A stretch of 64,000 bases of DNA from a bacterium (lineage in GTDB: Bacteria; Armatimonadota; Zipacnadia; Zipacnadales; Zipacnadaceae), in assembly GCA_030603495.1 (NCBI GenBank), contig JAUVXR010000003.1:62001-126000 (forward strand), given 5' to 3'. Positions 1 through 64,000 of this stretch are shown here, one piece after another; within the stretch, counting starts at the first letter, position 1, and every line of letters begins with the position of its first letter. The position numbers and the translations under genes were made by a program. The notes under the pieces were generated by a model. It saw nothing but the letters and a program-made list of their open reading frames with translations, made no database searches and was not told the DNA's origin.

Positions 1-2667
1 GTGGGACGACGGTTGCTGCCCGACGAGGAGCGTAAGGAGATCGAGAAGCATGCCGACCGGGCGCTTCTGATCTTCGCACTGGTGGCCGCACTGATGGCCG
101 CACTGGTGGCCAGTGGCAGGTGGCGCGACTACCTGTTATGGGCCAACGGGGGCGGCTTCGGCGTTAGTGATCCGGCACTGGGCTTGGACGTTGGCTTTTA
201 CGTTTTCAAGCTAACCTTCATCCAGTACGTTTGGCGTTCACTGCTTTACGGGGTGATTATCGCCTTCGTGCTCAGCACACTGGTCCATATCTACCAGGAG
301 ACCATCCGTATCGTCGGCAACACGGTCCACGCTATGCCCCGGGCGCGCCAGCATCTCTTCTCGCTGCTGGCCCTAGCCTTGTTTGTCAAGATTTACGACT
401 ATCGGCTGATGCAGTTCAACCTGATGTATTCCACCCGCAGCCAGAGCTTCTTTGGCGCTTCCTACGCTGACTTCCACGCCAAGTTCCCGATACTCTACAT
501 CATGATGGCGGTCGCAGCGATAGCCGGTGCCCTGCTGCTGGTCAGCATCCGCCAACGTGGCTTCAAGTTGCCAGGCTGGACCCTGGGCGTGCTGCTGGCG
601 GTGTCACTGCTGGCAGGCACAGCCTATCCGGCACTAATCCATCAGCTAATCGTTAAACCCAATGAACTCGCCGTGGAAACGAAGTACATAGAACACAACA
701 TCCGCGCAACCAACGATGCATACGGGCTGAGCGATGCCACAATGGACAGATTCCCTGAAGAGCAGCCGTTGACTGCACAGATCATCGCCAACAACCAGGA
801 GACAGTCAAGAGCATCCGGCTGTGGGACCACCGGCCTCTGGAAACTACCTACGACCAGAAACAAGGGCTGCGTCCCTACTACAAGTTCGCGGACGTGGAC
901 GTGGACCGTTACACCGTCAACGGCGAATACCGGCAGGTGATGCTCTCAGCTCGCCAGCTCAATTACGCGGGCTTGCCCGAAAAGAGCCAGACATGGGTAA
1001 ATAGGTACTTAACCTACACGCACGGCTATGGCCTGTGCATGTCGCCGGTCCATGAGTCGGCTGACGGCGGGCTGCCCCGGCTGTGGATCAAAGATCTCCC
1101 CCCAAAGCCAGAAAGAGGCTACGAGGCGCTGAAGGTCGACCGCGCGGGCCTGTACTATATGGTCAAGCACCGCCCGCGCCTGATCGAGCTTATCGCCCCG
1201 CCCGAGCACCGGCCACCTCCGCCCGATGTCAACCAGCCCGGTGGTCCAGAAGAAGGGATGGGGTATCAGGAGCCGCCACCCTCAATCGGCGCCCGTACGG
1301 TGCGCGTTGAGCAGACGCCTTACGCCATCGTCAACACCAATAATCGAGAGCTGGATTATCCCCGGACCGGCCAAGCCGGCCAAAACGTCACCACCCACTA
1401 TGCCGGGACGGGTGGTGTGACCATCAGCGGTCTGCTCCGGCGCCTGGTCTTTGCCCTGCGCTTCAAGGACAAAAACATCTTGCTCACCCCCGCGCTTAAG
1501 CCGGAAAGCAAGATCCACATGAATCGCTATGTCCCCGACCGGCTTTACGCTATCACGCCCTTCCCCGTAATGGTCTACGACCCCGATCCCTATCTGGTCC
1601 TCGTCGGCGGCCAGCTCAAGTGGGTCTGCGATGCCTACACGATCTCGCGCATGTATCCATATTCGACCCGGATGCCGCCGGAGCTCGGGTCACTTAACTA
1701 CATACGCAATTCGGTCAAGGTGGTCGTGGATGCCTACAACGGCAAGCCCACCTTTTACGTCTTTGACGAAACCGACCCCGTTCTGCAGTGCTACCGCAAG
1801 ATCTTTCCGACGCTGTTCACCGACGCCGCGCAGATGCCTGCGGAAATACGCGAGCACATCCGCTATCCCCAGCTTCTGTTCCGGGTGCAGGCGGAAACCT
1901 ATGGCCGCTATCACATGAAAGACGTGGGCACCTTCTACAACAACGAAGACGAGTGGGCGATCCCGCCCGAGTTGTACGCTGGGTATCAACGGTCCATGGA
2001 AGCTTACTACGTCATTCTCAAGCTCCCCGGGAAAGAAAAGGCCGAGTTTATCCAGATGGTGCCGATGGTCCTGAAGGGCCGGGAGGATAAGAACCTGGTG
2101 GCGTGGATGGCCGCGCGCTCTGACGCGCCGTACTACGGCGAGTTGCTCGTCTACCAGTTCAGCGCGGCCGAGTTCTTCTTGGGGCCGATGCTGTTCGAAG
2201 CACTCGTTGACCAGGACCCGGCCATATCCGAGAAACTGACCCTGTGGGGCCAGAGTGGTTCCCAGGTCATCCGCGGCAATACCCTGATCATCCCCATCGA
2301 ACAGTCGCTGCTGTACGTTGAGCCCATCTACCTGGTCTCCACCGAGACACCCTTTCCGGTCCTGCACCGGGTGGTCGTCGCCGCGGGCAACAAGATCGTG
2401 ATGGAGCCGACTCTGGACGATGCTCTGGCCAGGCTCTTCGGCTCAGCCGCGCGCGTGGACACGCCGCGGCCCGTGACACGAGTCGAGCCGGCGGTGCGCG
2501 AACTACCCGGGGTACCCCGGGCGGCTACGCCCGATGAGGCTACGCAGAAGGCACTGCAATTGCTGATCGAGGCCGACCAGGCACGGCTGCGCGGCGACTT
2601 TGGCGGCTATCAGCGCAATGTCGAGGAGGCCAGGCATATACTTGAAGAGGCCGCAGCCACTCGCTAA
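1..2667 (+). CDS. UPF0182 family membrane protein (5' end probably outside window)
   Basis: The reading frame is open from base 1, and the GTG there is probably not the true start, because UPF0182 proteins usually have further membrane segments ahead of this point. About five hydrophobic segments lie in the first 215 residues (near 21-39, 76-95, 117-130, 165-184, 192-213). A large soluble region with many Tyr/Pro-rich turns follows. The family-typical stretch reading VKPNELAVE and then YIEHNI lies just after the last membrane segment. The C-terminus (residues 835-888) is helical and charged, as is usual for the family. The function of UPF0182 is unknown. The next gene, a HAD phosphatase, begins 23 bases downstream on the same strand. 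Confidence 0.85.
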   Translation: MGRRLLPDEERKEIEKHADRALLIFALVAALMAALVASGRWRDYLLWANGGGFGVSDPALGLDVGFYVFKLTFIQYVWRSLLYGVIIAFVLSTLVHIYQETIRIVGNTVHAMPRARQHLFSLLALALFVKIYDYRLMQFNLMYSTRSQSFFGASYADFHAKFPILYIMMAVAAIAGALLLVSIRQRGFKLPGWTLGVLLAVSLLAGTAYPALIHQLIVKPNELAVETKYIEHNIRATNDAYGLSDATMDRFPEEQPLTAQIIANNQETVKSIRLWDHRPLETTYDQKQGLRPYYKFADVDVDRYTVNGEYRQVMLSARQLNYAGLPEKSQTWVNRYLTYTHGYGLCMSPVHESADGGLPRLWIKDLPPKPERGYEALKVDRAGLYYMVKHRPRLIELIAPPEHRPPPPDVNQPGGPEEGMGYQEPPPSIGARTVRVEQTPYAIVNTNNRELDYPRTGQAGQNVTTHYAGTGGVTISGLLRRLVFALRFKDKNILLTPALKPESKIHMNRYVPDRLYAITPFPVMVYDPDPYLVLVGGQLKWVCDAYTISRMYPYSTRMPPELGSLNYIRNSVKVVVDAYNGKPTFYVFDETDPVLQCYRKIFPTLFTDAAQMPAEIREHIRYPQLLFRVQAETYGRYHMKDVGTFYNNEDEWAIPPELYAGYQRSMEAYYVILKLPGKEKAEFIQMVPMVLKGREDKNLVAWMAARSDAPYYGELLVYQFSAAEFFLGPMLFEALVDQDPAISEKLTLWGQSGSQVIRGNTLIIPIEQSLLYVEPIYLVSTETPFPVLHRVVVAAGNKIVMEPTLDDALARLFGSAARVDTPRPVTRVEPAVRELPGVPRAATPDEATQKALQLLIEADQARLRGDFGGYQRNVEEARHILEEAAATR

Positions 2668-2690
2668 GGCGCCTCTTATGGAGTGGCGAG

Positions 2691-3368
2691 ATGATCCAGC
2701 CCGGTAGCCTGGCCGCAATCGTCTTCGACTTCGATGGAACGCTGGCCGAGACCAACATTGACTTCGCCGAGATGCGCCGGCAAGTAGTGGATCACTTGCG
2801 AACCTGGGGCCTGTACCAGCCGGGCATAGAAGAGAAGCGCTACATCCTGGAGATAGTGGACTGGGGCCGCCAGCAACTCGCCGAGCGCCCTACCGACCTC
2901 CAGGCCTACGACCGCGAAGCGCAGCAGCGCATGGAGGAGGTCGAGCTGGTCTACACCAGCCGCGCGCAGCTCTTCCCTGATGTCGCCGCCAGCCTGGGGC
3001 AACTTCGGGCCGCCGACATCAAGATTGGCATCATCACCCGCAACTGCCGGCGCGGCGTCGCCTCGGTGCTCGACCGTCATCCGCTCCCCTACGACACGCT
3101 CATTACCCGCGAGGACCTGCGCAACGTCAAACCCCATCCGGAGCACCTCGAGCGCGTCCTGGCTGAGCTTGCGGTGACACCGGAGCAGGCCCTGATGGTG
3201 GGCGACCATCCCACCGACATCCAGTGCGGCCAGGCTGCCGGTGTCTCCACCTGCGGCGTACTTACCGGGGAGACTACCCTCCAGGAGTTCCACGACCTCG
3301 GCGCCAATTACGCGTTCCAGAACGTGCCCGCGCTAGTCGAATTCCTCCTGGATCAGAAGCTGCCATGA
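2691..3368 (+). CDS. HAD-superfamily phosphatase (phosphoglycolate phosphatase-like)
   Basis: 225 residues. Motif I is visible as DFDGT with the nucleophile Asp13 and the acid/base Asp15. A threonine of motif II sits in the segment IITRN. A lysine is present in VKPHP, and motif IV is VGDHPTD with Asp172 and Asp176. A cap insert of about 70 residues follows motif I, as in the Gph/PhnX branch of HAD hydrolases. The substrate cannot be read from sequence; phosphoglycolate or another small phosphoester is typical of the family. The ATG is preceded by a GGAGTGG SD. The stop overlaps the start of the next gene (ATGA), so the two are translationally coupled. Confidence 0.85.
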   Translation: MIQPGSLAAIVFDFDGTLAETNIDFAEMRRQVVDHLRTWGLYQPGIEEKRYILEIVDWGRQQLAERPTDLQAYDREAQQRMEEVELVYTSRAQLFPDVAASLGQLRAADIKIGIITRNCRRGVASVLDRHPLPYDTLITREDLRNVKPHPEHLERVLAELAVTPEQALMVGDHPTDIQCGQAAGVSTCGVLTGETTLQEFHDLGANYAFQNVPALVEFLLDQKLP

Positions 3369-4387
3369 ACAGTATTCGACTTCCTGTCGGTAAGCTGTCG
3401 CCGGAATTTCTGGCGAGTCTCCTGGCAGCATTAGATGCGGATGACCCCTCGGTCATAGTCGGCCCCGGCGTCGGACGGGATGTTGCGATCCTCGACGTCG
3501 GCGCGGAAGACTACCTTGTGGTCACCACCGACCCGATCACCTTCGCCACCGATGCCCTCAGCTACTACGCAGTCTGCGTTAACGTCAACGATATCGCCAC
3601 CAGCGGAGGCACCCCGAGCTGGATGCTGACCACACTGCTGCTGCCCGCAGACGAGACCGACGAGGCGCTCGTGCGCGATATCTGGCAGCAGCTCGAGCAG
3701 GCTGCCGCACAAGTTGGCGTGCTGCTGGTCGGTGGGCACGTCGAAGTGACCGAGACGGTGCAGACGCCGGTCGTCAGCGGGATGATGATCGGCACCGTGG
3801 GCAAAGACAGCTACGTCACCGCGGCGGGCGCGCAAGTCGGTGACGAGATCGTGCTGCTGGGCCCGGCACCGGTCGAGGGGACGGCGCTGCTCGCGCGGGA
3901 AGTGGGTGACCGCCTCCACGAGGAAGGCTTTTCCGCCGAGCAGATTCATGAGGCCGCGAAGATGCTCTTCGAGCCGGGTATTTGTGTGATGGATTATGCA
4001 ATATTAGCTAGACATGCCTGCACAGACATCCACGCGATGCACGATCCGACCGAGGGTGGCGTCGCGACCGGATTGTGGGAGTTGGCGCTGGCCTCCGGGA
4101 TAGGCTTGCGCGTCGAAGCTGAGGCGATAAACCTCGTGCCACTCGGCGAGCAGTTCTGCACGGCCCTCGGCCTTGATCCGCTCGGCCTGATCGCCTCCGG
4201 CTGCCTGCTCGTAGCCTTGCCGGTTGAGGAAGCTGCCAAGTTGGTAGATGTCGCCCGCGAAGCCACCCTCCCCGCCGCCATTATCGCCACCGCTGTCCCC
4301 GAATCCGCCGGCCTCACAATCCACCACGCCGGTCAAACCCAACCTCTCCCCCGCTACGACCAGGATGAGTTGACCCGAGTGCTGTGA
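3365..4387 (+). CDS. HypE-like protein of the AIR synthase (PurM/ThiL/SelD) superfamily
   Basis: 340 residues from the ATG at 3365, which overlaps the upstream stop as ATGA. An open frame continues upstream to 3224 but would run inside the phosphatase gene. The N-terminal motif GPGVGRDVA and the acidic sequence TTDPITF are the ATP/metal-binding elements of this superfamily. VNVNDIATSGG and a MHDPTEGG motif also match HypE-type proteins. HypE itself makes the cyanide ligand of [NiFe]-hydrogenase. No hydrogenase or other hyp gene is nearby, and the characteristic HypE C-terminal Cys tail is absent (the end reads LTRVL). A different ATP-dependent dehydration or phosphorylation is therefore more likely; this last point is inference. 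Confidence 0.75.
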   Translation: MNSIRLPVGKLSPEFLASLLAALDADDPSVIVGPGVGRDVAILDVGAEDYLVVTTDPITFATDALSYYAVCVNVNDIATSGGTPSWMLTTLLLPADETDEALVRDIWQQLEQAAAQVGVLLVGGHVEVTETVQTPVVSGMMIGTVGKDSYVTAAGAQVGDEIVLLGPAPVEGTALLAREVGDRLHEEGFSAEQIHEAAKMLFEPGICVMDYAILARHACTDIHAMHDPTEGGVATGLWELALASGIGLRVEAEAINLVPLGEQFCTALGLDPLGLIASGCLLVALPVEEAAKLVDVAREATLPAAIIATAVPESAGLTIHHAGQTQPLPRYDQDELTRVL

Positions 4388-4389
4388 GC

Positions 4390-4418
4390 TTGCTCGATTA
4401 GTGCCAGTGGCGTAAAAT
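4390..4418 (+). promoter_or_regulatory. putative sigma70 promoter
   Basis: TTGCTC at 4390-4395 and TAAAAT at 4413-4418 are separated by exactly 17 bases. They lie in the short gap just after the HypE-like gene and 60 bases upstream of the membrane protein gene at 4480. This is a pattern match only. Confidence 0.4.
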
Positions 4419-4479
4419 AGATATTGTGCGGCTACGGATCTGTGCGAGGACTTGAGGCGCGGAGCAAAGGGGTTGCACG

Positions 4480-5793
4480 ATGCCAACGACCACCGCAGCA
4501 CTTGGCCTGGTAATCACCGCGGTCATCATCTGGTACCTGGCGGAATGGCGACACTGCGAGGAAAAGCGCCAGCCGATGAACCTCGTCCGCAATCCCCTGG
4601 GCCTGCTCTGGCTGGCGATCCAGCGGCTGTGGCGCAACCGGCGCTTCGTCGGGATATTGCTGTTCTGCTGGCTCGCGTCAGTGGGCATCTACCGGTTCAT
4701 TATCGACCCTCTGGTGTTCGCGCCCCTTCGTGAGCGGTGGGAAGCAACTACAACACTACCCACACCTGGGCAGAGCATATCGCAACTGTCCGCGATGTCC
4801 ACCAAGACTGTCATCATAGATAGAGGTGGTCTAGCAGGGGAGGGGCCGCGGTATTGGATGTGGCGTGCGCTGCCCCAGTTCCGCCAACTAAGCGTGGCAC
4901 TCACCCGGGGCGGTGGGGGGATAATAGACATACTGGCCCTGGGGGTCCTCGCCGGAGTCTTGCTCACGCTCTGGTTCAGGCGGCCCGAATGGCTGCCAGC
5001 ACACGTGCGCCAACGTCTAGCGTGGCCGACATACCTCACCCTGGGTGCATTCCTGGTCATCGGCGCACACACCGGATTTGGATTCGCCACTGCCCTTGGT
5101 CCCGATCCATTAGACTTCAGCGTTTCCCCTGCGTCTCAGGTGCTTTATCTTCTATTACCTCTATTTTTCATGTTCGCCACTGCGGTGCTAGCTGCGTTTC
5201 TGTGGCACATCGTGCTGCAGATTGGTGAGGGCGGGTACTGGAATCTGCACAAAGCCATAGGAGGCACCGCTAATAACTGGCTGCCCATCGCGTGGTTGAT
5301 GGTGCTTCTCTACCTACCCTATACAATCGGCCCGCTCGCAATGGTTCTAACGCCATGGTCATGGCTTATTGACATTTGCATGAAGGCCTCTGCTCTGATT
5401 ATGGTCCTCCCCATCGCCCTGCTCTTCGTGCCATGGATAATCCTGGCCGAAGGAGCCAGCTTGCTACCCGCGATAAAACGAACCTTCCAGCTAATTGGGA
5501 GACGCTGGTGGGACCTCTTGGTCTTCCTGCCGCGTTACTTGCTGATCGTCATACCCGTGTACGCGCTCTTTGGCGCGCTGGGGTGGCCGACAATTCGCAA
5601 CCCGGCCATTTTGACTTCGCTGTCTCTTGCGCGCTCACTAGTCGAACTGGTGCTGCTGGTGGTCATCGTGGTTCTGTACCAGCAGCTAGCAAAGACCGAA
5701 CCCCGGCTGCTTGAGGACATGTATCCGACCCTGCACGGGTTGTGGAAAACTTTGTGGAGAGTGTGGAAGCGTGTTGAGCATCCAGCAGGATAA
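4480..5793 (+). CDS. polytopic membrane protein of unknown function
   Basis: 437 residues, with an ATG preceded by GGAGCAAAGG. Hydrophobic segments appear near 5-21, 61-80, 150-168, 183-203, 216-243, 268-290, 300-323, 345-365 and 375-398. A single short segment at the very N-terminus is followed by a larger extracytoplasmic loop (about residues 85-145). The layout resembles transmembrane proteins of the DUF6159 or glycerophosphoryl-diester-phosphodiesterase membrane-domain kind, but I do not recognise the family. A start at Met33 (4576) is possible and would drop the first segment. A promoter-like pair lies upstream, so the gene is probably transcribed alone. Confidence 0.7.
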   Translation: MPTTTAALGLVITAVIIWYLAEWRHCEEKRQPMNLVRNPLGLLWLAIQRLWRNRRFVGILLFCWLASVGIYRFIIDPLVFAPLRERWEATTTLPTPGQSISQLSAMSTKTVIIDRGGLAGEGPRYWMWRALPQFRQLSVALTRGGGGIIDILALGVLAGVLLTLWFRRPEWLPAHVRQRLAWPTYLTLGAFLVIGAHTGFGFATALGPDPLDFSVSPASQVLYLLLPLFFMFATAVLAAFLWHIVLQIGEGGYWNLHKAIGGTANNWLPIAWLMVLLYLPYTIGPLAMVLTPWSWLIDICMKASALIMVLPIALLFVPWIILAEGASLLPAIKRTFQLIGRRWWDLLVFLPRYLLIVIPVYALFGALGWPTIRNPAILTSLSLARSLVELVLLVVIVVLYQQLAKTEPRLLEDMYPTLHGLWKTLWRVWKRVEHPAG

Positions 5794-5902
5794 CCTAGAC
5801 AGATATTCCCCAATTTGCTGCCGAGGCCCGTGGATAGGATCGGGGATAGGCAGGGGAAGAGATATGGATAGCCCGGGGACAGGACGGACAGAGGAACGCG
5901 GA

Positions 5903-7261
5903 TCAAACCACATCCAGCAGCGTAGCGGAGGGGGGGAAGTGGGTGGTGAGGACCTCTTTGACCTCACCGGCGAAGCGGCGTAGCATCCCGACTATCTGCT
6001 CGATATCCAACCCGGCTGTCGCCAGATCGAGTAGGCGCGGGTACTCCATTAGCAATCCCTCGTCGCTCTTGCCCCGCACTGCGCTGACCTGGCTGAGCAG
6101 GTCAACCAGGTTGGTGAAGGCGTCGGTGCCGCTGTGGGACAGAGGGTCGCCCAGGATATCGAGCATATGGGCCTCGTCGGGCAGGCCGGCGGCGAGCATC
6201 GAGAGGCGGCGTAGCAGGCAAGGAATGCAGCCACCACACTGGCGATTGCGCCGACCCGTCATCCAGCAGGAGACCGTCTTCTGGATGTGCAGGGGGCTGA
6301 GCGCGGGCCGCAGGATATCGCGGATCAGCTCAGCCTTGGTCTGATAGATGAAGGGGTTCTGCAGGCGGCAGCTCCAGCCGGCTTTCTCGCACAGGCTATT
6401 GAACAGGTTGATCACGCCCGGGTCGGTGCTGCGGGTGGAGAGACTGCCGATGCGCGCCCGGGTCAGCGGCAGCGCCGCGGTCAGCACCCCGTTTTCGGGC
6501 AGGTAGACATCCTCCAGCCCGGCGGCAGCCGCGGTCACGACGCCCAGCGTCATAAACAGGAGCGAGCGCGCCCGCCGGGACTCTTCGCGATTCTCCGGAG
6601 ATGGGAAGGGCAGCGCGGCTTCGGAGCTGGTATCAGGGGCGATGTGCAGCGCGCTGGTCAGGTGAGTGCCCCGCCAATTCTCTCCGAGAAGTGCAACGAC
6701 GGCATCCTGGGCCATGCGCACCGTGGGATTACCCGAGCAGTGCATCACGAAGTGGGGGCGGCGGCCGGTTTGCAGCAGCAGCACCGCTCCGGCCAGCGAA
6801 TCCACGCCGCCCGATAGTAGGCAAACGCAATCTGCACTGTAGCTGAGCTCGTCAGCCTGATCCCCCGACTGTGGCTGTCCTTCGTCGCTGCGCGGGCAAA
6901 AGGTGATACTGAAGTTGTCCGCGGTGAGCAGATGGACCAGACGAGTGAGCGCTTCCGCGACAGACTGCCAGAAGTCCGGCTGGCGGACGGCGAGGCACAG
7001 CTCAATGTCGCGGATCCACTCTTCGTTGCGGCCCCGCGAGACAGCGATATCAGCCAAGAAGATACCCGTGGCAACATCAACAAAGTCACGCGCCAGGGGA
7101 CTTAGAGCCGCCGGAAGGCAGCGCTCGAAGTGATCGAGAGTCACGATGGCGTTGCGGTGGGAGGAGCGCCAGTCGAGCAGCCAGTCAGCTTCGTCCGGTG
7201 CACACGCGCCTACCAGATTGGCTCGTTCGACGCCCTCAATTTGTACGAGCCTGGTAGCCAA
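5903..7261 (-). CDS. qatC: QatC-like QueC-family protein (anti-phage Qat system)
   Basis: 452 residues, starting with TTG three bases after the QatB stop, with a G-rich SD before it. The middle holds the PP-loop of QueC-type 7-cyano-7-deazaguanine synthases: SGGVDS, residues 150-155. A C-terminal zinc site has Cys332, Cys342, Cys345 and Cys348 in the pattern C-x9-C-GG-C-IP-C. The protein is about twice the length of housekeeping QueC (near 220 residues), with about 145 extra N-terminal residues, as in QatC. No queD, queE or queF lies nearby, whereas a QatB-like gene is directly upstream. In Qat systems QatC acts with QatB in phage defence. My recollection is that it attaches a deazaguanine-type base to the QatB N-terminus. 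Confidence 0.8.
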   Translation of the reverse strand: MATRLVQIEGVERANLVGACAPDEADWLLDWRSSHRNAIVTLDHFERCLPAALSPLARDFVDVATGIFLADIAVSRGRNEEWIRDIELCLAVRQPDFWQSVAEALTRLVHLLTADNFSITFCPRSDEGQPQSGDQADELSYSADCVCLLSGGVDSLAGAVLLLQTGRRPHFVMHCSGNPTVRMAQDAVVALLGENWRGTHLTSALHIAPDTSSEAALPFPSPENREESRRARSLLFMTLGVVTAAAAGLEDVYLPENGVLTAALPLTRARIGSLSTRSTDPGVINLFNSLCEKAGWSCRLQNPFIYQTKAELIRDILRPALSPLHIQKTVSCWMTGRRNRQCGGCIPCLLRRLSMLAAGLPDEAHMLDILGDPLSHSGTDAFTNLVDLLSQVSAVRGKSDEGLLMEYPRLLDLATAGLDIEQIVGMLRRFAGEVKEVLTTHFPPSATLLDVV

Positions 7262-7264
7262 AGC

Positions 7265-8029
7265 TTACCGCCCCCCGGCTAATACCTCCAGACCGGTGGC
7301 AATCCCGTGCGTCACAATGGGCTGGAGCTGCACGATGCGGTCGTCAGTGGGGAGGGCCATGCTCTGGTACAGTTGGTCCTCGAATGTGGCCAGTTGGATG
7401 GCCGCGCCACTTTCTCGACAATAGTGGGCTACGTCATCAAGCAAGCGCGCGCTGTGGCTAACTGTGGGGAAGGCCGCAGTGCCGACGAAGTCACCGATAT
7501 CCCGAGCGACGAAGTAGCGGAATAGCTGGTCAAAATCGTGGCCCAAGAAGTTCTCGCTGAGGCCGGCGAGATTGCGCTCGGCGGCGAACCGGCCGAAGTT
7601 GGCGCTCGCCTCCTCAGCAGTCGCGGTGAGCAAGCCACGCCCACCCGCGGCCACCTCCATTGCGCTACTGCTCAGCGCATCCAAGGCCAACTCGCCAAAG
7701 CGCGAGCTGAGCCGGGCTTCAGTTATGTGGCGCTGGGCGCGAGTCCGCAACACCGCCGCCAGCGAGACGACGGGCGGACCGCTCAGCAGTGGCGACTCTT
7801 CCAGCAAGGAGGCCAGTCCGCGCTCAGCCACGCGGCAACTGCCCCAGAGCAGGGCATCGAGGCTCGAGATCACGCCCGGGTTGTGCATCTCCCGGCGAGT
7901 CTCAGGACTAAGCGCCGCAACTATCCGCCCAACCACGTCGCCCGGTTGGGGATTAGGCTGCCTGTAGAGTTCCCTCACCTGCTCCCACTCTGGGGTCGCC
8001 GGTGAGCGCTGAGATGTGGAAGTTCCCAT
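7265..8029 (-). CDS. qatB: QatB-like protein (anti-phage Qat system)
   Basis: 254 residues beginning MGTSTS, the N-terminal signature I associate with QatB. The glycine after Met would be exposed by methionine removal. The start is followed by a low-complexity polar stretch and then a helical body. The C-terminal part includes a long helical region (residues about 150-235) similar in layout to QatB. It is coupled to the QatC-like gene (3 bases apart). The complete Qat system described in the literature has four genes (QatA ATPase, QatB, QatC, QatD TatD-like nuclease). Here neither QatA nor QatD is present on either side. Upstream lies the origin region, downstream only a 109-base gap. Confidence 0.65.
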   Translation of the reverse strand: MGTSTSQRSPATPEWEQVRELYRQPNPQPGDVVGRIVAALSPETRREMHNPGVISSLDALLWGSCRVAERGLASLLEESPLLSGPPVVSLAAVLRTRAQRHITEARLSSRFGELALDALSSSAMEVAAGGRGLLTATAEEASANFGRFAAERNLAGLSENFLGHDFDQLFRYFVARDIGDFVGTAAFPTVSHSARLLDDVAHYCRESGAAIQLATFEDQLYQSMALPTDDRIVQLQPIVTHGIATGLEVLAGGR

Positions 8030-8285
8030 AGCCAGTGATCGCTTCGCGGTCTTGCTACCAGCCCAACACCTTGACCATATTCACCATCCAAGCTTGTTCA
8101 TCCTCCTACAATGCTTTCCAATCGTCACTATTTTCTTATCGGCCATACCAGCCCCCCTAGTTAAGCCAACTCCCGGGACCCATTCCCCCAGAGGCTGCTC
8201 CGCTGAGGCTCACACACGCGGACCGCGGCCCCGGAGGCCGCATTTACCACAGTACTAAGGCGAATTGGGGCCCGCTGCCCAGGAG

Positions 8286-8683
8286 TTATCCACGCTGCAC
8301 TCTGACTTTTCCCCAAGGTTTTCCACCGTTGCGCGGGCATTTCGGGGAAATCTCTGTGGATATCGGGGGTATTCAGCCATGATCTCGGCCAAGCGCGATA
8401 AATAAGCCGCAAGCAACAGTTGGCGATGTGCGGAAGAGGCCATCAGGAATCCTGGGCCTGCTCAGAGCAGCCGGTGGGGGCCTGCCTAGGTTAGGCATGC
8501 ACTGCGGGGGCATATCAGCGGCACCACCCGGATATTGCATGTTACGAGCAAGTTGCCAAAGATTTAATAGAGATTTTAGAAAGTACATTGCTTCTTCTCT
8601 TGCAATGGGTTGGGGCTTGTGCTATAATGCCAATGGATTGAGCTATAGAGTTGTCCACATAGGTGGATAACTATTGTGGAAAA
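8286..8683. other. oriC: upstream half of the replication origin: DnaA-box cluster before dnaA
   Basis: The 8030-8908 stretch has no credible gene. It contains DnaA-box-like 9-mers: TTATCCACG (8286-8294), TTTTCCACC (8319-8327), ATATCCACA (complement of 8355-8363), TTGTCCACA (8651-8659), TTATCCACC (complement of 8662-8670) and TTTTCCACA (complement of 8675-8683). The last three form a tight inverted cluster just downstream of a promoter-like pair. Together with the cluster after dnaA, this gives a bipartite origin of the kind known in Bacillus and Helicobacter. The part 8030-8285 shows nothing recognisable. Confidence 0.75.
8600..8628 (+). promoter_or_regulatory. putative dnaA promoter (extended -10), followed by DnaA boxes
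   Basis: TTGCAA (8600-8605) and TATAAT (8623-8628) are 17 bases apart. The -10 is preceded by TGC, giving an extended -10. Three DnaA boxes lie 22-55 bases downstream of the -10, where bound DnaA could block elongation, consistent with dnaA autoregulation. The leader to the dnaA ATG would be about 275 bases. Confidence 0.55.
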
Positions 8684-8908
8684 GGGAGGGGGTAATACGA
8701 CAGCATATCTTTGCAGCAGCGCTTCGCAGCATCACTCATAGCCCTCTTTGCAGCCCCGCCTAGTAGCATAGCAGCCCGTCACGGGGTATGATGCGTCTAC
8801 AGGTACAGCCCCGGGATCCTCTCACTTACATCATCCAGTCATTGTGCACTCATCAGTTTCACTGGTAGGCAGTCGGGACAACCTAATCCTCCGAACTAAG
8901 GTGGCGGC

Positions 8909-10279
8909 ATGCCCGAAACAATGTCAACCTCTGGATGCCACGAGCTTTGGCAGTCAGCCCTTCCCCAGTTGGCCGAAAGCGTGGGTCACGCAGCGTGTGA
9001 CAGCTTTCTGCGTAGCGCCGAGGTCCTAGACTACGACGGCGACATATTCGTGCTCGGTGTTGCCAACGAATTCGCCCGGGATTGGCTGACCCAAAGGCAC
9101 CTGTCTGCCATCAATGCGTGCTTGAGCGAGCTGGCCGACAAGCCGGTACATGTTCAGATGCAAGTGGTCGAGGCTCTGCAGCCGCCGGCCGAGGCCCCCG
9201 CCACATCCGGGCAAGTGGTCAAGCCAGTCACAGTAACCTTCGGCAGTACGCCGCTCAATCCCAAGTACTCCTTTGAGAACTTTGTGGTCGCCGATTGCAA
9301 CCGCTTTGCCCATGCCGCCGCCCAGCAGGTCTCCAAGTCCCCCGGTAAGAGTTACAACCCACTGTTCATCCACAGCAGGGTGGGGCTGGGTAAGACTCAT
9401 CTGCTCCAAGCTATCGGCCACAAGGTCACCGAGCACAATCCCAATGCCCAGGTGATCTACATCTCGGCGGAGAGCTTTGTCAACCAGATAATCACGGCGA
9501 TGCGCGACAACCGCACCGCTGAGTTCCGGCGTAAGTACCGCAACGTGGACGTCTGGCTGGTGGACGACATTCAGTTCATTGCGGCTATCGAGGGTCCGGC
9601 CTCGGAAGAGGAGTTCTTCCACACCTTTAATACCCTTTACGAAACCAACAAGCAGGTCGTGATTGCCAGTGATGCCCCGCCCCGGCACCTACAGATAATG
9701 AACGATCGCCTGCGCAGTCGCCTGGAGATGGGCATCGTGGCCGACTTGCGTTGCCCTGACGTGGAGACCCGCATCGCCATCCTGGACAAGAAGGCCCAAG
9801 CCGAGGGCCTTAACCTCGCGCGCGAGATACTCGGCTACATCGCGGAGAAGATCGAGTCAAACATTCGGGTGCTCGAGGGCGCCCTGCTTAAGGTTTGCGC
9901 GCACGTCTCCCTCACTGACCAACCACTCAGCGTGCCCCTCGTCGAGGAGATTATCGCCGACTATTCCATCGCCTCCTCCCCCCAGCATAGGTTGTCCATT
10001 CAGTACATCGCCGAGTACGTCGCTGACCAGAGGAACTGTAGCCTTGAGGCTATGCTGGGGCCAAAGCGCAATCAGGAGATCGTCTGGCCGCGCCACCTCG
10101 CCATATATCTCACCCGCGAGTTGACTGACAGCTCCTTGGCCGCAATCGGCCAATTCTTCGGCGGCCGTGACCACAGTACTGTACTGCACGCTTACACCAA
10201 AGTCAGCGAAAAGATTGAGACGGACGAGTCGGTCCTCTGGGACATCAACGAGTACAAGAGAGCCCTACAAGCCCAGTAG
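8909..10279 (+). CDS. dnaA: chromosomal replication initiator DnaA
   Basis: 456 residues, ATG with an AAGGTGGCGGC SD. Domain I is residues 1-85, then a Pro/Ala-rich linker. The AAA+ domain starts near 115. Walker A reads SRVGLGKTH (156-164). Most DnaA proteins have GGVGLGKTH, so the first two glycines are Ser and Arg here. Walker B is WLVDD, and an arginine-rich [10 protein letters not shown] sensor segment follows. Domain IV contains the DnaA-box-binding signature with [11 protein letters not shown] near the C-terminus. DnaA binds the boxes at 8286-8683 and 10362-10471 and opens the origin. dnaN, recF and dciA follow on the same strand. Confidence 0.97.
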
Positions 10280-10323
10280 CTTGTGTGCTCAGGATACGGT
10301 GTTGATACAACACTAATAGCATG

Positions 10324-10352
10324 TTGACAACTCAGCGCAGATTGGGCATAAT
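10324..10352 (+). promoter_or_regulatory. putative dnaN promoter
   Basis: TTGACA (10324-10329) and CATAAT (10347-10352) are separated by 17 bases, 45 bases after the dnaA stop. The expected start of transcription falls against a DnaA box on the minus strand (10362-10370). The transcript would run through the origin unwinding element into dnaN. Confidence 0.5.
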
Positions 10353-10361
10353 TATTTGTAC

Positions 10362-10502
10362 TGTGGACAGCGTGGAGAACTCAGCAGGTTCTACCCAGAG
10401 CTTTGCGCAAGATATCTACAGCCCAGATGCCGCCTTCCTAACTCTTTCTGGACTTTTCCACGTAATCCACATCCCTACTACTACTACTAGTATTTAATAT
10501 AG
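10362..10502 (+). other. oriC: origin unwinding element: DnaA boxes, five CTA trios, AT-rich stretch
   Basis: The 350-base gap between dnaA and dnaN ends in an ordered set of signals: TTTTCCACG (10454-10462), TAATCCACA (10463-10471), a short C-rich step, five consecutive CTA trinucleotides (10475-10489), then the AT-rich TAGTATTTAATATA. A further box, CTGTCCACA, is the complement of 10362-10370. This order (double-strand DnaA boxes, DnaA-trio, AT-rich DNA) is that of the basal unwinding system described for Bacillus subtilis between dnaA and dnaN. The trio here is a nearly perfect repeat. Confidence 0.8.
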
Positions 10503-10630
10503 GTAAGTGTCAGTAACAGCAGAGCCGTGCAAAACTCATTGCCACTGCGCTTCCAGCAGGCATCCCCTTGCTCTGTTTGGTAATCCGTTGTACATGCAGT
10601 CAGGCCTATTCGCTTAAGGGAGGAAGACAG

Positions 10631-11743
10631 ATGCTTGATGCCACCTGCCCACAAGAAGAGCTCTACGATATTGTCCAGACCGTCGCCCGGGGTGTATCTG
10701 GGCGTAGTACCCAGCCTGTCCAGAATAACATTTACCTATCGTCGCAGGGTGACACGCTGCGGCTGGTGGCTACTGACTTGGAGTACGTCAGCATAGATGC
10801 TACTATCCCGGCGACGGTAGCTGATGAGGGAGCTACGACTGTACCAGCGCGCTACTTTGCACAGATTGCCGGCAGCTTGCCTGCAGGCGAGGTTAGCCTC
10901 GCCGCTAACGAGGCAGATACGTTGGCGATCGCCTGTGGCAGCGCTCGCTATGAGATCCGCGGCGTGGCTACTGATGATTTCCAGATGTTGCCAGCGCTGG
11001 ACGAGGCAGTAGAGTTTTCGCTGCCCCAGAGTGAACTCCATGACCTGCTCCGGCAAACGGCTTTTGCCGCTTCTACTGACGAAACCCGGCCTATCCTCAC
11101 TGGTGTGCTATTTACAGTGGTGGACTCCAAGCTACAGCTCGTGGCCACTGACACTTACCGTTTGGCACTATGCGCTAGTAAGAGCGAGGTCGGACAGGAA
11201 CAACAGGCGATTGTCTCCGGGCGGGCGCTGAATGAAGTGCTACGGATGCTCGACGACGAGTCGGACGCGCCGGTAGCAGTTGCTATCTCTGAGACGCTGG
11301 CCCGGTTCGAGGTGGGTCCGATTACGGTAGCGTCGAGGCTGATTGAGGGCGAGTTCCCTAACTACGAAAAGGTCATTCCCGATGAGGACAACCTCGACAA
11401 GCAGGTTACGGTCAGCACACAGGAGTTGGAAAACGCACTCGGACGGGCGCTGATTGTGGCCCGGGAGGACGCTAATCGCGTGGTCTTTGAGACGATTGAG
11501 AGCGGCCTGCGGATAACGGCTAACAGTCTGGACGTCGGGCACGTCCAAGAAGAGATATCAGCTAGACTTGAGGGTGAGGCCATCGAGACGGCCTTCAACG
11601 CTACCTATATGCTCAATATGTTGGAGGCAGCCGGCAGCGAAGAGGTGACAATTAGTCTGTCCCGGCCGCTGGAGCCTGGTGTAATGCGCCCGTCCGACCG
11701 CGATGACTACACCTACGTGGTTATGCCTATGCAGATAATGTAG
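10631..11743 (+). CDS. dnaN: DNA polymerase III beta subunit (sliding clamp)
   Basis: 370 residues from the ATG at 10631, which has a strong SD (AAGGGAGGAAGACAG). An upstream in-frame ATG at 10568 would add 21 residues not found in clamps and lacks an SD. Three clamp domains of about 120 residues each can be followed. Typical segments are RPILTG at the start of domain 2, ATDTYRLA, and a C-terminal YVVMPMQI. The homodimer tethers the replicase and many repair proteins. It lies between the origin unwinding element and recF, as in many bacteria. Confidence 0.95.
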   Translation: MLDATCPQEELYDIVQTVARGVSGRSTQPVQNNIYLSSQGDTLRLVATDLEYVSIDATIPATVADEGATTVPARYFAQIAGSLPAGEVSLAANEADTLAIACGSARYEIRGVATDDFQMLPALDEAVEFSLPQSELHDLLRQTAFAASTDETRPILTGVLFTVVDSKLQLVATDTYRLALCASKSEVGQEQQAIVSGRALNEVLRMLDDESDAPVAVAISETLARFEVGPITVASRLIEGEFPNYEKVIPDEDNLDKQVTVSTQELENALGRALIVAREDANRVVFETIESGLRITANSLDVGHVQEEISARLEGEAIETAFNATYMLNMLEAAGSEEVTISLSRPLEPGVMRPSDRDDYTYVVMPMQIM

Positions 11744-11814
11744 TAGCGGCCGGACAGCGTTGGCGGCGGCGATAACTTGAGCGGATCAAGCAGCATAGCC
11801 ACCCCTTTAGCACC

Positions 11815-11841
11815 AGCCCCGGGCCGACGTGGACCGGGGCT
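11815..11841. other. GC-rich hairpin between dnaN and recF
   Basis: AGCCCCGG (11815-11822) pairs perfectly with CCGGGGCT (11834-11841) around an 11-base loop. Only a weak U-rich tail (ATTGCTTCTGT) follows. It may attenuate read-through from dnaN or stabilise the dnaN mRNA 3' end. Confidence 0.4.
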
Positions 11842-11884
11842 ATTGCTTCTGTCCCTATTCGCACTCGTCTGCGAGGAAGATGAG

Positions 11885-13096
11885 TTGACTATATCGGAAC
11901 TAGCCCTGCAAAACTTCCGTTGTTACGAGCACGTGGTGCTGGAGTTGCCCAGGGGGCTGAATATCTTCGTAGGGCCCAACGCCTCGGGGAAGACCAGCCT
12001 GCTCGAGGCGGTGCTAGTACTCGCGACCACTAAGTCGCCCCGGACGCTCCACGACTACGAGTTAGTTCGCTGGGACAACGTCTGGGGGCGGGTAAGTGGC
12101 CAGTTCAGATCTGGTGAAGGTCAAGCGGTGCGGATTGCCGTGACCCTAAAGGGCTCGGGCGAGCCAGTAGACGGAGCAGCCGCAGCGCCTTCGTATCTCA
12201 CCGGGGCGAAGCACTTAGAGGTTGATGGCCAGACCTGTGACGCGGCGGCTCAGGTAGTAGGCCGGGCGCCGGCGGTGTTTTTCTCGCCGGATGGCCTCCA
12301 ACTAGTGAAAGGCGCGCCGAGCCGGCGGCGGCGCTTCCTGAATACGGCGATCGCGCAGATAACCCCGCGCCACCTGGATGACCTGCGGCGCTACCGACGA
12401 GCTCTGGCCCAACGCAATGCGTTGCTCAAGCAAGTGGCGCGGGGTGAAGCAGACGGGGCGACCCTGGCACCGTGGACCAGTCAGCTGGTTGAGGCTGGTG
12501 CTCGCATCAGCGCCGACCGCGAGCGGTTCGTGGGCCAGCTTAGTACCGTAGCTGCGGACCTGGACGGGACGCTTACCGGCGGCCGGGAATGCCTGGAGAT
12601 GCGCTACCAAGGTGTGGTGGCGGGCGTGAGCGACGAGCAGGAGCGAGAAGCGGTTCTTCGCGAGCAACTGGACAAGCAGTGGTCTCGCGAGGTCCAGCTT
12701 GGGGCCACGCAGGTTGGTCCCCATCGTGATGAGGTAGCGGTCAGCGTCAACGGGCGGCCGCTGCGCCAGTTTGGCTCTCAAGGTCAACAGCGTACGGCGG
12801 CGCTGGCGATAAAGCTCGCCGAAGCGCAGGTTATCGGCCAGCGCCGCGGCGAGCTGCCGGTGCTGCTGCTCGATGACTGTCTGTCGGAGCTGGATCCCAA
12901 GCGAGCGAGCTGGCTGCTCGAACTGCTGGCCGGGTTCGACCAAGTGTTCGTCACCAGTGCCGTGGCTACGGAGGCCCTCCAGCAGAGCAACTGGACGGCC
13001 TGGTACAATCTGGCCGAGGGAGCTATTGACCAAGAGCGGAGGGGGGCAGCCGGCAATGAATCGCAAACGAAGCGCGAAGATCAGCGGTGTCAGTGA
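11885..13096 (+). CDS. recF: DNA replication and repair protein RecF
   Basis: 403 residues from the TTG at 11885, preceded by GCGAGGAAGATGAG. This start gives the normal RecF opening, (M)TISELALQNFR. The frame is open upstream to an ATG at 11777, but those 36 residues are not RecF-like and cross the dnaN-recF hairpin. Walker A reads GPNASGKTS rather than the usual GxNGQGKT. The ABC-type signature GSQGQQRT and Walker B LLLDDCLSELD follow. RecF is an SMC-like ATPase that helps load RecA at gaps. Its stop lies inside the dciA gene (41-base overlap), so the two are coupled. Confidence 0.93.
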   Translation: MTISELALQNFRCYEHVVLELPRGLNIFVGPNASGKTSLLEAVLVLATTKSPRTLHDYELVRWDNVWGRVSGQFRSGEGQAVRIAVTLKGSGEPVDGAAAAPSYLTGAKHLEVDGQTCDAAAQVVGRAPAVFFSPDGLQLVKGAPSRRRRFLNTAIAQITPRHLDDLRRYRRALAQRNALLKQVARGEADGATLAPWTSQLVEAGARISADRERFVGQLSTVAADLDGTLTGGRECLEMRYQGVVAGVSDEQEREAVLREQLDKQWSREVQLGATQVGPHRDEVAVSVNGRPLRQFGSQGQQRTAALAIKLAEAQVIGQRRGELPVLLLDDCLSELDPKRASWLLELLAGFDQVFVTSAVATEALQQSNWTAWYNLAEGAIDQERRGAAGNESQTKREDQRCQ

Positions 13097-13706
13097 GATC
13101 CTCGGCGAGTACTTTGCCGAGCACGGCTTAGTGGCCAAGAGCCAGGAAATGCTGGCGGCCTTCGTATGGGCTGAGGTAGTCGGCTCGTGGTACGCCCGGC
13201 ACACTCAGGTGACCCGGGTCAAAGACGGCGTGCTGATGGTCCACTGCGACTCAGCCCCGCGGGCCCAGCAGTTGCAGCTTGATTCGGCCGAGATTCGGCG
13301 CAAGCTCAACCAGCGGCTGGGCGGCGACTTCATCAAAGATATTCGCGCCGCCAGCGGGCGGGTCGGTCGGGGGCGGCCTGCGCCGGAATTGGCGGAAAAA
13401 GAGGCCGAAGAGTTGCCCGGTGCTTCTGAGCTGGCTCAGGAGCAGGTTTCTGAGGAGCAATGCGAAATCATAGCAGCGCTCTCGCAGAACGTGGAAGATG
13501 AACAACTGCGCCGGTGCTTCGCGGCGGCTATGCAAAACTTCTGCCGTCTCCAGCAGTGGCGGCGAGAGCAGGGCTACCAGCCCTGCGCGCAGTGCGGGCG
13601 GCTGGTAGCCACGGGGCGGCGGTGCGTAGTCTGCTTTCCGGGACGTTTGCCGCAGCAGGGCCAGCCGGATTTCGACGTGAGCAATGGTAGCTACGGAGGT
13701 CAGTGA
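13056..13706 (+). CDS. dciA: DciA-like DUF721 protein with a C-terminal zinc ribbon
   Basis: 216 residues from the ATG at 13056, with a GGAGGGGGGC SD. The longer open frame upstream is a shadow of recF. Residues 1-100 match DUF721/DciA: a basic N-terminus, then a KH-like fold with WAEVVG and an HCDSAPRAQQLQ segment. DciA loads the DnaB helicase in bacteria lacking DnaC. An acidic linker follows, then four cysteines in the arrangement CAQC...CVVC near residues 178-194, a zinc ribbon not present in the textbook DciA. It sits between recF and rtcB. Confidence 0.85.
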   Translation: MNRKRSAKISGVSEILGEYFAEHGLVAKSQEMLAAFVWAEVVGSWYARHTQVTRVKDGVLMVHCDSAPRAQQLQLDSAEIRRKLNQRLGGDFIKDIRAASGRVGRGRPAPELAEKEAEELPGASELAQEQVSEEQCEIIAALSQNVEDEQLRRCFAAAMQNFCRLQQWRREQGYQPCAQCGRLVATGRRCVVCFPGRLPQQGQPDFDVSNGSYGGQ

Positions 13707-13707
13707 A

Positions 13708-15168
13708 ATGGCGAAGCGCTACGAAGGACCGATTGAACAGGTTGACGACTACCGGTGGCGGCTGCCCCGCGTGGCCAATGCGGGTATGAACGCCGACGGG
13801 ATACTGTACGCGGATGACGTGCTGTTCAAGGACCTCAAAGATGATGCCGCGCTCTGGCAGGTCGCCAACGTCGCCTGCATGCCCGGTATCGTTGGGCCCT
13901 CCCTGGCGATGCCCGACTGCCATTACGGCTACGGCTTTCCCATCGGTGGCGTGGCCGCCTTTGATACCGCAGAGGGCGTCATCTCGCCCGGCGGCGTGGG
14001 CTACGACATCAACTGCGGGGTCCGCTTGCTGCGCACCAATCTGGAGCGCGCCGACCTCGGTACTCGTCTGGCCCAGCTTGTTGACAAGATCTTCGCCGCC
14101 GTCCCGGCGGGTGTCGGGGAGAAGGGCAGGATCAGGATGAAAGGTCGTGAGCTGGAGGAGGTATTCGCCAAGGGGGCCCAAGCGGCGGTCAAGCGGGGGT
14201 TGGGGCGGCCCGAGGACATCGAGGCGACCGAGGAGCGCGGCAGCCTACCCGGTGCCGACCCCGCCGGCCTCAGCGACCGCGCGGTGAAGCGCGCCCGGCC
14301 GCAGTTGGCGACGCTGGGGAGCGGCAACCACTTTATCGAGATTCAGATCGTTGACGAGATATACGATCCCGCAGTCGCTGGCGTCTTTGGCCTCGGAGCG
14401 CCCGGCCAGGTGACGGTGATGATTCACACCGGCTCGCGCGGCTTCGGTCACCAGGTCTGCGACGATGCGCTGGATGTGATGCAGGCGGCCGTGCGCAAGT
14501 ACAATATCGAGCTGCCCGACAAGCAACTGGCCTGCGCGCCGATTGGCTCGCCCGAAGGTCAGCGCTACTACGGGCATATGGCCTGCGCCGCCAACTACGC
14601 TTGGGCCAACCGCCAGGCGATCACCCACTTGGTGCGGGAGGCCTTTAGCGAGGTCTTCGGCGAGGGCGACGCCCGGCTGGGCCTGGAGCAGATTTGGGAT
14701 GTGGCCCACAATATCGCCAAGTTTGAAGAGCATCGCGTAAATGGCGGCAGCAAGCGGCTGTGCGTCCATCGCAAGGGGGCCACGCGGGCCTTCGGACCGG
14801 GCCACCCGGAGCTGCCGGACAAGTACCGGCAGGTCGGTCAGCCGGTGCTGGTGCCCGGGGATATGGGCACAGCCTCGTACCTGCTGGTCGGCACGGAGGC
14901 GGCGATGGCGCAGACCTGGGGCTCGACCTGCCACGGGGCGGGGCGGCAGATGTCGCGGACCCAGGCGCGCAAGACCAAGTCTGGCGAGCAGGTCATCCGT
15001 GAGTTGGAGGCGCAGGGCATCATGATCCGCGCCGCCGGCAGAAAGACCGTCGCCGAGGAGATGCCGGAGGCGTACAAGGACGTAGACCGGGTGGTAGAGG
15101 TCTGCCACCAGGCGGGCATCTCCCGCAAAGTGGCACGGCTGGTGCCGATAGCAGTGATGAAAGGCTAG
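13708..15168 (+). CDS. rtcB: RNA-splicing ligase RtcB
   Basis: 486 residues from the ATG at 13708, with GGAGG eight bases before and only one base after the dciA stop. RtcB signatures are MPDCHYGYGFPIGG, PGGVGYDINCG with the metal-binding Cys, LGSGNHFIE, HTGSRGFGH, a C-terminal HNIAKFEEH and VHRKGATRAF. The histidine preceding the guanylylation site and the metal ligands are visible. RtcB joins RNA 2',3'-cyclic phosphate (or 3'-phosphate) ends to 5'-hydroxyl ends with GTP and Mn2+. No archease gene is in the window. Its placement directly in the recF-dciA run is unusual. Confidence 0.95.
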   Translation: MAKRYEGPIEQVDDYRWRLPRVANAGMNADGILYADDVLFKDLKDDAALWQVANVACMPGIVGPSLAMPDCHYGYGFPIGGVAAFDTAEGVISPGGVGYDINCGVRLLRTNLERADLGTRLAQLVDKIFAAVPAGVGEKGRIRMKGRELEEVFAKGAQAAVKRGLGRPEDIEATEERGSLPGADPAGLSDRAVKRARPQLATLGSGNHFIEIQIVDEIYDPAVAGVFGLGAPGQVTVMIHTGSRGFGHQVCDDALDVMQAAVRKYNIELPDKQLACAPIGSPEGQRYYGHMACAANYAWANRQAITHLVREAFSEVFGEGDARLGLEQIWDVAHNIAKFEEHRVNGGSKRLCVHRKGATRAFGPGHPELPDKYRQVGQPVLVPGDMGTASYLLVGTEAAMAQTWGSTCHGAGRQMSRTQARKTKSGEQVIRELEAQGIMIRAAGRKTVAEEMPEAYKDVDRVVEVCHQAGISRKVARLVPIAVMKG

Positions 15169-15285
15169 GCACGGGCTAGGAGAAAACGCTGAGGTATGCG
15201 TACAGTGTGTATGTGAGAGTGTAGGAAACGCGCGCACGCCGACCAATATGGTGATGCGGTGCTCTCCGTAGGAAGTGTGATAACC

Positions 15286-16668
15286 ATGGAATATGAAGAC
15301 TTCGAAGTCGTCACGCAGCGAGCCTTACAACCGCTTGTCGCCTATCCACAGGAGCGACTCGAAACAGAGATTAAGGCATGGTTGAATCTCGATGACGAGT
15401 GTGATAAAGCGAACCTCGCACAGGCCTGCATCGCGTTGGCCAATCACGGCGGAGGACAGATAATAGTAGGGTTCCATGAAGTGAACAATGAGTGGCGCCC
15501 GGCAGAGCCGCGGCCTACAGACTTAAGCAGGTACAACCAAGACTTGGTTAACGGGATATTGCAAAGGTACGCCGAGCCGTCTTTTCACTGCGAGTTGCGC
15601 ATGGTACCGCATCCTGACACTGAAGAGATGTTTCCGGTTATATTGGTGCCTGCTGGCCACACTGTGCCAATACGGTCAAAGAGAGACAGCCCTAGCGCAG
15701 GACACTTGCGAGCTAACGTCTACTACATCCGACGGCCTGGCCCGTCCAGTGAGGCGCCAAGATCAGGCCAAGAATGGGACGAGCTGATACGACGATGTCT
15801 TACTGCCGCCAAGGGACGACAGCTCGACGAGTTTAGAGCCATTCTTACGGCTGTCATGGGGCAGGCATTCGCTCCTGAAGAATTAGCGACCGAGTCAGAA
15901 CGAATTGAAACAGATTTCTCTGCCTGGATACAGCACTCAGACCAACGGTGGCAATCTCTCGTGGAGGAGAATCTTTCGGCAGACCATCCAGCACGCCTGG
16001 TTCACGGTTATTGGCGTGTGGCCTACTGGCTGTTGGGAGAATTCGAGCACCCTTCCGGACAAGAACTCAAAGACACATTGGAGAGGATTCAGGCACGCGA
16101 GACGGGATGGCCGGCTTGGATCGTGATGGATGCCGAAGGGAGAAGGCCGCGGTCGCAAGATGGTCTAGTAGAGTGCTGGCTTTCGGAAACGGTTTTCATG
16201 GAACCCGGACACTGCGATTTCTGGCGTGCGTCTCCGGATGGCAAAATGTTCCTGCGCCGTGGATATCAGGAAGACGACGGGTCTGACGAACGGACGCCAG
16301 GAACAATGTTTGATTTCATCTTGCCAATCTGGCGGATCGGTGAGTGCCTGCTGCATGCTGAACGTCTCGCCAATGCACTCGGAGTTCCTTCTACGGAGGT
16401 GCTTTTTGGGGCACAGTGGACAGGATTGGCAGGGCGCACTCTCGTCTCGTGGGCCAATCCCAACCGGCCTCTTTTCCGCACATACCAGTGCTGCCAGGAC
16501 TCAGAAGATAGCAAAATAACGGTGGCGGCTGACCGCATCAGCGCAACTCTGCCCGAGATCGTCTCGAGTGTCACTGCGCCGCTCTACCAAGCGTTCGACT
16601 TCTTTGAGGCGCCGCCTCAGATGGTGCGCGGAGAGCTTTCGCGAATGACGGGACGGAAGTATGAATAA
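15286..16668 (+). CDS. AlbA_2/Schlafen-type ATP-binding protein
   Basis: 460 residues from the ATG at 15286. An alternative in-frame start at 15259 adds nine residues. The N-terminal 150 residues carry the AlbA_2 (Schlafen AlbA_2-like) pattern: [10 protein letters not shown], then the hydrophobic [14 protein letters not shown], and later VILVPAG and [10 protein letters not shown]. Many AlbA_2 proteins are transcriptional regulators or defence proteins with an RNA-cleaving or DNA-binding core. The C-terminal 300 residues (rich in Trp and Glu) match no family I know. The local DNA is noticeably less GC-rich than rtcB, and neighbours are unrelated, so this looks like an acquired cargo gene. Confidence 0.7.
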
Positions 16669-16775
16669 TGCGGGGTCGTCGCGACGGAACTTCCCGAGAC
16701 GGTCAGGTGTCAGATTATGAGGTCATGCGTCGCGGCCTGGCCGTGGTACCACTATGGCTCAAGGAGGCGGGAGCA

Positions 16776-16850
16776 GTGAACAGATTGCAGGCAGTCGTGA
16801 TGGTTGGATTGGTCCTGGCGGTGACGTGCGCGGCAGGCGCCGGGGAATGA
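16776..16850 (+). CDS. possible 24-residue membrane peptide or truncated signal peptide
   Basis: GTG at 16776 is preceded by a perfect AAGGAGG. The frame encodes one hydrophobic helix ([15 protein letters not shown]) and stops after 24 residues. It looks like a lipoprotein or exported-protein signal sequence with nothing after it. It could be a remnant of a deleted gene or a true micropeptide. The stop directly abuts the TTG that opens the efflux-protein frame. Confidence 0.3.
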
Positions 16851-16883
16851 TTGCTTGGCAAGCTGGCAGCGGAGGAATGCGTT

Positions 16884-17840
16884 GTGTCCGAACATAACCA
16901 CGATGAACAATTAACTTCGCCTGATGCGGTGAAAGAGCCGAAGCTGAAGTTTGCCATTGCGCTGACTTCGGTGACACTCGTCGGGGAGCTAATTGGCGGC
17001 TGGTGGACGGGCAGCCTGGCGCTGCTTAGCGATGCCGGGCACGTCTTCGGCGATGTCCTTGCGCTGGCGCTGGCGCTGGTGGCGTTCCGGCTGTCGCAGC
17101 GGGGGCCGACGCGCGAGCATACCTTCGGCCTGCACCGTGCCGAGGTTTTCGCGGCACTGATTAACAGCCTGCTGCTCGGGCTGATCGCCCTGACGATCTT
17201 CTTCCGAGCATACGACCGGCTCTTCGCGCACACCGAAATCAAGAGCGGCTGGATGCTGGCAATCGGACTGGTCGGCTTGCTCGTGAACGTCATCGTGCTG
17301 ACACGACTCAGCGGCCACGGCGGCGACATCAACCTACGCGGCGCGTACCTGCACGTGCTGGGCGACCTGCTGGCGTCGGTCGGCGTGGTGATTGCAGCGG
17401 TGCTGATTGCGCTCACCGGACAGTACATCTTTGACCCGGCAATCAGCGTGGCTATCGGGCTGCTGATTCTGTTCAGTGGCCTGCGTCTGGGCCGGGAGTC
17501 GGTGCATATATTGCTGGAAGGCGTTCCGCGGGGCGTTGACCTGAAGCAGGTTGCTGAGGACGTCACTGTGTTGGACAATGTGGTGAGTGTGCATCATCTC
17601 CACGCCTGGAGTCTGTGCTCCAACTATACGGCAATCAGCGCGCATGTCGTAGCCACTGTAAGCGATCCGCAGGAGCAGCGGGAAGTACACCTGGCGATAG
17701 AGAAGCTCCTGCGCGAGCGGTTTGGCTTTGCGGAGACGACAATTGAGATGGAAGCGGCGAGTGCTGACCAGGAAGCTCCGTTGGTCTTTCCCCTGTCTGA
17801 GGAGTCAGGGCAGGGCGGAGCGGGCCACTCTGGGCAGTGA
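16884..17840 (+). CDS. cation diffusion facilitator (CzcD/ZitB-type metal efflux)
   Basis: 318 residues from the GTG at 16884, with GGAGGA seven bases before. A TTG at 16851 in the same frame has no good SD. The N-terminus is rich in His and Asp. Six membrane segments run from about residue 15 to 205. The metal site is visible as SDAGHVFGD in helix 2 and HVLGDLLAS in helix 5 (H-x3-D in both). The C-terminal cytoplasmic domain carries VHHLHAWSL, the usual metal-sensing dimer domain of the family. It exports Zn2+ or a similar ion in exchange for protons. No metal-responsive regulator is nearby. Confidence 0.9.
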   Translation: MSEHNHDEQLTSPDAVKEPKLKFAIALTSVTLVGELIGGWWTGSLALLSDAGHVFGDVLALALALVAFRLSQRGPTREHTFGLHRAEVFAALINSLLLGLIALTIFFRAYDRLFAHTEIKSGWMLAIGLVGLLVNVIVLTRLSGHGGDINLRGAYLHVLGDLLASVGVVIAAVLIALTGQYIFDPAISVAIGLLILFSGLRLGRESVHILLEGVPRGVDLKQVAEDVTVLDNVVSVHHLHAWSLCSNYTAISAHVVATVSDPQEQREVHLAIEKLLRERFGFAETTIEMEAASADQEAPLVFPLSEESGQGGAGHSGQ

Positions 17841-17864
17841 CAGCGACTCAGTTCTGGGCAATAG

Positions 17865-17882
17865 ACAAAACAGCGGTTTTGT
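17865..17882. terminator. perfect short hairpin after the efflux gene
   Basis: ACAAAAC (17865-17871) and GTTTTGT (17876-17882) form a seven-pair stem with a four-base loop, 25 bases after the efflux stop. The stem is AT-rich with Us in its 3' arm, so it may act as a weak terminator. Confidence 0.4.
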
Positions 17883-18050
17883 GATAGACTAAGGGTGCCT
17901 ATTTGCGATCGGGCCTGCTTCCCGATTGTACCACATCATCGGGGTTGAAGAGGAAGATGCAGGGCTGGGCGGCGAATAGGCGCTGTTGAGGCTACACGCG
18001 GCCGATGCCGGCCGCTTATTGTGTGTGATGATAAGAGAGTGAAACAACCG

Positions 18051-18404
18051 ATGCTCAAGATTGTGATATGCGTCAAACAGGTGCCAGATACCACCGAAGT
18101 GCGCATTGATCCGGAGACTAACACGCTCATCCGCGAGGGCGTACCTGCCATTGTCAACCCCTTCGATGCTCACGCCACCCAGGCGGCGCAGCACTTGAAA
18201 GCGAAGTACGGTGCCCATCTGACGGTGCTGTCAATGGGGCCGCCCCAGGCGGTTGAGGCGATCAAGAAATGTGTGAGCATGGGGGCGGACCGGGGGATTC
18301 TGCTGTCGGATCGCGCCTTTGCCGGAGCCGATACCTGGGCGACCAGCTATGCGCTGACCGCGGGGCTGCGGCGGCAGGCAGTATATGTGATAGTACGCAA
18401 GTAG
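18051..18404 (+). pseudogene. truncated electron transfer flavoprotein beta subunit (EtfB/FixA)
   Basis: 117 residues from the ATG at 18051. The first 105 or so are clearly EtfB: KIVICVKQVPDTTEVRID, a NPFDAHATQAA segment and MGADRGILLSDRAFAGADT. A normal EtfB has about 255 residues. Here homology stops after ATSYALTAGLRR and the frame ends 10 residues later, before the AMP/FAD-binding half. No etfA follows and the next 286 bases (18405-18690) hold no gene, so this is most likely a decaying remnant rather than a functional short protein. Confidence 0.8.
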
Positions 18405-18690
18405 CACCACTGCCTCCTGCAGGATCGATGCGCTGAACCATCCGGCAGCTGGGCCCATACTCTCGTCCCCAGCAGGATAATGTGGTGCGGAGAAAGCCTT
18501 CAGATATTCAACCGATAACGCAACTTCTATCGTGGCCGCCAGTATATACCAACGCGGGTTGACTGTCAAATGCTTGCGCGCTCTGCCAAGCACGCCAGGG
18601 CTCACTTTCGCAGACGATAGGCGTGATCCGGGCCGTGATATCTATGCCGAATTCCCTTATGAAGTAACCACCGATAAAGGCGTAGCCAAG

Positions 18691-19731
18691 CTATAGCATG
18701 TGCCCCCGCAGCTCGTCAGCACGGGTGGCCTGTACCTCACCAATAACATGTGCGGTATGCCCGCAATTGCTCAGGTGGCTCAGCGTCGCGTCGGCGTCGT
18801 CAGGTGCGACGACCAGGATCATACCCACGCCCATGTTGAAGGTCCGCCACATGTCGTCACGAGGTACGTTTCCCAGCTTCTGGATCAGCCCGAAGATCGG
18901 TTGAGGAGGTAGGGGAGAGGGGTCTACGGTCGCATTGAGGTGATCGGGTATCACCCGGGCGAGGTTGTCCGCGATGCCGCCGCCGGTAACGTGCACGATT
19001 GCGTGGGGGCAGACACTCGCTTCAAATAGTGATACCAGGTCAGCGCAGTAGATCCGGGTCGGCTCAAGCAGCTCCTCGCCGAGCGTTCGGCCTATTTCCG
19101 GGAGATGCTTATCCAGCGGCAGCTCAGCCGCTTCTAATAGGACCTTGCGCGCCAGCGAGTAACCGTTGCTGTGGAGGCCCGACGAGGCCAGCCCGACCAG
19201 CACATCTCCTTCAGCGACGGTGGAGCCGTCAATAATCTCGTCACGCTCTACGACACCGACCGCAAACCCGACGAGATCGTACTCGCCCTCGGCGTAGAAG
19301 CCGGGCAGCTCCGCCGTCTCGCCGCCGATCAGCGCGCAGCCCGCGATCTGGCAGGCATTGGCTACGCCCTTGACCACCTCGGCGGCTACATGCGGCTGGA
19401 GCTTGCCCACCCCGATGTAGTCGAGGATAAACAGCGGCCGCGCGCCTTGGCAAACAATATCGTCCACACACATCGCCACGCAGTCCTGGCCTACGGTATC
19501 GTGCCTATCCAGCGCGAAGGCGATCTTGAGCTTGGTGCCCACCGAGTCGGTGCCGGCTACCAGCACAGGATCGCGGTAGTCGCTGCCCAGGGCGAACATC
19601 CCCCCAAAGTCGGCCAGGCCGGTCAGGACCTGTTCGGTGTGGGTGGCGCGGACCGCCTCCCGCATCAGCGCCACGGCCCGCTCCCCGGCCTCAATATCAA
19701 CACCGGCGTCCTTGTAGGTGAAATCAGACAT
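18691..19731 (-). CDS. purM: phosphoribosylformylglycinamidine cyclo-ligase (AIR synthase)
   Basis: 346 residues, normal length. The N-terminus has YKDAGVDIEAG, then VAGTDSVGTKLKIA and CVDDIVCQGARPLFILDY, the ATP/FGAM-binding motifs of PurM. GGETAELPGFY and a glycine-rich VTGGGIADNLARV follow. It converts FGAM to AIR in purine synthesis. It is the last gene of the minus-strand operon, 47 bases after purF. It belongs to the same superfamily as the HypE-like gene at 3365 but is not adjacent to it. Confidence 0.97.
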   Translation of the reverse strand: MSDFTYKDAGVDIEAGERAVALMREAVRATHTEQVLTGLADFGGMFALGSDYRDPVLVAGTDSVGTKLKIAFALDRHDTVGQDCVAMCVDDIVCQGARPLFILDYIGVGKLQPHVAAEVVKGVANACQIAGCALIGGETAELPGFYAEGEYDLVGFAVGVVERDEIIDGSTVAEGDVLVGLASSGLHSNGYSLARKVLLEAAELPLDKHLPEIGRTLGEELLEPTRIYCADLVSLFEASVCPHAIVHVTGGGIADNLARVIPDHLNATVDPSPLPPQPIFGLIQKLGNVPRDDMWRTFNMGVGMILVVAPDDADATLSHLSNCGHTAHVIGEVQATRADELRGHML

Positions 19732-19778
19732 TAGTCAACTCCCGCTTTGGCGCAAACGCACACAATAAGAATCGGGAT

Positions 19779-21251
19779 CTACCGGACGGTCTGTGTTTCA
19801 AGAAGTGACTTGGAGAGTTTGACGTCCTCGGGGATAGCGATAGGATACTGGGCGTCGAAGCAGGCGGTGCAGAAGTTGGTCTTGGGCAATCCGACCGCCT
19901 TAATGAGGTTGGGCATATTCAAGTATTCGAGGCTGTCGGCGCCAAGCTGCTGGCGGATCTCCTCAACGCTCATTCGCGCCGCAATTAGCTCCTCCTGTGT
20001 TGAGGTGTCAATGCCGTAGAAGCATGGATAGCGCAGTGGCGGACAGTTGATCCGCAGATGCACCTCGCGGGCACCGGCGTCGCGCAGCAGCTCGATCTCC
20101 GGCCCGGTCGTCGTGCCGCGCACAATCGAGTCATCCACTACTATCAGCCGCTTACCGGCTACCACCTCGCGCAGCGGGGTCAGCTTTATGCGCACGCCCA
20201 ACTCGCGCAGGCGCTGGTCAGGGGCAATGAAGGTCCGGTGGATGTAGCGGTTCTTGATGAAACCTTCGCCGAAGGGAATATCGGCGACTTCTGCGTACCC
20301 GACCGCATGGGGGATGCCGGATTCCGGGATCCCCATGACCATATCCGCCTCCACCGGCGCCTGCTGGGCTAGCAGATTACCCATACGCCGCCGCGTGGTA
20401 TATACGTTGCGCCCATAGATGTGGCTATCCGGCCGAGCGAAATAGATGAACTCGAAGATACACACCGCCTTACGCTCCGGGTCCATCACCTGGATGCAGT
20501 TCATACCTGCCCTGTCCAGTGTCACTATCTCGCCGGGCTCAACCTCCTGCACGAATTTCGCGCCTACCACCGACAGTCCGCACGTCTCCGAGGAGGTGAC
20601 CCAGCCATCGCTATCCAATCTTCCGATGCACAGTGGGCGAACCCCGTGGGGATCGCGGACCGCAATGACTCGATCCGGGGCCAGGATGCCCAGCGAGTAT
20701 GCGCCCCGTATCCGGTGCATCGCCTCGGCGATGGCCTCTTCGAGAGTCGAGGCCGTAGACTGTTCGATGAGACGTACAATCACTTCGGTATCGGTGGTAG
20801 AAGCGAATTGCACGCCCTGCCCCGATAGCTCCTGATGCAGGGCGGCGGTATTGACCAGGTTGCCGTTGTGGGCCAACGCAAACGGCCCGCTGTGATGCTC
20901 ACCGAGTAGCGGCTGAGCGTTGGCTGGCGAGCCGCTGCCCGTTGTCGAGTAACGGACATGCCCCAGCGCCACGTCGCCTTTCAAGCCAGCGATGATCTCC
21001 TCATCGAAGACCTGCGAGGCAAGACCCACGCCGACATGACAACTAATCTTCTCGTTACGACCCACTGCGATCCCGGCACTTTCCTGCCCGCGGTGTTGGA
21101 GAGCGTAGAGGCCGAAGTAGGTCAGACGGGCGACATCAGATCCCGGCGCGTATACCCCATATACTCCGCACTTGTCACTCCAGCGCACCGGGGTAATTGG
21201 CTGGCAGTAGTCTGGCGTTCGCGCACTCGATGGGCAGTCAGCGCATTGCAT
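19779..21251 (-). CDS. purF: amidophosphoribosyltransferase (Fe-S type)
   Basis: 490 residues from the ATG at 21251, which has GAGGTGG nine bases before. The frame extends 16 residues further to a TTG. A propeptide of about 27 residues precedes the catalytic Cys in KCGVYGVYAPG, which must be exposed by cleavage as in Bacillus PurF. The glutaminase and PRTase (VDDSIVRGTT) domains are complete. Cysteines in CIFEFIYF, CPPLRYPCFYG and FCTACF match the ligands of the 4Fe-4S cluster of the Bacillus-type enzyme. It catalyses the first step of purine synthesis. The propeptide itself has three extra Cys residues. Confidence 0.95.
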   Translation of the reverse strand: MQCADCPSSARTPDYCQPITPVRWSDKCGVYGVYAPGSDVARLTYFGLYALQHRGQESAGIAVGRNEKISCHVGVGLASQVFDEEIIAGLKGDVALGHVRYSTTGSGSPANAQPLLGEHHSGPFALAHNGNLVNTAALHQELSGQGVQFASTTDTEVIVRLIEQSTASTLEEAIAEAMHRIRGAYSLGILAPDRVIAVRDPHGVRPLCIGRLDSDGWVTSSETCGLSVVGAKFVQEVEPGEIVTLDRAGMNCIQVMDPERKAVCIFEFIYFARPDSHIYGRNVYTTRRRMGNLLAQQAPVEADMVMGIPESGIPHAVGYAEVADIPFGEGFIKNRYIHRTFIAPDQRLRELGVRIKLTPLREVVAGKRLIVVDDSIVRGTTTGPEIELLRDAGAREVHLRINCPPLRYPCFYGIDTSTQEELIAARMSVEEIRQQLGADSLEYLNMPNLIKAVGLPKTNFCTACFDAQYPIAIPEDVKLSKSLLETQTVR

Positions 21252-21307
21252 CTTCTTGGGCCACCTCGTCGCGTTGCTGTATGTTGTTGGCACAGCCAAG
21301 GGCGGCT

Positions 21308-21838
21308 CTATTCATCCGCAGAGCCGCCAAGCCGCTCTCGCCATTGCTTCTGTATGCCTGCTGCTTGTTCTTCAACGGACTCTTGCATCTGTTTCTTGAG
21401 GCCGCGAAGTCGTTCTACCAGCCGAGGGTCGTCGAGCGCCAGTATCTGGGCCGCGAGGATTCCGGCATTCCGTGCCGTATCAATCCCCACCGCCGCCACT
21501 GGCACACCGGGAGGCATCTGGACAATTGAGTAAAGCGCGTCCAGGCCCCCAATTGGCGAACTGGAGATTGGCACGCCAATAACCGGCAACGTCGTGCGGG
21601 CGGCCAGGACCCCGGGCAGGTGCGCAGCCCAGCCGGCAGCGGCAATGATGATCTTCAGCCCTCGCTGCCGTGCGGTGGCGGCAATCTGCTGGGCACGTTC
21701 TGGGGAGCGGTGCGCCGACGCTACGGTGAGATCATAGGGGATCTCGAGCTGTGCCAATATCTCCAGGCAGGGGACCATAACCTCTAGATCCGAATCGCTG
21801 CCCAGTACGATGGCTATCGGTGCTGGCTTATCAGACAC
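21308..21838 (-). CDS. purE: N5-carboxyaminoimidazole ribonucleotide mutase
   Basis: 176 residues from the GTG at 21838, which overlaps the purD stop (GTGTCTGA) and has GGAGG inside purD. An in-frame start at 21901 would add 21 residues and lie wholly in purD. PurE motifs: VLGSDSDLEVM, SAHRSPE and GIDTARNAGILAA. The usual AGGAAHLPG loop reads AGWAAHLPG. GSDSD is the class I form, which normally works with PurK. No purK is in the window. Confidence 0.94.
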   Translation of the reverse strand: MSDKPAPIAIVLGSDSDLEVMVPCLEILAQLEIPYDLTVASAHRSPERAQQIAATARQRGLKIIIAAAGWAAHLPGVLAARTTLPVIGVPISSSPIGGLDALYSIVQMPPGVPVAAVGIDTARNAGILAAQILALDDPRLVERLRGLKKQMQESVEEQAAGIQKQWRERLGGSADE

Positions 21839-23117
21839 TCTCTTCGGCCTCCACGGTCCGCTGCGCGATATCGCTGCGGTGGTATTTGCCCTCAAAGTCA
21901 ATCATCTCGGCCGCCTCGTATGCCCGCTCACGGGCTGCCCCAAAGGTCTCGCCCAGCGCAGTAACCCCTAGCACCCGCCCGCCGTTGGTCATAAACTGCC
22001 CACTCTGCTGGGCGGTTCCCGCGTGAAAGACCACCACGTCCTCGAGCTTCGCCGCATCCTCCAAACCTATTATGGGTTTGCCCGTCTCATACTTGTCGGG
22101 GTAGCCTCCCGAAGCGACCACCACGCAAACACACCGCGCGTCGTGCCAGGCTATTTCCACCTCGTCGAGCCGACCCTCGACCGTCGCCTGCAGTATCTCA
22201 AGGAGGTCGGTATCAAGACGAGGCAGGACTACCTGGGTTTCGGGATCGCCAAAGCGGCAGTTATACTCCAAGAGCTTCGGACCTTTATCGGTGAGGATGC
22301 AGCCGGCGTAGAGCGTTCCCACATACGGATAGCCCTCTTCAGCCAGTGCTGCCACGGTCGGCTTGACCAGCTTCTCCACGATGTAGTCAAAAGTTGCCTG
22401 ATCCAGCGCTGGCACCGGCGAATAACAGCCCATCCCGCCGGTGTTGTTACCGGTGTCGCCGTCGCCGATGCGCTTGTAGTCCTGCGATGAGACCATCGGC
22501 ACAACAGTCTCCCCGTCGCTGAATACCTTGATGGAACATTCCGGGCCGACCAGACACTCCTCGACTACTACCACATCTCCCGCGCTACCGAAGCCGCCCT
22601 CTTCCAGGCACAGGTCAATATGCGCTTCGGCCTCCTCGATGGTCTGAGCTACCTTGACCCCTTTGCCCGCAGCCAAACCGTCGGCCTTCACCACGATCGG
22701 TACGCCGCGACGGCGCACGTAAGCCTTTGCCGCACCGGCCTCGTCAAAGACCTCAAAGCGGATATCGTCAATGCTGTACTTGCGGAGTAGGTCCCGGGCG
22801 AATGACTTACTGCCCTCGAGCTGCATCGCTTGCTGGGTTGGTCCATATATCGGTAAGCCACGACGTGCAAATAAGTCGGCAATGCCCGCGACCAGCGGCG
22901 CTTCCGGGCCCACGATGGTGAGATCAATACTCTGTTGCTCGGCAAAATCGGCCAAGCCGTCCAGGTCATCTACTCTCAGGTCCACACACTGGGCGATCTG
23001 CGCCATCCCCCCATTGCCCGGGGCACAGTAGATCTGGTCAACAGCACAGCTCTGCGCAGTCTTCCAGGTCAGGGTGTGCTCGCGGCCGCCGGAGCCGAGG
23101 ATTAGTATCTTCATCAA
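21831..23117 (-). CDS. purD: phosphoribosylamine-glycine ligase
   Basis: 428 residues, complete ATP-grasp enzyme. The N-terminus KILILGSGGREHTL is diagnostic, as are GPEAPLVAG, GLAAGKGVKV, the GGMGCYSP motif and LEYNCRFGDPETQ with the metal-binding residues. It joins glycine to phosphoribosylamine. The start is ATGATG overlapping the dnaB stop, and its end overlaps purE. The whole run dnaB-purD-purE is therefore translationally coupled. Confidence 0.97.
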   Translation of the reverse strand: MMKILILGSGGREHTLTWKTAQSCAVDQIYCAPGNGGMAQIAQCVDLRVDDLDGLADFAEQQSIDLTIVGPEAPLVAGIADLFARRGLPIYGPTQQAMQLEGSKSFARDLLRKYSIDDIRFEVFDEAGAAKAYVRRRGVPIVVKADGLAAGKGVKVAQTIEEAEAHIDLCLEEGGFGSAGDVVVVEECLVGPECSIKVFSDGETVVPMVSSQDYKRIGDGDTGNNTGGMGCYSPVPALDQATFDYIVEKLVKPTVAALAEEGYPYVGTLYAGCILTDKGPKLLEYNCRFGDPETQVVLPRLDTDLLEILQATVEGRLDEVEIAWHDARCVCVVVASGGYPDKYETGKPIIGLEDAAKLEDVVVFHAGTAQQSGQFMTNGGRVLGVTALGETFGAARERAYEAAEMIDFEGKYHRSDIAQRTVEAEESV

Positions 23118-24526
23118 GGTCCCTCAGCATTTGTGCGTTGCTCGGCCTCAAAGAACAAGCGATAGGCCGGGTGGAAGACGACATCAACTGTTCCCACAGG
23201 CCCGTTGCGGTGCTTGGCGATGATTATCTCAGCTGGATCCGGGCGGTTGAAGTCGCCCCCGGGGGCATCACTCCCTGCGCCTTGCCGCCCCTGTTGCTGC
23301 CGCCGTTCGTAATAGGTGGGCCGATACAGGAAACAGACCAGGTCGGCTTCCGCTTCAATCGAGCCACTTTCCGCCAGGTCCGAGAGGATTGGGCGCTTCT
23401 CCTCCCGCTGTTCGACCCGCCGACTCAGCTGCGAGAGTACCACCAGCGGCACATCCAACTCCCGGGCTAGGGCCTTTAGCGACCGGGCCACCAGTGAGAC
23501 CTCTTGGTGGCGGCTTTCTCCCGTGTACCGTGTACCGGCCGAAATAAGCTGGAGGTAGTCTATGATTATCAAGCCGATGTCATATTGCGACTTGAGCCGC
23601 CGTGCCTTCGAACGCAGCTCGAGGATCGGGATAGCCGGCGTGTCATCTACATAGATAGGTGCCTGCGGCAGGTAGGTAAGGGCTTGCCCGATATTACTCC
23701 AGTCCTCTTCGCGAGCCATCCCCTGGCGCAGCGCCCAGCCATTTACCCGGGCCTGAGCGCACAGTAGCAGTTCCGCCATCTGCCCCTTGGACATCTCCAG
23801 GCTGAACATCCCCACGCCGGTGCCGTGCTGTACAGCGGCATGGAGGGCGAAGTTCGCCACCGCCAGGGAAGTCTTGCCCATTGACGGCCGACCGGCAATA
23901 ATAATCAGGTCGCCATTCTGCAAGCCGGCGGTGCGTTTGTCCAGCTCCATAAGCCCGGTGGGCACACCGGTCAGGTAGCCCGGTTGACGGAAGATCTTGT
24001 CAAGTTTCTCAAAAGTCTCAGTAATCAGTGGCCCCATCGGGGTAAAATCTGCGCTGGTCCGCCGCTGGGCGACCTGGAAGATCTGTTGTTCCGCCTGGTC
24101 CAGCATTACCCCCACATCCTCCGGGTCATCGTAGGCCATCGCCTGAATATCCGCCCCGGCGTGGATGAGCTTACGCATCAGCGACTTCTCGGCGACGATA
24201 CTGGCGTAACGCGTCACGTGCGCTGCCGTCGGCACCTTCCCGATCAGCGCGGTCAGATACTCCCCGCTGCCGACGGTCTCGAGTTGGTCGGTGCGGCGCA
24301 GTTCGGCGCTGACCGTGATCAGGTCAACCGGCTCATTGCGTTGGGCTACCGCGGCCATCGCCTGGAATATTACCCGGTGTACTTCTGGGTAAAAGTCATC
24401 TTCTTCGACGATAGCCATCGCCCGCGCAGTAGCCCCAGGCTCGATCAGCATCGCGCCCAGTGTCGCCTGCTCGGCCTCAATATCGTGAGGCGGCGCCTTG
24501 TCGGCCAATGCCTCCCGATCATCCAT
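23114..24526 (-). CDS. dnaB: replicative DNA helicase DnaB
   Basis: 470 residues from the ATG at 24526 (GCGGTGAG eight bases before). GTG and TTG codons upstream in frame (24538, 24544, 24553) are alternatives, the last overlapping the rplI stop. The N-terminal collar starts PPHDIEAEQATLGAML. The RecA-like core has Walker A GRPSMGKTS, Walker B IIIDYLQLI, and the DnaB signatures LSQLSRRVEQR and DLAESGSIEAEAD. Near the end, RNGPVGTVDV is typical. It unwinds DNA at the fork and is probably loaded by the DciA encoded near the origin. Confidence 0.95.
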   Translation of the reverse strand: MDDREALADKAPPHDIEAEQATLGAMLIEPGATARAMAIVEEDDFYPEVHRVIFQAMAAVAQRNEPVDLITVSAELRRTDQLETVGSGEYLTALIGKVPTAAHVTRYASIVAEKSLMRKLIHAGADIQAMAYDDPEDVGVMLDQAEQQIFQVAQRRTSADFTPMGPLITETFEKLDKIFRQPGYLTGVPTGLMELDKRTAGLQNGDLIIIAGRPSMGKTSLAVANFALHAAVQHGTGVGMFSLEMSKGQMAELLLCAQARVNGWALRQGMAREEDWSNIGQALTYLPQAPIYVDDTPAIPILELRSKARRLKSQYDIGLIIIDYLQLISAGTRYTGESRHQEVSLVARSLKALARELDVPLVVLSQLSRRVEQREEKRPILSDLAESGSIEAEADLVCFLYRPTYYERRQQQGRQGAGSDAPGGDFNRPDPAEIIIAKHRNGPVGTVDVVFHPAYRLFFEAEQRTNAEGP

Positions 24527-24549
24527 ACGATTACTCACCGCCACGGTTA

Positions 24550-25140
24550 TCAACCCTCATTACGGTTTGCCGCCTGCACCTCGTCCTCGCCATCGCTGCC
24601 GAGATCACCACTCGCCGCCTCCTGCTCATCTGTCTCGGCCGCCTCTTCTACTTCCGCTACCTCTTCTTCGGGCCCCGGGATTTCCTCTTCAGAGCCGATC
24701 ACCCTCAGTGGTAGCTCAACTTGAATATCCTGGTATATTGTGGCAGTTATCAGGTAGTTACCCGTCTCGCGAATCGAGATGGGAATGTCAATACCTCGAC
24801 GTTCGATCTCTACCTGAAGCTGCTCGGCGACAGCGTCGGCGACATTCTGCTGCGTGACCTCTCCGTGCAACCGGCCACCTTCCCCGACCGACGCCCGGAT
24901 AAGGATCGTTACCTCTTTGAAGCGCTCAGCGAGTTGGGCCCATTCCGCCCGCTTGTGTGCCTCGCGCGCGGCGATGGCTCGCCCCCGCTGCTGCAGCTCC
25001 TTCAAACTGCCCTTGGTCGCCTCGGCGGCCATATTTTTGGGGATGAGGTAGTTGCGGGCGTATCCGTCGGCTACCCTCACTACTTCCCCCTCATGACCCA
25101 GATTCGCGATATCGTCAAGTAGGATTACTTGCATCTTCAC
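24550..25140 (-). CDS. rplI: 50S ribosomal protein L9 with acidic tail
   Basis: 196 residues. The L9 signature is at the N-terminus: MQVILLDDIANLGHEGEVV, then GYARNYLIPKNMA. The linker helix and C-terminal rRNA-binding domain follow. Typical L9 has about 150 residues. The last 45 here are an extra, very acidic, low-complexity tail (many Glu, Asp, Ala). Its start overlaps the mlaD stop (ATGA) and its stop overlaps the possible TTG start of dnaB. The rplI-dnaB pair is widespread; its placement after mla genes is less so. Confidence 0.95.
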   Translation of the reverse strand: MKMQVILLDDIANLGHEGEVVRVADGYARNYLIPKNMAAEATKGSLKELQQRGRAIAAREAHKRAEWAQLAERFKEVTILIRASVGEGGRLHGEVTQQNVADAVAEQLQVEIERRGIDIPISIRETGNYLITATIYQDIQVELPLRVIGSEEEIPGPEEEVAEVEEAAETDEQEAASGDLGSDGEDEVQAANRNEG

Positions 25141-26774
25141 TCCTCATCTTTCTGCGCTGGCCTCAAGGTGGTCCAGCGTCTCAATCCGACAAATGGCTGT
25201 TTGCTACCGAACGAGTCGGCCATACCTAGTGTTAGATACCACTCCGGAGCCAACTGGTAGATGCCCCTCAGGTCAAACTGTGTCTCGTCCGGGTCATACG
25301 CCTCCAGTTGCCACCTCATATCTGGCGTCATCTGGTAGTTGAGGCTGGCGCCCACTTTTGACTTCAGCAGCCCAACCGCTCCCCACGTCCGCGGGCCAAG
25401 CCCGATTGAGCCCTGTAACGTCAGCGTCTCATCGCCACCCATGTCCCGGACACCGAATCGCCAGAAGTCCAAGGGATCTTCGCCATACTGCAAACGTAGA
25501 TTCATATCGGCCCGCAGCCCCACATCCTCGGTGGCTTCAAAGTCCCAATAAGCGGCAGCCTTGTGGGGTCGGAAGGGCCGGGCCAGCCCCCCCAGCCGAT
25601 CCATCGTCTTGTCTACTCGCTGCAGCACCTGTGTGGCAGAGTGTGTTGCCTCAACGCCTTCTTCGGACATCGCCTTGATGTTCTGCAAGCTAGTCCGGAT
25701 GTTCTCCAGCGTATCCTCTTCAAGCATGAACTCCTCGGTGCGTGTGCTGATCGCCTTCAAGCTCGCCGAGGTCGCCCGCAAATTCGCCAGCGTTGCCTTC
25801 ATATCGACAGCAATCTGCTCGTCCCCAACTATCTCCACTACCGCCGCAGTGGCCTCTTCGACATTTGCCGCCGCCACCGCTATGCTCACCAGCATCTGTT
25901 CCAGCCGGGGGGCACCCTCCGGCCCGGCGATTACCTCACGTACCACTTCGGTGGTTGCCCTAACATTCTCGCTGGCTTGGTGAATGTTGGCACTGGTCAG
26001 CGCCATCTGATGGGCCAGTGGCCCCTCCGCCAACGCCTTCACCACCCGTTTGACCTGTGTCGAGACATCCTTGAGGTCCGCAGCCGTCTCGGCTACCGTC
26101 GCCAGCGTTGCTGCGACCTGCGGCTGCCCTTGTTCAGCAGTCTGGGTCAGCACATCCGCCAGGCGCAGTATCCGATCAGCGATCAAGTTCGTCTTCGCCG
26201 TTGCGTTGTTGATGTTCAGAAGAATCTCGCGGACATGATCGCGCGTGTACACGTCGGCGAAGGTATCCCGAATTTGGCCAAGTGTCTTGTTGGCCTGCTC
26301 GAGGAGTTGCTGGGTCTGCTCGGTAACTTTGGCAAGCCCGACCACACCCGCCCCCGTATGGTGCCCGCCCGGCCCTAACGCCTTCGGCTCGTAGTCCTTC
26401 CCATACTTGGCTGACAGTTGCTCCTCATCCAGCCGCCGAATGCTCAGATGTTGATCTCCCAGCAAGCCCGCTTGCTGGATGACAAACTCGTCGGCATCGT
26501 ACAGATTCGTGTTCGTATCAATCATCAGATATACGGCAACAGGCTTTTCCGGATAGTCCTCATGCTCTTCTAACGCTACCCGTTCTACCTTGCCCACTTT
26601 CACTCCTGCCAGCCTCACTTCCGTCCCCGGTGCCAGCCCCTGCACGTCGTCAAAGTGGATGACCAACTTATACTGTCCCCACCCCGTGGTGTACTGTCCC
26701 AGAAACACCACCACGCCGGTAATCAGCAGTACCGCCGCCAAGAATAGGGCTCCGACTTTAGCTTCCGGTACCAT
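25137..26774 (-). CDS. mlaD: MlaD/MCE-domain protein with long helical stalk and beta-rich C-terminal domain
   Basis: 545 residues. One membrane anchor (residues 8-27) is followed by an MCE domain (about 38-115) with VQGLAPGTEVRLAGVKVGKV. Residues 145-395 are almost entirely heptad-like helix rich in Ala, Thr, Glu and Val. The last 150 residues (from about 396) alternate hydrophobic and polar residues with many aromatic and charged turns (WDFEATED, RLQYGEDPLDFWRFG, LEAYDPDETQFDLRGIYQL), as in outer-membrane beta-barrels. E. coli MlaD is only 183 residues. It is probably the periplasmic part of a phospholipid transporter with the adjacent MlaF and MlaE. Confidence 0.85.
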   Translation of the reverse strand: MVPEAKVGALFLAAVLLITGVVVFLGQYTTGWGQYKLVIHFDDVQGLAPGTEVRLAGVKVGKVERVALEEHEDYPEKPVAVYLMIDTNTNLYDADEFVIQQAGLLGDQHLSIRRLDEEQLSAKYGKDYEPKALGPGGHHTGAGVVGLAKVTEQTQQLLEQANKTLGQIRDTFADVYTRDHVREILLNINNATAKTNLIADRILRLADVLTQTAEQGQPQVAATLATVAETAADLKDVSTQVKRVVKALAEGPLAHQMALTSANIHQASENVRATTEVVREVIAGPEGAPRLEQMLVSIAVAAANVEEATAAVVEIVGDEQIAVDMKATLANLRATSASLKAISTRTEEFMLEEDTLENIRTSLQNIKAMSEEGVEATHSATQVLQRVDKTMDRLGGLARPFRPHKAAAYWDFEATEDVGLRADMNLRLQYGEDPLDFWRFGVRDMGGDETLTLQGSIGLGPRTWGAVGLLKSKVGASLNYQMTPDMRWQLEAYDPDETQFDLRGIYQLAPEWYLTLGMADSFGSKQPFVGLRRWTTLRPAQKDEE

Positions 26775-26852
26775 CGAGCTTCCCCCCGGGCCTTGAGAGC
26801 ATTACTGCGCTTGCCTGCTCTGCGACTACCTGTGCCCGTTCATCACTAAACC

Positions 26853-27644
26853 CTATACGGCAATCGGCCCATGCGCTTGGCCGCGCACGAATTGCTGCAC
26901 GTACGGGTTATCTGTCCCCCGCAGCGCCTCGGGAGTGTCGCAGGCAACCACCTTGCCCTGGTAGATCATCATTACCCGATCAGATATTCCAAACAGCTCC
27001 TCCACCTCGTGGGTAACCACGACCGAGGTCATCCCAAACTCGTCACGCAGTCCTACAATCAAGTTATCTATCACCGACGCCATAATGGGATCCAGGCCAG
27101 CGCTGGGCTCGTCATATAGGATTACTTGCGGCTCGGTTATCAACGCCCGGGCAATACCCACTCGCTTCTTCATCCCGCCGGACAGCTCAGCCGGCATCTG
27201 GTTCCCGGTGCCGCTCATACCTACTCTTTCCAGATGCTCCTCAACTTTCCTCTCGATTTCCTGCCGGGATAGATGAGACCGGCGGCGCAAGGCAAAGGCC
27301 ACGTTGTCTGCTACCGTCATCGAGTCGAGCAGCGCGGCGTACTGAAAGCACATCCCCATCTGCTCACGGATCCGATTCAGTTCATACTCCGGCAAGCCGA
27401 TGATTGACCGCCCCAGCACCTCGATATCGCCGCTAGTCGGTTGTACCAGTCCCATCAGCAGCCGCAGGACGCTGGTCTTTCCTGCCCCGGACATCCCCAT
27501 TATCCCGAACACTTCCCCGCGGTGGACCTCGAAGCTCATCCCGTCGAGGATGACCTGAAACTCCCTCCCGTCTGCCATCGCCGTCTCTTCGGCGCGGTAC
27601 ACCAGGTCACAAGCCCTGATTATCGGCCTATTGCTCTCGGCCAT
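26853..27644 (-). CDS. mlaF: MlaF-like ABC transporter ATP-binding protein
   Basis: 263 residues. Walker A GMSGAGKTS, Q-loop region, signature LSGGMKKRVGIARAL, Walker B VILYDEPSAGLDP and the H-loop VTHEVEE are all intact. The LSGGM signature with two lysines is typical of the MlaF/Ttg2A branch. It powers lipid movement through the MlaE permease, whose gene is ten bases upstream, with the MCE protein gene 78 bases downstream. It is part of the long minus-strand operon. Confidence 0.93.
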   Translation of the reverse strand: MAESNRPIIRACDLVYRAEETAMADGREFQVILDGMSFEVHRGEVFGIMGMSGAGKTSVLRLLMGLVQPTSGDIEVLGRSIIGLPEYELNRIREQMGMCFQYAALLDSMTVADNVAFALRRRSHLSRQEIERKVEEHLERVGMSGTGNQMPAELSGGMKKRVGIARALITEPQVILYDEPSAGLDPIMASVIDNLIVGLRDEFGMTSVVVTHEVEELFGISDRVMMIYQGKVVACDTPEALRGTDNPYVQQFVRGQAHGPIAV

Positions 27645-27654
27645 CGCTCCTCGC

Positions 27655-28434
27655 TTACTTCGGATAAAGTATCGTCGTCAACACCAAGTTAGCTGCGTAG
27701 ACCAGCATAATGCTGTAAACCACTGAACGCGTCGTGGCGCGCCCCACGTCCTCGCTCGCCCTCCGGCACGTCAGGCCCTGGTGGCAGCCAACCAAGGCGA
27801 TGATCATTCCGAAAAAGGCCGCTTTGATGACGCCCGCGACGACGGTCCATACCTCCAAGTTTCCCGGAAGGCTGTCGAAGTAGACCGTCTGATTGATGCT
27901 CGGACTGAGCACGGCCATAACGTAGCCGCCCGTTACCCCCACGATGTCGCCGATAAACACCAGTAAAGGGACCATCACCAAGCAGGCCACGTAACGCGGC
28001 AGGACCAAATAGTCAACCGGGTCAGTCGCCATTGCCCGTAGGGCATCAATCTGCTCGGTCACCCTCATCGAGCCCAGCTCCGCCGCCATTGCCGACCCCA
28101 CACGCGCCGCCACGACAAAAGCCACCAGAACCGGTCCCAGCTCCCGGCACATCGTCTCCGAGACAAACCAGCCGACCAGTTCGCTTACTCCTAGCTTCCC
28201 CGCCTGCACCGACATATGGTAGCCGATGACCATACCGGAAAGCAACAGCGTCACCACGGCGATTGCCAGGGAGTTGACGCCGATCTCGGCTAGCTGCTGG
28301 ACTGTAACGCGGTATCCCAGCCGGCCGGTAAGCAGCCCGCGCCAGATACTCAAGTGCAGTTGGGTAGTCTTGCCGAAATACGACAGGAAAGAAATGAATT
28401 GCCGTCCCAGCGCGGTGACCAATCCTATCAGCAC
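27655..28434 (-). CDS. mlaE: MlaE-like ABC transporter permease
   Basis: 259 residues from the GTG at 28434. A longer frame opens at a GTG at 28491, but a consensus promoter (-35 at 28497-28502, -10 at 28474-28479) overlaps that region, so the mRNA starts inside it. The GTG at 28434 gives the normal MlaE length. The MlaE signatures are visible: an amphipathic N-terminal helix, then the ELGPVLVAFVVAARVGSAMAAELG core with the conserved Glu/Arg, and MRVTEQIDAL. Five or six membrane segments. First gene of the mla-rplI-dnaB-pur operon. Confidence 0.9.
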   Translation of the reverse strand: MLIGLVTALGRQFISFLSYFGKTTQLHLSIWRGLLTGRLGYRVTVQQLAEIGVNSLAIAVVTLLLSGMVIGYHMSVQAGKLGVSELVGWFVSETMCRELGPVLVAFVVAARVGSAMAAELGSMRVTEQIDALRAMATDPVDYLVLPRYVACLVMVPLLVFIGDIVGVTGGYVMAVLSPSINQTVYFDSLPGNLEVWTVVAGVIKAAFFGMIIALVGCHQGLTCRRASEDVGRATTRSVVYSIMLVYAANLVLTTILYPK

Positions 28435-28473
28435 CTGCTTCCGGGGTCGGAGGCTGCGGCAAGCTTCATGCCC

Positions 28474-28502
28474 ATTATAGGCGCACTCCACCCCCCTGTC
28501 AA
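28474..28502 (-). promoter_or_regulatory. consensus sigma70 promoter of the mla-rplI-dnaB-pur operon
   Basis: On the minus strand TTGACA (complement of 28497-28502) and TATAAT (complement of 28474-28479) are a perfect consensus pair with exactly 17 bases between them. The predicted transcript starts near 28467, giving a leader of about 33 bases to the mlaE GTG. Genes from mlaE to purM follow with overlaps or short gaps and no obvious internal terminator. No PurR-type operator was recognised. Confidence 0.75.
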
Positions 28503-28583
28503 GCGTGGTTTGTTTGCCCTAGTTTGCCGCTGTGACACCGACGTTAGCGTGCCATTACCGTTGCCTTATGTTATTGCTGGGGC

Positions 28584-28612
28584 TGGACAATTTTGCCGCA
28601 AGCCGCTATACT
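28584..28612 (+). promoter_or_regulatory. putative promoter of the IscU-like gene
   Basis: TGGACA (28584-28589) and TATACT (28607-28612) with a 17-base spacer, divergent from the mlaE promoter. The leader to the ATG at 28749 would be about 130 bases. Confidence 0.5.
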
Positions 28613-28748
28613 ACCTTAGAAGATCTGTAGAGGCTATGCAGGCAAGCAACGGGGAGTGCGTCGTGGTGTCAAGGCTCTGCAGAAGGGGATATGTAATAGT
28701 ATTATATGCCTATCGCGATTGACCAGTCCAGTAGGCAAGAGGGCAATC

Positions 28749-29234
28749 ATGGCACCTATGTATACCGAAGAGGTACTTGAACACTTCCGCAACCCGCGCA
28801 ATATGGGCGAAATCGAGGAACCTGACGGTGTCGGCGATGTCGGCAATCCGGTCTGCGGCGATTTGATGCGGATCACCATCAAGGTGGCCGAGCAAACTGA
28901 GACGATTACTGACATCAAGTTCAAGACCTTCGGCTGCGGCGCCGCTATTGCCAGTAGCTCGGCGGTGACTGAACTGGTCAAGGGGAAGACTATTCGCGAG
29001 GCCATCGAGGTCAGCAATAAGACGGTCGTGGAGATGCTAGGCGGTCTACCGCCCGTCAAGATGCACTGCTCGGTACTGGCCGAGCAGGGCATTGCCGCTG
29101 CGGCCAGAGACTACTACGAGCGCCATCCCGAGAAGCAGGTGCCGCCGGAGGTGCAGGAGAAGATCAACAAGTTGGACAAGACCGACCCCCATGCCGCGGA
29201 AGAGGTAGTACCCTCACAACACCACGAGAAGTAA
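28749..29234 (+). CDS. IscU/NifU-like iron-sulfur cluster scaffold
   Basis: 161 residues from the ATG at 28749 (an ATG three codons later is also possible). The three cluster-binding cysteines are present in NPVCGDLM, TFGCGAAIASSS and KMHCSVLAEQGI, with the conserved Asp next to the first. TEEVLEHFRNPRN at the N-terminus is typical of the NifU N-terminal domain. The C-terminal 30 residues are an extra charged tail. It assembles [2Fe-2S]/[4Fe-4S] clusters with a cysteine desulfurase, but no iscS or nifS is in the window. The following 258 bases hold no gene. Confidence 0.92.
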   Translation: MAPMYTEEVLEHFRNPRNMGEIEEPDGVGDVGNPVCGDLMRITIKVAEQTETITDIKFKTFGCGAAIASSSAVTELVKGKTIREAIEVSNKTVVEMLGGLPPVKMHCSVLAEQGIAAAARDYYERHPEKQVPPEVQEKINKLDKTDPHAAEEVVPSQHHEK

Positions 29235-29492
29235 CCCTCAGGTCCAAGCTCTCATTCTCGGTTGTGCTCGCGACGGCGAGCGCTGGGACCTGCCCACGCT
29301 CTTCGGCGCGCCGACCACATGTATTGGACGCCACGCTACAGCGTAGGGTCAAATTTGCCATGCTTCCGACGCCGTGCGCCGTCTATCACAGAGTGAATCG
29401 GCGTTACTTGCGCCCCTTGTGAGAGCCGCTGCTAGTCGTGGGCGTGCTAGGCGTGGCCTCTAGGGGAGAGCGCTTCAACCCGTCTCGGCGAT

Positions 29493-30728
29493 CTACTTTA
29501 TGAGCATTGCAAGACAGACCAGTGTCACAGAAACTAGAGTGCATAGCGCTGCACTCAACTTCAGAGGGTTGTCATGAGCCTGCCCCTTACCCAACCACCA
29601 TCGCACGCATCGCACGGGGATCAGCAAGGCCTTCTCTAGCCAGCAGAGGAGTATCAAGGACATATACAGAAGCGTAGGAAGGAAGGTCGTATGCATTGCC
29701 CAGAAACAGGGGCCGATCTCGAATTCACTGGCGTCGGGGGATAAGGCCACAAAAACACTGGTAACTTGCCTCCATCCCAGTTGGTTCTCTGTGAAAAGTA
29801 GACCAGCGTAAAGAGAAGAGCATGCCAAGAGTGCTGCAAGAAGCACATCCGCCCCTATTGCCACGGGGATCCGAAATAGGGACTTGCGCGAGATGGCCCA
29901 CCTGAGCAAATAGATAGTCGCGACGAGGGTCACCCCGTCGAAGAACACGTTCGAGAACAGCATTTGATACGTTTGGGGGATCCATGCCGTCGGGTCAGCA
30001 ATGTGTCCTAAGAAGAGCGCAAGAAGTGTAACGGTGAAACTGGCAGAGACGCCGGATCCAAAGAGAACGAGCATCTCATTTCGTTTCACCTTTGCGCCCG
30101 CGTCATCGGATACCGTCTTTCCAATATACTCTAGGAAGACCCAGACGGCCATAATCAGGATGATTACACCGAAGGAATACACGGGGATCAGGAGGAGTGC
30201 CACCAGTCCAGCAAAGGCAATGTTGACATCCAGGAGAATGGGCAGCCACACTATTGCAGGCAGGCTGAGTCCGAGACCCAAATATGCCACAAAGAGAGTC
30301 CCAAGTATCCAGTGACGACCAAGCATAACAACGTCTCGATCAGCTAACGCTACCCATAGGACAGAGCAATAGGAGAGGAAGGCTCCAGCGGCCACATAAG
30401 GCCCCCCCCGTATCCAAGATCCAACCACCACGGACACGCCGCAAGCAACGAGAATGTAGCGGAAACTGACGGGGTCCTCAAATCGATCGGCTAACCATGA
30501 AGCAAGTGAGTGTACCAAATCCAGCCCCTCCCGGATGACCTTCTCTGCCATAATCGGCCACCGGGTTTCGCTCACACTGATCCACTTATTACGGAACCAC
30601 ATCTTGACGGGTTCGTAGTTCTTGTTCTGAGCAACCTCAAAGTAGCCCAGCAGGGCTGCCCCGATTGCGAACAAGCCTGCCATGACTTTGAGAATGTTGC
30701 TAATCAAGCTAAGGCTGCTTGCGTCCAT
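29493..30728 (-). CDS. polytopic membrane protein of unknown function
   Basis: 411 residues. The first segment (residues 13-30) is followed by a soluble loop with several Trp, then about eight further hydrophobic segments to residue 410. A charged loop near 205-220 (DDAGAKVKRNE) is probably cytoplasmic. No family is recognised. The DNA of this gene is clearly less GC-rich than the neighbours, and it has no operon partner, so it may be acquired. Flanking gaps on both sides are long. Confidence 0.65.
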   Translation of the reverse strand: MDASSLSLISNILKVMAGLFAIGAALLGYFEVAQNKNYEPVKMWFRNKWISVSETRWPIMAEKVIREGLDLVHSLASWLADRFEDPVSFRYILVACGVSVVVGSWIRGGPYVAAGAFLSYCSVLWVALADRDVVMLGRHWILGTLFVAYLGLGLSLPAIVWLPILLDVNIAFAGLVALLLIPVYSFGVIILIMAVWVFLEYIGKTVSDDAGAKVKRNEMLVLFGSGVSASFTVTLLALFLGHIADPTAWIPQTYQMLFSNVFFDGVTLVATIYLLRWAISRKSLFRIPVAIGADVLLAALLACSSLYAGLLFTENQLGWRQVTSVFVALSPDASEFEIGPCFWAMHTTFLPTLLYMSLILLCWLEKALLIPVRCVRWWLGKGQAHDNPLKLSAALCTLVSVTLVCLAMLIK

Positions 30729-31452
30729 ATTGTCCCTTCGGATAGGTCTTTGCGTGTGGGTTCATCGAGAATTGAATCTGGGATTTCCCAGGCGCTTTGT
30801 TGCTGCGTGTAGCGTTCTGTGTTTATCGTACTGACTCCTCCCTAGCGGAGTTAACATAAGATATATTATACGTACCCCTGTCATTATACCTCGTTTCCGT
30901 CACTATTCTGCCGTACCCGCGATCTATAGCGCTTTACGGTGGCAAGCAGCCTACGCAAGTACGCACACCTGTGTCCCGGGCAGGAACTGGCGCCTCTGAC
31001 CCCATAGCCCAACATTCGCCCCAGGGTACCAGAGATCGCGTGGCCACATCCGCCATCAGAATGTCTTGTGCGATTAACTCTGTGGCCGGCGTCTGGACAA
31101 GAAGCCGCAATTACATGGTCTCCGGGTGCTGAATCAGCGCGCACGACGATGCAAGTGTGAAGGCGCCGCAACACTATGAAACATATGTACCATACACTGC
31201 CGTATATTTTAGCTTGCGCAGGTTCGGCAGCGGCTAGGCCTGGCAGAACGGCCGCCGAGATATTCAGGTATTTAGGCTAGGGTGAGGAGACTCAGGGAGC
31301 ACACCGGGCTACGCCCTCTCCCTTACTTTGACGGGCTCCAGTGGGAGGCGATGGTTGCCGGCTTGCAGCGGTGATGGAACCTTCTTGACAGTGCTCAAGT
31401 CTGACTGAACAGTGTCACGAACCAACACCAGCTTGTCGGGAGATGATCATCA
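30729..31452. other. 724-base non-coding stretch
   Basis: No reading frame here looks protein-like in composition. The part near 30850-30890 is strongly AT-rich (two TATAAT-like sequences on the minus strand) and may hold the promoter of the upstream minus-strand membrane gene. A TTGACA at 31385-31390 lies 60 bases before the alpha-2-macroglobulin ATG but has no good -10 partner. No tRNA or known small RNA was recognised. Confidence 0.5.
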
Positions 31453-34400
31453 ATGTCCTTGCCCAAGAGTGCAGACCGAGTTCGCGCCAATCACATGGCC
31501 GCCGGTATTATTGCCGTCGCCACACTTGTGCTTGTCTGGAGCATGCTCAGCCCAGCTACCGGGCAGGAGCCGCGGCTCAATCCGCTGGGCATCGAGATCA
31601 TCGGCCCTACCGAACTGCTCACGGGCAGCCGCGCTGCCCTGCGCGTGGTGGTCACCGACCACCAACAGCGCGTACCGGCCGCAGGCGCGCTGGTCTCGAT
31701 CCGCCTGGCGGCCCCCGACAGTGAGCGCACCAGGCAGCTCTTCTTCGGACGAACCGATGACAAGGGTACACTGCAGGCCGGCTTCAGCATCCCCAAACTC
31801 GAACCGGGCAGCTACGACCTGGTTGTCCGCGCCCAGTACAACAACTACCGCGACTCGATTACGCAAAGGATCACCCTCAAACGAGTCTACCAGGTCCTGC
31901 TGACGACCGACAAACCCATCTACCAGCCCGGCCAGCTCATGCACCTGCGCGCACTGGCCCTGCGCCGTCCCAATCTCCACGCAGTCAAGGATACTCCGCT
32001 GACCCTGGAAGTCGCTGACGCCAAGGGCAACAAGGTCTTCAAGCAGACGCAAAAGACCAACGAGTTCGGCATAGTCGGCATTGACTTCCAACTAGCTGAT
32101 GAAGTCAACATGGGCCGCTACACCATCCGTGCAATCATCGAGGACCAAGAGACCGAAAAGAATGTCACCGTCAAGCGCTACGTCCTGCCTAAGTTCAAGG
32201 TCACGCTGACCACGGACCGCGACTACTACCTCCCCGGTGAGCCGGTCGAAGGCACCGTCCAGGCCGACTATTTCTTCGGCAAACCGGTGGCGGGCGGCGA
32301 AGTGCAGATTACGGTGAAAACCTTCGACGTTGACTATACCGAGATCGCCCAGATTGAAGGCAATACCGATGAGCAGGGCACTTTCGACTTCGAAGTCAAG
32401 CTCCCCACCAGCTTCGTCGGCCAGCCGCTGGAGCAGGGCAATGCCTTCCTGGAGTTTGAGGTCAATGTCACCGATGCTGCCGAACACACCGAGAAGATTA
32501 TCAAGACCTCCACGGTCGCAGCATCCCACATAATAATCAACGCGGTTCCTGAGTCCGGTAACCTCGTGCCCAATCTGGAAAATCGTGTCTACATTATGAC
32601 CACCAAGCCCGACGGCACACCGGTCAGCGCCACAGTCGAGTCAATGGAGCTACGGGACGCCGGCGGCGAGCCGATTGAGTTGACCGAGATGCCCCAGCGC
32701 ACCGACGAGATGGGCATGGGCACGGTCACTTTCATCGTTGCTGAGACGCCCGCTGAAGCAAGTGGTGGTCGGCTTGGGCGGCCGATGTTCTTTGAGCGCC
32801 AGGGGCCTGCCTCTCCCCCACTCTCGGCCCCGGTTACACTCACGATTCGGGCCCGCACTGCTAACGGCTTTACCACTGAGAGGCAGATTGAGCTACCCAC
32901 CGAGAGCCAGCCAACGGGGGGCAACATCCTCCTGCGCAGTGACGCCGCGCTCTACCGTGTGGGTGACAACATCCTGGCCACAGCTCTGACCGTTCCCGCC
33001 GAACGGGGCACGATCTATTTCGATGTCGTCAAGGACCGCCAGACGATGCTGACGCGCGCCGCAGACGTGCGGGCCGGTCGTGCCGAAATAAGCATCCCGC
33101 TCAGCCAGGAGCTGGGCGGCACGATCTACCTGAGCGCCTACCGGATTATGCCCAACGGCCAGATTGTGCGCGATACCCGCCCGCTGTACGTCGAGCCGGC
33201 GGCAGACCTCAATATCGGTATTGATGCCGACAAGGATACCTATCTACCCGGCGGCGAGGCCACCCTGAACTTTACGGTGACCAACAGTGACGGTGAGCCG
33301 GTGGCGGCAGCGCTGGGTATCAATGTGGTGGACGAGGCCGTCTTTGCCCTCCAGGAACTGCAGCCAGGGATGGAGAAGGTCTACTTCTACCTCGAGCGGG
33401 AGCTGATGAAGCCCCGCTTCGAGATTCACGGGTTGGAGCTGCCCGGTATCATCATACCGCTCCCCGGAGCAGTCGTGCCTCTGACCGAGGATGCCCGCAA
33501 GCAGCAGGCGGCGCAGTTCCTCTTTGCGGCTGTGGACGTGCCCGAGCCGGATGTCTTCCAGGTGGACAGCTATGCCGAGCGCCTGGCTGCGGCGCGCGAA
33601 GAGTGGGCCGAGCAACTTCGCCCTCTGGTCGAGCACATCGCAACAGCGCTGCGCAAGTATATCAATGAGCACGACAACCAGGCGCCACCTGCGGACACGG
33701 CGGTGCGCGATCTGCTCAACAGCGGGCTACTCAGGCAACAGGAACTCAACGATCCCTGGGGCAATCGCCTCACACTTACGCCGGCGAATGATCCGGCGTG
33801 GGCGCTTATTGTCTTCTCCGCCGGACCAGATGGCAAGAAAGACACCGAAGACGACTTCTACTTCAATACGCAGTTTCCTCAGCAAGCGTTTGACGACAAG
33901 GATAGCGCGCGGCAGCCGATGGTTTTCATGGATTTCGGGATGGCCAGAGGAGTACCACGGCCCATGGCGGCCGGGATGGGCGGCGCCATGGCCGAGGCCA
34001 TCAGAATGAAGGCTATGCCTGCCCTTCGTCCGCCGGCTGAAGAGGCAGAAATGCGCGACGGTGGCGCAATGCCGGACAAGAAGACAGTGCGCATTCGCGA
34101 GTACTTCCCCGAGACGCTCTTCTTCGAGCCGGCGCTAATCACCGGCGGCGACGGCAAGGCCACACTCACTATGCCGATGGCCGACTCGATAACCACCTGG
34201 CGGCTGGCGGCGCTGGCCAATAGCGCGATCGGCCAACTCGGCTCGACGACCAAGGGCCTGCGCTGCTTCCAGGACTTCTTCGTAGACATTGACCTGCCGG
34301 TGGCGCTCACCCAGAACGACCAGGTCTCGATACCGGTGGCTGTCTACAACTACCTGCCGACCAATCAGAAGGTCCGCATCGAGCTGAGCGAAGCCGACTG

Positions 34401-36207
34401 GTTCAAGCTCACTGGCGATGAGGCCTACGAGCTTACCATTGCGCCGAACGAGGTGACGGTGCGCTACTTCACGATCACCGCCAAGGAACTCGGTGCGCAT
34501 AAGCTGACGGTGCACGGCCTGGGCAGCAAGATGAGCGATGCCATCTCCCGCGACATCCGCATCGAGCCTGACGGTAAGAAGATCGAAGAGACCGTCAACG
34601 ACCGGCTCAGCGAGGACATCGTGCACACGATGACCATCCCCGAAGGGGCCATTGACGACGCCTCCAAGATTCTGGTCAAGATCTATCCGGGCATCTTCTC
34701 CCAGGCCGTCGAGGGCCTTGACAGCATGCTGCGGATGCCCTTCGGCTGCTTCGAGCAGACCTCGTCGGTGACTTATCCGAACGTGTTGGTCATGGACTAT
34801 ATGAAGTCCACGAACCAGGTCAACCCCGAAATCCAGATGAAAGCCGAGGGCTTCATTAACACTGGCTACCAGCACCTGGTCTCCTACGAGGTCGCCGGCG
34901 GCGGGTTCTCGTGGTTCGGCGACCCGCCCGCCAACAAGATTCTCACCGCCTACGGCTTGATGCTGTTCCACGATATGGATGCCGTCCATCCCGTGGATGC
35001 TAATGTTATCTCTCGTACTCAGCAGTGGCTGATAAGTCAACAGGAGAATGACGGAAGCTGGAAACCGGATGAGGCGTACCTGCACCAGGAGAGTTGGAAG
35101 CGCATCCAGGCCAAGGACCTCCCCCCCACTGCATATGCAACCTGGGGCCTGGCGTGGTCGGAGTACAAAGGCGCTGAACTGGATAAGGCGGTCAGTTTCG
35201 TTCGCGATCACGCGGCGGAAGCTAAAGACCCTTATGTGCTCAGCATCGTGGGCAATGCGCTGGTCGCAGCGGATGTGCTTCAGGGCGACAGTCTGGATGA
35301 CCGCACTATCGAGGTGCTCGACCGACTCCGCGATATGGCCAAGACCGAGGGCGAGAAGATGTGGTGGGAGAGCGAAATCAGCGGTATTACCCACTCCAGC
35401 GGCAAGTCAGCCGATCTGGAAGCTACCGGCATGGCCGCCATTGCCTTCATCAAGTCGGGCCGCTATCCGCAGGTCGCCAGCCGCGTGCTGAACTACCTAA
35501 TCTCCCAGAAGGACGCCAACGGCACCTGGCACTCGACGAATGCAACTGTGCTGGCGCTGCGAGCACTGTTGCTTGCCCAGAAAGGCGCAACGACCCAAGT
35601 AGACGCACACGTCGCAGTATTGGTCAACGGTAAACAGGCCGCGAATTTCAGGATCACCCAGGCTGACGCCGACGTGCTCCGCCAGGTGGACTGCCAGCAA
35701 TGGACCGAAGAGGGCGAAAATGAGATCGAGATTCGCTTCGAGGGCGAGGGCACCACGCTCTACCAGATCGTCAGTCGCTACTACCTGCCCTGGAAACAGA
35801 TCCGCCCACCGGCCCAGGAAGTCCTCGACATCACCGTGGACTACGACAAGACCAAGCTAGTCCAGGACGACATCGTCACCGCCAACGTCACGGTCCGCAA
35901 CAATACACCCGGCACGACCAGCATGATCATCGTGGACCTGGGCATCCCGCCCGGCTTCCAGGTGCAGAGCGGCGACCTGGCCGAGCTGGTCGGCAGCAAT
36001 ATCATTGACAAGTTCAAGATGACCGGTCGGCAGATTATCGTCTACCTGGAGAAGCTGACGCCGAAGCAGACAGTCAAGTTCAGCTACCGGCTCAAGGCCA
36101 AGTTTCCCATCAAGGCCAAGACGCCGAAGAGCACTGTCTACGAATACTACAACCCGGACAACCGCGCCGACGCCAAGCCCGTCGAGATAGAGGTCGTAGG
36201 CGGGTAA
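31453..36207 (+). CDS. alpha-2-macroglobulin family protein with thioester motif and pseudopilin-like insert
   Basis: 1584 residues with an N-terminal signal anchor (residues 15-37). Tandem macroglobulin beta-domains fill residues 40-620 (LTTDKPIYQPGQLMHLR is diagnostic). The segment VRIREYFPETLFFEPALI near 875 matches the domain that follows the bait region. The thioester motif is C1099-F-E-Q1102 in MPFGCFEQTS, followed by the all-helical thioester domain (about 1090-1390) and a C-terminal receptor-like domain. It traps proteases by covalent linkage after bait cleavage and acts outside the inner membrane. Residues about 700-870, where the bait lies, hold an unexpected GspG-like segment (DPWGN at 767-771, SAGPDGKKDTEDD at 789-801). 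No pbpC is adjacent. Confidence 0.9.
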   Translation: MSLPKSADRVRANHMAAGIIAVATLVLVWSMLSPATGQEPRLNPLGIEIIGPTELLTGSRAALRVVVTDHQQRVPAAGALVSIRLAAPDSERTRQLFFGRTDDKGTLQAGFSIPKLEPGSYDLVVRAQYNNYRDSITQRITLKRVYQVLLTTDKPIYQPGQLMHLRALALRRPNLHAVKDTPLTLEVADAKGNKVFKQTQKTNEFGIVGIDFQLADEVNMGRYTIRAIIEDQETEKNVTVKRYVLPKFKVTLTTDRDYYLPGEPVEGTVQADYFFGKPVAGGEVQITVKTFDVDYTEIAQIEGNTDEQGTFDFEVKLPTSFVGQPLEQGNAFLEFEVNVTDAAEHTEKIIKTSTVAASHIIINAVPESGNLVPNLENRVYIMTTKPDGTPVSATVESMELRDAGGEPIELTEMPQRTDEMGMGTVTFIVAETPAEASGGRLGRPMFFERQGPASPPLSAPVTLTIRARTANGFTTERQIELPTESQPTGGNILLRSDAALYRVGDNILATALTVPAERGTIYFDVVKDRQTMLTRAADVRAGRAEISIPLSQELGGTIYLSAYRIMPNGQIVRDTRPLYVEPAADLNIGIDADKDTYLPGGEATLNFTVTNSDGEPVAAALGINVVDEAVFALQELQPGMEKVYFYLERELMKPRFEIHGLELPGIIIPLPGAVVPLTEDARKQQAAQFLFAAVDVPEPDVFQVDSYAERLAAAREEWAEQLRPLVEHIATALRKYINEHDNQAPPADTAVRDLLNSGLLRQQELNDPWGNRLTLTPANDPAWALIVFSAGPDGKKDTEDDFYFNTQFPQQAFDDKDSARQPMVFMDFGMARGVPRPMAAGMGGAMAEAIRMKAMPALRPPAEEAEMRDGGAMPDKKTVRIREYFPETLFFEPALITGGDGKATLTMPMADSITTWRLAALANSAIGQLGSTTKGLRCFQDFFVDIDLPVALTQNDQVSIPVAVYNYLPTNQKVRIELSEADWFKLTGDEAYELTIAPNEVTVRYFTITAKELGAHKLTVHGLGSKMSDAISRDIRIEPDGKKIEETVNDRLSEDIVHTMTIPEGAIDDASKILVKIYPGIFSQAVEGLDSMLRMPFGCFEQTSSVTYPNVLVMDYMKSTNQVNPEIQMKAEGFINTGYQHLVSYEVAGGGFSWFGDPPANKILTAYGLMLFHDMDAVHPVDANVISRTQQWLISQQENDGSWKPDEAYLHQESWKRIQAKDLPPTAYATWGLAWSEYKGAELDKAVSFVRDHAAEAKDPYVLSIVGNALVAADVLQGDSLDDRTIEVLDRLRDMAKTEGEKMWWESEISGITHSSGKSADLEATGMAAIAFIKSGRYPQVASRVLNYLISQKDANGTWHSTNATVLALRALLLAQKGATTQVDAHVAVLVNGKQAANFRITQADADVLRQVDCQQWTEEGENEIEIRFEGEGTTLYQIVSRYYLPWKQIRPPAQEVLDITVDYDKTKLVQDDIVTANVTVRNNTPGTTSMIIVDLGIPPGFQVQSGDLAELVGSNIIDKFKMTGRQIIVYLEKLTPKQTVKFSYRLKAKFPIKAKTPKSTVYEYYNPDNRADAKPVEIEVVGG

Positions 36208-36232
36208 CGACAAAAGGGAAGAAGACGGCATT

Positions 36233-36271
36233 GCGGAGAAACCCCTTTCTGAAGAAAGTGGCTTTCCCCGC
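36233..36271. repeat. palindromic element, copy A
   Basis: Arm GCGGAGAAACCCCTTTC (from 36233) pairs with the arm ending GCTTTCCCCGC (to 36271) around a short GAAG-type loop, with two or three mismatches. Read on the minus strand, it and its downstream flank to about 36290 resemble 36686-36748, so the two are inverted copies of one element. Confidence 0.5.
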
Positions 36272-36705
36272 ACCCCTTCCGCAAAGACTTTTGTATTGCG
36301 CAGTGGACTGGGCAACAAGCCCAGCCCACTGCCGAGAGCAACAATAGCCGGTAAATGCCGGGGCGGATGTTGCCTGCAACATCCGCCGGTTGTTTCGTTG
36401 TTCAGTGGGACGGCATCCTGCCTATGCCCCTCGGCAATGTCAACACTGGCGGGAAGCCGAGGCCGCCGATCTGCACACAGAAGGATTGCTCCAGGAACTC
36501 GGAGAATAGAAATCCCACGATATGACGACTTTGACCATCACGTTCCCTATCCTGCACTATTCACGAAGATAAAGGGGATGAGCATTGGGAAGACGTGCAG
36601 GCGCTCCTCAAGAGGCAACGGCGGCAGTTCACAGTCCGTTCTGAGCAGCGACACGATGCAACTATCAACTGCCCTACTCAACTTTCAAAGTTTTTGCCGG
36701 AAGGG

Positions 36706-36748
36706 TGTGGAAAACCGGCTTTTTTTCCTAAAAAGCGGGTTTCCCACA
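36706..36748. repeat. palindromic element, copy B
   Basis: Arms 36706-36724 and 36730-36748 pair over 19 positions with three or four mismatches; the loop is five bases and the inner stem is five T-A pairs. It ends 37 bases before the KDG kinase start and could also terminate read-through. Similar to copy A on the opposite strand. Confidence 0.5.
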
Positions 36749-36785
36749 AGCCGTTCATGAATAATCCGGGATAGGAGGGATGGTA

Positions 36786-37778
36786 ATGTACGACATAGTA
36801 ACTTTTGGTGAGGCGATGATTCGGCTCACACCGCCGGACAAGAAGCGTTTGGAGCAGACTGACAGCTTTGACGCAGTCGCCGGCGGTGGCGAGTTCAACG
36901 TGGCCGTCGGTGGCGCCCGCCTGGGCCTGACCACGGCCTGGGTCTCGGCGCTGCCCAACAATCCGCTGGGCTGTCTCGTGCGCAACAAGGCCCGCGAGCA
37001 GGGCGTCTACACCGACCACATCGTCTGGCACGAGGGCGAGCGCGTGGGGCTGTACTTCCTGGAGGTGGGCAGTGCGCCCCGGCCTAACTCGGTGATGTAC
37101 GACCGCGCCCACTCGGCGATCTCTAACCTCAAGCCCGGCGAGGTGGATTGGGACAAGATCTTCGCGGGCAGCAAGATATTCCATACCTCAGGCATCACGC
37201 CAGCGCTGTCAGAGAACTGTGCGGAGGTCACCGCCAACGCCCTCGCCGCGGCAAAGGACAACGGCCTGTTTGTCAGCTACGACCTCAACTACCGCAAGCG
37301 CCTGTGGACTCTGGAAGAGGCGGCCGTTGCTCAAGAGCCGATGATGGCGAACGTGGACCTGCTCATCACCACCGAAGACGACGCCAATGAAGTCTTCGGC
37401 CACCAGGGCGAACCGGGTGACGTCGCCCGCGAGCTTAAAGAGCGCTTCGACCTGACCGCTTGCGCCATTACCGTGCGGCGCATTGATACGGTCTGGACCG
37501 GCGGCTGGACCTCTATTCTCTACGCTGACAAGCTCTACGAGGACATCACCTACGACCTGGAGAATGCCGACCGCGTGGGCGGCGGCGACGCCTTCTCGGC
37601 AGGCTGCCTGTTCGGCTGGTTGACGTTCGGCGACTGGGAGCAGGCGCTCAAGTACGGCGACGCTTTCAGCGCGATCAAGCACTCCATCCCCGGCGACTAC
37701 CACTGGGGCACCCGTGAAGAAACCGAACGCATAATGAAGTCGGCCGGAGAAAAGCTCCGCTTTAAGATCCAGCGGTAG
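36786..37778 (+). CDS. kdgK: PfkB-family sugar kinase, probably 2-dehydro-3-deoxygluconokinase
   Basis: 330 residues from the ATG at 36786. A second ATG at 36780 directly touches the TAGGAGGG SD and is too close to it. N-terminal PfkB motif: GGGEFNVAVGGARLG. The C-terminal anion hole and catalytic base are in VGGGDAFSAG with Asp268 (most family members have GAGD). It would phosphorylate 2-keto-3-deoxygluconate to KDPG, which fits the KDPG aldolase gene 123 bases downstream. A palindromic element lies in the gap. Confidence 0.88.
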   Translation: MYDIVTFGEAMIRLTPPDKKRLEQTDSFDAVAGGGEFNVAVGGARLGLTTAWVSALPNNPLGCLVRNKAREQGVYTDHIVWHEGERVGLYFLEVGSAPRPNSVMYDRAHSAISNLKPGEVDWDKIFAGSKIFHTSGITPALSENCAEVTANALAAAKDNGLFVSYDLNYRKRLWTLEEAAVAQEPMMANVDLLITTEDDANEVFGHQGEPGDVARELKERFDLTACAITVRRIDTVWTGGWTSILYADKLYEDITYDLENADRVGGGDAFSAGCLFGWLTFGDWEQALKYGDAFSAIKHSIPGDYHWGTREETERIMKSAGEKLRFKIQR

Positions 37779-37790
37779 GCGAAGGAAAGT

Positions 37791-37838
37791 GCGAAACAGC
37801 ATTTGCGCAAAGCACGCTTTTGACAAAGGCCGGTTCGC
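37791..37838. repeat. palindromic element, copy C
   Basis: Arms 37791-37813 and 37816-37838 match at about 17 of 23 positions with a two-base loop. It begins 12 bases after the kdgK stop, so it may attenuate transcription between kdgK and the aldolase gene. It resembles copies A and B only loosely. Confidence 0.4.
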
Positions 37839-37900
37839 GCTTTGGTGAACTCATCGAAGAGCGTGCCCTTCGGGCAGAAACTCTGAAAGGAAGCCATGCC

Positions 37901-38557
37901 ATGGCAACGAGAATTGAAACCCTGGACAAGATCCTGTCCACGGGCATCACCGCAGTGATCCGCGCCCGGAGCAGCGACCACCTGGCGCAAGTGGCTGACG
38001 CACTGCGCGAAGGCGGCGTGGAGTGCATCGAGGTCACCATGACCACGCCTGATGCGCTGAGAGTCATCGAAGAGACCGCTACGCGCTTCGCCGGTCAGGA
38101 CGTAAGTATAGGGGTGGGCTCGGTGCTCGACGCCGAAACAGCCCGGGCGGCAATCCTAGCGGGCGCCGAGTTTGTGGTCAGCCCGATACTGGACATCCCC
38201 ATGGTCCAGATGGCCCACCGTTACGATAAGGTGGCGGTGCCCGGCACCTTCACACCCACCGAGATTGTGACCGCCTGGACCGCTGGCGCTGACCTCATCA
38301 AGGTCTTCCCCGCCGGGCGCGTGGGCCCCGCCTTCTTCAAGGACATACTCGGTCCGCTACCCCAGGTGCGCTTGGTTCCCACCGGTGGCGTGAACCTCGA
38401 TACCGCCGCCGAATTCATCAAGAACGGAGCGGCGGCACTCTGCGTAGGCAGTGCGATGATGCCTAAGGACGCTATGGCCGCCGGCGACTTCGCTAAGATC
38501 ACCGGCCTGGCGCGCCGCTTCGTGGAGATCGTCAAAGAGGCCCGCGCGGAGATGTAA
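37901..38557 (+). CDS. eda: KDPG/KHG aldolase
   Basis: 218 residues from the ATG at 37901, with GAAAGGAAGCC before it. The frame is open upstream to 37820, but that part covers the palindromic element. The catalytic Glu44 is in CIEVTMTT and the Schiff-base Lys134 in DLIKVFPAG. GVGSVLDAETA, VVSPILD and PTGGVN are also typical. It splits 2-keto-3-deoxy-6-phosphogluconate into pyruvate and glyceraldehyde-3-phosphate. With kdgK it forms the lower part of a sugar-acid (uronate) or Entner-Doudoroff route. Confidence 0.94.
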   Translation: MATRIETLDKILSTGITAVIRARSSDHLAQVADALREGGVECIEVTMTTPDALRVIEETATRFAGQDVSIGVGSVLDAETARAAILAGAEFVVSPILDIPMVQMAHRYDKVAVPGTFTPTEIVTAWTAGADLIKVFPAGRVGPAFFKDILGPLPQVRLVPTGGVNLDTAAEFIKNGAAALCVGSAMMPKDAMAAGDFAKITGLARRFVEIVKEARAEM

Positions 38558-38611
38558 CCACGACCCGACTGGACCCTGGCGCGCTCGGGCCGTGCCCGCA
38601 GTGGTCGTGCA

Positions 38612-39145
38612 CTATCGCCCGCCGATGATGATCACCGCGATGACGAATAGAACTATGCCCAGCAGGAGCAGGCATTCAAATAGCCCAGGCAGCCTAATGC
38701 CAGATCTGCGTCGAGATATCGTCTCAGCGCTGCCCCTGTGGTCTTGCCCGGCCAGCTCATCCTTCTCTCCGCCTATCGCTTTATTGATGGCGGCCACCAG
38801 TTCAGATGCATCGAAGGGCTTCTTCAAGAAGCCTCTCAACCTGGGCTTAAGTCGTCTGCCGGTGGGTTCATCCACCAGGTACGAATAGCCGGTGAACAAC
38901 ACTATCTTGGCCTGCGGATCAATCTCCAGCAAGCAGTCGACCAGTTCCTCGCCGCGCAAGCCAGGCAAGATCCAATCCAGGACAACTACGCTGATCGTAT
39001 TGTGGTCAATACGAAATGTCCGTGTGGCCTCTTCCCCATCCCGAGCCAGCAGTACACGATAGCCGGCCTTTACAAGTATCTCACGACATACGGTGAGCAT
39101 CCTGATATCGTCGTCTACCACCAAGACAGTCCGCTGTCCGTCCAT
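38612..39145 (-). CDS. response regulator receiver domain with C-terminal membrane anchor
   Basis: 177 residues from the ATG at 39145, with CAGGGGGGT eight bases before. Residues 5-120 are a CheY-like receiver: VLVVDDD with the acidic pair, phospho-acceptor Asp in VVVLDWILPG, Thr in VLFTGYS, Lys in FLKKPFD. There is no DNA-binding or enzymatic output. After a short charged linker, one hydrophobic helix (LFECLLLLGIVLFVIAVIII) ends the protein. A membrane-tethered single receiver is unusual. No histidine kinase is in the window. Confidence 0.85.
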   Translation of the reverse strand: MDGQRTVLVVDDDIRMLTVCREILVKAGYRVLLARDGEEATRTFRIDHNTISVVVLDWILPGLRGEELVDCLLEIDPQAKIVLFTGYSYLVDEPTGRRLKPRLRGFLKKPFDASELVAAINKAIGGEKDELAGQDHRGSAETISRRRSGIRLPGLFECLLLLGIVLFVIAVIIIGGR

Positions 39146-39307
39146 TGTCGTACCCCCCTGCAATTCAATGGGCCATCCACCACACTAGCTGCCTGCTCGA
39201 TCAGCTCCGCTTCGGCCTTCGTGAGCATGGAGGCCTCGGGTACGTTTTCGCCAACTCAAACTCGAGGAATCTTCCTCGGTACGTCCACATGGCGAAGCTC
39301 TCGCTAT

Positions 39308-39748
39308 TCAGTCATTATCAACCACTTCGTTGTCAGAGATGCCCTGGGTACTTAGGGGATACAGTTTCCTAAAGCAGTCTGGGCAAATGCCATGACTGAA
39401 CTCGGCACCTGATCGCTGGCCGATATATGCCTCCAGTTCTTGCCAGTGTCCCTCGTCATCTCTGATCTTCTTGCAGTTAGCGCAGATTGGCAGAATACCG
39501 CGCAGCACGCTGATCTCCTCAAGTGCCTCCTGCTGCCGAGCCATGACTCTACACACGAGTATGCCGAATACGAGGAAGCACACTAGCACCAAGGAGCGCG
39601 TGTAGAGGTCATGCCGGGGCACGTTAATAATCAGCAGGTCCCAGAATGTCGCCGTGTGGATGAAGAAGTAAGTCAGGACAGAGTCAACCATCCATGTAAC
39701 CAGCCCCAGAATCAAGGCAGCAGTCACGACCTTATCCTCGGGTCTCAC
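39308..39748 (-). CDS. small membrane protein with CxxC...CxxC cytoplasmic domain
   Basis: 146 residues from the GTG at 39748 (GGAGGTGG before it). Two hydrophobic segments (about 9-29 and 50-68) are followed by a short coiled-coil and a cysteine module with ICANCKKIRDD and later FSHGICPDCF. This module is common at the C-terminal end of PAS/receiver signalling proteins, where its role is unknown. It probably binds a metal or senses redox state. It lies 162 bases upstream of the membrane-anchored receiver gene and may work with it. Confidence 0.75.
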   Translation of the reverse strand: MRPEDKVVTAALILGLVTWMVDSVLTYFFIHTATFWDLLIINVPRHDLYTRSLVLVCFLVFGILVCRVMARQQEALEEISVLRGILPICANCKKIRDDEGHWQELEAYIGQRSGAEFSHGICPDCFRKLYPLSTQGISDNEVVDND

Positions 39749-39898
39749 AATACCACCTCCACGCGATACCAGCTCTCTTGAGAGAGCTACTAGTCGAGAG
39801 TTGCACGCCACGGCCGGTTCGGACGCATTGGCTGGGACAGGAGGCAGGTAAGTCGCCGATACACCTCACATTGTCCCGGAGCAGCAGCATAGCGTGGC

Positions 39899-40282
39899 CT
39901 ATTCTGCAGCCATCGCTGTGACTATATCCGCCCGGCTCACGATTCCCACCAGGCGCCCTGCATCGTCAATTACAGGGACTCGCTTGATGTTCCTCTCCGC
40001 CAGACTCTTGATAACCTCGCTAAGAGGGCTATCTGGCCGCACCGCCACCACATCACGGCTCATAACCGATTCCACGGGGGCACTCAAGGGGGCGGTGAGG
40101 ATATCAGCCTCGCTGATTATGCCCACTACCTTGTTCAACAGGCCGGGCACCTCGCCCTCGGTCACGACCGGCATGCCGCTGATGCGGTTGCTGCTGAGAA
40201 GCTTAGCAACTTCCCCAACCGTCGCCGAAGGGGTAATAGTCACAACCCTGGCCGTCATAATATCATTGGCTGTCTTTCCCAT
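39899..40282 (-). CDS. tandem CBS-domain protein
   Basis: 127 residues from the ATG at 40282, with AAGGAGCAGG before it. The frame is open further upstream but unconvincing. Two CBS motifs fill the protein: the first from TANDIMTARVVTI to GIISEADIL, the second from VESVMSRDVVAV to GIVSRADIV. Such stand-alone pairs bind adenine nucleotides and act as energy sensors. The partner is unknown. The following lon gene ends 235 bases upstream of it. Confidence 0.9.
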   Translation of the reverse strand: MGKTANDIMTARVVTITPSATVGEVAKLLSSNRISGMPVVTEGEVPGLLNKVVGIISEADILTAPLSAPVESVMSRDVVAVRPDSPLSEVIKSLAERNIKRVPVIDDAGRLVGIVSRADIVTAMAAE

Positions 40283-40517
40283 TGTACCTGCTCCTTGCCC
40301 AACGCTGCCACTGGGCTCCTGGGTTGCCCCGTTTGTTGTCCGGCCTCCAGCCAATACTTTGGTGAGGCCTTCTGCTCACCATTAGATTCTTTTATCCAGA
40401 CAGCAATTCCTGCTCATACCTGCTGTATACCCGGCCCCAGCGCCTTTCCTAAGTACCGGAACTAGGGTAACCCTCGTCCTATATCTGCGCTCCCACAGTA
40501 GCGCGACAGACGACGAT

Positions 40518-42866
40518 TCACTGCTGGGCCGGCTCCAAGCCGGCGGTGAGGACATCATCCACGCTGTCCACGAAGACGAAGCCGATGCCCTCGCGTAGGT
40601 CCTCCTCCATGTCCAGAACCGCGCCTTCGTTCTCGGCAGGCAGGATGACTGTATGCAGCCCGGCGCGCTTAGCCGCGAGCACCTTCTCCTTGATCCCGCC
40701 GACGGGCAGGACCTTACCACGCAGGGTGATCTCACCAGTCATCGCCACATCACCCTTGGCCAGCCGCCCGCTCAACAGCGAAGCAAGGGCGGCAGCCATC
40801 GCCACGCCGGCGGAGGGACCGTCTTTCGGAGTCGCCCCGCTGGGCACGTGTAGGTGGATGTCGCTCTTCTCGTAGAAGTCGCGCTCGATGCCGATGGCTT
40901 GCGCGTTAGCACGCACCCAACTGAGCGCAGCCTGGGCCGACTCCTGCATCACATCGCCCAGTTGGCCGGTGAGTGTTAGCGTCTTTTTCCCGGGCATTCG
41001 GGAGGCTTCGACAAACAGGATTTCGCCACCGGCCTCGGTCCACGCCAATCCGGTGGCCACCCCCGGCACCGTGATCCGCTCTGCAGCCTCGTGGAAGAAC
41101 TGCTGATGCCCCAGGAACTCCTCCAGGTCGTCTCGTTTCACCGAAACAAGCCCGGTCTCTCCGGCGGCGACCCGGCGGGCCACCTTGCGGCAGATTGTCC
41201 CGATAGCACGCTCCAGGTTGCGGACGCCGGCTTCGCGGGTGTAATTGCTAATGATGCGACGTAGCGCTCCCTTCGTGATGCGCAGCTCACGGGCCCGTAA
41301 CCCATGCTCCGCACGCTGCCGCGGTACTAGGTAGCGCGTAGCGATGTGCATCTTGTCTTCATCGCTATAGCCGGGCAGGCGCAGAATTTCCATACGGTCA
41401 AGCAGTGCCGGCGGAATGGTCGCAGTGACGTTGCCGGTGGTAATGAACATAACCCGCGACAGATCGAAGGGAATCTCCAGGTAGTGATCCGAGAAGGTAT
41501 CATTCTGAGCGGGGTCGAGCACCTCCAGAAGCGCCGCGGACGGATCGCCGCGGAAGTCGGCGCCAATCTTGTCTACCTCGTCGAGCATAAAGACGGGATT
41601 GCTGGTGCCCACCGTGCGCAGGCCCTGGATTATACGTCCGGGCAGCGCCCCGACGTAAGTACGGCGGTGGCCGCGGATCTCAGCTTCGTCCCGTACCCCG
41701 CCCAGCGAGATGCGAATGAATTCGCGCCCGGTAGCCCGGGCGATACTTTGGCCCAGCGAAGTCTTGCCTACTCCGGGTGGCCCAATAAAGCACAGTATCG
41801 GACCTTTTAGGTCAGGCTTAATCTGCCGGACGGCGAGGTATTCGACGATGCGGTCTTTGACGTCGTTGAGATCGTAGTGGTCCTTGTCGAGCACACACTG
41901 GGCTTGCTCGACGTCAATGTGCTCCTCCGACCTCTCCAGCCAGGGGAGTTCAAGGATCCATTCCAGATAGGTGCGTACCACGCTGTACTCAGCGGCTGCC
42001 GGGTTCATCCGCGCCAGCCGATCCAGTTCTCGCTCGGCGACTTCGCGTCCCCCCTCGGTCAGCTCCGCCTCCGCCAGGCGCTGGCGCAGCTCGGCGATCT
42101 CCTCTCCTTCACCCTCCTCGCCCAACTGCTTCTGAATAGCTTTGAGCTGCTCACGCAGGTAGTAGTCACGCTGGGTCTTCTCGATCTCTTCCTGAATGTC
42201 GGTGGAAAGGCGATGGGCAGCTTGCAGGCGGATGAGCTGTTCGTGAGCTGCCTTGTGGACCAGCGCTAGCCGCTGGCGCACGTCCACGGACTCCAGGATT
42301 TCCTGCCGGGCGGAGAGGCTCACCTCTAGCGCCGAGACGACCAGGTCGCCGAGCATAGAGATATCGGGGACATTGAGCGCCTGCACAAAAGCCTCCTCCG
42401 GCAGGGCTGGCGAAAGCTCCACAATCTCCTCGAAGGTATTAAGCAGGCTCTGCTTAAGCGCCTGGATCTCTTCGTCAGATTCGTCCACCTCGATATCCTC
42501 CAAGACCGTCACCCGCGCCACCTGGTACGGCTCGGTCGCGATAAATTCATCAATGCGAATCCGCACCACACCGCGAATCAGGATGCGGCGAGTTTCGTCA
42601 GGCATCTGGAGCATCTTATGAAGCTGCGTCGCACAGCCGATCCGGTGCAGCGGTGGCTGTTCGCCGATAGCTTCTTCGCTCTCCGGCTGTCGGGTCACGC
42701 AGCCGAGGAAGCGATCGCCCGCCACCACAGCATTGACCAACTCCGCATCGGTTTCCCGCACGACCAGGGGCACGATCATATGGGGAAAAATGACCATATC
42801 GTCTATCGTAAGAATTGGCAGCTCGGCAGGTAGACTGGCTTCGAGTATAGTACCATCGGGTTCCAT
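40518..42866 (-). CDS. lon: ATP-dependent protease Lon
   Basis: 782 residues from the ATG at 42866 (ACGGAGTGA before it). The N-terminal substrate-binding domain starts ELPILTIDDMVIFPHM. A coiled-coil helical segment spans about 200-290. The AAA+ module has GPPGVGKTS and FMLDEVDKIG. The protease domain has the catalytic Ser in KDGPSAG (about residue 685) and Lys in GGIKEK (about 728). It degrades misfolded and regulatory proteins. It is 26 bases downstream of the hsp20 gene on the same strand, so the two quality-control genes are probably co-transcribed. Confidence 0.97.
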   Translation of the reverse strand: MEPDGTILEASLPAELPILTIDDMVIFPHMIVPLVVRETDAELVNAVVAGDRFLGCVTRQPESEEAIGEQPPLHRIGCATQLHKMLQMPDETRRILIRGVVRIRIDEFIATEPYQVARVTVLEDIEVDESDEEIQALKQSLLNTFEEIVELSPALPEEAFVQALNVPDISMLGDLVVSALEVSLSARQEILESVDVRQRLALVHKAAHEQLIRLQAAHRLSTDIQEEIEKTQRDYYLREQLKAIQKQLGEEGEGEEIAELRQRLAEAELTEGGREVAERELDRLARMNPAAAEYSVVRTYLEWILELPWLERSEEHIDVEQAQCVLDKDHYDLNDVKDRIVEYLAVRQIKPDLKGPILCFIGPPGVGKTSLGQSIARATGREFIRISLGGVRDEAEIRGHRRTYVGALPGRIIQGLRTVGTSNPVFMLDEVDKIGADFRGDPSAALLEVLDPAQNDTFSDHYLEIPFDLSRVMFITTGNVTATIPPALLDRMEILRLPGYSDEDKMHIATRYLVPRQRAEHGLRARELRITKGALRRIISNYTREAGVRNLERAIGTICRKVARRVAAGETGLVSVKRDDLEEFLGHQQFFHEAAERITVPGVATGLAWTEAGGEILFVEASRMPGKKTLTLTGQLGDVMQESAQAALSWVRANAQAIGIERDFYEKSDIHLHVPSGATPKDGPSAGVAMAAALASLLSGRLAKGDVAMTGEITLRGKVLPVGGIKEKVLAAKRAGLHTVILPAENEGAVLDMEEDLREGIGFVFVDSVDDVLTAGLEPAQQ

Positions 42867-42892
42867 CAAATCACTCCGTGAGTAGCTGGGGA

Positions 42893-43348
42893 CTATTCAA
42901 TCGGCATCGAATGAGAAGGGTTGGCGTGGGATTGCACCTTTGGGAAGGTGACGACCAGGAAGCCGTCACTGTAATGGGCCGACGCCTTGGCCTCGTCTAT
43001 CTCCGCAGGTAAGCGAATCTGGCGACTGAACGGGCCACACTCAATCTCCATGCTCTGATACTTGCGCGGTTGGCCGGCGGCGGGGTCACTGCGCTGGCCG
43101 CTTATGGTCACCAGACGCTCCCGGCTCATTATCGCAATATTGACGCCACTAGGGTCAATACCCGCGATCTCCATACGCACCAGCACTTCGCTGTCGGTCT
43201 CGTAGACGTCCACCGGCGGAGCAAAACTGGGGTCCGGCGGTCGCAGTACCGACTTCTGCACGGAGAAGACCGAGACCGCCCGCCAGCCGCCGCGGGCGTC
43301 CTGCGACGTTCCCCGACTCAATCTAGGCATTAGAAAGGTGAAAGACAT
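42893..43348 (-). CDS. Hsp20/alpha-crystallin small heat-shock protein
   Basis: 151 residues from the ATG at 43348. The frame is open 25 residues further upstream, without support. The alpha-crystallin domain runs from about 55 to 142: VDVYETDSEVLVRMEIAGID, RERLVTISGQR, and a closing SDGFLVVTFPK. The C-terminal I-x-I anchor is not obvious (the end is HSMPIE). It holds unfolded proteins for refolding or, given its pairing with lon, degradation. No CIRCE element was found upstream. Confidence 0.92.
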   Translation of the reverse strand: MSFTFLMPRLSRGTSQDARGGWRAVSVFSVQKSVLRPPDPSFAPPVDVYETDSEVLVRMEIAGIDPSGVNIAIMSRERLVTISGQRSDPAAGQPRKYQSMEIECGPFSRQIRLPAEIDEAKASAHYSDGFLVVTFPKVQSHANPSHSMPIE

Positions 43349-43500
43349 CCCCTGTTCTCCCCGGTGAGTGACATTAATTGTTAGTTTCGCGCGATATAGA
43401 GTGAGACGCGGCTTATAACTCAATTATAACGGGTGACGCCGGTTGCTGCAAGGCGAGCTGGCAGAAGGTTTCCGACCTCCCCCCGTCGAATAATTGGTTG

Positions 43501-46017
43501 ATGCGAACGACCACACCGATATTCTGGGCTGCACTTACGGTACTGCTCGGCGGCTGGGCGGGAGCTGCCCCGCCAGTGGGCGAAGATGGGTCTGCCGAGC
43601 TTGGCGCCGAGCGCACTGTAATAGAAGAGCTGGGCATCTCTCTGGAACTGCCGCAGGGCTGGCGTATCCGCAAGGTCAGCACAAGTGCGGTGCTGCTCAT
43701 CCCCAGCGATGAACGCGTGCGGTCAGTGGAGATCGTTACCTGGACCACACCGGCACCAGAACGCACTTGTGAACTGGCCGTGACCGGCCATGAGAAGCTG
43801 TTGGCGCATAGATGGCGGTATGAACGACGAACTCTCGAGCCGTTCACGACCGCAGCCGGCTGGCCAGGGCTGGCCGTAACCGGGACTATTGCCACTGACG
43901 ACGCTACCACATACACCGCTCTATTTGCCGCTTATGTGTTGCCCGAAGGCTACCTGCTGATCGGCACTTTCTACCGGCCCGAGCCCGAGCAGTCGGTAGT
44001 ACCAGCCATATTCGGCCCGCTGATCGCGAGCATAGGCCCAGCCTCGTTGCTCGAAGCCGCTTCACCAACATCGCCGCCGTTATCTGTCCGGGGGCCACAA
44101 ACCGATAGACCATCTACCGTGCCTCCCCTGACAGAGCTACCTGAACCAGCGCAACCACCACTATCCCTGCAGCCGCAAGCGCCAACCCGACTCGGTCAGT
44201 CCAGCACGATGGTGGAGCCGCGCCCTGCACCCGTTGTTCTGCCCCCAGAAACCGACAGACCGGCAACGGCCGCCTTCCCACCCCAACCAGGCATAGCACC
44301 TGAGCTGCAGGCTCCGGCCCAGCCCGCTGTAGCCGTCCGCTCTGCCGAGCCGTCTCGCCGGGCTTCTCTGGTATTGCAACCGCGACTTGTCGCGCCGGCC
44401 CTCACGGGTAGGTTGAACACTACCCCGGTCCTACTGCAACCGGCCGCGCCAGCGGGCCTCCAAGTTGCGACGAAGCCGGAGACATCGCTTCGCTCGGATC
44501 AGCCGGCTCGCGCCCCTGCTCTCGTGCCGCCACCACCCCGAGTCCCCACCTCACCACGGCCCATCCCGGCACCGCTAGTAGATAGACCGGGAACTCCTCC
44601 GGAGCCCCTGCAACCGCGCCAACCAGTCTCGCCTTCTGCACCGCCCGGACCCCCGGTGCCAACCGAGGCAGATCAGCCCCTCGCGACTCCTCAGTGGCCG
44701 CAAGCCCTCGGGCCAGCCGGGCCTACCCTGCCGACGCTCGCCGAAGAGGAATGGGTCGAACGGGCTCTCTCGGAGGGCCTGACGGCGAAGCTGCCAGCGC
44801 GATGGGCAGCACAACTGGCCAGAGGCGTCTTTCACGGCTACGACCCGGCCCGCCCCCAGGGCATTGTGGTCTGTCCGCTGGTGCCTCTGCCCGTTGGCAA
44901 GGGTGAGCAGACTACGCAGACTACTGACACACAAACAGTGCTGGCCTACTGTCAGGAACTGATTGGCGCTACGCTCAGTGGGACGCGGGAGCGCCACGTT
45001 CGACGCGGCAATACAGAGTTTGATATCATAACAGGTCGTATGCGCCTCGGGACAACAGACAATGTGAGCACGATCGTAGTGGTTGCCCGCGCAGCAGAGG
45101 TGGTCATGTTCAGCGCGGCCTATGCTGCAGAAGCTCAATTCGAACGGGTTCTGCCACACCTACGGCGCATACTGGCCAGTGTGTCAATAGCGCGGCTGAC
45201 AGCAGCCGTGCCGGAGCTGCTGCGCGAGCTGACCCAGACGTGGACTTCGCCGGATGGGCAACTGACGCTGGAGCTTCCTGCGGGCTGGCAGGCACGTGGC
45301 GGTGTTAGCGAGTACCATGGCCACATCGCTATAGATTTCGAAGGGTACTTCGCCGGCCCCCCCCGTCTGTGGTTGGCTTGGCAGCAGCCTCATACGCCGT
45401 TCTTCCGGGAGCTTACTCCGTTACTGCGCGGGTACGGCCGCCTACCTGGACAACCTTACCAAGAGCGGGCCGCGGAAAGTCCCTTGCTGATAATGTCGAG
45501 ATTGCCGCCGGCGCAGTTCGTGACCCAGTACTTGATCACGCGCGCGCCCCCCTCCTGGGAACAGCCCCAGGTCAGCCGCGAGGTGTCCTACGCATCAGCG
45601 CTCAATCTCCTCGAGGGCAGGGCAGCATCGGGGACCATGCTTGAGATCGAGGGCAGGTCTGTAGCGGGGCCGTTCACCGCAACATATCTCTTGGGCATGG
45701 CCGACCTGCCGATCGTCGAGGGAAGCTTCCGCTGGCAGACCGCCTATCTGATGTGGGCGGGGCCCAGCGATTTCAAGTGGGCGGCCCAGCGTGCGCTCCA
45801 CACCGTAGTCAGCAGTGCACAGGTCAACGCAGTGGGAGCCGATGCGGCGGAATTGACTAAGCTCGTCATTAGCGCGCAAGATGCACTGCCGCAGACAGAG
45901 GAATTGGCCCCGCCCAGGCTGGTGCCCTTACTTGCGCCTGCTTTCCGCCCACAGGCGGCCGGGACAATCCGGGTGCCTGGTTCGCTGCTCTCATACTGGC
46001 AGGCGACCAGCGATTAG
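43501..46017 (+). CDS. exported proline-rich protein with three related globular modules
   Basis: 838 residues from the ATG at 43501. The N-terminus is a clear signal peptide (FWAALTVLLGGWAGA, cleavage near 22). Module 1 (about 40-180) starts ISLELPQGWRI; module 2 (about 420-575) starts GLTAKLPARWAA; module 3 (about 590-790) starts LTLELPAGWQA. The shared 'LELP-GW' opening suggests a repeated fold like PsbP/DUF1795 domains. Residues about 190-410 are a low-complexity linker of Pro, Ala, Gln and Thr with repeated LQP-type units. Function unknown. It is divergent from hsp20. Its long overlapping antisense frames result from the high GC content. Confidence 0.75.
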   Translation: MRTTTPIFWAALTVLLGGWAGAAPPVGEDGSAELGAERTVIEELGISLELPQGWRIRKVSTSAVLLIPSDERVRSVEIVTWTTPAPERTCELAVTGHEKLLAHRWRYERRTLEPFTTAAGWPGLAVTGTIATDDATTYTALFAAYVLPEGYLLIGTFYRPEPEQSVVPAIFGPLIASIGPASLLEAASPTSPPLSVRGPQTDRPSTVPPLTELPEPAQPPLSLQPQAPTRLGQSSTMVEPRPAPVVLPPETDRPATAAFPPQPGIAPELQAPAQPAVAVRSAEPSRRASLVLQPRLVAPALTGRLNTTPVLLQPAAPAGLQVATKPETSLRSDQPARAPALVPPPPRVPTSPRPIPAPLVDRPGTPPEPLQPRQPVSPSAPPGPPVPTEADQPLATPQWPQALGPAGPTLPTLAEEEWVERALSEGLTAKLPARWAAQLARGVFHGYDPARPQGIVVCPLVPLPVGKGEQTTQTTDTQTVLAYCQELIGATLSGTRERHVRRGNTEFDIITGRMRLGTTDNVSTIVVVARAAEVVMFSAAYAAEAQFERVLPHLRRILASVSIARLTAAVPELLRELTQTWTSPDGQLTLELPAGWQARGGVSEYHGHIAIDFEGYFAGPPRLWLAWQQPHTPFFRELTPLLRGYGRLPGQPYQERAAESPLLIMSRLPPAQFVTQYLITRAPPSWEQPQVSREVSYASALNLLEGRAASGTMLEIEGRSVAGPFTATYLLGMADLPIVEGSFRWQTAYLMWAGPSDFKWAAQRALHTVVSSAQVNAVGADAAELTKLVISAQDALPQTEELAPPRLVPLLAPAFRPQAAGTIRVPGSLLSYWQATSD

Positions 46018-46140
46018 CCGAAGCAGGCCCGTCATCTTGCCCAGTATCCTTCACAGAGGCCGGCATCTCTTGGGCAATATGACGGACTCAGACCAGGGCG
46101 TGGGCTTGAGAAAGACAGTCAACGATAAAGGAGGGCGTCT

Positions 46141-46353
46141 ATGGGACAAAGCCTAGTCGAGTGTGAACACTGTGGGGGTAAGCGCACCTGTACGGCCAGC
46201 GGCGGCCGCAGTTGCCGCGACTGCCTGGCCGCTGCGGGACGCAGTATTCGCCAGTGGGGCACCGTGCGGTGCTCCTACTGTGGCGGTACGGGCAAAGTCT
46301 GGGTAGAAGTCGAAGATGATGACGAAGAGGGCTCTGCCAACCAGGAAGACTAG
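46141..46353 (+). CDS. small DnaJ-type zinc-finger protein
   Basis: 70 residues, with a strong SD (AAAGGAGGGCGTCT) before the ATG. Seven cysteines occur as CEHCGGKRTC, CRDC and CSYCGGTGK, so the protein has one DnaJ-type CxxCxGxG motif and a second degenerate half. The C-terminus is acidic. It may form a single zinc site and act as a chaperone accessory. It stands alone between the proline-rich protein gene and the tRNA. Confidence 0.75.
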   Translation: MGQSLVECEHCGGKRTCTASGGRSCRDCLAAAGRSIRQWGTVRCSYCGGTGKVWVEVEDDDEEGSANQED

Positions 46354-46420
46354 AGAGTATCGAGCTATCCTTGGGAATGGCAAGCAATACTTCCTGGTGG
46401 ATGCTGTATCTAAACACTTG

Positions 46421-46457
46421 ACCTGCCGGGCTCAGTATGCTTGACTCTCCGGCAGGT
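46421..46457. terminator. hairpin after the zinc-finger gene
   Basis: ACCTGCCGG (46421-46429) and CCGGCAGGT (46449-46457) pair perfectly with a 19-base loop. A second perfect 11-bp inverted repeat, AATCCGGCTGT (46498-46508) with ACAGCCGGATT (46543-46553), follows 40 bases on. Neither has a T-run, so they may be Rho-dependent or regulatory structures. The rest of 46354-46820 shows no gene. Confidence 0.4.
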
Positions 46458-46820
46458 GCCGAGTGGGATTAGCCATTTGGCAACGCTCTGAGCACCTAAT
46501 CCGGCTGTCAATTGATACCAGACCCAGAAGCGAGGGTAGCTCACAGCCGGATTGACAGTCGGTCAGCGATTACCAAGCCCAGCAGCTCGCGGACGGCGTT
46601 AATGTCACTCTAACGTATGCCCGGCAGGAAGTCTCCAAGGAGGCTACTATCAGGAAGAACGGCTGGCTGGACGACGTGCAACTGCTCGTCGCGGTGTCGT
46701 CGTTCCGTTCTAACTAAGGGACGCAACAGCCGACGGAACCGATTCGGGGCATGGGTAACCAGGTCCCCGTTTTCTTTGTCACCACTGTTCCCTGGCTCTC
46801 TTGGCATCCCGCTACGGTTC

Positions 46821-46849
46821 TTTACACAGGTGAACCGTTGTGCTATAAT
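46821..46849 (+). promoter_or_regulatory. promoter of tRNA-Val (and probably thrS)
   Basis: TTTACA (46821-46826) and TATAAT (46844-46849) with a 17-base spacer and an extended -10 (TGC). Transcription would start about seven bases before the tRNA at 46863. Confidence 0.7.
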
Positions 46850-46862
46850 CCTCCCAGTGCTT

Positions 46863-46937
46863 GGGCGCTTAGTTCAGAGGGAGAACGCCACCTTGACACG
46901 GTGGAGGTCGGAGGTTCAAGTCCTCCAGCGCCCACCA
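46863..46937 (+). tRNA. tRNA-Val (anticodon GAC)
   Basis: 75 bases including an encoded CCA. Acceptor arms GGGCGCT and AGCGCCC pair fully. The anticodon stem CCACC/GGTGG encloses the loop TTGACAC, giving anticodon GAC for valine GUC/GUU codons. The T-arm GGAGGTTCAAGTCCTCC is standard. The thrS ATG is 101 bases downstream with no terminator visible, so the tRNA may be processed from a thrS transcript. No T-box was seen. Confidence 0.95.
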
Positions 46938-47038
46938 CTTGTTTGGATCAGTCCAGGGAACTACCTGTCATTCGATTGCCAAGCTGTACGCCGTCAGGAT
47001 AACCCCTTCCCCTAAGTTCCAGTCTGCACGGAGGCACC

Positions 47039-48967
47039 ATGGCACAAATCACCGTCACGTTACCCGATGGCTCCACGATCCAGGTGCCTACCGGCACCAC
47101 CGCTGGCCAGGTAGCCAAGGAGATTGGTCCCGGGCTGGCTCGCGACGCTGTGGCCGCTCAGATTAACGATCAGATCGTTGACTTATCCACACCAATAGAT
47201 AGCGACGCTGAGCTGACCATCTTAACTGTAGATAGTCCCGAAGGCCTGGAAATCTACCGCCACTCAGCAGCACACATAATGGCTGACGCCGTCGTCTGCC
47301 TCTTCCCCGACGCCAAGCCCACTATCGGCCCATCCATCGCGGATGGCTTCTACTACGACTTCGATGTGGACGAAGCGTTCACCCAGGACGATCTGGTGCG
47401 GATCGAGGCCGAGATGGAGAGCATCATTGAGGCGGACTTACCGTTCGAGCGCCGGGAGGTATCAGCAGCCGACGCTCGGACCTTGTTCGAAGCTCAGGAT
47501 AACCCGTACAAGGTCGAGCTGATTGACGATTTGGTCGAGCAGGGCGAAGAGACCATCTCGCTGTATCAGCACGGCCAATTCACCGACCTGTGCCGTGGCC
47601 CTCATCTGCCCTCCACCGGGAAGATCGTCGCCGTCAAGCTCCTGTCAGTGGCGGGTGCATACTGGCGGGGCCGAGAAACCAACCCGATGCTTCAGCGCAT
47701 CTACGGGACCGCATATCCTGCCCCGAAGATGCTCGAGGAGCACCTCCAGCGCATCGAGGAAGCCAAACAGCGCGATCACCGCAAACTCGGCCGCGATCTA
47801 AAGCTATTCAGCTTCTTTGAGGAGGCCGGCGCCGGGCTGGTCTACTATCATCCCAACGGCGCTATGCTACGCCAACTGGTCACCGACTTCACCATCAGAG
47901 AGCATCTCAGGCGCGGCTACCAACTAGTGCGTACGCCCCATCTCATCAAGAGCACCATCTGGGAGATATCCGGGCACGCCCAGCAAGACTACCCCATGTA
48001 CTACACCGATGTAGAGGGCCAGTCCTACGGCATCAAGCCAATGAACTGTCCTGGCCACATCCTGATCTACAATTCCGAGACGCGCTCCTACCGCGATCTG
48101 CCCATCCGCTACTTCGAGCTGGGCACCGTCTACCGCCATGAACGCAGCGGTGTGCTGCACGGCTTGCTGCGGGTGCGCGGCTTCACCCAGGACGATGCCC
48201 ACATCTTCTGCACGCCCGAGCAGCTCACCGATGAGATCATCGGGGTTATTGACTTCTCCCAGGATATGCTCAGCACGTTCGGCTTCGACGAGTACGAGAT
48301 CTTCCTGGCGACCAGGCCGGATAAGGCGATAGGCACCGCCGAGATGTGGGAGCAAGCCACCCAAGCGCTTGCGGATGCTCTTGAGCAGTGCGAGTTGGAT
48401 TACCAGGTGGTGCCCAAAGACGGCGCCTTCTATGGGCCCAAGATTGACATCGCCCTCAAAGACGCCCTGGGCCGGCTGTGGGACGGCCCGACTATCCAGT
48501 GCGATTTTGCCATGCCCGAACGCTTTGATATCACCTATGTCGGCACCGATGGCCAGGAGCATCGCCCGGTCATGATTCACCGCGTCGTCCTGGCAGGCAT
48601 CGAGCGCTTCCTGGGGGCCATGATCGAGAATTATGCGGGCAACTTCCCCATGTGGCTGGCCCCGGTGCAAGTCCGCGTCCTCCCCATCACCGACCGGAAC
48701 GTTGATTACGCCAGGCAGGTCGCTCAGGAACTCCGCGACCACGACATGCGCGTAGAGATAGACGAGGCTTCGGCTACACTTCAAGCCAAGATCCGCGATG
48801 CTGAGCTGATGAAGATTCCGCATATGCTGGTGGTCGGCGACCGCGAGCAGGAGTCGGGGCAGGTGGCCGTCCGCAGCCGTGAGGACGGCGACCTCGGCCC
48901 CCGGCCGCTGGATGAGTTCATCGAGCAGGTCCGCGCCGAGGCGGCACTGCCGCACACGAGCACGTAG
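47039..48967 (+). CDS. thrS: threonine-tRNA ligase
   Basis: 642 residues, ATG with CGGAGGCACC before it. Domains in order: TGS (1-62), N-terminal editing domain with the HSAAH metal-type motif (His75, His79), class II core (about 240-530) and anticodon-binding domain (540-642). The zinc-binding Cys337 is in MNCPGH, and motif 2 reads YRHERSGVLHGLLRVRGFTQDDAHIF in part. It charges tRNA-Thr and edits Ser-tRNA. Complete and of normal length. Confidence 0.97.
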   Translation: MAQITVTLPDGSTIQVPTGTTAGQVAKEIGPGLARDAVAAQINDQIVDLSTPIDSDAELTILTVDSPEGLEIYRHSAAHIMADAVVCLFPDAKPTIGPSIADGFYYDFDVDEAFTQDDLVRIEAEMESIIEADLPFERREVSAADARTLFEAQDNPYKVELIDDLVEQGEETISLYQHGQFTDLCRGPHLPSTGKIVAVKLLSVAGAYWRGRETNPMLQRIYGTAYPAPKMLEEHLQRIEEAKQRDHRKLGRDLKLFSFFEEAGAGLVYYHPNGAMLRQLVTDFTIREHLRRGYQLVRTPHLIKSTIWEISGHAQQDYPMYYTDVEGQSYGIKPMNCPGHILIYNSETRSYRDLPIRYFELGTVYRHERSGVLHGLLRVRGFTQDDAHIFCTPEQLTDEIIGVIDFSQDMLSTFGFDEYEIFLATRPDKAIGTAEMWEQATQALADALEQCELDYQVVPKDGAFYGPKIDIALKDALGRLWDGPTIQCDFAMPERFDITYVGTDGQEHRPVMIHRVVLAGIERFLGAMIENYAGNFPMWLAPVQVRVLPITDRNVDYARQVAQELRDHDMRVEIDEASATLQAKIRDAELMKIPHMLVVGDREQESGQVAVRSREDGDLGPRPLDEFIEQVRAEAALPHTST

Positions 48968-48997
48968 ACAAGACGCTCACGCCGCCTTGAGAAAGAC

Positions 48998-50638
48998 TCA
49001 ATAGGTCTGCCCCTCGCCTCCTTGATCTTCCGCTTTCATGGAGCGAGCCTTTTCCAAGAGTTCTTCGGTGGGTCTGTGGGTCTTGATGAACTTGCTGATG
49101 ATTGTGCCGCAGAAGTCCTCCACTGGCTCATATCGCCCGGCTTCAAGGAGCTTGCGCGCCAAATGCAGGGGCATCCCCTGCGTAGTGGTGTGGCAGCAGG
49201 GCTCGACCGAGACTGCGCTCAGCAGGTGCTTGCTGGCGGTCTCGACATCGTGGTCCTGCTCCAATGCTATGCGGCCCAGCATCAGGTAGGCGTAGGCCGC
49301 GTAATGGCCCGGACCGCCGTCGAAACCCTCGTGGTCCGCCGCAATGACCTCCTGGAGAGCATTTCTCGCGTCCTCGATTCTATCTGCCTCGCGTAGGCAT
49401 GTAGCGTAAGACAAGTAAAGGCCCGGCTTAGAGACTTCTTCGACGTGTGGCAGCGCGGCCTCGCAGGCGACAAGGGCTTCCTCGTATCGCTCCAGTGCCA
49501 TGAGCAGATCTGCTAACTGCTCCGAGTAAAATGCAGGATAGAAGTCTTCTCCCTCCGCAGCGGCGATGGCGCGACGGTAGTAGGCGATGGCCTTTTCAGC
49601 GCGTTCGTGGTTAATCTCCACGGGAATCTGGTAATCAGACGGCAGACCGTAATACTGAAGCCACCTCTCGCGGTCCACCGCCTGCTCGCATTTCGGGGGG
49701 ATGGCATTGTGCTCACAGGTCATCGCTAAGACCCAGAAGAAGTGGTGGTCATCAGTGTACTGTTCGATTTGAGCTTCCAACACGTCTGTAACCCGCTCCC
49801 GGTACTCTGGGTCCAGGTAGAACAATGTGATGTTCGTGAAAAACAGTTCGTCGCTGTTGGGATGCCATCGGGCCATCTCAAAAGTATGAGCCTTCAGCTT
49901 TTGATCATCTGGCTCTCTGAAGCTGTACCACACCAGCGCAGCTTCGCGGCGGGCCAAATCGTCCGGGTGCGCTGCAAGGTAGGGCTCGAAAGCCTCCGGC
50001 TTCTGCTCCTTTTCCGGAAGCATCCCGAACCAAACCTGCTCTCCCGCGTTCCGGGGAACCGTCTTGACAAGCACGGCACTTCCAACCACCACCAGCACAA
50101 GGGGGACTACAACGAACAATACTACCTGATATCGCGGCCTTTTCTTACCCGTCACCGTCACCATCTTGCTCTTCGCCGGGAAGAACAACTGTCGGCGCGT
50201 TGCTAGTAGCCAGATGATGAGGCCATAGAAGGCAGCTGTGACGAGGCTTGCTGTCAGCGAAACTTCGGCTATCCCAAGGTTCACCGTCAAGAAGACGTGC
50301 CAGAGAGAATATGCTGCGAGCCATATGACAGCACACCACCACCCCCAGGAGCGCAACCTCGCTGCGGCGACAGCCGTGACGATTCCAAACAACCCATGAA
50401 GACCAAACAGGGGTGCGTATGGAACCAGGCGCTGCATCATGTGCGCAAACTGGTGAGCGCCCGGCGAAAGCTGCTGAAAGTACTGGGGATACTCTGTATA
50501 CCCCTGCGCCATCCAAGGTACCAACCAAACCCAAGCCAGGGATATCAAACTGAGCAGGCCAATGACAACGCTCATCACATACACCGGCCAGACGGACGGC
50601 TTAGCCTTGCCCTCGTCAGTGTCTCTAAGCGTGTTCAT
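48998..50638 (-). CDS. membrane protein with TPR-like C-terminal half
   Basis: 546 residues. Five or six hydrophobic segments in the first 200 residues (near 18-42, 72-95, 100-118, 125-150, 172-195). The remaining 345 residues are helical, with TPR-like pairs such as ERAEKAIAYYRRAIAAAEGE, then YEEALVACEAALPHVEE and DARNALQEVIAA. A Cys pair occurs near residue 490 (EPCCH). Function unknown; a scaffold at the membrane is likely. The start overlaps the tail of the radical SAM fragment. Confidence 0.7.
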   Translation of the reverse strand: MNTLRDTDEGKAKPSVWPVYVMSVVIGLLSLISLAWVWLVPWMAQGYTEYPQYFQQLSPGAHQFAHMMQRLVPYAPLFGLHGLFGIVTAVAAARLRSWGWWCAVIWLAAYSLWHVFLTVNLGIAEVSLTASLVTAAFYGLIIWLLATRRQLFFPAKSKMVTVTGKKRPRYQVVLFVVVPLVLVVVGSAVLVKTVPRNAGEQVWFGMLPEKEQKPEAFEPYLAAHPDDLARREAALVWYSFREPDDQKLKAHTFEMARWHPNSDELFFTNITLFYLDPEYRERVTDVLEAQIEQYTDDHHFFWVLAMTCEHNAIPPKCEQAVDRERWLQYYGLPSDYQIPVEINHERAEKAIAYYRRAIAAAEGEDFYPAFYSEQLADLLMALERYEEALVACEAALPHVEEVSKPGLYLSYATCLREADRIEDARNALQEVIAADHEGFDGGPGHYAAYAYLMLGRIALEQDHDVETASKHLLSAVSVEPCCHTTTQGMPLHLARKLLEAGRYEPVEDFCGTIISKFIKTHRPTEELLEKARSMKAEDQGGEGQTY

Positions 50639-50984
50639 CTGTTCTCACCACCTCCCGATTTGCCGGTGAGTAACTTCCCCGCCGACTCCATACTGACCTC
50701 TGCCAGCGAGTCTGCCACGAGGTCAGGGGCGGCTCACCCAGACCGCTGAAGGTGATATAGTCGGCCTGCCCGTCCTGCTTGACCCACCGGCGCAGCTCGC
50801 CGAGTATCTCCCCGGCATCAACGTATGGCCGCCGCTCTAGCGTCTTATTCGTAGTCCGGCCTAGTTGGCAGTATATACAGTCAAAACTGCATATATTGTG
50901 CGGCACCAGGTCCACACCCAACGATCGCCCCAGCCGGCGTGAGGGAACTGGCCCGTACAGATGCTGCCACTTAGCTTGCCCCAT
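50625..50984 (-). pseudogene. truncated radical SAM protein (COG0731-like)
   Basis: The first 85 or so residues are a clear radical SAM N-terminus: YGPVPSRRLGRSLGVDLV, then the cluster motif C32-SFD-C36-IY-C39, and ITFSGLGEP. A full protein has roughly 300 residues. After GLGEP the homology is lost. The last stretch, in a different frame, could encode a plausible tail (DLVADSLAEVSMES), so an internal deletion has joined the 5' end to foreign or 3' sequence. It is the last gene of the eroded metal-cluster operon. Confidence 0.8.
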
Positions 50985-51016
50985 AGCAGTCTCCTGGGCG
51001 TAGAAGACGTATTACT

Positions 51017-51859
51017 TCACCGTGGGCTCAATTCGGGCCCTGCCTTCAGCACCATATCCCCAATCTTAACCCCGAGCTCTCGCGCCACCACCTCACACTT
51101 GGCCACCAGCAGGTAGAACAGTGGGCCCGATGCCTCAGAATATGCTTCGTAGTTGGCCTGCCCCTTCGAGATGATAAGATCTGCCGAAGCCCAGGCTGCT
51201 TCGCGCTCAGCATTGGTGCCTGGATACATCGGCACCGGCAGGATGCGGATCGCCTCATCAAAATCAGCTGTCTCGGCATCGGCCACCATCGCATCATTGA
51301 TAAACGGCTCATCTTTCACGGTAAGTGTGACCTCAGATGCCGAAAACTGCTCAATCAATACCCGATCGAAGATAATTTCGCCGGCATTGTCTGCCAGGTA
51401 CAGTATCCTCGAAGCCTTGCTTACCTTTTCCGCAAAGGCGCGAAAGTCATCCACCACGAAAGCCGTCTGCATAATACGGTCGAGTGTGCCCTCCAGATCG
51501 AGACGATTCGGCACGCCGAAGTCAATGATGTTGCCAGCGATAGCGATCCTGGTAGCTACATTGAGCGGGTCATCGGCGCCGGCTACAATCTGCTTCATTG
51601 CCGGGTACTTAGCCAGAGCGTAGGCATTAGATTGCTGTTTGATCTCCTCGTAGGGATCGTTAATTTCCGTGACCTCGCGCACAGCGCAGTAGACCGCTTG
51701 GCTCAGCTCCACCGGCGTTACGCCCAGCTTCGCTAGGGACAGCCGGCGTAGAGCTTCACGGATAACACGCTCCTGGAGCAAGGGATCAGCGGTGGCAATA
51801 CGCGCGGCCTCCACGGCCTGCCGCGCGAAACACGGTACACATTCAAACTTGGCTTGCAT
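51017..51859 (-). CDS. DUF89 (ARMT1-like) damage-control phosphatase
   Basis: 280 residues, complete. The N-terminal ECVPCFARQA has the CxxC found in prokaryotic DUF89 proteins. The phosphatase core has GNIIDFG, YLADNAGEIIFDR with the metal-binding Asp and Asn, DEPFINDAM and SKGQANYEA. DUF89 enzymes are metal-dependent phosphatases acting on damaged sugar phosphates. In prokaryotes they often lie beside NifX and MinD-type genes, as here. It is the only intact member of this local set apart from the PadR regulator. Confidence 0.9.
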   Translation of the reverse strand: MQAKFECVPCFARQAVEAARIATADPLLQERVIREALRRLSLAKLGVTPVELSQAVYCAVREVTEINDPYEEIKQQSNAYALAKYPAMKQIVAGADDPLNVATRIAIAGNIIDFGVPNRLDLEGTLDRIMQTAFVVDDFRAFAEKVSKASRILYLADNAGEIIFDRVLIEQFSASEVTLTVKDEPFINDAMVADAETADFDEAIRILPVPMYPGTNAEREAAWASADLIISKGQANYEAYSEASGPLFYLLVAKCEVVARELGVKIGDMVLKAGPELSPR

Positions 51860-51937
51860 ACATACATTACCCCTGTCTGTGCCACTAACCCGGCCTTACC
51901 AGCACACTGAATGGCCTGGGCAGCGGCCTGTATCTGG

Positions 51938-52098
51938 CTAGTGGGGCAGCCTGGCGACGATTCCCCTCAATGCCTCCCACACCGCCTCCGGGACGACGTC
52001 AGGTCCCAGGGGGATGCCCTGGTCAGTAGCTTCAACCACAGCTGGAGCACCTCGTGGACCCGGCCACAGTGTAGGCATTCGTACTCGTACAACGGCAC
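51938..52098 (-). pseudogene. FmdB-type small zinc ribbon with a frameshift
   Basis: Starting at a GTG at 52098 (GAGG before it), the sequence reads PLYEYECLHCGRVHEVLQ, the opening of the FmdB regulatory zinc ribbon family, then runs to a stop at 51967 in an unlikely frame. In the neighbouring frame a better tail is found (DQGIPLGPDVVPEAVWEA..., ending at 51938). A one-base indel near 52050 would join them into a protein of about 53 residues. The second CxxC expected in FmdB is missing. Confidence 0.5.
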
Positions 52099-52130
52099 AG
52101 TCCTGTCCTCCTCGCTCTTGACTCTTGTCA

Positions 52131-52757
52131 CTAAGCGCTGAGCAATTGGCTTAGTCTATCCCACGCTTTGCGGATGCCCTCAGTTACTGGCCCATCTCGG
52201 TACTCGACCAGCGGCATCTGCTCGGCCATTGCTTCAGTGACCGACTCGTCATATGGCAATTCTGCGACTAATTCCAGGCCGTTTTGCGCGCAATAGTCAC
52301 GGATCTGCTGTGTGTTTGTAGCGTTGATGTCAGCCTTGTTGATCATTACCGTAACAGTAGTCTAAAACTGCTTGCAGAGCTGGACAATCCGTTCCATGTC
52401 GTGAATTCCGGAGAGAGTCGGCTCGGTGACGACCAGCGCCAGATCGGTATCCGTGATGGCCGCGACGGCGGTGCAACCAATGCCCGGAGCGCCGTCAATC
52501 AGCACCAGAGGAATTCCCCCCTCGATCGCTGCATCCTCGGCTTTCTGGCGTACCATCGTGACCAGTCGCACCGTCTCTTTCGTATCTCAATTGCGTCCGG
52601 CAAACGGGCGCGTATCCGCGTGAGTTCGTCTTCGTCCTGGGCGAAGCTGAAGCCACCGACGGTCATAGCCACCGGATGGGTATGGCGTCCCGCCACCGCC
52701 ACGCACAGATCATAAGAGAGTGCATTGGGCGGGGATTCGGCAACGACCGCCGGATCT
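52131..52757 (-). pseudogene. MinD/CooC-type P-loop ATPase, disrupted
   Basis: Three pieces in order on the minus strand match a MinD-superfamily ATPase of the ferredoxin-associated kind. Piece 1 (about 52757-52590) reads AVVAESPPNALSYDL...GGFSFAQDEDEL. Piece 2, after a frameshift near 52590, reads ETVRLVTMVRQKAED, LVLIDGAPGIGC and EPTLSGIHDMERIVQLC. An in-frame TAG (52362-52364) then interrupts it. Piece 3 continues in the same frame as TVTVMINKADIN and ELPYDESVTEAMAEQMP to a stop at 52131. The Walker A N-terminus is missing. The next gene upstream, the nuclease-STAND gene, ends inside piece 1. Confidence 0.8.
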
Positions 52758-55517
52758 CTCTATCAACTCTGCAAATTCTAGCCAATTGGCCAGGATATTG
52801 GCCAAGCTTGCAGTGGTTGTTGGATGCAGTTCCTTGCCTTTTCTCGTGTTGATTTCCGACACCACTTGGCGAGCTGAGACCCACTGAGGCTCAGCAGTCG
52901 CTACTGTTTCGTAGAAATAAGCGACCACTGGGACATCCAGAATCCGCTTCCGGACAATTGCCCTCTGGTTGTTGACCTCGCTATCTGCGAACAGCTCTCC
53001 ATCCGCAGTCAGACGCCGACGACCATCCACGAGTCTCTCACACAATCCCATTAGGCGTGCATCGACCAATGATTTCTCAACCATCGTCTCCGATCGGCTA
53101 ATACTCACAGCAATCTGCTCCTTGCTCATGGGTCCCTTATTGCGTAGTTGCTTGATCAGTCGGCGCGTACCACTGATGTAGCCCTCAGGCTGTTGCGCAC
53201 CGGATTGTGCACCGATCAAGTACCTAGCAATAGGCAGGCCGCGGAGTTGGATAGGTCCGTCACCGGTCGCGCCAACTGAGTTCAGCCAGGCTACCATTGT
53301 GCTCGCATATCTTTCCCACGTCCTTTGTTGGGCAGCGACCGCCGGGAATTCCCCTTGGAGTATTGCGATAACATCCCCTAGGGTCCGAAGTTGTGCTTCA
53401 TCCCAGAGTTCGAGTATTCGCTTAGTACAAGTATTCCGGACAAGTCGCTGTCTAATTGCTGCACTCAAGTCATCCTCGGTTGCAATGATGCCGATATCAG
53501 AAGGAAGCCAAACATCGTCTCCTGCGTAATCGACGACACCTATGGCCCGAAGGTCGCGCAGGTAGTTGGATAGAGAGCCTGGCGCCACGGCTAGGTCGGA
53601 CGCCAGTTGCTCTATTGAGGCCTTATCACTCCCCGCAGCCAGTCGCTCGATCGCCTTGAGCGCTCTCCGAGGTCGAGTGCGAAGCAAATACACTTCATCA
53701 ATCGGTAGACGGTCTGTGCGGAGGAACTCGGCGAAGATGTCGTGATATACGTTGTACACATCTCCTTCCCGCAATAACAGCCGCATGTCGACGAATTTGT
53801 TGAGGAGCTGACCGATGTCCCGTCCTGGGAACCGCTCCGCCAACGTGCGCGAATCCGCAGGCATCACAGAGGCTAACTTACGTAACGAATCCTTTTCATC
53901 CTCGTCCAAGCTTTGGATATCAGCCTCGAACAGATTGCGGAGGTCAAGTTGTCGTTCCACGAGTTCTCGCTGCCCAGCGCCGTCGGCGATCTGCTGGTTG
54001 ATGTGCCAACAGACCTTCTTGAGCAACCAGGGGTAGCCTCTGCTAAACTCGCGGACCTCCTGCTCTAAGGCGGTCATTAGTCCTGCGTTGATTCTGGCCT
54101 CGAGTGCTCGAAGCAATACATTGGTCTCATCTGGACCGAACTGCTTGACGGGCACTGATCGAGCCCTCTTCCGGAGTGCTTCGCGAACGAAGGCAATCTC
54201 TTCGTCTTGCCACCAGAAGTCTGTCTTCCAAGCAAAGCCGAGGACTAGATTCGCTTGGGACTCCTCGACCGCCAGCGCCATCTCCAGCGTGGCTTCCGCA
54301 AGTGACAAATCGTGCAGCACCGCCTCGAACTGGTCAAAGAACAGCACGGGGGTAATGCCGCACTCCCGCGCTCTTTCGCCTACGTCGTATAAACCCTCCG
54401 GAAGAGACAGGGTGCCACCAACCGACACGCCAGCGAAAGCCTCACCCGTCTGAGCATCCTCGTCAAGAGTCTCAATGAGCCGCAAGACGGAAGCTGTAAG
54501 AAACCCCCGACTCTGGCCAGACACACCGCTTACTGATATGCCACGAGCACCGTCTTGATGCGCCTCCTTCAACATCTTGAGGATCAAGGAACTCTTGCCG
54601 ATACCAGAGAGTCCGGTCACAATGCACAGACGCTCAGCACTTTCCCCGGAACGCACTTGCCTCACCAGAGAACGGAAAGCTTCCACTTCCTCATTGCGCC
54701 CTGCGAAGCAGTCTGGAGGAGCCGGAAACTTGTAGTCGAACCAGCCTTTTCCCGGGGTCACCACGTGCGCCCGGGCGGCGGTCGCCCGGTCAGGGGGCTG
54801 GGGGGCCATTGTCTCTGGAGGTTCATTGAGCATCGCCAATTCGGCGAGGTCTGAACTGTTCTCGCGTAACCCCCTAGAAATGGTGGCCAACAGGTCATCT
54901 TCAACGATAAGCTGACCAGTTGGAGCCAGGATGTAGAACCCAGAAGGGGTGCGCTCACCCTCGTCGAGGACCAATAGGGCCCAGTGTGCCCCTTTTTCGC
55001 CGTATAGGAGGCGCACCTCACCAACCTTGCCGGTCCCGCGTTCCTCCACCAGTGCTGTGACCGTCTCTGGCGAGTGCCAGTCTGCCTGTTCGCACAATGC
55101 TCGGATCAGATCTGCCTCTTCGCAAAGCCTAACACGCTTCGTAGCCTCATCGAGAAGTTCCGACCGGTAGTAATCCCAGGCCTTGCCACTGAACCCCGGA
55201 ATCGCAACAAAGAGGCCGTGTGCGCGCGGATCTCTGTCTGCCTGATTTAGTACGTCCATTGCCAGTTCCTTCAAGGGGCCTGGGGAGACTGCTTCGTGTT
55301 GACACTTGCATGAAACGATTAGCTCTGCTCGGGTCAGACCCGCTCGTCCCACCACGTCCAACTCGGTACCGGTACGTTCTACATTTAATTCAACGTCCGG
55401 GTAGCCTGAAGCCTTAAGGTATTCCGCGACCAACTGCTCGAGCAAATGGCCCTTGGCGTTGTCGCGCGCCTTCTTACTCTTGCCCCGGGGAAGGAACTCA
55501 ATCCGCGCTGCTTCCAT
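52710..55517 (-). CDS. PD-(D/E)xK nuclease fused to a STAND-like NTPase, candidate defence protein
   Basis: 935 residues from the ATG at 55517 (GGAGGG before it). The N-terminal 150 residues look like an Mrr-type restriction endonuclease: ERTGTELDVVGR (Glu52, Asp54) and LIVSCKCQ (Lys71). A middle region (160-250) is unknown. The NTPase has Walker A TGLSGIGKSS (Lys308, Ser309) and Walker B VLFFDQFEAV (Asp395, Glu398). Winged-helix-like helical repeats follow to the end. This effector-NTPase-sensor order resembles Avs-type STAND defence proteins, although it is shorter. It is acquired relative to its surroundings: the flanking operon genes are broken at its edges. Confidence 0.75.
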   Translation of the reverse strand: MEAARIEFLPRGKSKKARDNAKGHLLEQLVAEYLKASGYPDVELNVERTGTELDVVGRAGLTRAELIVSCKCQHEAVSPGPLKELAMDVLNQADRDPRAHGLFVAIPGFSGKAWDYYRSELLDEATKRVRLCEEADLIRALCEQADWHSPETVTALVEERGTGKVGEVRLLYGEKGAHWALLVLDEGERTPSGFYILAPTGQLIVEDDLLATISRGLRENSSDLAELAMLNEPPETMAPQPPDRATAARAHVVTPGKGWFDYKFPAPPDCFAGRNEEVEAFRSLVRQVRSGESAERLCIVTGLSGIGKSSLILKMLKEAHQDGARGISVSGVSGQSRGFLTASVLRLIETLDEDAQTGEAFAGVSVGGTLSLPEGLYDVGERARECGITPVLFFDQFEAVLHDLSLAEATLEMALAVEESQANLVLGFAWKTDFWWQDEEIAFVREALRKRARSVPVKQFGPDETNVLLRALEARINAGLMTALEQEVREFSRGYPWLLKKVCWHINQQIADGAGQRELVERQLDLRNLFEADIQSLDEDEKDSLRKLASVMPADSRTLAERFPGRDIGQLLNKFVDMRLLLREGDVYNVYHDIFAEFLRTDRLPIDEVYLLRTRPRRALKAIERLAAGSDKASIEQLASDLAVAPGSLSNYLRDLRAIGVVDYAGDDVWLPSDIGIIATEDDLSAAIRQRLVRNTCTKRILELWDEAQLRTLGDVIAILQGEFPAVAAQQRTWERYASTMVAWLNSVGATGDGPIQLRGLPIARYLIGAQSGAQQPEGYISGTRRLIKQLRNKGPMSKEQIAVSISRSETMVEKSLVDARLMGLCERLVDGRRRLTADGELFADSEVNNQRAIVRKRILDVPVVAYFYETVATAEPQWVSARQVVSEINTRKGKELHPTTTASLANILANWLEFAELIERSGGRCRIPAQCTLL

Positions 55518-55860
55518 CGTATGCCCTCCGTTGCGCACGTTGTGAGCATCAGCTGGCGTGTAGCCAGCTAAAGAGGCCTATCTGCCACGCTTCTGCTACA
55601 CATGTTACCATTTCTCGCAGCATTGATCCAGCCTTTCCCAGCTCATTCGATGTGGCCGTTACCACGATGGTAGATGCCATCAACCCCAGCGAGATGCAGG
55701 GGCCTCAAGCTGAACTCGTGGTGGAAGCATTGGAGGTGTTGGCGCCAGCATTGCAGAGCCATCACAAGGACCCGATAAGGACGGCCGACAATCGTGCTCA
55801 ACAAGGCGGATGGGACTCGGTGAGTACAAGCATTGAGAAGCTATTGACGCAATGTCCTAG
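55518..55860. other. non-coding stretch upstream of the nuclease-STAND gene
   Basis: About 340 bases with no recognisable gene. A 70-codon plus-strand frame (55652-55864) has no SD and no familiar motif. The stretch separates the STAND gene start from the broken NifX 3' end and probably carries the STAND promoter, though no clear -35/-10 pair was found. Confidence 0.4.
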
Positions 55861-56041
55861 ATGAGTCAGAGCAGGTCCTCGCGCTCCGCAGGCGAGGCAG
55901 TTGCCCGGGACTGTGCCCGGGGCTCGATATCCGTTCTCGTCCGCTCACTGCCCCGTTTTCAACGTCAATCAAGGCGTAGTACTCACAGCGGCCAAAATGT
56001 GTGGCGACCTCTTCTCCATCAGCCGATATGGCGTAGCGCAT
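55841..56041 (-). pseudogene. truncated NifX-type (dinitrogenase cofactor) protein
   Basis: The first 47 or so residues match the NifX/NifB-C domain: MRYAISADGEEVATHFGRC, YYALIDVENG, SSPGHSPGQLP. The full domain is about 110 residues. Here homology ends near 55900 and the frame closes 20 residues later in low-quality sequence. These proteins bind iron-molybdenum or other metal clusters. The missing 3' half faces the nuclease-STAND gene. Confidence 0.75.
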
Positions 56042-56092
56042 GGCAGGTTTCCTCTCCTACGGACTTGGCTGCGTAATGAGCAGCCTAACAGA

Positions 56093-56497
56093 TCACGACT
56101 TGTCATCAATGCCTACCGACCGGCACATATCCACGAAGTTGCCCAGTGCCTGGACCCGCTGGCCAATGACCGCGACCCAACCAGCCAAACGCTGTCTGCC
56201 GGCGGGCGTGAGTTGATAAACGCGGCGAGCTGGCCCGCTGCCGGAGGTATCCCAGTTCGAGATCACGCAGCCGTCGGCTTCCAGCCCGCGTAGACAGCGA
56301 TAGATAGCGCCGGGGTCAACGAGCGTCTCGGCCAGCCCCAGACCGTTCACCGCCACGGATAGCTCGTAGCCGTGGATAGCTGTGCCACTGGCCAGCAAGT
56401 AAAGAACGCTGGGCTCAATCATCCGAGAGAGTCGTCTTGGTATCTGTCCACGTCCCGCTCTCCTAGCATGACCTTGTGGGCCGGCTCTTCGTCTCAT
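56093..56497 (-). CDS. PadR-family transcriptional regulator
   Basis: 134 residues, ATG with AGGTGAG before it. After a basic N-terminal stretch of 25 residues, the winged helix is clear: EPSVLYLLASGTAIHGYEL, DPGAIYRCLRGLEADGCV, YQLTPAGRQRL. The C-terminal helix is short, so it belongs to the small PadR class. It heads the eroded metal-cluster operon and probably controlled it through the palindrome just upstream. Confidence 0.9.
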   Translation of the reverse strand: MRRRAGPQGHARRAGRGQIPRRLSRMIEPSVLYLLASGTAIHGYELSVAVNGLGLAETLVDPGAIYRCLRGLEADGCVISNWDTSGSGPARRVYQLTPAGRQRLAGWVAVIGQRVQALGNFVDMCRSVGIDDKS

Positions 56498-56523
56498 AAT
56501 CTCACCTATATGCTATCTACACT

Positions 56524-56542
56524 TATAGTATATCGTACTATA
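56524..56542. promoter_or_regulatory. palindromic operator upstream of padR
   Basis: TATAGTA (56524-56530) and TACTATA (56536-56542) form a perfect inverted repeat around TATCG in an AT-rich patch 27 bases before the padR ATG. PadR regulators commonly bind such AT-rich dyads and repress their own gene. The match is by symmetry and position only. Confidence 0.5.
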
Positions 56543-56728
56543 TATGCTTTGTAAGCCCCTGGGCGCCAAAGTTTTTCCGGGCCACCCCAAACGGTGACTT
56601 ACACCGGCTCCAGAGACGCAACCAGCGTTCCCAATGCGGAACAATATTGCCTCCCTTCGGCGTTAGCTAGTGGTGGAGTTGCACTACGATTCCCCACTAC
56701 AAGCTCTGGGCTGCAGGTAGATTGTCAG

Positions 56729-57298
56729 ATGAGTGAATTGAATGGACAACAGCCACGTCCCTACGGCTGGAGAACGCTGATTGTCGACTGGTGGCAACGC
56801 GCCGACGTAGGCACCGACATCCAACGGATAGCGGCGTTAGTTCTGCTGGCTCTGGGCGTAGGTCTGCTTTTCAACGTGTGCCGCATCTGGCCGCAGGAGC
56901 GCCGCATAGCGGTCATCCCCCAGGCTCAGCCTGAGGCGAGGTCCATTAGCATGGCCGAGGCCTACCGTCTGGCCACCAGTGGTGAAGCCCTGGTGGTATG
57001 CGCGGAGGAGCCAGAGTGGTACGAGGAGCAGCACATTGCAGGCGCCGTCAATCTACCCGACAACGAAGATGGCGACTTTGAGCAGTACTGGACGGATTTC
57101 ACCGGCAAAGTCCCCCAGGACCAAATCCTGATTCTCTACTGCGAACCGGGCTGCATGTCCAAGGAGGGCGTGGCCGAACAGTTGCTCGATCTCGGCTACC
57201 GCGATGTTAGACTGATGAACGAGGGCCCGGAGCAGTGGGAAGCAGCGGGCCACGCGATAGTGCACGGGCCTGCCGCTGGCTCCATGGTCGAGGAGTGA
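56729..57298 (+). CDS. membrane-anchored rhodanese-like protein
   Basis: 189 residues from the ATG at 56729. One membrane segment (about 36-54, IAALVLLALGVGLLFNV) is followed by a rhodanese domain: SMAEAYRLATSGEALVV, IAGAVNLP, and the active-site loop ILYCEPGCMSKEGVAEQL with Cys at the catalytic position. The extra Cys in the loop is common in this subgroup. It could handle sulfane sulfur or a disulfide outside the membrane. The MauE/DoxX gene begins five bases downstream, so the two are a pair. Confidence 0.85.
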   Translation: MSELNGQQPRPYGWRTLIVDWWQRADVGTDIQRIAALVLLALGVGLLFNVCRIWPQERRIAVIPQAQPEARSISMAEAYRLATSGEALVVCAEEPEWYEEQHIAGAVNLPDNEDGDFEQYWTDFTGKVPQDQILILYCEPGCMSKEGVAEQLLDLGYRDVRLMNEGPEQWEAAGHAIVHGPAAGSMVEE

Positions 57299-57303
57299 CT
57301 TGT

Positions 57304-57804
57304 ATGTCCCAGCCAGGCAGTCGAGTTAGCCAGGCCGTCCGCAATCCCGCTCTGTTATTCCTCTTGCGGCTGGTTATCGCAGGTATATTCATCTACGCCA
57401 GTTGGGAGAAGATCCTTTACTCCGAGGCCTTCATCGAGATCATTAAGGGTTACGGGCTCGAGCCAGTGGTCAACGAGTCGGTGGTTCTCCTGATAGCAAT
57501 CTGGCTGCCGTGGGCCGAACTAGCCGGAGGCCTGGCCCTGCTAGTCGGCATCTGGCCGCGGGCCATGGGGCTGTTGTTCACCTTCCTCACGGTGATGTTC
57601 ATCGTCGGCCTGGCCCAAGCCATCCTGCGAGGCATAGACATCCGTTGCGGCTGTTTCACCCTCTCACCCGAGGCTGCTACACGCGACTGGATATCACTGT
57701 GGCAGGAGGCGTTGCTGCTGCTGGGTTGCTTGTGGGTGTGGATCGGGCACTGGCCGCAGTTCCGGCCTGGCGTTCCCCTCAGCAAGCTTGACTCGAGTGT
57801 CTAG
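57304..57804 (+). CDS. MauE/DoxX-family membrane protein
   Basis: 166 residues from the ATG at 57304 (CGAGGAGTGA before it). Four hydrophobic helices (about 20-38, 63-86, 90-112, 137-156). The pattern RLVIAGIFIYASWEKI at the start and the RCGCF motif between helices 3 and 4 are typical of MauE-like DoxX proteins. Paired with the rhodanese-like gene. The family is linked to thiol/disulfide chemistry in the periplasm or to quinone-linked sulfur oxidation; the specific role is unknown. Confidence 0.85.
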   Translation: MSQPGSRVSQAVRNPALLFLLRLVIAGIFIYASWEKILYSEAFIEIIKGYGLEPVVNESVVLLIAIWLPWAELAGGLALLVGIWPRAMGLLFTFLTVMFIVGLAQAILRGIDIRCGCFTLSPEAATRDWISLWQEALLLLGCLWVWIGHWPQFRPGVPLSKLDSSV

Positions 57805-57822
57805 CTGGCAGCGACGCAGTGG

Positions 57823-59895
57823 TCAGGCGAAATAGTCGCGGAGGGGCTTGTTACGTCGGGGCTGCCGCAATTTATTGAGGGCCTTCGCTTCAATCTGCCG
57901 GATGCGCTCGCGCGTTACCTCGAAGATATGCCCGACCTCCTCCAGCGTGCGCGGGTAGCCATCTTCCAGGCCGAACCGCAACTTCAGCACCTCGCGCTCG
58001 CGCTCGGTGAGCTGGCCCAGCAGCCTATCGAGCTGCTCGCGCAGAGCCATATTGGACGCCACATCCACCGGCGTCTCATCTTCCTCATCGGGTACGAAGT
58101 CGCCTAGATGGCTGTCGTTTTCTTCACCGACCGGTGCTTCCAGCGAAAGCGGCTTGGGCGCAATTCGCTTAATCTCGGCGACACGCTCCATCGGCATATC
58201 TATCTCGGCGGCTACGTCCTCCAGGGTAGGCTCGCGGCCAAGCTCCTGAAGCAGCTCGCGCGACGCCTTGACCAGGCGATTGATCGTCTCAACCATGTGG
58301 ACAGGCACGCGGATGATCCGGCTTTGATCGGCAATGGCACGGGAGATGGCCTGGCGTATCCACCAGGTAGCATAGGTGCTGAACTTGTAGCCTTTGCGGT
58401 AGTCGAATTTCTCAACCGCCCTCATCAGCCCAACATTGCCCTCTTGAATCAGGTCAAGAAAGCTCATCGCGGAGCGGCCAGTATACTTGCGCGCGATGCT
58501 GACCACCAAGCGCAGGTTCGCTTCGGTTAGCGACTGCACGGCATCTTCGTCTCTGACGCGCAGGCTCGCGCCATCAACACTCCCGGCACTGACTTGTCGG
58601 CTCAAGACGACCTCAACCGGTCTACTCAGTCCAACGTTCTGCTCCCCGTCCACAGGAAAGGCCGCTTGCACCGCCAGCGTGGCTGGATCGGCGGCCGTGG
58701 TGAAATCAATCTTGAATGGCTCCTGTAGCGGATACCCACTCGCCCCCATAATGCCCTTCTTACCCGCTTCCAGCGTCAGGGTGTAGATCATTTGTCTGGT
58801 TAACGGATCGGCGGGGATGAAGCGTACCTCGCGGCGTTCATCGTCGTAGTGGACCTCCCCGGCTACCGGATGGTTCATGGCATCATGCACTCGCACAGTC
58901 CGGGCCCCTACCGAACGCGGGACCAGGCGGCGGTCAAACGTGATAACCACGGGGCGAGCTACGTCGAAATCCGTGGCCCCATCTTCAGGATCAGTCTTCA
59001 CGACGCGCGGTGCCGCCTTGGCACTGGTTGTGCGAAAACTGAACTTATGATTCTTGGCCAGCCGCCGGCCCTCTTCTGCCGTGGCGACGCCTTCGGCCCT
59101 CGCGCGAACCGTCGCCGTGAACTTATTGCGATGCTTGAGCGACTTGGCTGGCCGGAAGCGCGCACGCCACGGCTGCATCTCGTCGAGGCTGACGGTGCCT
59201 GCTACTTCGCGGCCCTTGCCGTCCACTACTGTTACGACACCGGCGCGGACCGAATCGGCCGCCAGCACATCGCTGAACTCGATGACAATGTCGCGATCAA
59301 CTTCAACATCCCGTTTCCCGTGCTCGGGCAGGCTGCCGGTGACAGTTAAAGGCGCACTACCGTTGGCGGTGCGGAACGTCCAGAGGATGTCCCGGGCCAT
59401 CGGCTTAGCCGCGACGTCGCGTATGCCGTGCTCCCCGCCTCGCACGGCCACGGTATACTCGCGATCCGGGTCGCGCGCCTCCTCGGGCTCGAACCGCAGA
59501 CAATTGCGCAAGCGATCGTAGACCACCCGTCCGTTGCCCTTCTGGACGCGACGTGCTATTTCGACCTCCTCGCTGGGGCTGAGCAGAGGGACCTGACCGA
59601 TGCTGCGCAAGTACATCCGCACCGAGTCGTCTACCGGCACAGATTCGACGTCTTTTTCGTCCTCCAGATCGGCCTCGGCTTCCTCGGTGGCAGATTCTCC
59701 GTCGGAGCTGACATTTATGCCCGCCTTGTGCAGAATCCGGTATATATCCTCAATATCGGAGGTATCCAGGAATTCGCACTCCCCGAGCACTTCCTGGATA
59801 TCTTCGTAGGTTAGATAGCCCTGTTCCTGGCCCTTGCCAACAAGCTGCTGAACCTGTTTGAGCTCGCTGATCTCGACTGCCTCGCCCTCGGGCAA
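57823..59895 (-). CDS. rpoD: primary sigma factor RpoD with inserted Ig-like (Big_5) domains
   Basis: 690 residues from a TTG, six bases after dnaG. Region 1.1 is residues 10-62 ([13 protein letters not shown]), then an acidic linker. Region 1.2 is about 88-120 ([19 protein letters not shown]). Regions 2.1-2.4 begin at about 448 ([37 protein letters not shown]), with 3 and 4 following to [16 protein letters not shown]. All housekeeping residues are present. Residues 121-447 are not sigma sequence but Ig-like Big_5/SbsA repeats (listed separately). The insert sits where E. coli sigma70 has its non-conserved region. The frame is uninterrupted and starts and ends cleanly within the sigma core. 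Confidence 0.93.
58555..59535 (-). other. Ig-like (Big_5/SbsA-type) insert within rpoD
   Basis: Codons 121-447. A Big_5 repeat typically opens with 'P-x-DG', 'v-i-F' and closes with 'F-P...L....YT-t', 'G......W-F-T'. Residues 122-176 are the second half only ([23 protein letters not shown]). Residues 183-290 are a full repeat ([20 protein letters not shown] to HKFSFRTT). Residues 295-400 are a second full repeat ([20 protein letters not shown] to FKIDFTT). Residues 405-447 are the first half only ([19 protein letters not shown] to SLRVRD). Composition is basic, unlike secreted Ig domains, which fits a place on RNA polymerase near DNA. Confidence 0.85.
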
Positions 59896-59901
59896 CTACC
59901 T

Positions 59902-61917
59902 TCAACTCCTTTCGTCATTCTGCTCCGCGTTGTTCTGCTGCCCGGATAAGTCCTCCGGACTCTCTACCCGGTTCGTCCCCTGGATAGCTCCTGGACCTTC
60001 GAGAAAATCAAACTGGCCTTTGCCATGGAATCTAGCCGCCAGAGCAACGTACCGCTGATAGTCCGGATGATCGTGTGTGAATTCGTCGGACTTCATCAAT
60101 TCAGCGATGCGCTGTTGTAACTTCTGGAAGTCCTCGACGCTATTCTCCTCAGTGACGAGGGGGCTTTCTGCGGATTGCAGCTCGTATTCCTCGCGTAGGC
60201 CTGTAACCCGCCGGTGCTTGCGCAGCTTTCGAGCACTGGCCTCAAGGAGCTCGTTCGTCAGATCATCAGGTGGCTCCGCAAGTAAGAGTTCCACGGCCCG
60301 ACGGTAAGTACCTTCCTGCGCTGAGAGCTCATCGGGCACGCGCTGCGGCTCGTACTCACCATTCACCTGAAGCTGCGCCCCAATCGCTCGGGCAATAGCC
60401 TGGTGCTCAGGCGTCAGGAAATCATCCGGACACAATACCGCGAATACCCTTTCGGCAAAGTCTCTGCTCTCTAAAGCCGCGCACAACAACTCTCGTTCCA
60501 GCCTCTCTAATATCGCGCCGCGGTATTCGACGTCCTGAACGATAGTCTCGGTGACAAAGCTGCGGTCCCGCCGGCCACTGCCCGCCGTCTTAGCCCGCCG
60601 GCGCTGGCCTTTGCTGGTGCGCCGCTGCATCTCCATGCGCAGGGCTGCCTGCATGCCTCCTACCCGCTCCGGCTGCCCCTGAGCCCAGCGGTCGGCTGCC
60701 CGCACCACGAACTCCTCGCGGCGGGTCCGATCTGGTATGTGCCGCAGTACATCTACCGCCTCCCGTGCTGCTCGCGCCAGTCCCTCGGAGCCACCGTCTC
60801 GATGACCGCCAAAGACCATCTCCAGGCGATACTCAACCAGGTCCACGGCCTGCTGGGCAAGCTGCTGAAACTGCTCGACGCCGTGTGCACGGATGGACTG
60901 ATCCGGATCAATGCCCTGGGGCAAGAGCATTACCCGGGCCTCGAGTGTGCTGCCCTCGAACAAGTCAATGTTGCGCAGCGCCGCCGCCATCCCCGCCGCA
61001 TCCGCGTCGAAGCAGAGGATAACTCGCTCAACGTACCGCCGCAGTAGCAACAGATGGTCAGCGGTCATCGCCGTGCCCAATGTTGCCACTGCGTTCTTGA
61101 GACCAGCTTGGTGCAGGGCCAAGACGTCCGTGTACCCTTCAACCACTATCGCAGACTTCGCCGCGACCAGCGCCTGCCGACCGTGGGCCAGCGCATACAG
61201 ATTGCGACTCTTGCTAAACAGCGGCGTGTCCGGCGAATTGAGGTACTTCGCCGATTCAGCCGGATCCATCGCCCGTCCCCCAAAGCCGATCACCGCCCCC
61301 GCCGCATCGCTAATCGGAAACATTATCCGGTTGCGAAAGACGTCGTAATCGCTGCCCCGTTCGCTGCGTTTGACCAGTCCGGCTTCTCGCATCAGTTGAG
61401 CTGCAAGCCCCTTGCTGGACAAGAACTTCAGCAGCTCGTCCCACGCCTCCACAGCGAAACCCAAGCGGAATCCTGTGATCGTTTCATCAGAGAAGCCACG
61501 TTTATACAAGTAATCGAGTGCGGCTTTGCCGCCGGTGCTGCGCAGATTGTCCTCAAAGTGGCACGTCGCCGACTCCACGGCGCGGCGCAGCAGCTTGCTG
61601 CGCTCAACCCGTGCCTGCTCCCCCGGTTCAATCCGCCAAGTCAAGCCACAGCGTTCGGCGAGCCGCTCACCAGCTTCCGAGAAGCTAATCCCTTCGATCT
61701 GTTGCAGGAACGAGAACAAGTCTCCGCCCGCCCCACAGCCGAAGCAGTGCCACAGGCCCGCCGCTGGATCAACGGACAACGATGGAGTCTTCTCCTGATG
61801 GAAAGGACACAGTGCCTTGAACCGCCGCCCGGCTCGCCTCACAGGAATGTACTGGGAGATAAGCTCGACGATGTCAATCCGTCGCTTGATTTCTTCTTTG
61901 GTGTCTTCGATAGGCAT
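59902..61917 (-). CDS. dnaG: DNA primase DnaG
   Basis: 671 residues. The zinc finger is C37-PF-H40...C58-FG-C61. The catalytic core has YLNSPDTPLFSKS, the TOPRIM motif VVEGYTDVLALHQAG and ILCFDADAAG. The C-terminal third (about 440-671) holds the helicase-binding domain and a Gln/Glu-rich tail. It primes lagging-strand synthesis with DnaB. It is coupled to rpoD (six bases apart), the conserved core of the macromolecular synthesis operon. rpsU is absent. Confidence 0.96.
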   Translation of the reverse strand: MPIEDTKEEIKRRIDIVELISQYIPVRRAGRRFKALCPFHQEKTPSLSVDPAAGLWHCFGCGAGGDLFSFLQQIEGISFSEAGERLAERCGLTWRIEPGEQARVERSKLLRRAVESATCHFEDNLRSTGGKAALDYLYKRGFSDETITGFRLGFAVEAWDELLKFLSSKGLAAQLMREAGLVKRSERGSDYDVFRNRIMFPISDAAGAVIGFGGRAMDPAESAKYLNSPDTPLFSKSRNLYALAHGRQALVAAKSAIVVEGYTDVLALHQAGLKNAVATLGTAMTADHLLLLRRYVERVILCFDADAAGMAAALRNIDLFEGSTLEARVMLLPQGIDPDQSIRAHGVEQFQQLAQQAVDLVEYRLEMVFGGHRDGGSEGLARAAREAVDVLRHIPDRTRREEFVVRAADRWAQGQPERVGGMQAALRMEMQRRTSKGQRRRAKTAGSGRRDRSFVTETIVQDVEYRGAILERLERELLCAALESRDFAERVFAVLCPDDFLTPEHQAIARAIGAQLQVNGEYEPQRVPDELSAQEGTYRRAVELLLAEPPDDLTNELLEASARKLRKHRRVTGLREEYELQSAESPLVTEENSVEDFQKLQQRIAELMKSDEFTHDHPDYQRYVALAARFHGKGQFDFLEGPGAIQGTNRVESPEDLSGQQNNAEQNDERS

Positions 61918-62189
61918 TGCTGAGAATGACGCTGGTTAGTTTGCGAGAAAGGTGCTCTGGACAGTAGTTTCGTCGCGAAGGGCAAAAGGCCTTCCGGCGA
62001 AGGGAAGTTTTCGCGGTGCAGCACAAATGCGCGGGAACATCCGCAGAGGAGCATTTCCCCGCCCCCAGTACCTTCAGAGAAGGGGAATGCCGGCCAGCTC
62101 ATTATGGGGCCAAAGAGAAACGGCCCCGCCGACAGGAGCCCTGTCCTGGACGAGGCCGCTTGCTGGTTTGACTACAGGTCCGGGGATGA
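61918..62189. other. non-coding stretch with several hairpins upstream of dnaG
   Basis: 272 bases. GCATTTCCCC (62051-62060) pairs with GGGGAATGC (62082-62090), and GACAGG-AGC-CCTGTC near 62130-62145 is a perfect six-pair hairpin inside a wider GGCC...GGCC palindrome. The second may terminate the minus-strand gene at 62190. No promoter for dnaG was recognised. Confidence 0.4.
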
Positions 62190-63059
62190 TCAGTCCCAGA
62201 TATGCATCCTTACAATCCGGAAATCGTGTAGGGTGAAGTCAATATTGTTGCCGTTCTCCGTATAGCGCATAATACAATCCCGGCTGAAAGTCTTGGAACT
62301 ACTCTGGAAGCTGACTGTGGCTCCTGCAACGCTGCCCGCCAGTCCGCTGGCCTGGTAGGTGATCGTGTCATCGGGCCAGCCATAGCGCTGGAGCACGCGT
62401 GCGTAATGGTCGCCCATCTTGAGGTATTTGTGCGGCTCCCACATCGCACTGCGCGCATAACTGCATTCATCGGCGGCAACTGCAATGGCCTGAACATAGC
62501 CGTCCAAGTCCAGCAGGAATCCCAGCGTCACTCCCCCGCGCTGGTAGAGCCACATCATCTCACCAGGCGCGGTGTCAATGTATATCGGCAAGGCCCAATT
62601 GGGCACCACACCGGCAGGTGCGCCTACCGCCGCCGCGCCCGGAGCGCCCATTTCCCCTGGCGCTCCGGGGAATGCGCCCGGCCCCATCCTCCTCATCTCC
62701 TCCTCCATCAACAACGGGTCCATCATCATCTCGGCCACCCCACCAACTACTCCAGCTATACCTGCCTCCTCTGGTGTTGCACCTGCAAAACCAGCTAGTG
62801 CTCCCGCCCCACGCGCGGCAGCCATGGCGCGGTCCATTGTACCCAGACCAGGTGCCGCGACGGGAAAGGCCGGCCCTGCTGGACCCGTCACTATTCCGTC
62901 CGGCGGGCCATAGAGTTCCAGAAGCGCAACGGCATGCTCATTCAACCGAACGCCCGCGAGCTGCCGCTCCTTGGCGTACGCGCTTCCCCCAGTCAGAAGA
63001 ACTACGCTAATAAGTGCCACTGCTACCAGGATTGCTCGGCTATAGCTCGCCCGTGTCAT
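62190..63059 (-). CDS. secreted protein of unknown function with two similar ends
   Basis: 289 residues with a signal peptide (residues 8-29, cleavage after AYA). The N-terminal unit VRLNEHAVALLELYGPPDGIV and the C-terminal unit LKMGDHYARVLQRYGWPDDTI look like the same motif. Between them (residues 60-155) lies a Gly/Ala/Pro/Met-rich low-complexity stretch. The C-terminal 130 residues (from IYIDTAPGEMMWLY) are beta-rich with two Cys. I do not recognise a family; the paired 'LYG-P' units recall SmpA/BamE-like folds only weakly. Confidence 0.7.
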   Translation of the reverse strand: MTRASYSRAILVAVALISVVLLTGGSAYAKERQLAGVRLNEHAVALLELYGPPDGIVTGPAGPAFPVAAPGLGTMDRAMAAARGAGALAGFAGATPEEAGIAGVVGGVAEMMMDPLLMEEEMRRMGPGAFPGAPGEMGAPGAAAVGAPAGVVPNWALPIYIDTAPGEMMWLYQRGGVTLGFLLDLDGYVQAIAVAADECSYARSAMWEPHKYLKMGDHYARVLQRYGWPDDTITYQASGLAGSVAGATVSFQSSSKTFSRDCIMRYTENGNNIDFTLHDFRIVRMHIWD

Positions 63060-63208
63060 AATGCGGCCTCCCTATTGCCCATTCGTATAGTATCTGTGCC
63101 TCTGATGCCGTGACTTCTGCTGCTGATAGCACGTCAACAGTTGCAGCTGGGTTACACTCTTCCGCGAGTAGTATACCCATATTCGCGAAATTTTTCAACC
63201 CCCTCACC

Positions 63209-64000
63209 TCAACCGGACCAGTAACGGCGCCCCCCGACCTGCTCAACCAGGCTAGCCAGGTAATCAGCCTGCTCGCGCAGAAGCTGCTTGCGCTCGCCCT
63301 TATTGCACCTGGCCAGCGACTCATCTTCGATGTGCAGTCCGCCCTGGTAGCCCGCCTCCGTGAGCATAGCAACGATCTTCTCGTGATCAATGTCGCCCTG
63401 GTGAATCGGGACAACGTACTGACCGTATCTCCACCCCAACCGTCGGCGCCGCTCCCGGTACTTCGGTGGATACTCTATATTCTTGCAATGCACGTGGCAA
63501 ACGCGAGCAGCCACTGCCTCGATCGTCTGGTAAACGCGACTGAGCGGATGGCCGGCCCAGTAGAAGTTCGCAGTGTCGAGGGTTATGCCTAAGCGAGGCG
63601 AGTCAATCCGCGCCAGAAGAGCAGCCAGCCAGTTGGGGTCATTGCCCTGATGGCCGTGGTTCTCGACAGCCAGCGGTACTGTGCCACCGTCGCTCTGTGC
63701 TAATATCTCCTCGACCGCCGTGCCAAAGATATCCACGCGTTGAGTCACCGATAGCGTCCGTTGACCGCTCATCGCCGCATCAAGCCGCACGGCCTCCACG
63801 CCCATCAACTCGGCAGCCGTCAGCGCTCGCACTGCCCATTCAATTTCGGCCGCTCGATTCTCTGCATTGAAATTGTTGGCTAGCAATAGCGCCGATATAT
63901 GGATGCCAAGTCTCGCGTAGTACTCGCTAGCCTCGGTTGCTGCTAGCTCATTTGCTATGGACAACTCCCAGTTCCCGATGGGCTTATCGGGCGCTGGAAT
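63209..64000 (-). CDS. sugar phosphate isomerase/epimerase-type TIM barrel (5' end outside window)
   Basis: 264 codons are open to the window edge; a TTG at 63964 is in frame, but the upstream residues (APDKPIGNWEL) continue the frame and the barrel is incomplete without more N-terminal sequence. AP endonuclease 2/xylose isomerase-like barrel motifs: GVEAVRLDAAM, PLAVENHG with the metal-binding Glu, LGITLDTANFYWAG with Asp, HVHCKNIEY with His, and GGLHIEDES with the final Glu. Probably binds a divalent metal and acts on a sugar or its phosphate. Gap to the secreted protein gene (63060-63208) shows nothing. Confidence 0.85.
   Translation of the reverse strand: MPAPDKPIGNWELSIANELAATEASEYYARLGIHISALLLANNFNAENRAAEIEWAVRALTAAELMGVEAVRLDAAMSGQRTLSVTQRVDIFGTAVEEILAQSDGGTVPLAVENHGHQGNDPNWLAALLARIDSPRLGITLDTANFYWAGHPLSRVYQTIEAVAARVCHVHCKNIEYPPKYRERRRRLGWRYGQYVVPIHQGDIDHEKIVAMLTEAGYQGGLHIEDESLARCNKGERKQLLREQADYLASLVEQVGGRRYWSG

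Follow-up and report, generated by a model that had tools for sequence, protein, structure and literature searches.

The predicted primary sigma factor of the uncultured bacterial class Zipacnadia (Armatimonadota) carries an insert of immunoglobulin (Ig)-type Big_5 sequence between regions 1.2 and 2.1, the position of the non-conserved region (NCR). This insert characterizes the class as a whole and is no isolated oddity, being present in every class member with a detectable rpoD. By its sequence, the insert reads as a circularly permuted three-unit array in which the C-terminal half of a domain, two complete units (A and B) and the N-terminal half of a domain follow one another. The gene studied lies in a window of 64,000 nucleotides, by which the whole stretch of DNA analysed is meant, and its features are listed in Table 1.

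Table 1. Features of rpoD, its Ig insert and the adjoining dnaG in the window.
Feature	Residues	Position	Strand	Basis and remarks
dnaG primase		59902..61917	(-)	Pfam DNAG_N, Zn_ribbon_DnaG, Toprim; directly upstream of rpoD
rpoD, predicted primary sigma factor	690 aa	57823..59895	(-)	TTG start; TIGR02393 RpoD_Cterm, 366.1 bits vs. cut-off of 354
Sigma region 1.1	13-82	59650..59859	(-)	Pfam PF03979 (Sigma70_r1_1)
Sigma region 1.2	90-121	59533..59628	(-)	Pfam PF00140 (Sigma70_r1_2)
Ig insert between regions 1.2 and 2.1	122-448 (327 aa)	58552..59532	(-)	Pfam, unit profile, SigA alignment; recurs in 43/43 class members with detectable rpoD
C-terminal half of Big_5 domain	122-178	59362..59532	(-)	Unit profile (model positions ~54-111); AF2 strands 122-127, 132-137, 146-151, 170-176
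Complete Big_5 unit A	179-291	59023..59361	(-)	Unit profile, AF2; CopC-like Ig fold, Z 14.3
Complete Big_5 unit B	292-402	58690..59022	(-)	Pfam, unit profile, AF2, structural match
N-terminal half of Big_5 domain	403-448	58552..58689	(-)	Unit profile (model positions ~3-50); AF2 strands 409-413, 418-421, 427-431, 445-448; control fold without C-terminal half
Sigma region 2	457-526	58318..58527	(-)	Pfam PF04542
Sigma region 3	536-611	58063..58290	(-)	Pfam PF04539
Sigma region 4	625-678	57862..58023	(-)	Pfam PF04545

Identity of the Sigma Factor and Boundaries of the Insert

Regions 1.1, 1.2, 2, 3 and 4 of the protein each scored above their own Pfam cut-off, which bears out the complete RpoD that an earlier note on this DNA had described, and the C-terminal equivalog model TIGR02393 was passed as well (Table 1), while full-length lineage-specific RpoD models were missed, such as NF006666 (478 vs. 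572), as expected given an insert of 327 amino acids. The gene encodes the sole RpoD and the sole full sigma match of its genome, where the other region 3 matches are two, in ORFs of 246 and 274 amino acids, and its product is assigned by sequence to the group 1 (housekeeping) sigma70 factors. The adjoining dnaG, also described earlier, immediately precedes rpoD on the minus strand; among 96 loci tested, outgroups included, 87 had a same-strand dnaG match next to rpoD, most exceptions being short or at contig borders. Elsewhere in the window, a protein of 942 amino acids (52710-55538, minus strand) combines an Mrr-type endonuclease domain, an AAA/STAND NTPase domain and an AAA-associated C-terminal domain and resembles proteins of the defence type, and one of 289 amino acids (62190-63059, minus strand) exhibits an apparent signal sequence and a Gly/Ala/Pro-rich middle, without a Pfam match.

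Big_5 domains are otherwise typical of secreted proteins. In the profile search, the insert matched Pfam Big_5 (PF13205) in four stretches between regions 1.2 and 2, far above the curated cut-off (E 5.3e-39; 133.6 bits vs. 23.6), and this score, together with the Ig-like fold seen in the AF2 model and in structural matches, places it in the Big_5 family; the exported-protein setting usual for Big_5 was not found, as the array is inside RpoD, and that setting lies outside the family definition. When the protein was aligned to solved SigA structures, the residues flanking the insert (121 and 449) fell together on a single residue of sigma (D150 in 7l7b_F, D128 in 8x6f_E), so that the insert is a pure addition with no loss of sigma residues. 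Query residue 451 aligned to residue 374 of E. coli sigma70, near which region 2.1 begins, and the insert sits between regions 1.2 and 2.1, at the NCR position; its Big_5 sequence and beta strands set it apart from a homologue of the helical E. coli-type NCR. The Pfam order and the SigA alignment thus agree with the earlier proposal of an Ig module in place of the NCR of a genuine housekeeping sigma factor, and the proposed length of about 327 residues and Big_5 identity were retained, with the boundaries shifted by one residue from 121-447 to 122-448.

Domain Organization of the Permuted Array

The unit profile, which was built from two full units and run on 21 full-length or near full-length proteins, gave the order half, full, full, half in all 21, so what had been taken for inserted Ig domains is indeed an Ig module, made up not of three ordinary domains but of a half, two full units and another half. 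The two halves were nearly complementary in the same 21 of 21 proteins, the start of the first following the end of the last by 1-5 model positions, and when joined in natural order they scored 48-72 bits as a single domain. Residues 403-448 and 122-178 probably fold together as one composite Ig, a pairing supported by the profile, the model and a natural variant (see below). The cut in this domain corresponds to a short hairpin loop that units A (strands 221-224/233-237) and B (334-337/346-351) show in the AF2 model, and the sigma body would accordingly replace the hairpin loop of the composite Ig, which would bring both insert junctions together; such a split composite domain would be a clear case of a repeat array entering a loop while still folding.

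The insert was modelled with a pLDDT of ~89-95 and 4 + 8 + 8 + 4 strands, and the region 1.2 helix (107-118) continues into strand 122-127, as strand 445-448 does into the region 2.1 helix (450-472); the full-length AF2 model was good for the insert and poor for the sigma core, for which the alignment was shallow. In an AF2 control minus the C-terminal half, the N-terminal half dropped two of its four strands (418-421 and 445-448) at a pLDDT of 82-87, a modest fall for a half that then lies at the chain end, where confidence is often lower, and with this caution the weakening supports the composite domain. The best structural matches to units A and B were CopC proteins (Z 13-14), in structural searches whose listed matches covered the sigma chains or the Ig units. 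The insert shares its domain family or fold with the Big_5 arrays of secreted proteins, CopC, LdtMt2 and SbsC, and differs from the secreted Big_5 arrays in being permuted, presumably cytoplasmic and within an essential transcription factor.

Distribution and Origin

The same architecture, for which the earlier note had advised a look at related genomes, was present in all 43 genomes (10 families) in which an rpoD was detected, out of the 46 Zipacnadia genomes searched; the 43 include G003, G022 and G025, whose rpoD is only partly covered (contig ends or partial match), and the three genomes without an rpoD match are MAGs that are 80-85% complete. An uninterrupted rpoD, which in close relatives would have spoken against the earlier reading, was found in none of these 43, and among the 291 genomes of the phylum every match listed from outside the class covered the sigma parts alone. 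The contig scan with the insert alignment rested on one C-terminal junction pattern, and an independent Ig insertion with another junction may occur in other phyla. The contig titles name Candidatus Zipacnadia or WS1, Armatimonadota, and come from independent projects. That the insert arose by misassembly, or that it is excised from the product, for instance as an intein, has a negligible probability: the initial oddity was all that spoke for it, and misassembly is ruled out by identical junctions recurring across independent MAGs of many projects, while no intein (self-splicing Hint) domain was among the Pfam matches of the 690-aa ORF and the insert is under purifying selection.

Lineage-specific insertions at the NCR site are already known (PMC4598750, PMC12000874), and the class Zipacnadia was described in PMC10290634, where sigma factors are unmentioned. 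A literature search, with subscription papers and preprints outside its scope, found no description of Ig domains in a sigma factor, in agreement with the earlier note, which knew of no described sigma factor of such architecture; within the literature searched, insertions of this kind are on record, and the Ig content, the arrangement with a split composite and the fixation throughout the class are undescribed. Few bacterial proteins are as conserved and as essential as the primary sigma factor, and the fixation in it, across a class, of a domain type otherwise usual in secreted proteins shows the extent to which the NCR is replaceable.

Outside RpoD, no Big_5 match was found in the source genome (93.5% complete), so no current extracellular source is apparent there; secreted multi-Big_5 proteins are encoded by other class members. 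In the unit tree, A, B and the composite formed separate lineages among the nine RpoDs sampled, with the RpoD composites clustering together, which suggests that the three lineages are older than the class radiation. A donor could not be named from this tree, in which most of the secreted units sampled stood apart and one lay near unit A on a long branch. The simplest account would be that the ancestor of the class gained, in one in-frame event, a piece of a Big_5 array that was a whole number of units long and out of phase with the domain borders.

Sequence Conservation and Selection

The length of the insert was 326 amino acids in 25 of 38 aligned proteins, with a range of 324-341, and its dN/dS was ~0.13-0.28, compared with ~0.01-0.06 in regions 2-4 (seven pairs, several with near-saturated dS), showing that the insert is selected as a protein, yet is much less constrained than the sigma core; compared by identity, regions 2-4 were nearly unchanged. 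The conserved positions of the aligned inserts look mostly like Ig core and define no clear binding surface. An alternative, though an unlikely one, is that the cell tolerates the insert as a passenger, which entered once and in frame in the class ancestor, was rendered harmless by a self-closing composite Ig and was never cleanly removed: the Ig-core character of the conserved positions would agree with it, as would entry at a permissive loop, with both junctions at points that leave the fold closed, and a site that varies freely among bacteria, most Armatimonadota having no insert and families f37 and f38 a seemingly alpha-helical one, whereas purifying selection and near-constant length across the depth of the class, even in a 2.7-Mb genome, and zero reversions among 43 genomes argue against it.

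The closeness of units A and B to CopC proteins might point to a sensor or regulated part that responds, for example, to metal or redox state; this is very improbable, as no metal-site set of His, Cys or Met was found among the conserved insert positions, the cysteine count of the insert varies from 1 to 7, and CopC is simply a close Ig fold.

Possible Role at the Holoenzyme

Ig domains are common interaction modules, and the E. coli sigma70 NCR is alpha-helical with an acidic loop; the Zipacnadia insert likewise joins a group 1 sigma factor after region 1.2 and before region 2.1, at the same point, and is of similar size (245 amino acids in E. coli vs. 327); it is unlike that NCR in that its three units are Ig beta sandwiches from an unrelated family. 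In E. coli, the NCR (residues 128-372, with the acidic loop) touches the beta' clamp-toe, shifts upon ejection of region 1.1 and affects promoter escape (PMC7822876), and one of its residues comes near promoter DNA during opening (PMC8894471). In other bacteria the NCR is bound by lineage-specific factors, RbpA using the mycobacterial sigma NCR (PMC12000874) and GrgA the chlamydial sigma66 NCR (PMC4552016); these resemble the Zipacnadia case in that the NCR is an attachment place of clade-specific regulation, and differ from it in that their inserts are non-Ig and their partner is known.

Given the contacts and the promoter-escape effect of the E. coli NCR and the factor-bound NCRs of mycobacteria and chlamydia, we favour, with about even confidence, the interpretation that the Ig insert is a clade-specific NCR replacement with an NCR-like role through contact with the holoenzyme, and rank it ahead of docking of a factor, which in turn precedes the tolerated passenger. 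With its halves folded together, the composite Ig would anchor the array at one point and hold the two junctions next to each other, and units A and B may project from sigma domain 2 as an arm or, if the ring closes, as a closed ring. If the role is NCR-like, the insert would operate in the cytoplasm, placed between promoter DNA and the beta' clamp at the surface of the holoenzyme, and its contacts there could adjust the loading of DNA, the stability of the open complex or promoter escape. With regions 2-4 nearly unchanged, ordinary recognition of the core promoter is expected.

It is possible but doubtful that the Ig module serves mainly for the docking of a separate, clade-specific transcription factor. 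Factor-bound NCRs elsewhere, the general interaction role of Ig domains and the combination of class-wide retention with fast surface change, as of a co-evolving partner, would fit it; on the other hand, the aligned inserts define no conserved surface patch, and CarD-type proteins do not track the insert, neither loss nor gain of CarD correlating with it in 20 genomes. A bolder reading, which we put forward tentatively, is that sigma here has a transcription factor built in: the insert, as an Ig ring that the split domain closes, would touch upstream DNA or the RNA polymerase clamp. If true, the built-in ring would give a whole class a distinct initiation step, and insertion of an exact repeat multiple out of phase would be a general route for tandem-repeat proteins into essential proteins without breakage.

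In the rpoC loci (L116-L133), a stretch of 124-183 amino acids was observed at the beta' clamp-toe in Armatimonadota, which is strongly acidic in most Zipacnadia sampled, with a long acidic tract in eight genomes, and also in the outgroup G050. The net charge of the insert ranged from -28 to +5, and a charge match of the insert to this tract is unsupported, as the insert charge is not conserved; with one outgroup sharing the tract and the insert charge varying, the tract as a partner of the insert is only a lead.

Natural Variants and Other Sigma Factor Oddities

The deep-branching member G045 encodes a second sigma70-like protein (L169, minus strand; G045:C361:52769-53890, 504-aa ORF), in which the insert, at the same site as in RpoD, consists of the C-terminal half, 28 amino acids and the N-terminal half, without units A and B. 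Both halves are kept though A and B are absent, as is expected if the halves form one domain. Its composite unit grouped with unit B in the unit tree, apart from the RpoD composites, and a search of the phylum revealed no further paralog built in this way; this single case may go back to an early state with one Ig or to a rearrangement. Families f37 and f38 (L085-L090, L097-L099) exhibit another RpoD insert of ~230 amino acids at exactly the same point, without Big_5 character, which appears alpha-helical on inspection of the sequence and looks independent of the Ig insert, and this different insert in the same phylum indicates that the site accepts domains repeatedly. No insert, a helical insert, an Ig insert and a single permuted Ig thus occur within one phylum, which offers a natural comparison for NCR function.

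One MAG (G002:C262, C11 and C35; L007, L112, also L061 and L063) contains rpoD three times, as copies or fragments that each include the Ig insert, and the two extra ones, with 62-63% identity to the query, are probably from mixed strains, not paralogs. Moreover, three ORFs combine sigma pieces with other domains. An esterase/hydrolase-like ORF of 791 amino acids with AXE1/DLH matches (L135:3030-5402, minus strand, G016:C96) has an embedded Sigma70_r2 (E 3.7e-18) and may be chimeric or owe this stretch to a quirk of assembly or gene conversion; an apparent 2-oxoacid dehydrogenase E1 alpha+beta fusion of 804 amino acids (L168:1115-3526, plus strand, G040:C23), with the enzyme part recognized by eye, has a sigma region 2 piece between its halves; and a chimeric ORF of 659 amino acids (L134:1247-3223, plus strand, G041:C35) comprises an ECF-type sigma, a bifunctional nuclease domain (BFN) and sigma70 regions 1.2, 2 and part of 3, with no Ig insert.

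Follow-up and report, generated by a model that had tools for sequence, protein, structure and literature searches.

An immunoglobulin-like array flanked by complementary half-units in the housekeeping sigma factor of a class of Armatimonadota

The rpoD locus and the layout of its insert

The window, by which we mean the whole stretch of 64,000 nucleotides that was analyzed, carries an rpoD gene next to dnaG (Table 1), an adjacency that is consistent with a dnaG-rpoD operon. Pfam recovers Sigma70 regions 1.1, 1.2, 2, 3, and 4 in order from its 690-residue reading frame, together with four stretches of the Ig-type family Big_5. The C-terminal RpoD model of NCBIfam (RpoD_Cterm, TIGR02393) scores 366.1 bits against a cut-off of 354, and the full-length RpoD equivalog models fall below their cut-offs, as is expected because a foreign insert is present. 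Sigma region 2 is matched 11 times in the window genome (93.5 percent complete), and the other ten matches lie in frames of 208-274 amino acids, leaving this rpoD as the sole sigma frame of housekeeping size. Region order, the RpoD C-terminal model, housekeeping size, and the dnaG neighbor all mark the protein as a group 1 sigma factor.

Table 1. Features of the dnaG-rpoD locus and of the sigma insert, in window coordinates.
Feature	Position	Strand	Basis
dnaG (DNA primase), directly upstream of rpoD	59902..61917	-	NCBIfam TIGR01391, 438 bits
rpoD, housekeeping (group 1) sigma factor, 690 aa, TTG start	57823..59895	-	Pfam regions, NCBIfam RpoD_Cterm
Sigma region 1.1, aa 13-82	59650..59859	-	Pfam PF03979
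Sigma region 1.2, aa 90-121	59533..59628	-	Pfam PF00140
Ig insert, aa 121-448, half + full + full + half, 328 residues	58552..59535	-	Pfam pieces, unit profile, whole-protein scan
Half A, aa 121-178, second half of Big_5 unit, strands 122-127, 132-137, 146-151, 170-176	59362..59535	-	Unit positions 52-109; DSSP on model
Full Ig domain B, aa 181-293	59017..59355	-	Big_5 53.7 bits; model matches CopC 2c9r
Full Ig domain C, aa 294-403	58687..59016	-	Big_5 62.1 bits; model matches YcnJ 9c14
Half D, aa 406-448, first half of Big_5 unit, strands 409-413, 418-421, 427-431, 445-448	58552..58680	-	Unit positions 2-47; DSSP on model
Sigma region 2, aa 457-526	58318..58527	-	Pfam PF04542
Sigma region 3, aa 536-611	58063..58290	-	Pfam PF04539
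Sigma region 4, aa 625-678	57862..58023	-	Pfam PF04545

The insert lies between regions 1.2 and 2.1, in the turn that joins their two helices, and both regions are intact in the insert-bearing sigma. The 1.2 and 2.1 motifs are 370 residues apart in the window protein and 42 apart in insert-free sigma factors, a difference of 328 residues. Over the junction, insert-free sigma factors of other phyla, L092 for example, read ...KRMERGDEEAKRRLIEANLRLV, and the window sigma reads ...RRVQKGN, followed by the insert and then by the 2.1-side sequence. An earlier, sequence-only reading had described positions 58555-59535 on the minus strand, which encode residues 447-121 of the 690-residue frame, as an Ig array that begins with the second half of a repeat, continues through two full repeats, and ends with the first half of another. 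That layout is borne out by two kinds of comparison, a Pfam scan by pieces and a profile of the repeat unit, with complementary halves in all 41 homologues that could be aligned.

In the Pfam scan, the two middle pieces match Big_5 (PF13205) over positions 4-105 and 3-105 of 105, the first piece over 63-105 only, and the last over 4-42 only. Taken singly, the end pieces stay below the Big_5 cut-off of 23.6 bits, at 17.6 bits (E 0.007) and 17.3 bits (E 0.008), and when they are joined last-then-first they match positions 5-105 at 33.4 bits. The gathering score is exceeded along the whole model by B and C, and by the split domain only in this joined form. All other families found in the insert region are of Ig type (Big_10, bMG1, and weakly CopC), and when the insert was compared with PDB sequences, L,D-transpeptidases of the LdtMt2/LppS type were the sole matches, with a best E of 8e-06.

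The unit profile, 112 positions long, was built from the two full repeats of the 41 homologues with the halves excluded, and in the window protein it finds half A at 47.5 bits and half D at 24.6 bits. Across all 41 homologues, half A begins at profile positions 50-53 and runs to 100-110 (24.5-64.2 bits), and half D extends from 1-8 to 47-49 (11.9-35.0 bits, with three homologues at just 11.9-13.4 bits). Of 2,050 shuffled decoys, 1,702 gave any match at all, and the highest reached 8.3 bits. A scan of whole proteins with the same profile gives exactly four matches in every homologue; because these four matches and the complementary halves recur in 41 of 41, half A + B + C + half D is the architecture of the class. 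Four independent full domains are ruled out, since in neither comparison do the halves ever span beyond about their half-unit. The piece skipped between the halves comes to 4 profile positions, and in models of the full repeats 8 residues separate the two hairpin strands (224 to 233 and 337 to 346), so the initial estimate of about nine missing residues was a fair one.

Distribution and conservation of the insert

We searched 291 Armatimonadota genomes for the insert at a threshold of 1e-12. The class to which the window belongs comprises 46 of them (G000-G040 and G286-G290) and is probably Candidatus Zipacnadia. Matches were found in 49 genomes, 42 of the 46 in the class and 7 of the 245 outside it. 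The four class genomes without a match are also without a complete rpoD: G003 holds an rpoD piece only, starting at query residue 417 within half D, and no housekeeping sigma was found at 1e-60 in G007, G020, and G034. Outside the class, the four of the seven matches that were read (L180-L183) are Big_5-repeat proteins without a sigma frame.

No Ig units occur in the sigma frames of 41 non-class Armatimonadota genomes. Eight of these 41 frames have about 225-233 extra residues at the site, and the remainder have short turns, many of them judged by eye. The eight longer fillings, in families f30-f32 (L168-L175, from G229, G231, G232, G233, and G236-G239), are charged. Among the 80 loci listed in a scan with a sigma-core pattern, 1 has the insert (L058), 72 have 42-195 residues over the span, and 7 others are unmeasured. 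The junction segment of L058 looks like that of L029, and the two may come from the same genome.

Big_5 matches outside rpoD are frequent in genomes of the class, which lends some initial plausibility to an assembly or binning chimera between a secreted Ig protein and rpoD. The 42 matching class genomes, however, fall under ten family labels, and 41 homologues could be aligned with the insert in frame at the same junction, so that an artifact of this kind is vanishingly improbable. In one bin, G002, three insert-bearing rpoD copies or pieces lie on contigs C11, C35, and C262, one of them full and two ending no more than 7 bases from the contig start; these are perhaps mixed strains or paralogues.

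Across the 41 aligned homologues the insert is 324-341 amino acids long. Its mean p-distance is 0.63, against 0.16 for the sigma core, and the insert and core distances are correlated (Mantel r 0.73, reached in 0 of 1,000 permutations). Of the 13 listed pairs, 11 have a dS below 2, and in these dN/dS is 0.07-0.31 for the insert and 0.004-0.07 for the core. The array is thus one whose sequence changes fast but whose length and number of units are held. It is an old and inherited feature, and throughout the class its number of units stays at three.

Predicted structure and pairing of the half-units

An AlphaFold2 model was computed from the 41 sequences and read through its predicted per-residue confidence (pLDDT) and its DSSP strands. 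Within the insert, the means of 10-residue blocks range from 86 to 96, in a full-length model whose pTM is 0.56 and whose sigma core, including region 2, is poorly modelled. Both halves reach a pLDDT of about 92 and together contain the same eight strands as B (185-289) and C (298-400). The sigma helices continue straight into the insert at both junctions, helix 107-118 leading to strand 122-127 and strand 445-448 leading to helix 450-472, which upholds the earlier proposal that the insert leaves and re-enters the core at one hairpin. That reading further conjectured that such an insertion would leave the packing of 1.2 on 2.1 undisturbed and that it may have originated by recombination within a tandem Ig array. 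DSSP calls a strand only where it is bridged, and by Ig topology the usual partners of strand 445-448 presumably lie in the other half.

B and C are each modelled as an ordinary, contiguous Ig sandwich of the CopC-like kind. The model of B (182-290) aligns with CopC 2c9r over 95 residues (Z 14.4, rmsd 1.6), and that of C (295-400) with the CopC-like domain of YcnJ 9c14, also over 95 residues (Z 13.2, rmsd 1.9). The split domain is non-contiguous and cannot be aligned as a unit, and a Foldseek search with the full model places sigma chains at the top of the list.

Since the total length equals three units in any phase, the insert might in principle consist of three contiguous, circularly permuted domains with no split domain at all. 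This shifted phase is difficult to reconcile with the close match of B and C to CopC-type structures as contiguous domains (rmsd 1.6-1.9), and it further predicts that the second half of C should lose confidence once half D is taken away. When residues 86-408 were folded without half D, the pLDDT of half A fell from 92.2 to 84.3, while B went from 92.5 to 93.7, the first half of C from 94.3 to 95.8, and its second half from 94.2 to 94.9 (all means taken from 10-residue blocks), with no drop in either domain. A loss in half A and none in C agrees with the conventional phase and goes against the shifted one, which we regard as highly improbable. The drop in half A is modest, and at a pLDDT of 84 it stays folded without half D.

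The hydrophobicity pattern of the halves follows that of the full domains in register, with correlations of 0.73 and 0.83, comparable to the 0.75 between B and C, and a maximum of 0.38 in other registers. The coupling map of the split domain resembles those of B and C (r 0.107, reached in 0 of 2,000 permutations), but comparisons that include mispaired halves reach values as high or higher (0.046-0.146 versus 0.069-0.094 for properly paired ones), so the resemblance carries no weight as evidence of pairing. This registration of core hydrophobicity bears on a further possibility, that the halves do not pair and are eroded remnants or flexible linkers beside two real Ig domains. Such a view would fit the failure of each half to pass the Pfam cut-off by itself, as well as the position of half D, at 2.23 bits per column, as the least conserved part of the insert, if only slightly so. 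Half A, on the other hand, is the best conserved part, at 2.65 bits per column. Its dN/dS stays under 1 in all 13 listed pairs, as does that of half D in 12 of them, with no estimate for the remaining pair. With boundaries that are fixed in 41 of 41 homologues and confident strands predicted in both halves as well, erosion or flexibility of the halves is very unlikely.

Pairing of the halves in trans, which would give a domain-swapped sigma dimer on or off the polymerase, draws on the same sequence evidence as pairing in cis, and our analyses do not separate the two. It is nonetheless quite unlikely: each half is held between a neighboring sigma helix on one side and the linked domains B and C on the other, an arrangement in which closure in cis should be cheaper, and the model of a single chain already gives a pLDDT of about 92 in the halves. 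Half D and half A thus very probably pair in cis to form a third Ig domain, as the complementary sequences and the models both suggest. The proposal that the halves can complete a third domain is supported by that complementarity, by the confidence of about 92, by the full set of strands, and by the drop in half A when half D is removed. As for the structure prediction that was to reveal it, all the expected strands are present in both halves and the junctions sit at the hairpin; the contact between the halves we infer strongly from these features rather than see.

If the halves do close on each other, the insert would comprise three CopC-like/Big_5 Ig domains in 328 residues, set into the 1.2/2.1 turn of the housekeeping sigma of the class. 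B and C are its ordinary contiguous members, on the strength of both sequence and models, and the third would be split, with its first four strands in the C-terminal 43 residues of the insert and the other four in the N-terminal 58. Since a domain divided in this way places the ends of the insert on neighboring strands of one hairpin, a long array could be attached to a tight helix-turn-helix whose helices stay together, and closure of the split domain would force the three domains into a closed ring. Hairpin permutation, if true, would offer a general way of putting an elongated array into a tight turn, and closure of the ring, if true, would explain why the number of units is constant across the class.

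The NCR site, its possible function, and known systems

Residue 451 of the window sigma aligns to residue 374 of E. coli sigma70, whose NCR comprises residues 128-372 (PMC7822876). The insert, located between regions 1.2 and 2.1 as an NCR is, therefore occupies the NCR site. The NCR sequence family, whose Pfam model for the proteobacterial form is Sigma70_ner, is absent among the 12 Pfam families listed for the window protein at E up to 1. We consider it probable that the insert is a lineage-specific replacement of the NCR by a closed three-Ig module whose split domain pairs in cis. A more specific version, in which the three Ig domains of this NCR form a triangular ring that is closed by the split domain and acts on the clamp as a rigid lever or as a dock for regulators, seems to us evenly balanced between true and false.

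In the closed complex, the NCR of sigma70 is described as turning onto the beta' clamp toe, a contact that matters for promoter escape (PMC7822876), and NCRs are reported to touch DNA at -16/-17 and to be contacted by RbpA and GrgA (PMC7403470). By analogy of position, the Ig insert may touch the clamp toe and/or dock regulators, tuning the formation of the open complex and promoter escape in the way of the E. coli NCR, a suggestion that we make tentatively. The contact of the E. coli NCR with DNA at -16/-17 (PMC7403470) and a net charge of +5 on the window insert would also suit direct contact with DNA, the insert gripping the upstream part of the promoter. Over the 41 homologues, however, the net charge runs from -29 to +8 and is negative in 31, a variation that speaks against a plain DNA-binding surface and points to no particular partner, so that a grip on DNA is unlikely.

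The stretch of beta' from the clamp-toe motif to the PEWM motif is 186-257 residues long in the 16 Armatimonadota rpoC loci that could be measured (L194-L196, L199, L200, L205-L211, L213-L215, and L217), and by eye it is helix-like and acidic. We also considered a class-specific partner in this part of beta' and rejected it: the stretch is 208-252 residues long in 8 class loci versus 186-257 in 8 non-class loci, and because it is long with and without the Ig insert, no co-adaptation is evident.

Few bacterial proteins are as conserved and as essential as the primary sigma factor, and the Ig fold is best known from exported proteins. Here, a whole class has put a three-Ig module into its primary sigma, an unrelated, permuted Ig array in place of the NCR. 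A literature search of open-licence papers found no report of Ig domains in a sigma factor, and the main text of the paper on the class (PMC10290634) contains neither sigma nor RpoD, nor Ig-like or immunoglobulin.

The nearest counterpart by position is the NCR of E. coli sigma70, which sits at the same site of a group 1 sigma and is of similar size (245 versus 328 residues) but belongs to a different sequence family from the Big_5 Ig insert. The fillings of about 225-233 residues in the f30-f32 Armatimonadota are likewise lineage-specific and at the same site, but they lack Ig units and look helix-like by eye. About 144-153 extra sigma residues, not Ig-like by eye, occupy this site in L137 (Omnitrophota) and L124 (Phascolarctobacterium). 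Elsewhere in the protein, the 695-residue sigma frame of L177 (G278) has at its N terminus a very long stretch rich in Lys and Glu. Several lineages seem to have filled the NCR site independently, which would make it a recurrent insertion point with unrelated fillings, Ig domains in this class and others in sister lineages and proteobacteria. That the fillings are unrelated in sequence makes the purpose of the site testable by comparison.

By family, the insert belongs with tandem arrays of Big_5 (PF13205)/CopC-like domains, B and C matching CopC structures with Z of 13-14. It differs from them in lying within a sigma factor, and so presumably in the cytoplasm, in having a hairpin-cut domain common to both ends, and in its fixed number of units. 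Three Big_5 tandem-repeat proteins of family f25 (L180, L181, and L183), apparently exported as judged by eye, are among the best non-class matches to the insert, and proteins of this type are a possible source of it.

RNA polymerase is well known to carry inserts that are specific to a lineage. A parallel in construction is Si3 of the cyanobacterial enzyme, described as a lineage-specific insert of repeated small beta domains in the transcription machinery, in which SBHM-2 to -5 are assembled from distant stretches of the chain (PMC10802570). Si3 differs in its location in the beta' trigger loop, in its SBHM fold, and in its eight repeats, where the insert described here is in sigma and made of Ig domains. 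A split domain of this kind would amount to a simple rule by which long arrays enter compact proteins while the ends of the host stay together.
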